DNA of 34,822 nt from the NCBI GenBank assembly GCA_029233985.1, contig JARGOK010000001.1, forward strand, positions 374,274 through 409,095, given 5' to 3'. This DNA is from Candidatus Altimarinota bacterium (GTDB lineage: Bacteria; Patescibacteriota; Gracilibacteria; JAUYGZ01). Of this stretch, positions 1-34,822 are shown in pieces (positions within the stretch are counted from its first letter, which is position 1; the number at the start of each line of letters is the position of its first letter). Below the pieces are notes generated by a model. It made no database searches. It saw nothing but the letters and a program-made list of their open reading frames with translations, and had not been told where the DNA came from. The translations under genes and the position numbers were made by a program.

Positions 1-8
1 TCCCGTCT

Positions 9-341
9 ATGATTGAGTCTGGGGTAGACAGTGCACTTGAAAAGCATGGCCTTAAGGATTTTAAGATATACGTCAATGACACTGTTATCCAGGCAATTGA
101 TCACCTTATCCTTCCTCAATTCACCGGGATCAGAGAAGATATTTCTGAGTTAAAAGAAGATGTTTCTGATCTCAAAACAGGTCTAAAAGATCTTCGAAAT
201 GACATGAACATGCATGTTGCCAGCTTGCATGAGAGAGTTGATGAAACCCACCGATTGATTGGGAGTTATTTTGAAGACTGTGTGACCAAAGAAGAGCACA
301 AGAGCTGGGAGCAGCGAGTGGTGGCTTTGGAGGAGGCTTAG
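9..341 (+). CDS. short coiled-coil hypothetical protein (start uncertain)
   Basis: A 110-residue protein of unknown function. The middle (about residues 42-85) has a heptad-like pattern of Ile/Leu with Glu/Lys/Asp (ISELKEDVSDLKTGLKDL), which predicts a coiled coil. No membrane segment or catalytic motif is visible. The reading frame stays open to the left edge of the window, so the ATG used here may be internal and the gene may begin upstream. It ends with TAG and is followed by a 400-base gap before the convergent end of topA. Similar small coiled-coil proteins are common in CPR genomes. No function is proposed. Confidence 0.55.
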   Translation: MIESGVDSALEKHGLKDFKIYVNDTVIQAIDHLILPQFTGIREDISELKEDVSDLKTGLKDLRNDMNMHVASLHERVDETHRLIGSYFEDCVTKEEHKSWEQRVVALEEA

Positions 342-369
342 TTGTCTGAATCGCAGGCTATTTTAATTT

Positions 370-428
370 ACGCAAATTTCCCCAAGACAAACAAGAACCA
401 CGAAGTGGTGACCAATAAAAATTTGCGT
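370..428. repeat. inverted repeat with nested hairpin
   Basis: The arms ACGCAAATTT (370-379) and AAATTTGCGT (419-428) are perfect reverse complements. Between them sits a second hairpin, ACCAC-GAA-GTGGT. The nested palindrome could form a cruciform or an RNA stem. It has no T-tract, so it is not a typical intrinsic terminator. Confidence 0.6.
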
Positions 429-702
429 CATCCTTGTGATCACTGGAAATCTGCGGTTCTGCCATGGAAAGATGGAGTCCTCACGTCTGTGGAAGAGATT
501 TCTTCGCTGCGTCTCCTTTGTAAAGCTACGGACACTCCGGTTCCAACTACGCTAAAGCTTCGAAGGACAGGCGAATTGACAAAAAGGAGGGTGAATACCC
601 CAAAAGTGCTATTTATTCAATTATTCATCTTCACGGGATTGCGACGCGGAGCCTGTGCTGAGAGTAGCGAAGTGCCCGCAATAAGAGCGTTTACTTCTTC
701 AC

Positions 703-731
703 TGTGGGTTCCCCTTGTAAGGGGTTAAGGG
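703..731 (-). repeat. half copy of dispersed palindromic element
   Basis: Read on the minus strand, this resembles the left arm of the complete copies at 6004, 14656 and 15479 (CCC-TTAAC-CCCTTA-AAGGGG pattern). It lies just downstream of the topA stop. Confidence 0.4.
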
Positions 732-740
732 TCTCTTTCC

Positions 741-3173
741 CTACTCCGCCTTCTTCTTCCCACCCCTCTTCCCCTTTGTACACACCGGACACACCTCACT
801 CGGACTCTTTTCTCCTTTCCCTTGCTTGAGCACCATCAATTGCTTTGGTCCGCATTTTTTGCAGGTTTTTGAGATCGGATTGTCCCAGAAAGCGGAATCA
901 CAGTCGGGATACTTGTTGCAGCCGAAAAAGATCTTTCCACGCCGGGTTTTCTTTTCCACGAGTTCTCCTTTTTCGCACTTGGCACAGTTGACGCCGATTT
1001 TTTTCTCGTCTTTTTTAATATATTTGCACTTTGGGTAGGCTCCACACCCGACAAATTCTCCGAAACGACCTCTTCTAGTGATGAGATCAGCTTCACAGTC
1101 TGGGCATTTTTCTCCTGTTGGTTCTGGCTTGAAAGGTTCTCCTGGAGTTCCGTCAGGATTTATTGGCAAGGCTCCCTTACAATCTGGATAGCCCGTACAA
1201 GAAAGAAATTTTCCGTATCTTCCCAGTTTTATTTCCATGTTTTCCTTGCACTCATAACACTTCACATCGGTTTCTTCGGTGATGACATCGTAACGCTTGA
1301 TAGCTTCCTTTTTGTCTTCGAGTTCTTTGGCAAAGGGCGCGTAAAACTGACCGATCATTTTGTGCCATTCGATCTTTCCCTCAGCGACTTCATCCAATTC
1401 ATTCTCCACACGGGCAGTAAAATCGTAACTGAGAATATCTGAGAAATGTTCTACAAGAAAATCACAGACGACCATTCCCACATCAGTTGGGTAGAGTTTT
1501 TTGTCTTCTTTCTTTTCGACGTACTTTCGGGCCTGAATGGTATTGATAGTCGGAGCGTAGGTCGATGGTCGTCCGATACCGAGGGATTCGAGCTTTTTCA
1601 CCAGTGATGCTTCGGTATACCGTGCTGGAGGTTTGGTAAAATTTTGCACAGGAATAAGCCCTTCCACCTTTGGCTCGATCTTGAAAGCATTCAGAGCGTA
1701 GATATAATCCCGTTCTCTCGCTTCAGTAGATTCTTCTGGAGTGACTTCGTCAGGCATCACTGGAGTAACCTTTGCCAAGGTGAGTGTTTGCCCGACTTCG
1801 AGAGCAGGAAGAAATTTTTGCTTGGAGTCCAGCTGGTCAGCCTTCCTACCAGAGCCTTGGTAGACTTTGAGATACCCTGGGAACTCAATAATAGATCCTT
1901 CGGCAGTGAATTCGTGAGGTCCAGCGCTGATCTCTGCAGTGGTTTTCTTCAGTCTTGCTGGCGCCATCTGACAAGCTAGAGTTCGTCGCCAGATAAGGGT
2001 GTACAGCTTGAGTTGGCGTTCATCAAGAAATGGAGCAGCATCCTTTGGTGTCATAGCGAGGTTTGTTGGTCGGATGGCTTCATGAGCTTCTTGTGCTCCC
2101 TTTGACTTGGTCTTAAATCGTCGTGGGGCTGAAAGAGCATACTCCGCACCAAATTCTTTGGTGATCACTTGCTTGGCCTGCGTCAGGGCTTTATCGGACA
2201 AACTGGTAGAATCCGTACGCATATAGGTAATAAACCCTCCTTCTACTCCAGATTTTTTCTTCACATTTCCCTCATAGAGCCGCTGAGCAACCATCATTGT
2301 CTGCTTTACTCCAAATCCGAGCTTACTGGAAGCTTCTTGCTGCAAGGTCGAAGTGATGTAAGGCGCTGAAGGACTGGATTTAGCATCTTTTTGTTCAATA
2401 TTAGTAATAGTGTGATCTTTTCCATCCAAGTCCTTCAGGATCTGTGACATTTGTTCAGCAGAACCGATTTTCTTTTCCTCATCCTTGTGATTGAGCTTGG
2501 TTCCATTGATCGAAGAGAGTTCCGCGTCAAATTGAGGCGTGCTGTAATAACTCTTCAGTTTCCAAAATTCTTTTGGGTCAAATGCTTGGATTTCTCGTTC
2601 TTTTTCAACAATCAAACGTACTGCAACAGACTGAACACGACCAGCAGAGAGCCCATAACGGATCTTTGTCCAGAGCAATGGCGAGAGCTTGTACCCCACA
2701 AGTCGATCGAGGATACGACGGGCTTGCTGGGCATCGAAAAGGTTAGCATCGATAATTCGAGGTTTGGCGATGGCTTCGAGAATAGCTTCCTTAGTAATTT
2801 CATGAAAAACAATCCGCTTGGTTTCCTTCGGATCGATCTTGAGGATCTGGGTCAAATGGTATCCTATGGCTTCTCCTTCGCGATCTTCATCCGTTGCGAT
2901 CCAAACAGTCGTTCCTTCTTTCATGTAGCTTTTGAGTTCTTTCACCACCTTTTTTTTTGTTGGCTTGATAACGTAAATCGGCTCGAAATTTTTCTCAATA
3001 TTGATCGCCAAACTCGCATAGGGCAGTTTTTGCTTACTCGGAGGAAGATCTGCTTTTCGGTCTGGAAGATCCCTAATATGTCCCATAGAAGCTTTTACCA
3101 CATAATCATTCCCGAGGAATTTCTGGATCATTTTGGCTTTCGCTGGTGACTCAACTATTACGAGGTTCTTCAT
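741..3173 (-). CDS. topA: DNA topoisomerase I (type IA)
   Basis: TopA relaxes negative supercoils by cutting one strand through a 5'-phosphotyrosine. In the 810-residue form starting at MKNLVIVESPAKA, the N-terminal TOPRIM domain shows the acidic triad in ATDEDREGEAIGYHL (about D95, D97, E99). The active-site tyrosine is in FITYMRTDSTSLS (about Y317). The C-terminus carries four Cys4 zinc ribbons (for example CYECKENMEI and CPDCEADLI) and a Lys-rich tail. Length is normal for a topoisomerase I with zinc fingers. The frame extends upstream to an ATG at 3230, but the added 19 residues (Asn/Pro-rich) are not part of the family, so I prefer 3173. A good promoter lies at 3301-3329. The protein is transcribed convergently to the gene at 9-341. 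Confidence 0.97.
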   Translation of the reverse strand: MKNLVIVESPAKAKMIQKFLGNDYVVKASMGHIRDLPDRKADLPPSKQKLPYASLAINIEKNFEPIYVIKPTKKKVVKELKSYMKEGTTVWIATDEDREGEAIGYHLTQILKIDPKETKRIVFHEITKEAILEAIAKPRIIDANLFDAQQARRILDRLVGYKLSPLLWTKIRYGLSAGRVQSVAVRLIVEKEREIQAFDPKEFWKLKSYYSTPQFDAELSSINGTKLNHKDEEKKIGSAEQMSQILKDLDGKDHTITNIEQKDAKSSPSAPYITSTLQQEASSKLGFGVKQTMMVAQRLYEGNVKKKSGVEGGFITYMRTDSTSLSDKALTQAKQVITKEFGAEYALSAPRRFKTKSKGAQEAHEAIRPTNLAMTPKDAAPFLDERQLKLYTLIWRRTLACQMAPARLKKTTAEISAGPHEFTAEGSIIEFPGYLKVYQGSGRKADQLDSKQKFLPALEVGQTLTLAKVTPVMPDEVTPEESTEARERDYIYALNAFKIEPKVEGLIPVQNFTKPPARYTEASLVKKLESLGIGRPSTYAPTINTIQARKYVEKKEDKKLYPTDVGMVVCDFLVEHFSDILSYDFTARVENELDEVAEGKIEWHKMIGQFYAPFAKELEDKKEAIKRYDVITEETDVKCYECKENMEIKLGRYGKFLSCTGYPDCKGALPINPDGTPGEPFKPEPTGEKCPDCEADLITRRGRFGEFVGCGAYPKCKYIKKDEKKIGVNCAKCEKGELVEKKTRRGKIFFGCNKYPDCDSAFWDNPISKTCKKCGPKQLMVLKQGKGEKSPSEVCPVCTKGKRGGKKKAE

Positions 3174-3300
3174 GGGGGGTGGACGGTTAGGGCTGTTATG
3201 ATTGTTTGGTTTTGGCCCCATTCCTGTCATTCTGAGGGACCGAAGAATCTTGTGGTGTATTTAAAGGAGGGCACACCTGGCCTAATCGACACAAGTCGTT

Positions 3301-3329
3301 ATTTAAACTTATCTACTTATATATGTCAA
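3301..3329 (-). promoter_or_regulatory. predicted sigma70-type promoter of topA
   Basis: On the minus strand a perfect -35 TTGACA (3329-3324) is followed after 17 bases by TTAAAT (3306-3301, 4 of 6 matches to the -10 consensus). Transcription would start near 3294 and leave a leader of about 120 nt before the preferred topA start. Confidence 0.55.
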
Positions 3330-3450
3330 GTTTTTGCCATTTTCTATAGAAAAGTCTCTGCCTTCTATATATGTTTCACTTTTTCGTGAATCATGGGTGA
3401 GGCTAGGTTCTCGAGAGAAGATGAGCAAGGAAATTGTCTTGAATGAACCT

Positions 3451-3472
3451 TTAAAAAGGCCCACAAAGGGCC
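3451..3472 (-). terminator. intrinsic terminator of the 99-aa membrane protein gene
   Basis: On the minus strand GGCCC-TTTGT-GGGCC is followed by TTTTT. It sits about 70 bases past the stop of the gene at 3540-3839. The stem is short (5 bp) but all G/C. Confidence 0.6.
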
Positions 3473-3539
3473 AAATCAATGTCGATATTTTGTTTTCTAG
3501 ATCAGCTTTGTGAGAGTATAAAGATTTCCCTTGCTGGTT

Positions 3540-3839
3540 TTAAAGAAACGACTCGTAACCTAAATTCAGGTAGATCAAAGTTCCCATCCAGATCAGAGCC
3601 AAGGTCCAGATCAGTGGATTTAGTCCAGGAAACTCGAGTCGCTTTTTTATAAACTCCCTCAAGCAAGATAATCCGTACATTCCTGCACAAAAGAAAAAAG
3701 GCATATCAAAGGTCTGGTAGATCAGCTGAAGGGTTTCAGAATCACTTTGACCTTGGTTTAGCATGAAGTCAGCTCCGAGATAAATGACTCCAAAGCCCAT
3801 AAAGAAGAAAAATGCGACGTTTTTGAAGGTGCGATTCAT
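3540..3839 (-). CDS. small three-helix membrane protein, unknown function
   Basis: A 99-residue protein with three probable membrane segments: about residues 8-25 (VAFFFFMGFGVIYLG), 43-60 (FDMPFFFCAGMYGLS) and 75-92 (PLIWTLALIWMGTLIYL). A basic, hydrophilic linker (REFIKKRLE) lies between the second and third. No family was recognised. It starts with ATG and ends with TAA, and has its own terminator at 3451-3472. The sequence just upstream (3848-3869) is nearly identical to that upstream of ychF, so both probably share a promoter type. Confidence 0.7.
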   Translation of the reverse strand: MNRTFKNVAFFFFMGFGVIYLGADFMLNQGQSDSETLQLIYQTFDMPFFFCAGMYGLSCLREFIKKRLEFPGLNPLIWTLALIWMGTLIYLNLGYESFL

Positions 3840-3941
3840 GAGAGTAGGGTTATAAGAATGCTAGGGATTATTGAGATTATTTACTGAAGGCGAAAGGCTG
3901 AAATGTGCTCATGTTGTGAAGATAACGGAGGTTGTGTGGCC

Positions 3942-3966
3942 CCCCTTGTAAGAGTTTAAAGGTCTC
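3942..3966 (-). repeat. half copy of dispersed palindromic element
   Basis: Read on the minus strand this is GACCTTTAAACTCTTACAAG followed by a G-run, matching the left-arm pattern of the complete copies at 6004 and 14656. It lies between the 99-aa gene and gatC. Confidence 0.4.
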
Positions 3967-4003
3967 TATGTGGGCTGTGTGTTTCTTCTTTCTCGCTTTT
4001 ATT

Positions 4004-4031
4004 TTGCTCCTCACCTCAGACACGATATACT
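4004..4031 (+). promoter_or_regulatory. predicted promoter of gatC
   Basis: TTGCTC (4004-4009) and TATACT (4026-4031) are separated by 16 bases. Transcription would start near 4038, about 28 nt before the gatC ATG. Confidence 0.55.
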
Positions 4032-4065
4032 CCCTATGCTGTTTTAGGCAACTTAAGAAATTATT

Positions 4066-4353
4066 ATGGCTTTGACAAAGGATGAAGTCCGACATGTCGC
4101 AAAACTCGCTCGTTTGAATCTCACAGACGAGGAGATCGAACGTTTTACTGGTCAGCTGACTGGGATTTTTGAAAGCCTGGATAAATTGGCAGAGGTGGAC
4201 ACAGAAGGAGTGGAAGAGACGAGCCAGGTTACTGGACTCAAGAATGTAGCCCGTGAAGATGTCGTGAAGCCTTCCTTGGATCGAGAGGATCTCTTAGAAA
4301 TCTCGGAGAGAGAGAAGAGTCGAGGGATGATCAAGGTGAGGAAGAGTATTTAA
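4066..4353 (+). CDS. gatC: Asp-tRNA(Asn)/Glu-tRNA(Gln) amidotransferase subunit C
   Basis: GatC is the small structural subunit that ties GatA to GatB in the complex making Gln-tRNA(Gln) and/or Asn-tRNA(Asn) by transamidation. The 95-residue length and family signature are clear: N-terminal EVRHVAKLARLNLTDEE, the central helix with GQLTGIFESLDKL, and the C-terminal MIKVRKSI in place of the usual VPKV ending. It ends with TAA at 4353, followed by a GC-rich hairpin. gatA follows about 200 bases later. No gatB is in the window, so the third subunit must be encoded elsewhere. Confidence 0.95.
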   Translation: MALTKDEVRHVAKLARLNLTDEEIERFTGQLTGIFESLDKLAEVDTEGVEETSQVTGLKNVAREDVVKPSLDREDLLEISEREKSRGMIKVRKSI

Positions 4354-4378
4354 TAAGCTCCCCCAAAGGAGGGGCTTA
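4353..4378 (+). terminator. GC-rich hairpin after gatC
   Basis: ATAAGC(T)CCCC and GGGGCTTAT form an imperfect stem with a short A-rich loop directly at the gatC stop. It has no T-tract, so it may be a weak terminator or attenuating hairpin between gatC and gatA. Confidence 0.4.
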
Positions 4379-4432
4379 TGAACCCCTCACTCAATTATTT
4401 AGAATATCAGTTGGCTTTACCACTCAACGAAA

Positions 4433-4495
4433 GTGAGATTTCGTTACATCACCTGGGCCAAACGATCCAAAACTAGGCGATGACGAACATCTCAC
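4433..4495. repeat. long imperfect inverted repeat upstream of gatA
   Basis: The left arm (4433-4454, starting GTGAGATTTCG) and the right arm (4475-4495, ending CGAACATCTCAC) pair over about 20 bases with small bulges, around a 20-nt loop. A TATAAT box lies immediately downstream (4499-4504). This arrangement would suit an operator or an RNA stem. It could also be a degenerate mobile palindrome. Confidence 0.5.
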
Positions 4496-4560
4496 CAGTA
4501 TAATCCCTCACGTTGTCAGCGAGTAACGAATCCCCGCCTTCGGTACATAAAATTATTATC

Positions 4561-5964
4561 ATGCATCAAACCATTGCCACATTATCACAACAGCTCCGCA
4601 ACGGAACCACAAGCTCTGTCGAGCTCACAAAATATTACTTGGGAGTCATCAAAGACAAGAACGCCGAACTAAATGCCTTCGTAAGTGTCAACGAAGAGTC
4701 CGCCCTGGCAATGGCTGCAAAAGCTGACGATATGATAGCAGCTGGAAAAGGAGGAGCTCTGACGGGAATCCCACTAGGAGTGAAGGATAATTTTTCTGAA
4801 AAAGGAATGGAGACAACAGCTGGATCGAATATGCTGAAGGGATACAAGCCTCCCTATGAATGCACGGTCCTCATGAAGCTCAGAGAAGCTGGGGCAGTTT
4901 TCCTTGGGCACACAAATACAGATGAATTTATGATGGGATCTTCTACGGAGACATCGGTCTTCGGGTCGAGCAAAAACCCACTGGATACAGAACGTACTCC
5001 CGGAGGATCCTCAGGAGGATCCTCTGCTGCTGTGGCAGCTGGCATGTGTGCTTGGGCGCTTGGATCTGATACCGGAGGGAGCATTCGTCAACCTGCGGCA
5101 TGCTGTGGAGTAACAGGACTAAAGGTGACATATGGTCGAGTGTCTCGGTACGGGGTGATTGCGATGGCGAGTAGCTTGGATACGGTTGGTTGCCTTGCAC
5201 AAAGCCCAGAGGATGCGGCCCTGATACTGGAAGTAATCGCTGGACATGATGAGATGGATGCGACGACTCCAGATGTAGAAGTTCCGAAATATAGCGAACA
5301 ATTGAACCAAGACATGAAAGGCATAAAGATAGGTGTACCAAAAGAATATGTGGAAGGATTGAGTGACGAAGTAAAAAAAGCCTTTGATAGTCAGCTTGAG
5401 CTTGCAGAGAGCAAAGGAGCAAAGATCGTCGATATTTCACTCCCCATGACGGAATATGGACTGGCCGTGTACTACATCATCTCCCCTTCTGAGGTGAGTG
5501 CCAACTTGTCTCGATACGATGGCCTGCGCTTTGGCCCGAAAAGTGATGCGGAAGATTTGGTGAGTTCGTATTTTGAAGCGAGAACTGCTGGATTTGGTGA
5601 TGAAGCGAAACGACGAATCATTATTGGGACCTATGCACTGAGTGCTGGATACTTCGACGCCTATTACAAAAAAGCTCTAAAAGTGAGAACTCTCATTAAA
5701 CAAGACTTCGAGAAAGCTTTTGAACAAGTAGATGTGATACTGACTCCAACGGTTCCCACTGTGGCTTTTAAAACTGGATCCAAAGGGAGCCCGATGGATA
5801 TGTACCTGGAAGACATCATGACGATTCCAGCGAGTGTGGCCGGTATCCCAGCTGTTTCAATCCCCTATGGGGAGTATGACAATATGCCACTGAGCTTGCA
5901 GGTGATTGGACCGATGTTTGAGGAAGGCAGAGTGCTGGGGGTGGCGCACAATATGAAAAATTGA
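4561..5964 (+). CDS. gatA: Asp-tRNA(Asn)/Glu-tRNA(Gln) amidotransferase subunit A
   Basis: GatA is the amidase-signature subunit that hydrolyses glutamine and delivers ammonia to GatB. The catalytic Ser-cisSer-Lys triad is present: Lys in GIPLGVKDNF (about K75), cis-Ser in TPGGSSGGSSAA (about S150) and nucleophile Ser in GSDTGGSIRQPA (about S174). The ATG at 4561 gives the usual start MHQTIATLSQQLRNG. The frame extends back to a TTG at 4513, but those residues are not family-like. The protein ends at VLGVAHNMKN with TGA, about 15 residues short of the usual C-terminal tail (typically AHAxEQ...W), so the last helix is slightly truncated. The catalytic core is intact. Confidence 0.95.
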   Translation: MHQTIATLSQQLRNGTTSSVELTKYYLGVIKDKNAELNAFVSVNEESALAMAAKADDMIAAGKGGALTGIPLGVKDNFSEKGMETTAGSNMLKGYKPPYECTVLMKLREAGAVFLGHTNTDEFMMGSSTETSVFGSSKNPLDTERTPGGSSGGSSAAVAAGMCAWALGSDTGGSIRQPAACCGVTGLKVTYGRVSRYGVIAMASSLDTVGCLAQSPEDAALILEVIAGHDEMDATTPDVEVPKYSEQLNQDMKGIKIGVPKEYVEGLSDEVKKAFDSQLELAESKGAKIVDISLPMTEYGLAVYYIISPSEVSANLSRYDGLRFGPKSDAEDLVSSYFEARTAGFGDEAKRRIIIGTYALSAGYFDAYYKKALKVRTLIKQDFEKAFEQVDVILTPTVPTVAFKTGSKGSPMDMYLEDIMTIPASVAGIPAVSIPYGEYDNMPLSLQVIGPMFEEGRVLGVAHNMKN

Positions 5965-6003
5965 GAATGATTGAGAAGGGTAAAAAAGGATTACAAGGAT
6001 CGG

Positions 6004-6112
6004 GAGCCCCCTAACACCTTAAAAGGGTTACCAAACAATGTGTATCTCAAGTAAGTGTGCTTTTTTTGAGTGTGTCTCCCCTTTTAAGAGGCCGGGGTCA
6101 GAGAACCTGGTG
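6004..6112 (+). repeat. palindromic intergenic element, copy 1
   Basis: The left arm CCCCCTAACACCTTAAAAGG (6007-6026) and the right arm CCCCTTTTAAGAGGCCGGGG (about 6080-6099) are inverted relative to each other, with a spacer of about 55 bases containing a T-run. The copy at 14656-14755 has the same left arm, T-run and right arm; the copy at 15479-15575 keeps the T-run and right arm but has a degenerate left arm. It lies wholly between gatA and the ABC gene. Confidence 0.65.
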
Positions 6113-6159
6113 GTCCCAAACATCTTCTGATATCGTAAAAGTACTTCTAACTCTCTGCA

Positions 6160-6768
6160 ATGATCCAGTTCCAAAGTATCTCCCATTCGTTTGGACCTCG
6201 TTTGGTCATCTCACATCTCGATGCAGAGGTTGGGAAAGGACAGATGTGTGTGGTAACAGGAAGGAATGGATCTGGGAAGTCAACCTTGATCAATATGCTA
6301 CTCGGAAAATCCACGCCAACTAGTGGACAAATGCTATTGGATGGCCGGTCTTTAAAAGACCTTAATAAAGCTGATCGAGAAAAGTTTTTTGGAGTGACGG
6401 GAGTAGTGGCACAGAATATTTTTCCACGCCCTACACAAACTGTTTTGCAAGTCCTCGAGACTCATCACCCGAACGAAGAACAGATGAAAAACATGTTGGT
6501 CTTTTTGGATATGCAAGGACGAGAAAATGAGCTCATTTCTTCACTCTCTATTTCTGAGCGACGAAGGGTTGACCTCGGAAGAAGCTTGATTCATTCACCC
6601 AAGATGGTCATATGGGACGATCCCTTCTGTCATTTTGACCAACTATGGACAGAACGATTTACTGAAGAACTAAAACACCGAAACCACGAAGGTTTGACTA
6701 TCGTCATCACATCATCTGACATGAAAGATATCGAACACCTGTACCCAGAAGTCGTTATTAAATTATAA
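6160..6768 (+). CDS. ABC-type ATPase with degenerate catalytic motifs
   Basis: A 202-residue single ABC nucleotide-binding domain. Walker A is intact (TGRNGSGKST, residues 33-42) and a Q-loop Gln is present (Q85). The rest departs from the family: the signature reads LSISERRR instead of LSGGQxQR (129-136), Walker B ends in VIWDDP so the catalytic Glu is Asp (D154), and the H-loop His is Ser (ITSSD, S186). It is short, has no membrane segment, and no permease gene is adjacent. It starts with ATG after a palindromic repeat and lies 19 bases before radA, so the two may be cotranscribed. It probably binds ATP, but hydrolysis may be slow or absent. FtsE-, Lol- or energy-coupling-type families are possible. 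I cannot assign a substrate. Confidence 0.85.
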   Translation: MIQFQSISHSFGPRLVISHLDAEVGKGQMCVVTGRNGSGKSTLINMLLGKSTPTSGQMLLDGRSLKDLNKADREKFFGVTGVVAQNIFPRPTQTVLQVLETHHPNEEQMKNMLVFLDMQGRENELISSLSISERRRVDLGRSLIHSPKMVIWDDPFCHFDQLWTERFTEELKHRNHEGLTIVITSSDMKDIEHLYPEVVIKL

Positions 6769-6787
6769 TTTTCTCAATTTTGAGAGT

Positions 6788-8125
6788 ATGAAAATAAAAA
6801 CTATTTATGTGTGCTCGTCATGCAATGAGCAAACGACAAAGTGGACTGGAAAATGTATGCGCTGTGGAGCATGGGATAGCCTCATCGAAGATGCTGTGGA
6901 CTCTGAGTCTCACAAACTTATTGAAACCAAATCCATTGAGGTCAGAAAGGTGAGTCTAGAGGACTCGTTTTCAAAACGTATCACTTCTGGTATCGAAGAG
7001 TTTGATCGAGTGCTCGGTGGTGGAATTGTAGGAGACGGTCTCCTTCTCCTGACTGGTGATCCAGGTATCGGAAAGTCGACGCTTTCCCTTCAGGTTTCTT
7101 TGGAAATGGCAAAGAGTGGAAAAAAAGTGCTATATGTTTCTGGTGAAGAGTCGGTTGATCAGATATCGATGCGTGCTCGAAGAATTTTTAAGCAAGAAAT
7201 CCCAGAAAGCTTTTCACTCGTCAACGCTCATCATTTGGAATCTGTCGTGGCAACAATAAAAAAACACAAGCCAGACCTCGTTATTGCAGATAGTGTCCAA
7301 ACCCTTTCGTCTGAAAAAGTAAGTGGTATGCCAGGGAGTATTGTTCAGACTCGGCATATTGCAGAGGTTTTTATGGATGTCGCGAAGCGTGATGGGATTC
7401 CCGTCATCCTGATCGGTCACGTTACCAAGGATGGTGGACTGGCTGGACCAAAAGTCTTGGAACATTTGGTTGATACCGTTCTCTTCTTTGAAGGAGATCG
7501 ATATCAAAACCTCAGAATGCTACGAGCACTAAAAAATCGCTTTGGATCAACGAATGAAGTAGGGATCTTTTCGATGAAAGAAGAAGGATTAGTAGAAGTC
7601 AAAAACCCATCAGAAATATTTTTAAAAGGTCGAAAGTCAGGAGCTATTGGGTCTGCACTCAGTGTCACTCTAGAAGGGACACGCCCTTTTGTTTTGGAAA
7701 TACAAGCCCTGACAAATTCTGCTGATTATTCGTACCCAAAGAGAGCTGCATCTGGTATGGACGGAAACCGGGTACAGCTCTTGACTGCTGTCCTCAACAA
7801 ACATGCGAAGCTAAAGATGGACCAACAGGATGTGTATGTAAATGTTGCTGGAGGGTTTCGAGTGCGAGATCCTGCTGTAGATCTCGCATTAGTTGCAGCT
7901 ATTATTTCCAGTCGAAATGACAGCCCACTCCCCGAGCAAGTGGCACTGATCGGTGAGGTGGGTCTCAGCGCTGAAGTAAGGCCGGTGTCACACGAAGAAA
8001 AAAGACTGAAGGAACTTGCCAAGCTGGGTTTCAAAGAAGTCTGGGGGAATATTGAGAAAAAAATTGATGGCCTGATGGTGAAGAAGGTGACAGACATTCA
8101 TGATCTGATGAAGTTGTTGAAATAG
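6788..8125 (+). CDS. radA: DNA repair protein RadA (Sms)
   Basis: RadA is a RecA-like branch-migration ATPase that helps process recombination intermediates. At 445 residues it has the full architecture: an N-terminal zinc finger (C9, C12, C23, C26), a RecA-type ATPase with Walker A GDPGIGKST (residues 90-98), the RadA-specific KNRFG motif (in LKNRFGSTNEVGIF), and a C-terminal Lon-protease-like domain (about 280-445). In CPR it is one of the retained recombination proteins. It starts with ATG 19 bases after the ABC gene and ends with TAG. Confidence 0.97.
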   Translation: MKIKTIYVCSSCNEQTTKWTGKCMRCGAWDSLIEDAVDSESHKLIETKSIEVRKVSLEDSFSKRITSGIEEFDRVLGGGIVGDGLLLLTGDPGIGKSTLSLQVSLEMAKSGKKVLYVSGEESVDQISMRARRIFKQEIPESFSLVNAHHLESVVATIKKHKPDLVIADSVQTLSSEKVSGMPGSIVQTRHIAEVFMDVAKRDGIPVILIGHVTKDGGLAGPKVLEHLVDTVLFFEGDRYQNLRMLRALKNRFGSTNEVGIFSMKEEGLVEVKNPSEIFLKGRKSGAIGSALSVTLEGTRPFVLEIQALTNSADYSYPKRAASGMDGNRVQLLTAVLNKHAKLKMDQQDVYVNVAGGFRVRDPAVDLALVAAIISSRNDSPLPEQVALIGEVGLSAEVRPVSHEEKRLKELAKLGFKEVWGNIEKKIDGLMVKKVTDIHDLMKLLK

Positions 8126-8142
8126 GAAGTGCCCTGAACCCA

Positions 8143-8172
8143 CGCCCCCCCAACCCTTCAAAAGAGGAACCG
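8143..8172 (+). repeat. half copy of dispersed palindromic element
   Basis: A C-run followed by AACCCTTCAAAAGAGGAACC matches the left-arm pattern of the complete copies, here without a right arm. It lies just after radA. Confidence 0.4.
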
Positions 8173-8212
8173 AACACCTCACACCTATAAAGAACCAAAC
8201 TTGGCATTTAGA

Positions 8213-8341
8213 CCGGAGTCTCCGCAGCTTGGCGAAGGAGGCGCAGCGGAGAAATTTCTTCCACGGTTACTACCCAGATCTCTCCGCTTTATTTCGCTAA
8301 CGCTCCATTTCGGTCAAAATGCCAAAATTTTACTCTTTGTT
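8213..8341 (+). repeat. CTCCGC-type hairpin repeat before the metallo-hydrolase gene
   Basis: TCTCCGC (8219-8225) pairs with GCGGAGA further on, and CTCCGC recurs at about 8281 with TTTCGCTAACGCTCC after it. The GC-rich, TTCGC-containing style is like the blocks at 490-585 and 31203-31300. The frame through this block is open, which explains why the neighbouring gene can appear to start further upstream. Confidence 0.35.
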
Positions 8342-9196
8342 ATGAAATTCGAACTCCGCTTTTATTATTTCGCCCTGGCAGTCCTTCTCCTCTGTGCTTT
8401 CTTTGCAGACCTTAGCTGGCCACTCCCTGGAGAATTGGAGGTCGCGTTTTTGGATATTGGACAGGGTGATAGCATCTTGATTACTACCCCACACAAGCGA
8501 AGGATATTGATTGACGGTGGACCTGGTGTGACTGTCTTAGAACGACTAGGCGAAGAAACGAGTCACTGGCTTAGCAAAATTGATCTTCTTATGATCACCC
8601 ACCCAGATCTCGACCACCTGGAAGGATTACTGGAGGTAGTGGACCGATATAAAGTGGAGGGAGTACTGATGACCGGTGTCATCCATGGCTCTTCTCTCTA
8701 CCGTGCTTTCCTCGAGCGGCTGAATCAATACGACATCACCCCACTCATTGTGAATCCAGAGGAAGATTGGCTCCTGGATGAAGGCGTTACCTTTGATATC
8801 ATATGGCCAAAAGCAAATGTGGCCATGCAGCATCAGGACAATATGAATAACACTTCCATCGTGGCAATGCTTCGCTATGGAGACACCAGCATGCTTCTTC
8901 CAGGCGATGCAGAGAAAGACGAAGAACATGCCATTTTGCTAACAGACTATGCGATCACCTCTGAGTTCTTGAAAATAGGACATCACGGGTCGACGACAAG
9001 CAGCAATCCTGATTTTTTGCGAGCAGTGAATCCAGAAAGAGGTGTCATTATTGCAGGAAGAGATAATCAATTCAACCACCCCCATCTGGAGCGTGTGTTG
9101 AATCTGGATGAGAGAAATATTGAATGGCTGAGCACAAAGAAATTGGGAACGATTGTGGTCAGGAGTGACGGTGATAGCTGGGAGACGGCCGACTAG
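8342..9196 (+). CDS. membrane-anchored ComEC/Rec2-type metallo-beta-lactamase protein
   Basis: A stand-alone version (285 residues) of the MBL domain normally found at the C-terminus of the DNA-uptake channel ComEC. A single N-terminal membrane anchor (about 7-24) is followed by the MBL start (EVAFLDIGQGDSILI). The metal-binding motif ITHPDLDHLEGL follows (H87, D89, D91, H92), then LLPGDAE and KIGHHGSTTS. The domain should face the cell exterior. Related proteins are proposed hydrolases of nucleic acid or phosphodiesters. The ATG at 8342 is preferred over an upstream open start at 8201, because the extra 47 residues come from a repeat. No ComEC channel domain or other competence genes are adjacent. 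Confidence 0.88.
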   Translation: MKFELRFYYFALAVLLLCAFFADLSWPLPGELEVAFLDIGQGDSILITTPHKRRILIDGGPGVTVLERLGEETSHWLSKIDLLMITHPDLDHLEGLLEVVDRYKVEGVLMTGVIHGSSLYRAFLERLNQYDITPLIVNPEEDWLLDEGVTFDIIWPKANVAMQHQDNMNNTSIVAMLRYGDTSMLLPGDAEKDEEHAILLTDYAITSEFLKIGHHGSTTSSNPDFLRAVNPERGVIIAGRDNQFNHPHLERVLNLDERNIEWLSTKKLGTIVVRSDGDSWETAD

Positions 9197-9209
9197 AGCA
9201 CAAACCAAA

Positions 9210-10304
9210 CTAAGCTGAATGCAAGAAATTCGTCACATCTCCATCCTTCATAACATACTCCTTCCCTTCAGAACGGAGCTTTCCTTTGTCGCGACACCCA
9301 GACTCACCAGCAAATTCGACATAGTCCGAGAAGGCGCAGACCTCAGCTCTGATGAACCCTTTTTCAAAATCAGTATGGATAACTCCTGCTGCTTGTGGAG
9401 CGGTATACCCCTTCTTTATTGTCCAGGCACGCACTTCCTTTTCTCCAGCGGTGAAGTATGTCTGAAGTCCGAGAAGATCGTATGAACCACGAATCAGAGG
9501 ATTGAGCGTGCTTTCCTGAAGACCTAGGTCTTCGAGGAACATTTGAGACTCTTCTTCATCGAGCTCATTAAGCTCTTCTTCGACACGAGCAGAAACTGGA
9601 ACCACAATGGATGTCATATCCAAGCCCATTTTTTCTTGAAGATCCTTAACATTAGCTCCTGCGACTTGATCCTCAGCGAGATTTGCAGCGTACATAATAG
9701 GCTTGTTTGTCAGCAAATGAAGGTCTTTGAGGAGAAGTCGCTCTTCGTCAGTCAACAGGATGTCGATCACAAGTTTTTCTTCAGAGAGTCCTTCTAAGAC
9801 TCTCTCTGTCACCTCCAAAGCAATTTTTGCGTCTTTGTCAGGAGACCTGCTCTTCTTTTTCAATTCGTTTACTCTTTTCTCTACTGTGTCGAGATCCGCA
9901 AGGATCAGCTCCGTATTAATCACCTCGATATCACTTTTTGGATCAACGACCTCACTTACATGCTGAATATCACCGTTTTCGAAAACTCGTACAACCTGAA
10001 GAATGGCATCACATTGTCGGATATTCGAAAGAAACTTGTTTCCCAGGCCTTCTCCCGAAGACGCCCCCTTCACCAAACCAGCAATATCGACGAACTCGAT
10101 AACAGTTGGGAGAGTTTTTTGAGGTTTTACAATGGCTTCGAGCTGCTTGAGACGAGGGTCTGGAACGGTCACCAATCCAACATTTGGCTCTATCGTACAA
10201 AAGGGGTAATTGGCCATTTCAGCCCCTTTTGATCTGGTCAAAGCGTTGAAGAGGGTTGATTTTCCGACATTTGGAAGACCGACGATACCTATTTGGAGAC
10301 CCAT
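9210..10304 (-). CDS. ychF: ribosome-binding ATPase YchF (OBG family)
   Basis: YchF is a TRAFAC-class P-loop protein that binds ribosomes and prefers ATP over GTP. The 364 residues have G1 GLPNVGKST (residues 8-16), the G3 region DIAGLVKGASSGEGLGNKFL, the NxxE specificity motif typical of YchF (NLAEDQ) in place of NKxD, a coiled-coil insertion (about 130-190), and a C-terminal TGS domain. Length is normal. It is convergent with the MBL gene (13 bases between stops). The upstream sequence (10312-10334) contains TATAAT on the minus strand only about 10 bases before the ATG, so the transcript may be nearly leaderless. Confidence 0.97.
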   Translation of the reverse strand: MGLQIGIVGLPNVGKSTLFNALTRSKGAEMANYPFCTIEPNVGLVTVPDPRLKQLEAIVKPQKTLPTVIEFVDIAGLVKGASSGEGLGNKFLSNIRQCDAILQVVRVFENGDIQHVSEVVDPKSDIEVINTELILADLDTVEKRVNELKKKSRSPDKDAKIALEVTERVLEGLSEEKLVIDILLTDEERLLLKDLHLLTNKPIMYAANLAEDQVAGANVKDLQEKMGLDMTSIVVPVSARVEEELNELDEEESQMFLEDLGLQESTLNPLIRGSYDLLGLQTYFTAGEKEVRAWTIKKGYTAPQAAGVIHTDFEKGFIRAEVCAFSDYVEFAGESGCRDKGKLRSEGKEYVMKDGDVTNFLHSA

Positions 10305-10539
10305 GGGAAGAGGATTATAAGGATGCTAAAGATTCTAAGGATTGGGAAGGATTGCAATGAATTCACCCGTAAGGACGTCGATTTATCGCGTCTGCTTAGG
10401 ATTGCTGGAAGGAGAGGAATATTTTCACCGGTTTTCCATCACCAGGACCGTCCACAGGAGGACCATAATCGCGGAGGATATTCATCCCCCTCTAGGGTCT
10501 TTATTGTTTCTAGACCCAAAACATTATACACCGTCTGCA

Positions 10540-11742
10540 CTACCAGGAAAGCTCCATTATTTCACGGAGGAGACTGCGGTCCTTGAGGGCTTTTTCAAAG
10601 AAAGGTATGAGTGCACTGATTTGATCAGGAAGAATATGAAAGGTGTGCACATGCTGAATTTGACTTTTTTGGATTCTTTGTAGCTCTGAATCACTTTCCT
10701 TTGCTGGAATGGTCCGACCCGGAATCCTTCCTGTGGCTGCTGAAAAGTACTCAGCATTGTCCTGGGAAGTCATATTTTTTATAAACTCCCAGGCGAGGTT
10801 TGGACTCTTTGAATAGAGTGAAACCCCTACTGCAACGTACTTCCCAAGGTATTTTGGCTTTTCTTCACTAAACTGTGGAAATGACGCTACTCCAATATCT
10901 GCTTTTTTGGTATGTCTGAGGTTTTGGTTCCGGAGATCTTCTCCCATGAAACCAATTTGGTCATATACTGGTGAAAAACCAGCGATAGCCGCAACTTTTT
11001 TTCGCGCAAAGCTCTCTCGCTCTTTTTCTGGGTACTTGTCCCCCAAATTTGAGCTCCAGTTGTAATACTCATCGATCGGGTATCCAAACCTTAGAAAAAA
11101 TTCAAGAGCATCATAAGCTTCGTTTGAAGTTTTTCCAGAAAGGATCACGTTTTTTTGAACAAAAAGTGCCCGGATGATATCCCATGCAGAGTGGAGATTG
11201 TCCAATCGTCCCATTGCCATTCCAGGAATTGAAATCTCAGCCGTTTGTTTTGCGAAACCATGCCAGTTTTTTTGAATCCCTTCAGGGTAGTAGTTTTTAT
11301 TATAGTAGAGCACTAGTGTATCTGCCCAAAGAGGGAGACCATAAAGGAGCCCATTATCGACCAGATCTTGCTGGACAAAGTCGGCAAAGCCATTTGCAGC
11401 CTCAGCATTGGTCGCGAGCAAATGCTGCTTGTAGTATTCTCGATCATGATCCTGAAAAAGAAGCACATCTGGCCCCTTGCCTCTTTCAAGTTGTTGGCGG
11501 AGGATACTATCGTACTCTTGAAAGTTGGAGAATTGTTTGTATTCCACTTCAGAATTCGGGTATTTTTTTTGAAAAGACTGTATAATAGGATCGTAGACTT
11601 CAGGGAGATCGTAAACCCCCCAAAGCCTCAAAACCTGAGGTCCAGTGCTCTCTGTATCTGTTTGGCGAATGTCTTCTGGCTCGGAAGTCAGCACCACAAA
11701 AGCCAAGGTGATGATAATGATAAAACCCAAGAGTCTTCTCAT
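10540..11742 (-). CDS. extracellular solute-binding protein, family 1 (sugar type)
   Basis: A 400-residue periplasmic-binding-protein fold of the MalE/UgpB class. After an N-terminal hydrophobic segment (about 3-19, LLGFIIIITLAFVVL) comes the classic opening LRLWGVYD and IIQSFQKKYPNSEVEY. GPDVLLFQDH and LYGLPLWADTLVLYYNK follow, then the C-terminal lobe with AWEFIKNMTSQDNAEYF. No lipobox cysteine is seen after the hydrophobic segment, so it is likely membrane-anchored through an uncleaved signal. No permease or ATPase subunits lie next to it, so it is an orphan. Ligand unknown, sugars or oligosaccharides likely by family. The stop is TAG. Confidence 0.88.
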   Translation of the reverse strand: MRRLLGFIIIITLAFVVLTSEPEDIRQTDTESTGPQVLRLWGVYDLPEVYDPIIQSFQKKYPNSEVEYKQFSNFQEYDSILRQQLERGKGPDVLLFQDHDREYYKQHLLATNAEAANGFADFVQQDLVDNGLLYGLPLWADTLVLYYNKNYYPEGIQKNWHGFAKQTAEISIPGMAMGRLDNLHSAWDIIRALFVQKNVILSGKTSNEAYDALEFFLRFGYPIDEYYNWSSNLGDKYPEKERESFARKKVAAIAGFSPVYDQIGFMGEDLRNQNLRHTKKADIGVASFPQFSEEKPKYLGKYVAVGVSLYSKSPNLAWEFIKNMTSQDNAEYFSAATGRIPGRTIPAKESDSELQRIQKSQIQHVHTFHILPDQISALIPFFEKALKDRSLLREIMELSW

Positions 11743-11830
11743 AGCGATGAATAATTTTCTTCGAGTTAGTCGATATTTATGTTAGCGTACTTCTGCTGAA
11801 AAAACAGTGTATCTTTAATTGTTGATCTCT

Positions 11831-14506
11831 ATGGCTGGAAAAAAGAAAGGGTCTTCGGACGCTGATGACAAGAAAAAAGCAGCTCAGGCTGCGCAAGATG
11901 AAGGAAATAATGATGTCGCAACACCTCGAAATGTGGATGCCATTATTCCTCGGAATATACGCTCAGAAATGGAAGAGAGTTATTTGACCTATGCCATGAG
12001 TGTGATCGTAATGCGGGCGCTGCCTGATGTACGAGATGGAATGAAGCCAGTTCATCGACGTGTACTCTATGCGATGCACGCGACAGGACTGAGTTCTTCA
12101 GCGAAATTTAAAAAGAGTGCGACAGTGGTGGGAGAAGTGATCGGTAAGTACCATCCCCATGGAGATAGTGCTGTATACGATACTATGGTGAGAATGGCTC
12201 AAGACTTTTCGCTTCGATACCCTCTCGTAAATGGACAAGGGAACTTTGGGAGTATTGATGGGGATAGTGCTGCTGCGATGAGGTATACAGAGGCCAAAAT
12301 GACAAAATTGGCAGATGTAATGATGATGGATATTGAAAAAAATACTGTTGATTTTAGAGATAATTATGATGGAAACCATCAAGAACCTGTTGTTTTGCCA
12401 GCAAGGGTTCCTCAACTCCTTTTAAATGGAACCGTAGGAATCGCTGTAGGAATGGCAACGAATATTCCTCCACACAATTTAAATGAAGTTATTGATGGAA
12501 CGGCTCATTTGATAGACAACCCAGAAGCAACTCTCGATGACCTGATGAAGTTTGTTAAGGGTCCTGACTTCCCTACTGGTGCGATTATTTATGACAAAGA
12601 AGCTATTAAAACAATGTACGCAACAGGAAGAGGAGGGATTGTGGTGCGTGCGAAATCAGCTATTGAAGAAATGAAAGGAAACCGAATGAGAATTGTGATT
12701 AGTGAAATTCCTTATCAAGTCAATAAAGCGAACTTGATCATGAAGATTGCAAATCTTGTTCGTGACAAAAAGATCCAAGGGATTAGCGATCTAAGAGATG
12801 AATCTGATCGAAAAGACAAGGTCCGTATTGTGATTGAGCTGAAGAAGGATGCCTTTCCAAAAAAGGTTCTGAACCAACTTTTTAAGCACACCAATCTGCA
12901 AACGAGCTTTAATATGAACATGATCGCTCTCGTGGATGGTATCCAACCTCAACTATTAACACTAAAGGCTTGTCTTCAGCACTTTATCACGCATAGACAA
13001 GTGGTCGTTCGACGAAGAACACAGTTTGAACTCGATAAAGCTCTTGCCAGAGCTCATATCCTAGAAGGACTAAAGAAGGCCTTGGACCATATTGATGAAA
13101 TCATTAAAGTTATCAAAAAATCTGCTCATCGTGATGATGCTCGAGTAAACTTGATGAAAAAATGGGACTTTAGCGAGCTTCAGGCAAATGCAATCCTCGA
13201 CATGCGTCTTCAGACTCTTGCTGGATTAGAATCAAAGAAAATTGAAGATGAACTCAAAGAGAAGCAAAAACTCATCAAAGAGCTCGAGGAAATCTTAGGA
13301 AGTGAAAAGCTTATTCTCTCAATAATAAAGGACGAACTGACAGAAATGCGAGAGAAATTTGGTGATGATCGTCGCACTGAAGTGATTCCGCAAGGTCTTG
13401 GAAAGCTGTCATCTCTGGATACTGTTCCAAACAAGCCAATGATTGTTGCGCTAACCAAACAAAACTACATCAAACGAATGGAGCCAAGCTCATTCCGATC
13501 TCAACGAAGAGGAGGAAAAGGAATTATTGGCTCTAAGACGAAAGATGAAGATGAAATTATCGAACTCGTCTACGCGAGAAATCATGATAGCGTACTGTAC
13601 TTTACCAACATGGGACGTGTCTTTAAGCTCCCAGTCTTTGAGATCCCTAAAGCCAGTAAAACAGCTCGAGGAAGTGCTATAGTGAACATATTAAACCTCA
13701 AACCAGACGAAAAAGTTTCGACCATGATGATCAGTAACGACAACCCGAATGAGGATGCTTACCTCATTATGGCGACGTCTTTTGGAACAGTAAAGAAAAC
13801 AGCTCTTCTTGATTTTCAAAAGGTCAGAAAGAGTGGAATGATTGCTATCAAGCTCGTAGAGGGAGACCAGCTCAACTGGGTCCATGAAGTTCAGTTTAAA
13901 GACCAAGTGATGATGGTGACAAAAAATGGTGCTGGAATCCGCTTTCAACAAACTGAAGTACGTCCTATGGGAAGAGCATCTCGTGGAGTACGAGGAATTC
14001 GATTAAAAGAGAAAGATGTGGTCGTGGATATGGGAATAGTGGCTGAAGAAGATAAAGATCAGCTCCTTGTTATCATGGAGAATGGATTGGGGAAAGCTAC
14101 GAATGTAAAACAGTACCGTCTACAAAGTAGAGGAGGAAGTGGAGTCAAGACCGCAAGCTTAAATGCTAAAACAGGGAAACTTGTCTCTGGAAAAGTTATC
14201 CAAGCTCAACGAGAAGCTGATGTCATCATCATCTCGAAAAATGGTCAGACCATTCGTCTCAATGTTGCTGAAGTACCTAAACAAGGTCGAAACACCCAAG
14301 GTGTGTACCTGATGAGAATGCCAAAGGGAGATTTTGTGGCTTCAGTATCGATGATCCCCCACCTTACGAAGGAACTCGAACAAGGAATCGAGGCGATTAA
14401 AGCCGAAGTCTTGGAAGTGATTGCTGAAGAGAATGGGCAGATGAAAATGGACATGGGAAAAACGAAGAAAAAAAATGTAAAGAAGAGTGCTGTGACGAAG
14501 AAGTAA
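11831..14506 (+). CDS. gyrA: DNA gyrase subunit A
   Basis: GyrA is the breakage-reunion subunit of DNA gyrase. The 891-residue protein has the winged-helix core with the quinolone-determining region in its usual form ([11 protein letters not shown], Ser and Asp both present) and the catalytic Tyr in [10 protein letters not shown]. The C-terminal pinwheel has a canonical GyrA box QRRGGKG, which marks it as gyrase rather than ParC. The N-terminus (about 1-35) is a Lys/Ala/Asp-rich extension and the C-terminal tail is Lys-rich. The ATG at 11831 is preferred over a TTG 12 bases upstream. It is divergent from the solute-binding protein. No gyrB is in the window. Confidence 0.97.
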
Positions 14507-14655
14507 GTGCTTGCGAAAAAATATGGACTAAGATTAGACCTAATCCCTAGTCCCTTATCCTCTACGGGCGGATCTGCTTCTGGAGGAAAAAGAAAAACCA
14601 CGCAGAGAACAGAAAAGCTTCAGTGATGAACTGGAGCTTTTTTTGGTAGATTTTC

Positions 14656-14755
14656 AGCCCCCTAATACCTTAAATGGGGCAAAAATGCTGTTTGATCTGC
14701 ACCTGAAGAGGTTTTTTCGTCTTTCTTCCCTTTTAAGATGCCGGAGTCAAAGAGC
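14656..14755 (+). repeat. palindromic intergenic element, copy 2
   Basis: The left arm is CCCCCTAATACCTTAAATGG and the right arm CCCTTTTAAGATGCCGGAGT, with a spacer containing CTGAAGAGGTTTTTT. The left arm, right arm and T-run match copy 1, and the GAAGAGGTTTTT segment matches copy 3. Confidence 0.65.
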
Positions 14756-14824
14756 AGCAGTATGGGCATCACAATCCACTTACCACACAACAACATATTA
14801 TTCTATTCTGTCTAGAGCTTCGCC

Positions 14825-14853
14825 TTGCATGATGTCGTTTTAAAGAGTATATT
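14825..14853 (+). promoter_or_regulatory. possible promoter of the non-coding RNA unit
   Basis: TTGCAT (14825-14830) and TATATT (14848-14853, 5 of 6 consensus matches) are separated by exactly 17 bases. Transcription would start near 14860, in a region without a downstream plus-strand protein gene. Confidence 0.45.
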
Positions 14854-14859
14854 TATATG

Positions 14860-15465
14860 AAAACTTCTTGTAAGGGGTTTTCACTGGCCGGAGGATTTCA
14901 TAGGTCCAAAGAGCCAAAAAGATAAAAATAAAAACAAAAACAAGTCTGGGGCGCGTTCGTCTCAGCACCCAGCCTCCCTAGTGAGGCTGGGTTTACCCCT
15001 TCGGGGGTGAGGATAGATCTTTGACACCAGCGAAGGCAAAAGGATGGGAAAGCGAGCATGGTGATCCGTCATCTACTAGCTTCTTGTCAACAAACATTCC
15101 AAATACTCACTGTGTAGGGATCTCGAGGGATTCGACCAACGAGTGAAAAATCTTTTCTTTTTGGACATGTAAGCTTACTTCTTTCCCAATCTTTTGCTTT
15201 TGCGAGCGATTCAAAAGCCTCGTTTCACGAGGATTTGACCCTTTTGAGTCCAAACAACCTAATGGCCTTACTCTCGGGCGTTTGTAATGAACAATCTTGG
15301 GTGGGCAACGGTCAGGGTAAGACCTAAACTACCTGAGTGAAATGCAAACAAAAACAAAAACAAAGAGCTGGTCCCTTTGTACTAAACAAACAAATCTACG
15401 GTTACTGTACTTTACCTTAGCCGACACTAGATTTTCTGTCCCCGCAGCAATGCGGGGCTTTTTTT
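14860..15465 (+). ncRNA. candidate structured non-coding RNA of about 600 nt, family not identified
   Basis: A plausible promoter, strong stems and a perfect intrinsic terminator bound a stretch with no protein frame. Stem A: CCCAGCCTC/GAGGCTGGG, 9 bp (14968-14991). Stem B: ACCCC-TTCG-GGGGT, a UUCG tetraloop (14995-15008). Stem C: a 10-bp helix GATTCAAAAG/CTTTTGAGTC (15208-15250) enclosing hairpin CCTCG/CGAGG and an 8-nt bulge. Stem D: a possible pseudoknot GGTC/GACC with AGG/CCT (about 15310-15334). The A-rich tracts near 14926-14944 and 15346-15364 are near-identical. The terminator proves nothing about gyrA readthrough, since gyrA ends 930 bases before it. I looked for tmRNA, RNase P, SRP and 6S hallmarks and found no complete match. 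Exact ends are inferred. Confidence 0.45.
15440..15465 (+). terminator. strong intrinsic terminator
   Basis: CCCCGCA and TGCGGGG form a 7-bp GC-rich stem closed by a GCAA tetraloop (GNRA type), followed by C and seven T on the plus strand. No plus-strand protein gene lies immediately before it, so it most likely ends the non-coding transcript. Confidence 0.85.
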
Positions 15466-15478
15466 ATGGGCAATTCTT

Positions 15479-15575
15479 AAGGAACCCCTAGGAACCATAC
15501 AGTGTGATTCGCATGTGAAGAGGTTTTTGGGAGTGTCTCCTCTTTTATGGAGCGGGGTCCAAGAATCCACATATC
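15479..15575 (+). repeat. palindromic intergenic element, copy 3
   Basis: This copy has a degenerate left arm (GGAACCCCTAGGAACC), the shared segment GTGAAGAGGTTTTT as in copy 2, and GTGTCTCCTCTTTTATGG then GCGGGGTCCAAGAATCC, like the right arm of copy 1. Confidence 0.55.
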
Positions 15576-15579
15576 CGTA

Positions 15580-15693
15580 GGCGAGAATCGAATTTCTCAC
15601 CGGTGTGGCTCACCACCCGAAATATTCATTACAGGCGGTGAACTAAATTCTCTTCAGGAGATATGAACCAACCGGAGCCACTAAGGTGTTCAC
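15580..15693. repeat. multi-stem structured segment at the 3' end of the VirB6-like gene
   Basis: The hairpin GGCGAGAA/TTCTCACC (15580-15601) has one mismatch. Further pairings are GTGGCTC (15605-15611) with GAGCCAC (15675-15681), and GTGAAC (15638-15643) with GTTCAC (15688-15693). The last arm overlaps the stop codon of the minus-strand gene. This may be a 3'-end structure of that transcript. No T-tract follows. Confidence 0.45.
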
Positions 15694-17996
15694 TTCATAT
15701 TCTTTACATTTTGAGGTTCGTCCTCTGGCTTATCTATATACCCCGCACTAAAGATTTCTTTTACATTTTGAATCGAATCGGGATCATTCGCCAGCCTTGT
15801 CAGACCAGTTTGAAGACTATTTGAACCTGTGTCCCTCATAAAAGTTTCTCGGAGTGGCTTTGATTTATTCATTGCATCTTTCAATTTTGGCCCTATATCA
15901 CGAAGAAATGCTTTTCTATCTCGAAGAGAAATTGAACTATCTGTCATTATATCAGTAACATTTTCGACGGAGATATTATTCGAACTAATTTTTGTTTGCT
16001 TCTCACGTAATCCAAGTTTTTCACTGATTTTCGTTCCATATATACTCCTTCCGTCTTCACTTATATTATCTTTGGCGCCAGTTATATCGATGCTCCCGTC
16101 TCCTAGTTTCACTCCTGCGTGATCTAAGTAACTCTCCCTAGCTCTTCCAGCACCACCTGAAGACGCCGCCTTTGCAACCCGATCACTAAGGTTTTGTATA
16201 TCTGCAGCTGTTCCATTATCTAGGATTGTATTTATTTCTGTTTCATTCAATCCAATTGCTCGTGCGAAGTTATTTCTGTTCCCATCATTGGATTGCTTCA
16301 TAAACTCTTGGAGCTTGCCCTTTTTGTCTTGATAGGTGAGCGTAGAATTTGAAGTGAGTGCATTGACCTCCGAAGCAATTTTAGATCCGGTTAGGTTTTC
16401 TGTTCCTGATTTCTTTACGAGATCATCAAATTTACTGAGAACAGATTGAACATTTCCTCCAAAGGTTTTTTGAAAGAACGATTCGTCACTCTTTTGTCGG
16501 TTTCTCTCCAGCATTTGCTGTGCTGCCTTACCTGTGTACGCCAAAGTGCTGAGGCTCACATTTCCACTAGAAACTGGTATCCACGGCACATAGAGTGGTG
16601 TTTTAGCAATTTTCACTCCGGCATTCTTCACATATTCGGACATACTCGTAACGAATTCACTTCCTACAACTCCTTCTGAAGCAGCCAGGACTCCTAACCA
16701 AACGACAGCAACACTAGCGGCACCATACATAATGGATCCCACACTTCCTCCACGAGTGAGTTCTCCACTGGAGAGATTGATCAATTTGTCTTGGAAGATA
16801 GGATCATTCGTATCGATACTCAGAGCCATTTGTGACAGCATAATGTATCCAAAAGAAAGTGGGACTGCCATCTTTGCAGGTACGAAAGCCTGGTCTATGA
16901 AGGTCTTGATATTGAGTTTGTCAGGCAAAATATCTGGAAAGACGATGGTCAGCGCTGCCAATGGAGACAGCATGATACAAAGCCAGAGCACCACCACGCG
17001 CGCCAAGAGAACAACGAACATGGCGATATAAGCCATTCCATAGATCACAGCAAAGATGACTGAAAAGATTGCTGTCGTCGCCAGTCCACTAAATTTATTT
17101 TCAACGAGCTTTGCGACTTGATTCAGGTTCTGAAGTCCTTGAAACTGTGTGGCCATAGCCCAGACGAATCCTTTGTGAGTGAAATTATTGGCACCGAGGG
17201 TGATGATCCCTTGACCATTTGCATCAGGACCATTTGGCAAATCTGGTGTTGGATTAAATGGTTCTGCATAACAAACCCCTCCGAGAGACGTACTCACTCC
17301 ATCTTTATTGGTATTGTTTCCACCTTCAGCTGCTTTTGCCGCTTTTGCAGCAGTACTATCTAGACACTTGTATTTCCGATACAGCTTTATCGGCTCTCCG
17401 CCTGCTGCAGTAAAGTCACTGAGATTGGTCACACTTTGTGGGATCGAAAAAATCGCCGTCGTCAGGACATTATTTACATCCAGTACCACTCGACAAGCAA
17501 GGAAAGTGAAGTTTACGGCAATCAATGCAAGAGCCATTTTTGGAATAAATTTTTTGAGACCGTAATTCCCTGACTCATCTCCGTAGCCCACCACACTCAT
17601 CAGTGCGACAACTACGAGAGCCAGCGCGAAGAAAATATTTACGAAGTTTCTCACAATGATCCAGACCGATTGGAGTTTCTCTCCCATTCCTCCATCAAAG
17701 ATAAAGGTATTATCCATTAGCTCACCTATCCAATTGAGAGCCATGTACACAAAAATCCCAAGGAACTTGATAGCGATAGTTGCTATTTCTGCCATTCCCT
17801 TTCCGACTGCAGAACCGAGAATAGAAAAAATATCTTCAGTGTCTTCTGCTGCGAATGCGGATGGAACGACATCAAAACTCTCCGTGCTGAGTACTCCCAG
17901 CCCCACCAAAACCAGCATCGCACAAGCCAGTGTCACCGCGGCTCGACCGATGGGTCTTTTGAAGAAATGGAGAACTGAGAATGCAAAGTGTTTCAT
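15690..17996 (-). CDS. VirB6/TrbL-like polytopic membrane protein
   Basis: A 768-residue protein with a signal-like N-terminus (hydrophobic core followed by VPSAFAAED) and several long hydrophobic segments. Examples are AEIATIAIKFLGIFVYMALN, FVNIFFALALVVVALMSVV, FIPKMALALIAVNFTFLACR, the strong block FVVLLARVVVLWLCIMLSPL, and AASVAVVWLGVLAASEGVV. The C-terminal 270 residues are hydrophilic (Lys/Asp/Ser-rich). The topology and the RVVVLWLxxMLSPLA block resemble the VirB6/TrbL family of type IV secretion inner-membrane channels. The ATG at 17996 is preferred because the 40 residues before it overlap the upstream gene. It is the last gene of a four-gene operon, 47 bases after the Lys/Arg-rich gene. 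No VirB4 ATPase is in the window. Confidence 0.75.
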   Translation of the reverse strand: MKHFAFSVLHFFKRPIGRAAVTLACAMLVLVGLGVLSTESFDVVPSAFAAEDTEDIFSILGSAVGKGMAEIATIAIKFLGIFVYMALNWIGELMDNTFIFDGGMGEKLQSVWIIVRNFVNIFFALALVVVALMSVVGYGDESGNYGLKKFIPKMALALIAVNFTFLACRVVLDVNNVLTTAIFSIPQSVTNLSDFTAAGGEPIKLYRKYKCLDSTAAKAAKAAEGGNNTNKDGVSTSLGGVCYAEPFNPTPDLPNGPDANGQGIITLGANNFTHKGFVWAMATQFQGLQNLNQVAKLVENKFSGLATTAIFSVIFAVIYGMAYIAMFVVLLARVVVLWLCIMLSPLAALTIVFPDILPDKLNIKTFIDQAFVPAKMAVPLSFGYIMLSQMALSIDTNDPIFQDKLINLSSGELTRGGSVGSIMYGAASVAVVWLGVLAASEGVVGSEFVTSMSEYVKNAGVKIAKTPLYVPWIPVSSGNVSLSTLAYTGKAAQQMLERNRQKSDESFFQKTFGGNVQSVLSKFDDLVKKSGTENLTGSKIASEVNALTSNSTLTYQDKKGKLQEFMKQSNDGNRNNFARAIGLNETEINTILDNGTAADIQNLSDRVAKAASSGGAGRARESYLDHAGVKLGDGSIDITGAKDNISEDGRSIYGTKISEKLGLREKQTKISSNNISVENVTDIMTDSSISLRDRKAFLRDIGPKLKDAMNKSKPLRETFMRDTGSNSLQTGLTRLANDPDSIQNVKEIFSAGYIDKPEDEPQNVKNMK

Positions 17997-18043
17997 GGGA
18001 TGAAGTAAGAAATTTTTATTTTGAATGAATTTGAATGAATTGC

Positions 18044-18607
18044 CTAGTTGCCAAAGAGAATTCTTTTGATAAGGCCTTTTCCAAGATCGTAACCTGCATA
18101 TCCTGGGATCTGCCATTGAGCCACTCTTTTAAAGGCAGATTCTTTAATGGTTTTTTTTGCAATGCTGTCTTTCTTTTTTGCAAGACTGGCTTTTCTTTCT
18201 TGTGCTTGTTTTGCCTTGGAGGCTTCTTGTGCACGGCGTTGCATTTCTGCTTTTTCTTTCTGTTTGTTTTGGTCATCTATGGTCATACCAGCCCTCACTA
18301 CCTCTCCTCCGATCATGCTTCCATCAGTGATGTTTTTTGTGTCCACTGCAGTCTTGTCTATTGCTGCATCTCTTCTTGCATGAGCTTCTCTCTCTAGCAT
18401 TGGGAGTACTTTTTCTCCAAACTCTTGTGTCAGTGCTACTCCGAGAACTCCGGCACGTGCTTTCTTCAAATTTATTTTTTCGTTTAATTGCTGAAGCTTT
18501 CGTTTCTTTTTTTGCTTTCGGCTCAGCTTCTTTTTTGGGTTCGATATTTTTTTTGCCCCCAGCTGGTTTTCAATCAGGTTTCGGTTTGTTCTGTTTTTCT
18601 CTTCCAT
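18044..18607 (-). CDS. Lys/Arg-rich hypothetical protein of the VirB6-like operon
   Basis: A 187-residue soluble, strongly basic protein. Residues 20-50 are a run of Lys/Arg (KKKLSRKQKKKRKL), and residues 110-160 form an Ala/Lys/Gln/Glu-rich helix likely to be a coiled coil (MQRRAQEASKAKQAQERK). The C-terminus is more hydrophobic (QIPGYAGYDLGKGLIKRIL) and might touch a membrane. No known domain is recognised. It begins 5 bases after the stop of the 1008-residue gene, so the two are cotranscribed and probably translationally coupled. It may bind nucleic acid or an acidic partner, but that is only suggested by charge. Confidence 0.7.
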   Translation of the reverse strand: MEEKNRTNRNLIENQLGAKKISNPKKKLSRKQKKKRKLQQLNEKINLKKARAGVLGVALTQEFGEKVLPMLEREAHARRDAAIDKTAVDTKNITDGSMIGGEVVRAGMTIDDQNKQKEKAEMQRRAQEASKAKQAQERKASLAKKKDSIAKKTIKESAFKRVAQWQIPGYAGYDLGKGLIKRILFGN

Positions 18608-18612
18608 GTTTT

Positions 18613-21600
18613 TTATGAAGCAATTGTATTAGAGCGAGAGAAATATGTTTCCCCCTGGGTTTTCTGTAACCATTTTTTTTGTTTTTTCCACATGTCCATC
18701 ATTTTCTTGCCAGGCTGTATTTTTGTTTTAGACCTCATGGCTTTTTGTTTTGGTGGATTTTCTTTATGAAGATGCATCATGCTCATTGTCCCTTGCATGA
18801 GCAATCTTGCCTTTATGAGGTACCGTTTTCTTTCAAGAGTATTTCTTTTTACGGTGGATTCTTCTAGTGGTTTTTTATTTTTGTCCACAAGAGGAAACCT
18901 TTCATCCATGTTCTTGTAAATGGAAAGCTCCATCCCTTCTTTCAGAGTCGATTTTTTCACCCAATTCTTGAGAGATTCTTCTGTGAGATTTTTTTCTATT
19001 TTCTGGTCGATAAATGCATCAACTGTGAGCGCTTCTCCATCTACCACCTGCTTTCCCATTTCAGATATGAGTCGGTCACTTTGAAGAGAGATCGATTTTG
19101 CAATCTGATTACGATCCATATATCTCATCGGATGCTTGTCTCCAGCTGTGAGCCCATTCCAAAATTTCCCAATGAATTCTGGAGTCATAGAACTGATACC
19201 TTCATCACTTTTTCTCACTCCAAATACTTGTTGAGCCATGACTTGAGTCGGATCAACAAACCAGCTCTTCACCCACTCCAATCCTTCTAGATTTTTATTC
19301 AAGACTCCACTTACATCAGGAGCCTTGCCTCTGTCTGCATAGAGTTGCATGGCGCGATAGGTGTCTACTGTATTACTAAAGTCTACATTTTGAAGAGCAC
19401 CAATATCATCAGCATCAGTAAAGAATCCCATATCTCGCAAGACTTCTATTGGCAGTTCATAATCTTCATCAGCATCCTCTGGTAAATAATGGAGAAGGAA
19501 ACTGTTGTATTTTTCGTAGCTGACGGTGAGTGATTTTGCAGATGAAAAGCCTCTTTCTTCGAGTGCTTTTTCCGTTGCGAGAACAGATTGCTGATGTTCT
19601 TTCACTTCATCGATTTTAATATCCCAAGAATCGAGAAAGTCTCTAACTTGTGGCGTTGTCTTCGCAACAAAATCCCCTGGTTTTTTCCAGAGCCATTCGT
19701 AGATCATCCCTTTGGTGTTTTTCATGTATTCCTTCCCTGCAATTTTTTCTGCACTTCCGTGGGTGAAATCTTTTATTTGTTCAAGTAATCCAGCGACTGG
19801 CCCCATCCCAGCTACTTCTCTCCCGCCAAAAGCGAGAGCACTAGTGACCTTTTTTCTCAATTCAGGTGAAGAAGATAGTGCCGCCATTCCCCCGCCGAGA
19901 ACAATTGCTGAGACAGCGGAATATTCTGTAAAGGTCCACTTTAAAGTATCTGTCACCACTCCATATGGAACAGTAAAGGCAGCCTTTGCGAGCTTTCCAG
20001 CTAGTGAAGGCCACTTGAATGGATTAACTGTCAGATGCTGAATGATTTTCTTGTGAAACTGCATGTAAATATTTTTCCCAAGTGGGAAGGTGTTTGCAGC
20101 GATAGAGGAAAGACCCATAAAGAGAATCGGCGCTTTTACCAAAAGACTACTCGCATCCATATTTCGAAAACTCGGCATCATATCGAGTCCCTTTGTAATA
20201 AAATCAAAAGTAACTCCCTTTGGCGGCAAGGTTTGTTCTCGAAGTGCAAGCTCGTAGTCTTCATGAAAGTCTTCTGCTAGGCGTGCTTCAGCTCTGAGTA
20301 CTGAAGCCTTTTCATCCATCTCTTGTGCTTCTATTTCATGCCCCTGAACTCTTGCTTTTTGCCCCTCCAACTCTACCTCTCGAGCTTCTCCTCTTTTTTC
20401 TTGTACAACATCTTTCATTTCTTCGATTAATTTTACTTGTCTATCTGAGTTCGTATCCGACTTGCTCTCTCGGTATTCTTTGAGTTCGGATTCAGATTCC
20501 TGAACGGCTTCTTTGAGAGCTGGAATATTTTTTGTGTCGTTTTCACTCCCTGCTTTTTCAAGAGCTTTCCGACGTGCCTCCAAAGTTGTTACCAGTTTTT
20601 TCTCGTGATCCGTTTGGTTGCTGAGGATACGATTTTGAAACAGCACATTCATAACAGCTGTTTGGTTTTTTGTGCAGAATTTCAAATAGTCTTCTTCTTC
20701 TTTTGGGGCCAGATGGAGAAGGTCTTGAGATTCGAGAAATTGCCGGTAAATAAATTTTGTTTTCTTGGAAAAAGACGTCATGAGTTTTACTCGAAGTGCA
20801 TCTTGCTGTTTATCTTTTCCAAGCTCAATACTGAAGTCGAGTTGATCGAGTTCTTTTTGCGTTAGTGAAGAGGCCGTATTTTTCTTGGTGATTTTCTGGA
20901 GCTCAATTTCAATGAAGAGATTGAAAGCTTGCTCTTGTTTTTTTTCTGTAATCTCTTCTTTTGCTTTCCTCAAAGCATCGAGATCTTCTTTGTATTTTTT
21001 TAGTGTCTCTCCTTCGTAGAGTTCGGCATAGAGTTCTTGAATGAGTTGTGTGTCATCCTTCATATCGAGCTCTGCGATTTTTTCCGTCATCAGTCGAACG
21101 GCTTTTTTGAAAGGTTCTTTGTCGGTATTATTTACTCTTTCTTTAATGCTATTAATAATTTCAGACTTCACTACATCTCGAACCGCAGATACTTGTTTAT
21201 TTTCATGAATAAATAATCGCCTAAGAATTCTCTTTCGTCGGTCACTAATTCTTCCAGAGACATCCTTGGTTTTTTTTAGATGAGCCACTTTCTCTTTTTG
21301 AAGCTCGATTGCTCTTTTGAGATCATCAGTTGGTTCGCCATCATACTGCGCTTTAAGATTAGAAAGTCTATTCATTACGCCAGCCTCCATGCTTCTTTGA
21401 AGAGCGGTAAACTCTTGGCGAGTATCGAGCTTTGTGTTTTTTAATTCGAAAACGAGTTGGTTTTCATATATGATTTTCAACTTGCTCAATTTATTCTCTG
21501 GGGATTCTTTGGAGCTTTTAATCGCCTCTAAAGCCCCAACCAAATGCTGGTGTTGTTCATTAATCTTCTCAGTCTGTGTTTTTTCTTTAGGCTGATTTTC

Positions 21601-21639
21601 TGGAGCTCTTATCGGTATGTTTGGACCATTTACAGGCAT
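18613..21639 (-). CDS. giant coiled-coil and membrane protein of the VirB6-like operon
   Basis: A 1008-residue protein with no recognised family. Residues 1-470 are almost entirely charged helix (Lys/Glu/Gln), with strong coiled-coil character in several blocks (for example near 330-470). Two hydrophobic stretches follow, about 497-525 (LVKAPILFMGLSSIAANTF) and 548-590 (FTVPYGVV and SAVSAIVLGGGMAAL). A mixed alpha-type C-terminal region of some 400 residues then runs to a Ser-rich end. No signal peptide is visible. The start ATG overlaps the stop of the 174-residue gene by one base (TAATG), so the two are translationally coupled. I suggest a membrane-tethered scaffold for the VirB6-like protein, as inference from the operon only. 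Confidence 0.75.
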   Translation of the reverse strand: MPVNGPNIPIRAPENQPKEKTQTEKINEQHQHLVGALEAIKSSKESPENKLSKLKIIYENQLVFELKNTKLDTRQEFTALQRSMEAGVMNRLSNLKAQYDGEPTDDLKRAIELQKEKVAHLKKTKDVSGRISDRRKRILRRLFIHENKQVSAVRDVVKSEIINSIKERVNNTDKEPFKKAVRLMTEKIAELDMKDDTQLIQELYAELYEGETLKKYKEDLDALRKAKEEITEKKQEQAFNLFIEIELQKITKKNTASSLTQKELDQLDFSIELGKDKQQDALRVKLMTSFSKKTKFIYRQFLESQDLLHLAPKEEEDYLKFCTKNQTAVMNVLFQNRILSNQTDHEKKLVTTLEARRKALEKAGSENDTKNIPALKEAVQESESELKEYRESKSDTNSDRQVKLIEEMKDVVQEKRGEAREVELEGQKARVQGHEIEAQEMDEKASVLRAEARLAEDFHEDYELALREQTLPPKGVTFDFITKGLDMMPSFRNMDASSLLVKAPILFMGLSSIAANTFPLGKNIYMQFHKKIIQHLTVNPFKWPSLAGKLAKAAFTVPYGVVTDTLKWTFTEYSAVSAIVLGGGMAALSSSPELRKKVTSALAFGGREVAGMGPVAGLLEQIKDFTHGSAEKIAGKEYMKNTKGMIYEWLWKKPGDFVAKTTPQVRDFLDSWDIKIDEVKEHQQSVLATEKALEERGFSSAKSLTVSYEKYNSFLLHYLPEDADEDYELPIEVLRDMGFFTDADDIGALQNVDFSNTVDTYRAMQLYADRGKAPDVSGVLNKNLEGLEWVKSWFVDPTQVMAQQVFGVRKSDEGISSMTPEFIGKFWNGLTAGDKHPMRYMDRNQIAKSISLQSDRLISEMGKQVVDGEALTVDAFIDQKIEKNLTEESLKNWVKKSTLKEGMELSIYKNMDERFPLVDKNKKPLEESTVKRNTLERKRYLIKARLLMQGTMSMMHLHKENPPKQKAMRSKTKIQPGKKMMDMWKKQKKWLQKTQGETYFSRSNTIAS

Positions 21640-22163
21640 TAGAGACCGAGATTACGAATAAGTTGATCTGAGAAGCTTTCTTCTTTTCCTTCTTCTTCTA
21701 CAATGAAATTGACGAGGTAGGCTTTGAGCTCGGCTCGGTTCATTTCTATTGGGATAAGAATAGTGATCCTACTGGATCCTTTTGAAGTGACGAAATTGAG
21801 AGTCTTGATATCATCATTATCGATGACCCAAAAACTTTTAATATTGCCATAATTGTAGAATTTTGCCCCAAACCGTATTCCATGATCCGTTACTTCTACT
21901 TTTACAATGGGTGGCGTGGTCATTTGACTCAAGTAATAGACTCCCGCCATGAGCAGAAAGGTGATTGAAACGATCCAACCGTATTGGCCAGATGTCGACA
22001 TCATTCCATAAATGACGAATCCGAGAACTATAAGTCCCATCATGATATACCATCCAATCCCCTTTTCAGGCTGGAGGTAGGCCGGACAGACCCAATCCAT
22101 AAATATTTTATGAGGAGAGTTTGATGCAGAATTCTCTTCCGAGATGTTTTTTGTTTCTTCCAT
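21639..22163 (-). CDS. two-helix membrane protein with C-terminal soluble domain, first gene of the operon
   Basis: A 174-residue protein. A cytoplasmic N-terminus (about 1-35) leads into two adjacent membrane helices (about 38-57, YIMMGLIVLGFVIYGMM, and 62-82, YGWIVSITFLLMAGVYYL). A beta-rich domain of about 85 residues follows, with a pleckstrin-like pattern (KVEVTDHGIRFGAKFYNYG, then SRITILIPIEMN). Proteins of this build are widespread in CPR next to secretion-like genes, but I know no function. It heads the operon and has a promoter at 22187-22195. Confidence 0.75.
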   Translation of the reverse strand: MEETKNISEENSASNSPHKIFMDWVCPAYLQPEKGIGWYIMMGLIVLGFVIYGMMSTSGQYGWIVSITFLLMAGVYYLSQMTTPPIVKVEVTDHGIRFGAKFYNYGNIKSFWVIDNDDIKTLNFVTSKGSSRITILIPIEMNRAELKAYLVNFIVEEEGKEESFSDQLIRNLGL

Positions 22164-22186
22164 AATTTTGATTTTTATATCTTCTT

Positions 22187-22195
22187 ATTATACCA
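22187..22195 (-). promoter_or_regulatory. extended -10 promoter of the VirB6-like operon
   Basis: On the minus strand TGGTATAAT is a consensus extended -10. Seventeen bases further upstream lies TTTAAT, a weak -35. The start would fall near 22180, leaving a leader of about 17 nt before the ATG at 22163. The gene on the plus strand begins only 29 bases beyond, so the two promoters must share this 60-base gap. Confidence 0.6.
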
Positions 22196-22223
22196 TTTTT
22201 AAGCGACTTATTAAAGGCTTATA

Positions 22224-23195
22224 ATGCCAAATTTTGAAGAGAAACAACCGGTTTGCCTCCTTTTGGCGGGTGGATTTGCTACCCGATTGTGGCCATTGAC
22301 CGAAAAACGAGCAAAACCTTTGCTTCCACTAGCAGGAAAGCCACTTATTCGACATATTATAGAGAAAATACCGGCTCATATCCCTTTGATTATCTCTACA
22401 AATCAACAGTTTCAAGATGATTTTGAGCACCTGAAGAGTGAATTTCCGAACCGTAATCTGACCGTTTTTATCGAAGACAGTGATTCAGATCAGTCAAAAC
22501 GAGGAGCTTTGGCAGCTACAGCATTGGTAATTGATGAATTTGGGATCGATTCACCTCTTCTCTTGATCGCTGGAGATAATTTCTTTGGCTTTAATATGCA
22601 GTCTTTCCTTGAGAGTTATACTGGAAAGAGTGTTTTGGCGAGCTATGACACCAAATCTTTAGAAGCGGCTCGTCAGTTTGGAGTAGTAGATATAGATGGG
22701 AAGAAATTGGTTGGGTTTGTGGAAAAACCTCAAGACCCACCTTCAACCTTGGTTTCGACAGGGTGTTATTTGTTTTCTCCAGAAGATTTGATGCATATAA
22801 AAGACTATTCCTTGCTGAATGCAGATAACCTGGGTGGAGTTTTTGAGTACCTCTTAGCCAGAAAACAGGATGTTGAGGTCTTTCAATTTGATGAAGAATG
22901 GATAGATATTGGTTCATTCGAAAGCTACTTGGCTGCTCACAATCAGCTGATGGATGGTAGTGATGTTCACCACACGAGTGCCGTGTCGAATTCCACCCTG
23001 GGAGATGCCGTACATATTGGAGAAAATGTTGTGATCGAAGACAGTGTTTTAGAAGAAGTGATCGTGATGGACAATTGTGTGATAAAGAATTCTCATTTAC
23101 GCAGCTGTATTATTGATAAGGGCTGTGTTATTGAAGGTGTGGATTTGACGAAAAAGATGATTCGGGCGGGATCAGAGATACAACATGAGGAATAG
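22224..23195 (+). CDS. sugar-1-phosphate nucleotidyltransferase with hexapeptide-repeat C-terminus
   Basis: A 323-residue enzyme of the NTP-transferase fold that joins a sugar-1-phosphate to a nucleotide. The N-terminus has the signature LAGGFATRLWPLTEKRAKP (G-x-x-TRL-x-PLT, then Lys). The metal-binding Asp is in LLIAGDNFFGF and the sugar-binding region is GFVEKPQDPPS and STGCYLFSPED. Residues 240-310 are a left-handed beta-helix (isoleucine-rich hexapeptides such as AVHIGENVVIEDSVLEEV). It likely makes an activated sugar for cell-surface polysaccharide, such as dTDP-glucose, UDP-glucose or GDP-mannose. The exact substrate cannot be told from the motifs. It is divergent from the VirB6-like operon. 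Confidence 0.88.
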   Translation: MPNFEEKQPVCLLLAGGFATRLWPLTEKRAKPLLPLAGKPLIRHIIEKIPAHIPLIISTNQQFQDDFEHLKSEFPNRNLTVFIEDSDSDQSKRGALAATALVIDEFGIDSPLLLIAGDNFFGFNMQSFLESYTGKSVLASYDTKSLEAARQFGVVDIDGKKLVGFVEKPQDPPSTLVSTGCYLFSPEDLMHIKDYSLLNADNLGGVFEYLLARKQDVEVFQFDEEWIDIGSFESYLAAHNQLMDGSDVHHTSAVSNSTLGDAVHIGENVVIEDSVLEEVIVMDNCVIKNSHLRSCIIDKGCVIEGVDLTKKMIRAGSEIQHEE

Positions 23196-23389
23196 AACAA
23201 AAATATGTAGCTAAAAATGGTTTAGGGGTTGGGCTTCGCTCACCACACCATATATAAAAAATTAGTACAGAAAACCTCCTGAATTCCCTTCTCCGAGCTT
23301 TACTGAAGGGCTGTTTTCCCGTAAAGTTGCTTCGGTTCCGTCGTGGATCCCTTCTTTATATTGTCTTTGATTACTAATTCTATCCCCAC

Positions 23390-26077
23390 ATGAAAAAGTC
23401 ACGAGTATGGCGAAATATGCTCCTCATCGCTGTTTTTAGTTTGTTTCTTTCGTTCGTCGTAAATCCTTATAAATTTGAACCTCTTGAAAAAGAGATTCCC
23501 ATTATTACTCCGGTGTGGAACTGGATGCAAGAGTCAAAGGTCAGTCTTGGGTTAGACCTCCAAGGAGGAACGCAGCTTGATTATGAGATAGATCTTCGGC
23601 AGGCAAGAGAGCTCAATAATGACGATGACCCAGACAATGATGTAAATATTGCAGAACTTATTGATGGAGTGAAAGAAGTCATCGAAAAACGTGTGAATAG
23701 CTTGGGTGTGTCTGAACCGAATATTTATATCTCTTCGATAGGAGATGAACAACACATCGTAGTAGAATTGGCTGGTATAAATGATATCTCTGAAGCAAAA
23801 GAGAAAGTTGGGAAAGTCGTCCAACTGGAATTCAAAACGGAAAAAGAAGAAGCTGCACAAGAAGATATTGGTCCTATAAAAGAAAAAGCTGAAGTTTTCT
23901 TGGCTAAAGTAAAAAAAGCTGGAGCTATCGAAGACCTTGAAGCTTTTGCTGAAGATGACCTCATTGCCAATAAAGTGGAATACAAAGAAGACAAAGAAAA
24001 ATACTTGGATCAACTCCCTCAAGGGATCCAAGATGTTATTGATGAATTGGTAGAAGGAGAATTTTACAATGAAGCTCTTTCTGCAAAGGATAATGACTAT
24101 GTTGTCATTGATCAAACACCCGTTCAGCCAGAAGGATTTAATATCATTCGACTTGTTGAATCGAAAAACGAACTCCGAAAACAACCAATAAATGCTGAAA
24201 ATTTTATCGAAGTTCTCGAAGAGCTTGGAGGAACATCTTCTGAGAAGTATGTCCGTGAAGATGAGATTGGTTCTGAAGACCTGACTCTTGAAATCACTAC
24301 ACTAGACCCAAATCAGATCACAGATGTCGTCAAGGACGAGAAAGGATTTACCATTGCAAAGCTCACGTCAAAACTTGAAGCAACAGAAGATGACGATGCA
24401 CAACTTCTTATTTCTCATATTTTGCTCAAAACTGAGCCTGTTGTAGAGCTGAAAATTGCCAAACCAACTGAAGAAATTCCTGAAGATGCGACTGAAGAAG
24501 AGCGACAAGTAATCGAAGCATCGAACCAACTCATTACTGAAGAAAATGAACAAACGGCTAAAGACAATGAAGAAATTGCTGCTCAAAATGCAGAAGCAGA
24601 GGCAAAGAATGAAGATATAAAAACTGATGCTGAAGCTCTTCTTGCTGAAGTAATCGCTGATCCATCAAGATTTGCAGAACTTGCTATAGAGCGTTCTGAA
24701 GATACTGGGAGTGGAGAGAAAGGTGGTGATTTAGGATATGCACTGCCTTCTGCATATGTTCCTGAATTTGCAGAAGCTGCAAAGGCACTCGAAGTAGGAG
24801 ACATCACAAAAGAACTCGTCCAAAGTCAGTTTGGATACCATATCATTCAACTGAATGACAAAAAGAAACCAGAAGAAGAACTCTTTCAATTCGCTGCTAT
24901 TACGATCTGTTATGAAGGAATTGAAGGATGTGAGAGCACTGTTACGGAAGAAGTAGCAAAATCTCAAGCTGATGAAGTCTTGAGACGTGTTCGAGAAGAA
25001 ACTATCTACACAACTGAACGAGTATGGTTTAATACCTTGCCTGATCCTTGGCAAAAAACTGAGTTGGATGCACGATACTTTAGACGAGCTGCTGTAAACT
25101 TTGACCAAACAAGTGGTCGACCTGTTGTGCAGATTGAGTTTAATGAGGAAGGAGGTGAACTCTTTGCAAAACTTACTGAAGAAAATATCAATAAACGAAT
25201 GGGAATTTTTGTTGGAGGAGAATTTATTTCTGCACCAAACATTAATGAAAAAATCACAGGAGGAAGCGCTCAAATCACTCTTGGGATTTCAAATGTACAA
25301 GTTGCTATCCAACAAGCGAATGAACTCGCTCGTAGTCTCAATGCTGGATCTATCCCCGCTCCACTGAAGAAACCAAACGAATTGAATATTGGTGCTTCTC
25401 TCGGAGACGAATCACTTCAGAAAAGCATCCAAGCTGGTATGATCGGTCTTCTGATTCTTGCGGTCTTTATGTTGCTTTACTACCGTATGCAAGGGCTTCT
25501 GGCATGTTGTTCACTCATCGTGTATGGACTATTTTTGACCTTCTTGATCCAGTCTTCTCTCCCTGCTTATTTGGCTCTCATCATTACTTTCACATTATGG
25601 ATATCGTTTGCTTTGAGCTTGTTTAGATCACGGATCGACTTATCCTCAAAGATGCTCTTCTTGTCTCTCAGTATAGTAGGAGTGTACTTTATCTTTAAAG
25701 TCCTTATAACACCGATCGTTCTAACTTTGGCAGGTATAGCTGGTCTCATCCTTTCGATTGGGATGGCCGTAGATGCCAATATCCTGATCTTTGAAAGAAT
25801 GAAGGAAGAATTTAAAACTGGTAAATCATATGTCAATTCTGTGAATGATGGATTTGAAAGAGCTTGGAGTTCTATCTTGGACTCGAATGTTTCTACTCTG
25901 ATCACTTGTGCAATCCTCTACTCTTTTGGAACAAGTATCATCCAAGGATTTTCTATCAACCTCGCAGCTGGAGTCGTGATCTCTATGTTCTCTGCCATCA
26001 CAGTTACAAAGACCTTCATGATGATCTTTGCAGGTACCAAAATAGAAAAGATCAAGTGGCTCTGGAAAAGAAAATAA
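23390..26077 (+). CDS. secD: SecD-type preprotein translocase subunit with inserted parvulin PPIase domain
   Basis: SecD pulls secreted proteins through the Sec channel. The 895-residue protein starts with a membrane helix (7-24) and the P1 beginning (LGLDLQGGTQ). A long insertion follows, with peptidyl-prolyl isomerase (PpiC/parvulin) motifs: ISHILLK (341-347), GSGEKGGDLGYALP (440-453) and FGYHIIQLND (481-490). Two degenerate modules end in GFNIIRLVESK (249-259) and GFTIAKLTSK (319-328). The P1 base resumes at about 558-660 (RPVVQIEFNEEGG, EFISAPNINEKITGGSAQI). The C-terminal helices include the SecD signature GMAVDANILIFERMKEE (791-807). About 50 extra residues with two more hydrophobic helices (about 720-775) sit before it. 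No secF follows. Most SecD proteins are much shorter. Confidence 0.88.
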   Translation: MKKSRVWRNMLLIAVFSLFLSFVVNPYKFEPLEKEIPIITPVWNWMQESKVSLGLDLQGGTQLDYEIDLRQARELNNDDDPDNDVNIAELIDGVKEVIEKRVNSLGVSEPNIYISSIGDEQHIVVELAGINDISEAKEKVGKVVQLEFKTEKEEAAQEDIGPIKEKAEVFLAKVKKAGAIEDLEAFAEDDLIANKVEYKEDKEKYLDQLPQGIQDVIDELVEGEFYNEALSAKDNDYVVIDQTPVQPEGFNIIRLVESKNELRKQPINAENFIEVLEELGGTSSEKYVREDEIGSEDLTLEITTLDPNQITDVVKDEKGFTIAKLTSKLEATEDDDAQLLISHILLKTEPVVELKIAKPTEEIPEDATEEERQVIEASNQLITEENEQTAKDNEEIAAQNAEAEAKNEDIKTDAEALLAEVIADPSRFAELAIERSEDTGSGEKGGDLGYALPSAYVPEFAEAAKALEVGDITKELVQSQFGYHIIQLNDKKKPEEELFQFAAITICYEGIEGCESTVTEEVAKSQADEVLRRVREETIYTTERVWFNTLPDPWQKTELDARYFRRAAVNFDQTSGRPVVQIEFNEEGGELFAKLTEENINKRMGIFVGGEFISAPNINEKITGGSAQITLGISNVQVAIQQANELARSLNAGSIPAPLKKPNELNIGASLGDESLQKSIQAGMIGLLILAVFMLLYYRMQGLLACCSLIVYGLFLTFLIQSSLPAYLALIITFTLWISFALSLFRSRIDLSSKMLFLSLSIVGVYFIFKVLITPIVLTLAGIAGLILSIGMAVDANILIFERMKEEFKTGKSYVNSVNDGFERAWSSILDSNVSTLITCAILYSFGTSIIQGFSINLAAGVVISMFSAITVTKTFMMIFAGTKIEKIKWLWKRK

Positions 26078-26106
26078 ATAGAATGAATGTATAGATGGAA
26101 TGAAAT

Positions 26107-26141
26107 AAAAAAGACCTCAGTATATCACTGAGGTCTTTTTT
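26107..26141. terminator. bidirectional intrinsic terminator between secD and the PUR-domain gene
   Basis: A 15-bp perfect stem pairs A-run-GACCTCAGT (26107-26121) with its complement ACTGAGGTC-T-run (26127-26141) around the loop ATATC. The A and T runs on both sides make it work for both secD (plus) and the convergent 98-aa gene (minus). Confidence 0.92.
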
Positions 26142-26161
26142 ATTTTGTGTAAAAAGAGCAA

Positions 26162-26458
26162 TTACATAAAAGATTTGATCTCTTGGAGCGCACTGATCAT
26201 TTCATCGATGTCTTCTCCATCAAACATAATGGTAGACCGCTGCCCTCCACGAGAAAGCTCTGAGACCTTTACGAACTTTCCATTGTGACTTTCTTTCAGA
26301 TCAAAATAAAAGGTTCTTTGTCGCCCTCGAACTTTTACATGTTGTAATTCTGATGCATACCCTCCCTTTCCTTGGCTCTCAGATGGAACTGGAACAGGTA
26401 CTGTGTCGGTATCAGGAACATCTGCAAAATTGTCATCAGCTAGGTCATCGTCAAACAT
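26162..26458 (-). CDS. PUR-domain (DUF3276-like) nucleic-acid-binding protein
   Basis: A 98-residue protein with an acidic, Asp/Pro-rich N-terminus (about 1-30) and one C-terminal PUR-like repeat. VRGRQRTFYFDLKESHNGKF, then VKVSELSRGG and STIMFDGEDIDEMISALQEI, give the beta-beta-beta-beta-alpha pattern of the bacterial PUR-alpha/DUF3276 family. These bind single-stranded or purine-rich nucleic acids, probably as dimers. It is convergent with secD across a shared terminator and divergent from the beta-CASP gene, with which a role in RNA metabolism would fit. Confidence 0.72.
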   Translation of the reverse strand: MFDDDLADDNFADVPDTDTVPVPVPSESQGKGGYASELQHVKVRGRQRTFYFDLKESHNGKFVKVSELSRGGQRSTIMFDGEDIDEMISALQEIKSFM

Positions 26459-26547
26459 AGAGAAGTGTTAGAAACTAAAATAACATATTCTTTAAACCAT
26501 GAAATAGCCTCTGCTACAAGTAAAATCTGCCTTTTGAAGGATCTTCA

Positions 26548-26556
26548 TGGTATAAT
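26548..26556 (+). promoter_or_regulatory. extended -10 promoter of the beta-CASP gene
   Basis: TGGTATAAT is the extended -10 consensus. The start would be near 26563, about 31 nt before the ATG at 26594. A clear -35 at 17 bases is not seen, which is usual for extended -10 promoters. Confidence 0.6.
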
Positions 26557-26593
26557 GAAATGAAGTGGTTATTATCATTTATAAAAAAATCGT

Positions 26594-28015
26594 ATGTCAG
26601 AAACAACACAAGGACTCAATATTAGCTTTCATGGTGCTGCTGGAGAAGTTACAGGAAGTAAGCATCTGATCACAACCCCAGCAGGATCAAAAATCCTCCT
26701 AGATTGTGGGCTCTTTCAAGGGAAACGTGTAGAAGCTGCTGAAAAGAACAAGGAATTTGGTTTTGACCCTTCTGACATCGACGCTGTGCTCCTCTCCCAC
26801 GCACATATCGATCACAGTGGTCTTTTGCCAAAACTGGCGAAAGATGGCTTTAGTGGAAAAATATACACTACTGACGGAACAATGGACCTTTGTGATGCTA
26901 TGCTCCATGATAGCGCACGTATACAAGAAGAAGACGAAGCTTACTTTAACAGAAACAAGGACACGCTCCCTGATACCTTTGTCAAAAGAGAGCCTTTGTA
27001 TCGTACAGAAGATGTCGACCGAGTCCTTAAGCAATTTGTAGGAGTCAAGTATCGAGAAAAGATTCAAGTGACACCAGATATCGAAGCGGAATTTTATGAT
27101 GCTGGTCATGTTTTTGGTTCAGGAGTTATTAAGCTCACTATTGATACACCAGAAGGCTACAAAAAGCTTATCTTCACGGGGGATCTCGGACGACACGATA
27201 TGCCGATCTTGAATGATCCAGAGTATGCTGGTGAAGCGGACTATCTTTTGATTGAAAGTACGTATGGAGATAGGGCTCATGAGGGTGTTAGTACACTGAA
27301 AGAAGACCTTGCCGAAATAATCAATAAAACTGTCGAACGAGGCGGGAAAATTTTCATCCCAGTGTTTGCTCTTGAACGTACTCAGGAAATGATCCTTAGA
27401 CTCGAGGAGCTCATGTATGATAAAAAGATTCCAAGCCTAGATATATTTATCGATAGTCCCCTCGCCGGAAAGCTGACTAAGGTCTTTGAACAGCATCCAG
27501 AGTATTACGATGAGGATATGAAAGAACGACACGCAAGAAACCCACAGGTTTTTTCATTTGAGAACCTAAAATTCACCGAAAGTGTTGAGGAGTCTAAGGA
27601 GCTTAATTTTATAAGGAAGCCATGTATTATTATGGCTGGTTCTGGAATGATGGAAAATGGTCGGATCAGACATCATTTGAAATTCAATATCGAAAACGAA
27701 AAAAACTCTCTCCTTGTTGTAGGCTACCAAGCCGTAGAAACTCTCGGACGGAAAATTGTTGAAGGCCAAAAAAGTGTTCCGATCTTAGGTCATGATTTTG
27801 AAGTAAAGCTCGAACTCAAGATTTTCAAATCGATGAGTGCCCATGCTGATATGCATGCCCTGGACAAATATGTACAGTCCGTAAAGGGCCTTAAAAAGGT
27901 TATTCTCATCCATGGAGAGCAGGATTCTCGTGAAGCCTTTGCTGAACGGATAAAATCTATGGATCTTGGGGCTGACATTGTGATGCCAACCATAGGTGAA
28001 AAAATAGATCTTTAA
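26594..28015 (+). CDS. metallo-beta-lactamase/beta-CASP ribonuclease
   Basis: A 473-residue RNA-processing nuclease of the beta-CASP class (CPSF73/TTHA0252-like). All family motifs are visible: metal ligands SHAHIDHSG (H69, H71, D73, H74), AGHVFGSG, FTGDLGR, the beta-CASP segment from ESTYGDR and IFIPVFALERTQEMI to IDSPLAGKL, MAGSGMMENGRIRHHL, and the late SAHADMHALDKYV. Length matches the family. These enzymes work as endonucleases and 5'-3' exonucleases in mRNA decay. It ends with TAA overlapping by four bases the convergent 95-aa gene. It has an extended -10 promoter and is divergent from the PUR gene. Confidence 0.93.
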   Translation: MSETTQGLNISFHGAAGEVTGSKHLITTPAGSKILLDCGLFQGKRVEAAEKNKEFGFDPSDIDAVLLSHAHIDHSGLLPKLAKDGFSGKIYTTDGTMDLCDAMLHDSARIQEEDEAYFNRNKDTLPDTFVKREPLYRTEDVDRVLKQFVGVKYREKIQVTPDIEAEFYDAGHVFGSGVIKLTIDTPEGYKKLIFTGDLGRHDMPILNDPEYAGEADYLLIESTYGDRAHEGVSTLKEDLAEIINKTVERGGKIFIPVFALERTQEMILRLEELMYDKKIPSLDIFIDSPLAGKLTKVFEQHPEYYDEDMKERHARNPQVFSFENLKFTESVEESKELNFIRKPCIIMAGSGMMENGRIRHHLKFNIENEKNSLLVVGYQAVETLGRKIVEGQKSVPILGHDFEVKLELKIFKSMSAHADMHALDKYVQSVKGLKKVILIHGEQDSREAFAERIKSMDLGADIVMPTIGEKIDL

Positions 28016-28299
28016 GCGCTTTTATCAAAGAAACTTAGAAAACTATAACCAAGTTGCCTCAAAAAACCCAGGCGGCTTTCAGGTGTAATTTCTTTAGGAG
28101 ATGATTCAACAACAGCTTGAATATCTTTTGAAGTGTTATTTTGTCTTTTTAAAATTTCTGATTCTGTGTTTGCTGTTGCTTCAATTCTATATTCTTGAAC
28201 TGAGTCTTTATGTGTCTTTGCAGGGCCGATTGCAACATTTATTTCTCTTTCATACCGAGAAACAATGTCTAGATGCTTACTGTTGTAAAAATCATTCAT
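28012..28299 (-). CDS. hypothetical protein, 95 aa
   Basis: A soluble protein rich in Glu, Ser and Lys without recognised domains. Its C-terminus is more hydrophobic and aromatic (RLGFLRQLGYSFLSFF), suggesting an amphipathic or membrane-binding tail. The stop overlaps the stop of the beta-CASP gene by four bases. It may be a real small gene, since it has a normal ATG and a sensible composition, but no homology can be claimed. Confidence 0.5.
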   Translation of the reverse strand: MNDFYNSKHLDIVSRYEREINVAIGPAKTHKDSVQEYRIEATANTESEILKRQNNTSKDIQAVVESSPKEITPESRLGFLRQLGYSFLSFFDKSA

Positions 28300-28392
28300 A
28301 TGGGAATATAATTCATTAATTTTTCTACACTATACAACAAAACCCTTATTCTACAAAAATAAACCCTGAGTACTGATGACTTTAAGAAAGTG

Positions 28393-28469
28393 TGGTGGGC
28401 GATGGAAGACTTGAACTTCCGACCTCGACATTATCAGTGTCGCACTCTAACCAACTGAGCTAATCGCCC
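28393..28469 (-). tRNA. tRNA-Ile (anticodon GAU), CCA encoded
   Basis: On the minus strand the acceptor GGGCGAT pairs with ATCGCCC, followed by A and an encoded CCA. The D-arm is AGCTCAGTTGGTTAGAG, the anticodon stem CGACA/TGTCG holds the loop CTGATAA with anticodon GAT, and the T-arm contains GTTCAAGTC. No intron. It lies just downstream of a small gene on the same strand. Confidence 0.97.
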
Positions 28470-28524
28470 TCGAACATGCTGAAAAAAATACAGCAGAGAA
28501 ATTATAGAGTCTGAATCAGTAAAA

Positions 28525-29622
28525 TCAAGCTTTTATTGTCTGAGAAACAAGAACATCAAATTTCTTCATTTGTTCTTTCCAGGTAAGATTGGATTTCAGC
28601 CACTCATCAGCTTCTTTTAGGACTTCATCTGAGTCGACGATATTGATAATCTCTTCAAGGACAGATTCAGGGTCTGATGGTACCCAGCTTTTGCAATGAC
28701 TACTTTGCTGAATGATTTCTCTAGGACCACCTTGATCAGCTGCGAATACCGTGCATCCTGCTGCCATACCTTCCAGTATGACACGTCCAAGTGGCTCAGG
28801 CTCTATAGAACTATGGATAAGCCCCTTCCAAGAGGCCATTTCCCTCATGATCTTTGGGTTGTGTGATTGAACCGAAAATGAATCCTCAAGTCCTAATTTA
28901 GAAATAAGCTGGAGACACATGTCGCGGTACTGAAGTGATTCTTTTTTTCCATCGTAAACTGAAGCGACAAGGGTAAAGGAGACCATGGGTCTTACATCGT
29001 GAATTTTTTTTGCCAATTGGATAAACTGTTCTTGTCCCTTCCAAGGGATCCACTTCCCCACCATCCCAAATGTCTTCTTTTTTGGTCGCTTGATAAGTTC
29101 ACGAAGTTGTCTGCTTTCAATGCCAAAAGGATACATTACCTGAAATTTTTCTTTTTTTTCTGTGAATTGTGAATAGTGTTCCTTCACAAAATGTGAGCAA
29201 CATAAAATAAGACGAGGGTGCTGAAGGAATTTTTTAAGAAGAAATTTTGGGAAAGTCAAATCATGGCCAAGCCAAATGAGAGGAATTTTTAGATTTGAAG
29301 CAATTTTTGAAACAAGTATGTGAGTACGGACAGTATTTGAAATAAGAATATCAGGTTTGTATTCTTGGATTTTTTCCTGGAGTTCCTTTTTGGACTTTCG
29401 GTACCTGAAAAAGGTTCTCAATCCAATGGGCTTTAGTCTAGGGAGATCCTGATGAATGAGCTTTACCTGAGAGTTCTGATAAAGCTTCCTGTAGTCATCC
29501 GAACCATCATGAAGGAGTGTTATTTCATGTTCTGAAAAGTCAGCATAGTGTGTGAGAAGTTCAGAAAAAAATCTCTCAGCTCCACCCATATGTTCTCCTT
29601 GGTCTAGTGCAAGTATTTTCAT
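28525..29622 (-). CDS. glycosyltransferase, family 4 (GT-B)
   Basis: A 365-residue enzyme that likely adds a sugar to a surface glycan. It has the GT-B fold: an N-terminal acceptor domain starting with LALDQGEHMGGAERFFSELL and a C-terminal Rossmann domain with FGMVGKWIPWKGQEQFI. The GT4 donor-binding E-x7-E region reads EPLGRVILEGMAAG. No membrane anchor. The stop is TGA. The start overlaps the upstream glycosyltransferase by four bases (ATGA), so the two are translationally coupled. The donor is unknown. Confidence 0.93.
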   Translation of the reverse strand: MKILALDQGEHMGGAERFFSELLTHYADFSEHEITLLHDGSDDYRKLYQNSQVKLIHQDLPRLKPIGLRTFFRYRKSKKELQEKIQEYKPDILISNTVRTHILVSKIASNLKIPLIWLGHDLTFPKFLLKKFLQHPRLILCCSHFVKEHYSQFTEKKEKFQVMYPFGIESRQLRELIKRPKKKTFGMVGKWIPWKGQEQFIQLAKKIHDVRPMVSFTLVASVYDGKKESLQYRDMCLQLISKLGLEDSFSVQSHNPKIMREMASWKGLIHSSIEPEPLGRVILEGMAAGCTVFAADQGGPREIIQQSSHCKSWVPSDPESVLEEIINIVDSDEVLKEADEWLKSNLTWKEQMKKFDVLVSQTIKA

Positions 29623-30755
29623 GAGCTGCGGAGGATAAGAGATTCGTAAAGCTTGAGCATGATGGGAAGATTAAATTTTTCCCGAGCGGTTTTTTTTCCA
29701 TTCTCAGACAACTCTTCAGATTCTAAGGCTATAAGAATCTTGTGAGACAAATTAACTGAGTTTTGAGCATCTGCAAAAACAGCATCTTTCCTGTCTTCTA
29801 AATACGAAACTATTCCACAAGGTTTTGTTACTACGAGTTTACACCCTGCTGCAAGTGCCTCAGCAGAATTGAGACTAAAGGTTTCATTGGAATCTTCTGA
29901 TGAGCAGACAAATACTTCTGCTTTTCTGAGAAGACTGTACCAATTCTCTTTTTTGAGATAATTAAGATGCTCAATACTGAAATACCCAACACATGTATTC
30001 ATTTTTTTCTTTACTTCTGACTCTAATTTTCCATTTCCTATGATGACTATTTTTTTTTCTGATTTTTGAGGAAGATACTCGAGTGATTCTATGAAATCGA
30101 GCACGCCTTTTTTTTTGATCAAACGATTTGCATAGACTATCAGTCCTTTTTCCTTTTGAACCTGAACTGACTGGATACCTGAGACATCAACTCCGTTGAC
30201 AATCTCAGTGAGACAACCTGACGAAATGCCAAATGAGAGAAGCGCCTCCTCATTATTCTTACTAATGGGAACGATCTGTACTGACTTTGAATTTTTACAG
30301 TAGAGATATTTCCAAGGACTCTTCATTAACCACCCTCTGATCTCCTGATGCTCTACCCAAGTCACAGGAACACTCTGAGATACTGCAAGTGGGCTCAAAA
30401 AGAGCTTCTCATTGAGTGACAAACAATAGAGGGCCTTTATGTCATATGTGGTACTCAGCTGATTGTAAGCTCTTCGGAGGTTGATTATTATGAACGGAAA
30501 TAGAACGAGTGATCTTAATAACTCCCACCAAGTCACAATCATCTTGCCACCCCAGACCTTCATGGTATGAAAACCTTCATCCTTCATTTTCTTTAGCAAC
30601 ACTTCACAACTTCCCATGAAGACCACTTCATACCCCTGTAAAGACATATGACGAGCGATTTGAATCGTATGCGACTCTTCTCCACCCCACTGAGATTCGT
30701 AGGGGAAACGGGTGATGACGATGGCTGACTTTTTCTCTGAAGAGTTCAAAAGCAC
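29619..30755 (-). CDS. glycosyltransferase, family 4 (GT-B)
   Basis: A second 378-residue GT-B enzyme. The N-terminal domain has TRFPYESQWGGEESHTIQ and the C-terminal domain has YANRLIKKKGVLDFIESLEY and VFVCSSEDSNETFSLNSAEA, which includes the E-x7-E pair (ETFSLNSAE). A hydrophobic stretch (LLRSLVLFPFIIINL) in the N-terminal half may hold it to the inner membrane. The start codon is GTG at 30755, 12 bases after the stop of the small membrane gene. It belongs to a three-gene operon with the next glycosyltransferase. Confidence 0.92.
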   Translation of the reverse strand: MLLNSSEKKSAIVITRFPYESQWGGEESHTIQIARHMSLQGYEVVFMGSCEVLLKKMKDEGFHTMKVWGGKMIVTWWELLRSLVLFPFIIINLRRAYNQLSTTYDIKALYCLSLNEKLFLSPLAVSQSVPVTWVEHQEIRGWLMKSPWKYLYCKNSKSVQIVPISKNNEEALLSFGISSGCLTEIVNGVDVSGIQSVQVQKEKGLIVYANRLIKKKGVLDFIESLEYLPQKSEKKIVIIGNGKLESEVKKKMNTCVGYFSIEHLNYLKKENWYSLLRKAEVFVCSSEDSNETFSLNSAEALAAGCKLVVTKPCGIVSYLEDRKDAVFADAQNSVNLSHKILIALESEELSENGKKTAREKFNLPIMLKLYESLILRSS

Positions 30756-30767
30756 GGGGTAAGGGAT

Positions 30768-30974
30768 CTATTCTGTTATTTCTTCTGAACCATCCATAAA
30801 GAGACAGAGGTACTCATGGGTATAGCTTTCTTCGGTAAACTCCTCCTTCGCTCCATCACAAAGCCTCTTGAGGCTTTTCTCGATTACGAATTCATCAAAC
30901 AGAGGGGTAAACCAATACGTAGCGATGAGAACTGAGAGCAAACCTGCAACAACAGTTGAGACAATCTTATTCAT
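30768..30974 (-). CDS. small single-pass membrane protein heading the glycosyltransferase operon
   Basis: About 68 residues starting MNKIVSTVVAGLLSV, with one N-terminal membrane helix (about 3-20) and an acidic, Cys-containing C-terminal part. A promoter at 30997-31025 would start transcription near 30990, downstream of the more upstream ATG (30995). The start at 30974 is therefore favoured. No known family. Possibly a membrane anchor or regulator of the glycosyltransferases. Confidence 0.6.
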   Translation of the reverse strand: MNKIVSTVVAGLLSVLIATYWFTPLFDEFVIEKSLKRLCDGAKEEFTEESYTHEYLCLFMDGSEEITE

Positions 30975-30996
30975 AGAGATAGTTATTATCTGCATG

Positions 30997-31025
30997 AGTA
31001 TACGATTGTTTTACCAGAAGGACAA
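30997..31025 (-). promoter_or_regulatory. promoter of the glycosyltransferase operon
   Basis: On the minus strand TTGTCC (31025-31020) and TATACT (31002-30997) are separated by 17 bases. This near-consensus promoter decides the start of the small membrane protein, as its transcript would begin past the ATG at 30995. Confidence 0.65.
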
Positions 31026-31047
31026 ACGATCAATCTGAGAAAAAACC

Positions 31048-31075
31048 TTGTTTTTAGTTCCAGAACAGGTAAAAT
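31048..31075 (+). promoter_or_regulatory. possible promoter of tRNA-Val
   Basis: TTGTTT (31048-31053) and TAAAAT (31070-31075) are 16 bases apart. The start would be near 31082, about 42 bases before the tRNA. Confidence 0.45.
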
Positions 31076-31123
31076 CTCTTTGATGTCGAGGTGCACAAGG
31101 TGCCTCACAGAACCTTTCTTATC

Positions 31124-31200
31124 GGGCGCATAGCTCAGTTGGCTAGAGCACCTCGTTTACACCGAGGGGGTCAGGAGTTCGAGTCTCTTTGCGCCCACCA
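31124..31200 (+). tRNA. tRNA-Val (anticodon UAC), CCA encoded
   Basis: The acceptor GGGCGCA pairs with TGCGCCC, followed by A and encoded CCA. The D-arm is AGCTCAGTTGGCTAGAG, the anticodon stem CCTCG/CGAGG holds loop TTTACAC with anticodon TAC, and the T-loop is TTCGAGT. No intron is present. Confidence 0.97.
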
Positions 31201-31202
31201 TT

Positions 31203-31315
31203 CTTCGCTTGAGAAGGATGCCGTACCGTAGCTTTAGCGAAGGACGGCTCTTATTGCTTTCTATAAGGATTATTTACCGCAAGCTTCGGATCGGCAGGCT
31301 ATTTTTGTGGAAAAT
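31203..31315 (+). repeat. CTTCGC/GAAGGAC-type repeat ahead of the GIY-YIG gene
   Basis: CTTCGCTTGAGAAGGATGCC, GTAGCTTTAGCGAAGGACGG and CGCAAGCTTCGGATCGGCAG are related units with TTCG, GCTTTAGCG and GAAGGA. A similar unit, CTACGCTAAAGCTTCGAAGG, occurs in the gap at 490-585. GIY-YIG genes of CPR often carry such a leader, and the two may move together. Confidence 0.4.
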
Positions 31316-31651
31316 ATGCATTACGTTTATATACTTAGAAGCAAGAACCACCCAAGCCGTTTATACACGGGACATACCAGGGATATCAAAGAAAGGATTG
31401 CTCACCATAACAACGGCTCGTCTCCTCATACCAGCAAATATAAACTATGGGGTATTGTTCATCTCTCAACTTCTACTGATGAACAAAAAGCTCGTGGCTT
31501 TGAAAAATACCTTAAGACGGCGTCTGGGAAAGCCTTCAGAAACAAACGCCTCATTTGCCCCTCCTACTCTTCTGTAATCACCGGCAACTCAGGCCCCAAT
31601 AAAGACGTCATGATGAATGCAACGGCAGGAGCGGTAAACCAAAAGTTGTAA
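31316..31651 (+). CDS. GIY-YIG domain protein, C-terminus run into neighbouring gene
   Basis: A small GIY-YIG nuclease-like protein (UvrC-N/YhbQ class). MHYVYILRSKN gives the GIY-equivalent (VYI), RLYTGHTRDIKERIAHHN the YIG-equivalent (YTG) with the conserved Arg. SPHTSKYKLWGIVHL and ARGFEKYLKTASGKAFRNKR complete the domain, about 80 residues in all. Family members usually stop just after this Lys/Arg tail. Here no stop follows and the frame continues about 30 residues over the 3' end of the convergent membrane gene, ending with TAA at 31651. The tail sequence is therefore an accident of overlap. Domain limits are about 31316-31555. Confidence 0.78.
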   Translation: MHYVYILRSKNHPSRLYTGHTRDIKERIAHHNNGSSPHTSKYKLWGIVHLSTSTDEQKARGFEKYLKTASGKAFRNKRLICPSYSSVITGNSGPNKDVMMNATAGAVNQKL

Positions 31652-32136
31652 TAGTTAATCAAGGATTTCACGAGCCAACTCTCAGCAGGAATATTTAACG
31701 CCTCCTGGACATTAATAATGAGAACTCCTGTATTTCCAGCGTCTGACATAAACACAAAGAGCGTACTAATAATCAAACCGGAACTAAGAAATCCAAAGAC
31801 ACCATTCATGGCAAATTTTTCTAATCCAGAGTCCACTCTCCCGATATCGACAAGGAATCCTCCCTTTAAAACCAAAGCAAGAAGAAAGACAATAAAGGCA
31901 AAGATCTTAAAGATCACTACATTTTCATCAGGATTAACAGTCAGGATTCGTAAAATGGGCTGATTCACAATGATGTACTTTGCCAAGAGGTTTCCGAGCC
32001 CATTGGCGGCTAGCATAGCGATATAGGTTGATAAAATAATTTTTATCGTTCCGTTGCGACCGACAATGAAGGAATATGACATAATAACGATAAAAAACAT
32101 CGTTATTAGCAGGTCCCAGGTCAAGGAAACTTCCAT
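31564..32136 (-). CDS. polytopic membrane protein, CvpA-like topology
   Basis: A 190-residue protein with five likely membrane segments: about 8-27 (LLITMFFIVIMSYSFIVG), 32-52, 75-95 (VIFKIFAFIVFLLALVLKGG), 112-132 (MNGVFGFLSSGLIISTLFVF) and 160-180. The first half resembles CvpA/colicin-V-production-type proteins in helix spacing, but no decisive motif is visible. The 3' end overlaps the convergent GIY-YIG frame by 88 bases. It ends with TAG. Confidence 0.65.
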   Translation of the reverse strand: MEVSLTWDLLITMFFIVIMSYSFIVGRNGTIKIILSTYIAMLAANGLGNLLAKYIIVNQPILRILTVNPDENVVIFKIFAFIVFLLALVLKGGFLVDIGRVDSGLEKFAMNGVFGFLSSGLIISTLFVFMSDAGNTGVLIINVQEALNIPAESWLVKSLINYYNFWFTAPAVAFIMTSLLGPELPVITEE

Positions 32137-32247
32137 ATTGGACAGAAAAATAATAAAAACCTGTGTCAGGTTCTTATTTTGATCTTATAGAACACGACAG
32201 TTGCTTTTCAACTGAATGGATTGGACTTTTAACCCCTTTGTGGATCT

Positions 32248-33366
32248 TTAAGAGAAGAGTTTTGAGAAAAAGCTGCCATCCTTGCTTTTCGTCCCAAGCT
32301 TGGCGAGTTTTGCAAGCTCGGTATAATGTTCTTTCTCTTTTCCCATAAGCTTTTTTGGGATCTCAACCTCCACTGTTACCAGATGATCGCCGAAGACCGA
32401 TGAATTGAGCCTTGGGATTCCCTTGTCTTTTATTCTGAATGTTTGACCTGGCTGTGTTCCTTCAGGAATCTTGAGCTTTACCTTTCCATGAACAGTGTTT
32501 ACTTCGATTTCATCACCTAAGATAGATTGCAAGACGTGAATTTGTTGTTTGGTATAAATATTTTCCCCCTTTCTTTCAAATTCCCTGGAAGGATTAACAC
32601 GAACCAAGACATAGAGATCACCTGACTCAGCTCCGCGAATACCCGCCCCTCCTTTTCCTGAAAGACGCAATGTTGTCCCATCAGCTACTCCAGCTGGTAC
32701 ACGAATGGTGATATCTTCTTGCGCATGCTTTATTCCATTTCCTGCACATGATGTACAAGGTTTTTCCGGTATTTGTCCGTCACCACTACAAGTTGGACAA
32801 ATAGCACTTGTGCGGACCTGTCCGAGAATCGTATTTTTTACTGCAGAAACCTCACCACTGCCCTTACATTCACCACAATCAATAATTTTTGATCCATTCT
32901 CAAAACCTTTTGCTTCACAAGACTCACAAGCGATGGATTTATTCACAGAAATGACCTTGTCGACACCAAAAACAGCATCTTCAAACTGAATAGTTACCTG
33001 AACCTCAAGATCTTGTCCTCTAAAGCTTCTTCGTCGCCCCCTCCCTCCTCCATGTCCTTGCCCAAAAAAACTTTCAAAAATATCTGCAAATCCTCCTCCC
33101 TGACCCCCTTGAAAATCGAACCCTCCAAACCCTCCCCCGCCGCCGCCTTGACCAAAGGCCGCTGAACCAAATTGATCGTATTGAGCTCTTTTTTGCTTGT
33201 CACTCAGAATTTCATAAGCAGCATTGATCTCTTTGAACTTTTCAGCAGACTCAGGCTTATCTTTATTGAGATCTGGGTGATGTTCTTTGGAGAGTTTTCG
33301 GTAGGCTTTCTTTATCTCATCTTCTGAGGCAGATTTACCGACACCGAGTACATTATAGGGATCCAT
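32248..33366 (-). CDS. dnaJ: chaperone protein DnaJ (Hsp40)
   Basis: DnaJ stimulates DnaK and binds unfolded proteins. From [20 protein letters not shown] the 372 residues show the J domain with HPD (in [10 protein letters not shown]), the Gly/Phe-rich linker, and four zinc repeats. Three are canonical ([24 protein letters not shown]) and the first is altered (CESCEAKG, Gly lost). The two substrate-binding beta domains and a C-terminal helix follow. The start at 33366 (or an ATG 15 bases earlier at 33381) is preferred over the open frame up to 33453, because that stretch covers the CIRCE operator. dnaK, grpE and hrcA are not next to it. Confidence 0.96.
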
Positions 33367-33413
33367 AAGAAGAATAGTCATATATTTTTTACTTCTTGGA
33401 GAAGAATAGCAAA

Positions 33414-33440
33414 ATAGCACTCTTTTGTCTAGAGTGCTAA
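33414..33440. promoter_or_regulatory. CIRCE operator (HrcA-binding site) upstream of dnaJ
   Basis: ATAGCACTC, nine bases, then GAGTGCTAA. This matches the CIRCE consensus TTAGCACTC-N9-GAGTGCTAA except for the first base. It lies about 50 bases before the dnaJ start, so dnaJ should be repressed by HrcA and induced by heat. The hrcA gene must lie elsewhere. Confidence 0.9.
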
Positions 33441-33482
33441 TGAGGATGAACAACTTTTAGGTCCAAACATATCTTAAGCATC

Positions 33483-33511
33483 ATTGACCCTCATTAGTCA
33501 AAGGTATAGAA
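33483..33511 (+). promoter_or_regulatory. promoter of the SPFH-protein gene
   Basis: TTGACC (33483-33488) and TAGAAT (33506-33511) are separated by 17 bases. The start would fall near 33518, about 20 nt before the ATG. Confidence 0.6.
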
Positions 33512-33539
33512 TTTTGGCCTACATTTAAATCACTCTAGT

Positions 33540-34822
33540 ATGGACCTGCTCATAGATATTATCGAATCTCCTTTTGTATGGACCTTTTTTATAGCATGTA
33601 CGCTTTTTCTTGCTCTTTTCGCTGCATTCCTCTTTAGAGTGGTTGTTTCGACAAATGAGACCCATATTGTTCAAACGAAAAACAAAACAATCCCCTATGG
33701 AAAAGGATATGAGGCTGGTGGTGTGTATTACAAATGGCCTCGCTGGATTCCACAATTTGGGATTACTCGAATAGTCCTTCCTGTTTCTATTTTCGATATT
33801 GACCTGGAAAACTACCATGCCTATGACAACGGAAAGGTTCCTTTTGTGGTAGATATCAAAGCCTTCTTCCGAATAGCTGACGCCAGTGTGGCAGCACAAC
33901 GAATTGAAAACTTTGTAGAGCTTAAAGCACAACTACTCGATGTCCTGAAGGGTTCGGTTCGAAAAATTTTGGCTTCATACGACATCATTGAAATCATGGA
34001 AGGTCGAGGTATTTTTGGTGAAAAATTTGAAGCAGAAGTAACAGAGCAAGTGAAGCAGTGGGGAGTTGAAGTCAAGAATATGGAATTTATGGATATTCGC
34101 GATGGTGAAGAGTCTCATGTCATTAACAATATCATGCTCAAGAAAGAGTCTTTGATTGAAAAAGAATCTCGTATCGAAGTAGCGCTTAATCACAAGGAAG
34201 CGAAAGTTGCTGAGATTGAAGCTCAACAAATCATGGATATTCGAGATCAAGAAGCTCAACAACTGGTCGGAGAACGAGAAGCTCAAAAGTCTCAAATGAT
34301 TGGGATTGCAACAGAAAAAGCTCAACAAGAAATCCAGGCTGAAAAGAAAACAACTGCAGATAAAGAAATGGAAGTGCAAAGAGTCAGAGAAGTAAAGGAT
34401 GCCGAAATTAAGAAGCAAGTTCAGATTGTTAAATCTGAAGAAGAACAACAAAAACTTTCGATTGAAGCTTCTGGTAAGCAGAGTGAAATCGAGACCCTCG
34501 CTGAAGCGGATATGAATGCGGAAAAGAAAAGAGCAGAAGGAATCAAGCAGGTTGGTATTGCTGAGGCTGAGGTTATTAAGGAGAAAGAGCTCGCTCCTGT
34601 CATGGCTCAGATTAAGTTGGCTCAGGAAATTGGTGCAAATGAAAACTATCTCGAGTACCTTCTTGGAATAAAAGGATTTGATGTGTCAAAACTTGTCGGT
34701 CTTGAAAAAGCTCAAGCCCTTCAAAAGGCAGATATCAAAATCATCTCAACAGGAAAAGAAGGCTCATTGGAGGGAGACACAAAGAGTATTATGAATATTC
34801 TTTCTCCAGAAGGTGGGGCAAA
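33540..34822 (+). CDS. flotillin-like SPFH (band 7) membrane protein, cut by window end
   Basis: The frame stays open to the end of the window (427 codons), so it is 3' partial. An N-terminal membrane segment (about 14-32, WTFFIACTLFLALFAAF) is followed by the SPFH domain: VVVSTNETHIVQTK, GGVYYKWPRWIPQFG, VPFVVDIKAFFRIADASVAA, then GEKFEAEVTEQVKQWGVE. A long Glu/Ala/Lys/Gln-rich coiled coil (about 205-340) and a beginning C-terminal region come after. These features fit flotillin/FloT-type proteins, which form membrane-associated assemblies and organise membrane domains. It is divergent from dnaJ. No NfeD-type partner is seen within the window. Confidence 0.88.
   Translation, partial: MDLLIDIIESPFVWTFFIACTLFLALFAAFLFRVVVSTNETHIVQTKNKTIPYGKGYEAGGVYYKWPRWIPQFGITRIVLPVSIFDIDLENYHAYDNGKVPFVVDIKAFFRIADASVAAQRIENFVELKAQLLDVLKGSVRKILASYDIIEIMEGRGIFGEKFEAEVTEQVKQWGVEVKNMEFMDIRDGEESHVINNIMLKKESLIEKESRIEVALNHKEAKVAEIEAQQIMDIRDQEAQQLVGEREAQKSQMIGIATEKAQQEIQAEKKTTADKEMEVQRVREVKDAEIKKQVQIVKSEEEQQKLSIEASGKQSEIETLAEADMNAEKKRAEGIKQVGIAEAEVIKEKELAPVMAQIKLAQEIGANENYLEYLLGIKGFDVSKLVGLEKAQALQKADIKIISTGKEGSLEGDTKSIMNILSPEGGA

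What the first reader, a model, noticed from the sequence alone, without database searches (positions are those of the whole stretch)
15690..22163. Four-gene operon around a VirB6/TrbL-like channel with giant coiled-coil partner and no visible ATPase
The order is 174-aa membrane protein, 1008-aa coiled-coil/membrane protein, 187-aa Lys/Arg-rich protein and VirB6/TrbL-like protein. Tight coupling (one-base TAATG overlap, then 5 and 47 bases) and one extended -10 promoter show that the four are one unit. Only the last has a recognisable family. The large coiled-coil protein and the basic one have no known relatives that I can name. A VirB6-like pore without VirB4/VirD4 or pilin genes next door suggests either a split secretion machine or a separate cell-envelope assembly. 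For a host-attached CPR cell, a surface complex for uptake or contact would be plausible, but that is inference.
Basis: partly seen in the sequence, partly recalled or inferred. Interest (0 to 1): 0.72.

Follow-up and report, generated by a model that had tools for sequence, protein, structure and literature searches.

The report
Split type IV secretion membrane module
The four genes are the VirB6 channel gene and three partners of the type IV secretion machine found across these tiny bacteria; its motors and other parts are encoded elsewhere in the same genome, and two of the partners keep their place next to the channel gene while their sequences change almost beyond recognition.

Summary
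The four minus-strand genes are real, tightly packed and conserved as a block: in 25 of 32 class relatives with both end genes on one contig, the small membrane gene lies just upstream of the VirB6-like gene on the same strand, nearly always with one to three genes between. The last gene is VirB6: its profile joins that of proteins beside PrgI-TrsD-VirB4 in other classes (hhalign E 2e-30); that second profile finds R388 VirB6 (TrwI) as top solved structure (E 0.002), and 7 of 14 members hit Pfam TrbL. One same-class genome still has VirB6-PrgI-TrsD-VirB4 in one run. The window's genome encodes VirB4, PrgI, TrsD, a VirD4-type ATPase and pilins elsewhere, so the machine is split, not ATPase-less. 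The 174-aa protein (two membrane helices plus probable PH-like DUF5673 domain) occurs in 104 of 127 sampled Patescibacteria, often near PrgI. The 1008-aa and 187-aa proteins match no family; their counterparts share position and layout but almost no sequence. A 2025 survey reported VirB6 as absent in Gracilibacteria; this appears to be that missing VirB6. Substrate, and the role of the two fast-changing partners, are unknown.

The parts
21639..22163 (-). 174-aa DUF5673-type membrane protein: N-terminal two-helix hairpin, C-terminal probable PH-like domain; first gene of the block
   Evidence: Pfam DUF5673 24 bits (sub-threshold); found in 47 of 60 class relatives; profile A2 in 104 of 127 Patescibacteria; low-confidence model with 2 TM helices, 6 strands and C-terminal helices
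18613..21639 (-). 1008-aa charged, probably mostly helical protein with weakly hydrophobic segments at about residues 497-515 and 570-588; second gene; fast-diverging partner
   Evidence: no Pfam/NCBIfam family; no reliable sequence relative in 60 class genomes; positional equivalents; residues 678-751 align with the G001 counterpart, 31% identity, hhalign single-pair E 0.009
18044..18607 (-). 187-aa Lys/Arg-rich protein (net charge about +24), third gene
   Evidence: composition; counterparts with basic body and hydrophobic C-terminal tail; VirB6 of G001 (L038) carries a basic N-terminal extension of similar length
15690..17996 (-). 768-aa VirB6 (TrbL/VirB6-type polytopic membrane protein), fourth gene
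22187..22214 (-). extended -10 promoter-like site in the divergent intergenic region, upstream of the block
   Evidence: 10 of 12 matches with TG before the -10; sequence
15360..15380 (-). terminator-like hairpin with T run about 310 bases after the VirB6 stop

Best explanation
The block encodes the cytoplasmic-membrane part of the Patescibacteria type IV secretion system (T4SS), separated in this lineage from the rest of the machine. VirB6 forms the membrane channel base. The DUF5673-type protein (two membrane helices plus a probable cytoplasmic PH-like domain) is an accessory membrane subunit. The 1008-aa and 187-aa proteins are lineage-specific accessory subunits, most likely on the cytoplasmic face and held at the membrane by semi-hydrophobic segments and a C-terminal tail. 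Energy comes from VirB4 (G000:C3:162099-164420) and a VirD4-type ATPase (C5:598952-601489); PrgI and TrsD (C5:535175-537275) and two VirB2-type pilins (C3:168516-169369) complete the set. Shown: gene identity by profile and synteny, the conserved block, presence of the other parts. Inferred: physical assembly, placement of the two fast-changing proteins, and the substrate (DNA or protein, export or import).
For: Synteny: the DUF5673 gene lies just upstream of VirB6 on the same strand in 25 of 32 class relatives with both on one contig (positions; structure). VirB6 identity: class profile A1 against other-class profile A7, hhalign E 2.2e-30 over 264 columns; A7 finds TrwI, the R388 VirB6 (7o3v), as top solved structure, E 0.0021, next 0.33; 7 of 14 A7 members match Pfam TrbL/VirB6, best 2.8e-7. 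T4SS linkage: other-class homologues lie just upstream of PrgI with TrsD-like and VirB4 genes following (L117, L122, L124, L125, L126, L128, L129) and, among listed matches, within 10 kb of PrgI in 37 of 44 genomes with both on one contig; a same-class genome keeps VirB6-PrgI-TrsD-VirB4 together (L130). In one family the VirD4-type ATPase gene adjoins the block (L045, L046, L055). The DUF5673-type gene sits in the PrgI-TrsD-pilin operon in TGA-recoding relatives (L111-L115). Own-genome parts: VirB4 over its NCBIfam cut-off and TrsD E 3e-12, PrgI and coupling ATPase over Pfam cut-offs, one pilin over cut-off. VirB4 in 58 of 60 and PrgI in 51 of 60 relatives.
Against: No biochemical or expression data. 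The link to TrwI rests on a profile built from other classes and a modest E-value; the window protein alone has no Pfam hit. The VirB6 model has pLDDT 37 and says nothing about the fold. The membrane roles of the 1008-aa and 187-aa proteins rest on borderline hydrophobicity. In seven relatives the DUF5673 and VirB6 genes share a contig but are not adjacent, so adjacency is not obligatory.
Confidence: 0.86

Rival explanations
1. The block is a separate cell-envelope assembly that borrowed a VirB6-like pore and works without the T4SS ATPases.
For: VirB4 is about 210 kb away on the same contig, and PrgI, TrsD and the coupling ATPase are on another contig.
Against: The only gene of this VirB6 family found in this genome is this one; the complete remaining set is present; homologues of the same gene are beside PrgI-TrsD-VirB4 in other classes and in one same-class genome.
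Confidence: 0.06
2. The 1008-aa and 187-aa proteins are not structural but substrates of the machine (effectors delivered to the host, or an effector with its partner), which would explain their fast change.
For: Positional conservation with almost no sequence conservation, clusters only within families; the genes are packed inside the block.
Against: They sit between two structural genes in nearly all blocks, share a layout (semi-hydrophobic segments at a similar place; basic body with hydrophobic tail), have no recognisable enzymatic or toxin domain, and in G001 a comparable basic segment is fused to VirB6 itself.
Confidence: 0.12
3. The system is a conjugation machine moving a plasmid or integrative element.
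For: Its VirB4 matches a conjugal-transfer model (NF045971) over cut-off, and a coupling ATPase is present.
Against: No relaxase of family PF03432 in the genome (other relaxase families not searched); parts are scattered and shared class-wide, unlike a mobile element; the published survey finds relaxases in few Patescibacteria (PMC12102498).
Confidence: 0.05

Closest known systems
Patescibacteria T4SS of the MPF-FATA lineage (Quinonero-Coronel et al. 2025, PMC12102498)
   Same: VirB4, PrgI/VirB3, TrsD, VirB2-type pilins and a VirD4-type ATPase are all present in this genome; VirB6 homologues of other classes are near virB4, as that survey reports.
   Different: That survey found VirB6 scarce in Microgenomatia and absent in Gracilibacteria and looked mainly near virB4. 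Here VirB6 is far from virB4, in a block with a DUF5673-type protein (term not found in the paper's main text) and two fast-changing proteins.
TrwI, the VirB6 of plasmid R388 (PDB 7o3v)
   Same: Detected as top solved structure by the other-class VirB6 profile over about 200 positions; that profile in turn matches the window family.
   Different: 342 aa against 768 aa; the window family has a large hydrophilic insert and a long C-terminal region, and no VirB7/9/10-type outer-membrane partners were seen in the block.
PrgI/VirB3 (PF12666, PF05101)
   Same: The DUF5673-type protein also has two N-terminal membrane helices and a small C-terminal domain, and 3 of 15 members show weak VirB3 hits.
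   Different: A true PrgI is encoded separately in the same genome, so the DUF5673-type protein is an additional component, not the VirB3.

Membership tests
TrbL/VirB6 | sequence-profile relationship to known VirB6/TrbL | tested here: met
   Indirect: A1 to A7 E 2.2e-30; A7 to TrwI E 0.0021; 7 of 14 A7 members hit PF04610, best 2.8e-7. Direct Pfam scan of the window protein: no hit.
TrbL/VirB6 | polytopic membrane protein with several membrane helices | tested here: met
   Full-length homologues have about 7-10 hydropathy-predicted helices; conserved hydrophobic blocks in alignment A1
TrbL/VirB6 | VirB6 fold | tested here: inconclusive
   AlphaFold model from three sequences, mean pLDDT 36.7; no fold search run on it
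TrbL/VirB6 | genetic linkage to T4SS genes | tested here: met
   Not in the window itself, but in homologues:
Patescibacteria MPF-FATA T4SS | VirB4 ATPase in the genome | tested here: met
   C3:162099-164420, NF045971 363.8 bits over cut-off 325
Patescibacteria MPF-FATA T4SS | PrgI and TrsD | tested here: met
   Adjacent genes at C5:535175-536482 and 536523-537275; the TrsD match (46.7 bits, E 3e-12) is below its curated cut-off of 200
Patescibacteria MPF-FATA T4SS | VirB2-type pilins | tested here: met
   C3:168516-168938 and 168941-169369, the second over the PF18895 cut-off
Patescibacteria MPF-FATA T4SS | coupling ATPase (T4CP) | tested here: met
   C5:598952-601489, PF10412 52.4 bits over cut-off
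Conjugation system | relaxase | tested here: not met
   PF03432 absent from the own genome; other relaxase families not searched
DUF5673 (PF18923) | score over the curated cut-off | tested here: inconclusive
   24.0 bits against 26.7; 7 of 15 class members show hits at E up to 0.1
PrgI/VirB3 | 174-aa protein matches PrgI or VirB3 | tested here: not met
   No hit for the window protein at E up to 1; only weak VirB3 hits in 3 of 15 relatives; the real PrgI is elsewhere
Coiled-coil protein (1008 aa) | heptad periodicity above composition | tested here: not met
   57 of 300 shuffles reach the observed score for residues 1-490; crude score, no dedicated predictor available

The most novel reading that the evidence does not exclude
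The T4SS of this class carries a cytoplasmic module made of a large helical protein and a basic partner that hold a fixed place beside VirB6 but change so fast that they are unrecognisable between families: a substrate- or host-specific docking platform adapted to each epibiont's partner. The DUF5673-type protein would be a phylum-wide, previously unassigned T4SS subunit.
Probability: 0.35. Interest if true: 0.7.

Novelty: new variant of a known kind. Interest (0 to 1): 0.52.

Why it matters
The T4SS is reported essential for epibiotic growth in the one Patescibacterium tested, and its role is unknown (PMC12102498, PMC11665869). A published survey could not find VirB6 in Gracilibacteria and attributed this to extreme divergence. 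The block supplies that VirB6 class-wide, shows that the machine is present but dispersed, and names three further candidate subunits: one found across the phylum and two that are very fast-changing. That makes the composition of this machine testable in cultured relatives.

Tried and rejected
Direct Pfam and NCBIfam scans of the four window proteins gave only DUF5673 below cut-off. Single-sequence search with the 1008-aa protein found nothing reliable (one hit of 30% identity in a frame with three TGA, E 6e-4, not followed up). The Foldseek search with the DUF5673-type model gave a list with many PH, FERM and PTB domains but no significant match, so PH-like is a lead only. All-against-all comparison of the middle genes gave only within-family clusters; hhalign gave weak agreement at the hairpin region (best f10-f8 E 3e-4), which supports but does not prove a common origin. 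The idea that the DUF5673-type protein is the VirB3 was dropped because a true PrgI is encoded elsewhere. Caution on counts: the 25 of 32 figure was tallied by hand from tool positions, plus G046, seen only with the iterated profile, and families are unevenly represented; the PrgI distance counts use only the matches listed in the output.
Full report
What was checked. The four minus-strand ORFs exist at the stated places with the stated spacing: 174 aa (21639-22163), 1008 aa (18613-21639), 187 aa (18044-18607) and 768 aa (15690-17996). The promoter is the best promoter-like site of the region, but such sites are frequent here. Downstream, gyrA (identity) converges on the block and a terminator-like hairpin follows VirB6. 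Upstream, a sugar-nucleotide transferase-like gene is divergent. The same flanking genes surround the block in the same-family genome G001 (L038; gene identities there read from protein starts, not scanned).

Conservation of the block. The window is part of a 1.66-Mb genome (G000, 96.7% complete). Several members of its class read TGA as sense, which points to Gracilibacteria in the wide sense (inference: NCBI table 25 is the SR1/Gracilibacteria code). The VirB6-like gene was found in 54 of 60 class relatives, the 174-aa family in 47 of 60 and VirB4 in 58 of 60. Where the two end genes share a contig, the DUF5673-type gene lies just upstream of VirB6 on the same strand in 25 of 32 genomes, usually with one to three genes packed between them. 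In seven genomes the two are on one contig but apart. In G013 the block becomes continuous if TGA is read as sense. In G001 a basic segment of similar length to the 187-aa protein is fused to the front of VirB6.

The middle genes. The 1008-aa and 187-aa proteins match no family, and the positional counterparts cluster by sequence only within families. Even the same-family counterpart in G001 shares only a 72-residue segment (31% identity, hhalign single-pair E 0.009). What is shared is layout. The second gene is a long charged protein with two semi-hydrophobic segments late in the chain; the best profile matches between families fall at that place (f10-f8 E 3e-4, f8-f17 0.005, f10-f19 0.008). 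The third gene is basic with a hydrophobic C-terminal tail in most families, weak in the window.

Identity of the channel gene. The class profile A1 also matches genes outside the class; 163 of 240 sampled genomes of the phylum have a match in all. Thirteen such neighbourhoods were read (L117-L129). The gene lies just upstream of PrgI (directly in L119, L122, L124, L125 and L127; with one or two genes between in L117, L126, L128 and L129), and a TrsD-like gene and VirB4 follow in L117, L122, L124, L125, L126, L128 and L129 (PrgI and TrsD-like genes there recognised from their sequence starts, VirB4 by search). Among listed matches outside the class the gene is within 10 kb of a Pfam PrgI hit in 37 of 44 genomes with both on one contig. 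Profile against profile, class and other-class sets align with E 2.2e-30 over 264 columns. The other-class profile picks TrwI, the VirB6 of R388 (7o3v), first among solved structures with E 0.0021, and 7 of its 14 members match Pfam TrbL/VirB6, best 2.8e-7. Within the class, G033 still has VirB6-PrgI-TrsD-VirB4 in one run (L130). The step from the window protein to known VirB6 is therefore indirect but consistent.

The small membrane gene. The 174-aa protein has two predicted membrane helices and a C-terminal beta-rich domain (low-confidence model, pLDDT 49). Weak DUF5673, bacterial PH and VirB3 hits occur in the family, and the non-significant Foldseek list includes many PH-type domains. Its profile finds 104 of 127 Patescibacteria. 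Outside the class it lies within 20 kb of PrgI in 27 of 49 same-contig cases, and in the TGA-recoding relatives it sits in the PrgI-TrsD-pilin operon (L111-L115; pilin identity). It is best read as a phylum-wide T4SS-associated membrane protein distinct from PrgI.

The rest of the machine in this genome. VirB4 at C3:162099-164420, two pilins about 4 kb further on, PrgI and TrsD adjacent at C5:535175-537275, and a VirD4-type ATPase at C5:598952-601489. In family f10 the homologue of that ATPase adjoins the block (L045, L046, L055). No PF03432 relaxase was found.

Comparison with what is known. The Patescibacteria T4SS was surveyed in 2025 (PMC12102498). That paper reports VirB6 as scarce in Microgenomatia and absent in Gracilibacteria, suggests extreme divergence, and notes that TrsD and PrgI are seldom near virB4 in Gracilibacteria; its main text does not mention DUF5673 (supplements not read). 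An open-access text search found no paper linking DUF5673 to secretion. A review says the T4SS of Saccharibacteria is essential in the species tested and its role unknown, with effector delivery and DNA uptake as proposals (PMC11665869).

Judgement. The machine is known; its VirB6 in this class, the dispersed arrangement, the DUF5673-type partner and the two position-fixed, fast-changing proteins are additions. Shown: gene content, synteny, profile relationships. Inferred: assembly into one complex, cytoplasmic placement of the two middle proteins, and function. Limits: mostly draft genomes, uneven sampling, low-confidence models, and no experimental data.

Noticed in passing
window 23390-26077 (+): 895-aa SecD-type protein with a PpiC/parvulin rotamase domain inserted between SecD domains (Pfam match at 396-492 inside SecD); the same-family genome G001 has an 896-aa gene at the same place (L038:3048-5738).
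   Followed up: no
L111-L114 (TGA-recoding relatives): About 0.7 kb after the DUF5673-type gene of the PrgI-TrsD-pilin operon lies a 709-742-aa gene that reads like an oligopeptide-binding protein, followed by a gene with 7-9 predicted membrane helices.
   Followed up: no
L062 (G013:C17:1-14000): Genes of the block are broken by TGA under table 11 but read through continuously with TGA as sense, giving DUF5673-744-326-411-VirB6(1016 aa).
   Followed up: partly
L110:9676-10983 (G000:C5): The own PrgI carries a very long charged, Lys-rich C-terminal extension (435 aa in all), with a 664-aa leucine-rich-repeat-like gene just upstream.
   Followed up: no
L003:1637-2749 and L004:15660-17387 (own genome): Proteins built of long near-identical tandem repeats; part of the first is masked in the data.
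   Followed up: no
L110:13259-19999 (own genome): Two large minus-strand proteins (692 aa, and at least 1546 aa running off the fetched stretch) that look made of PKD-like repeats, close to PrgI-TrsD.
   Followed up: no
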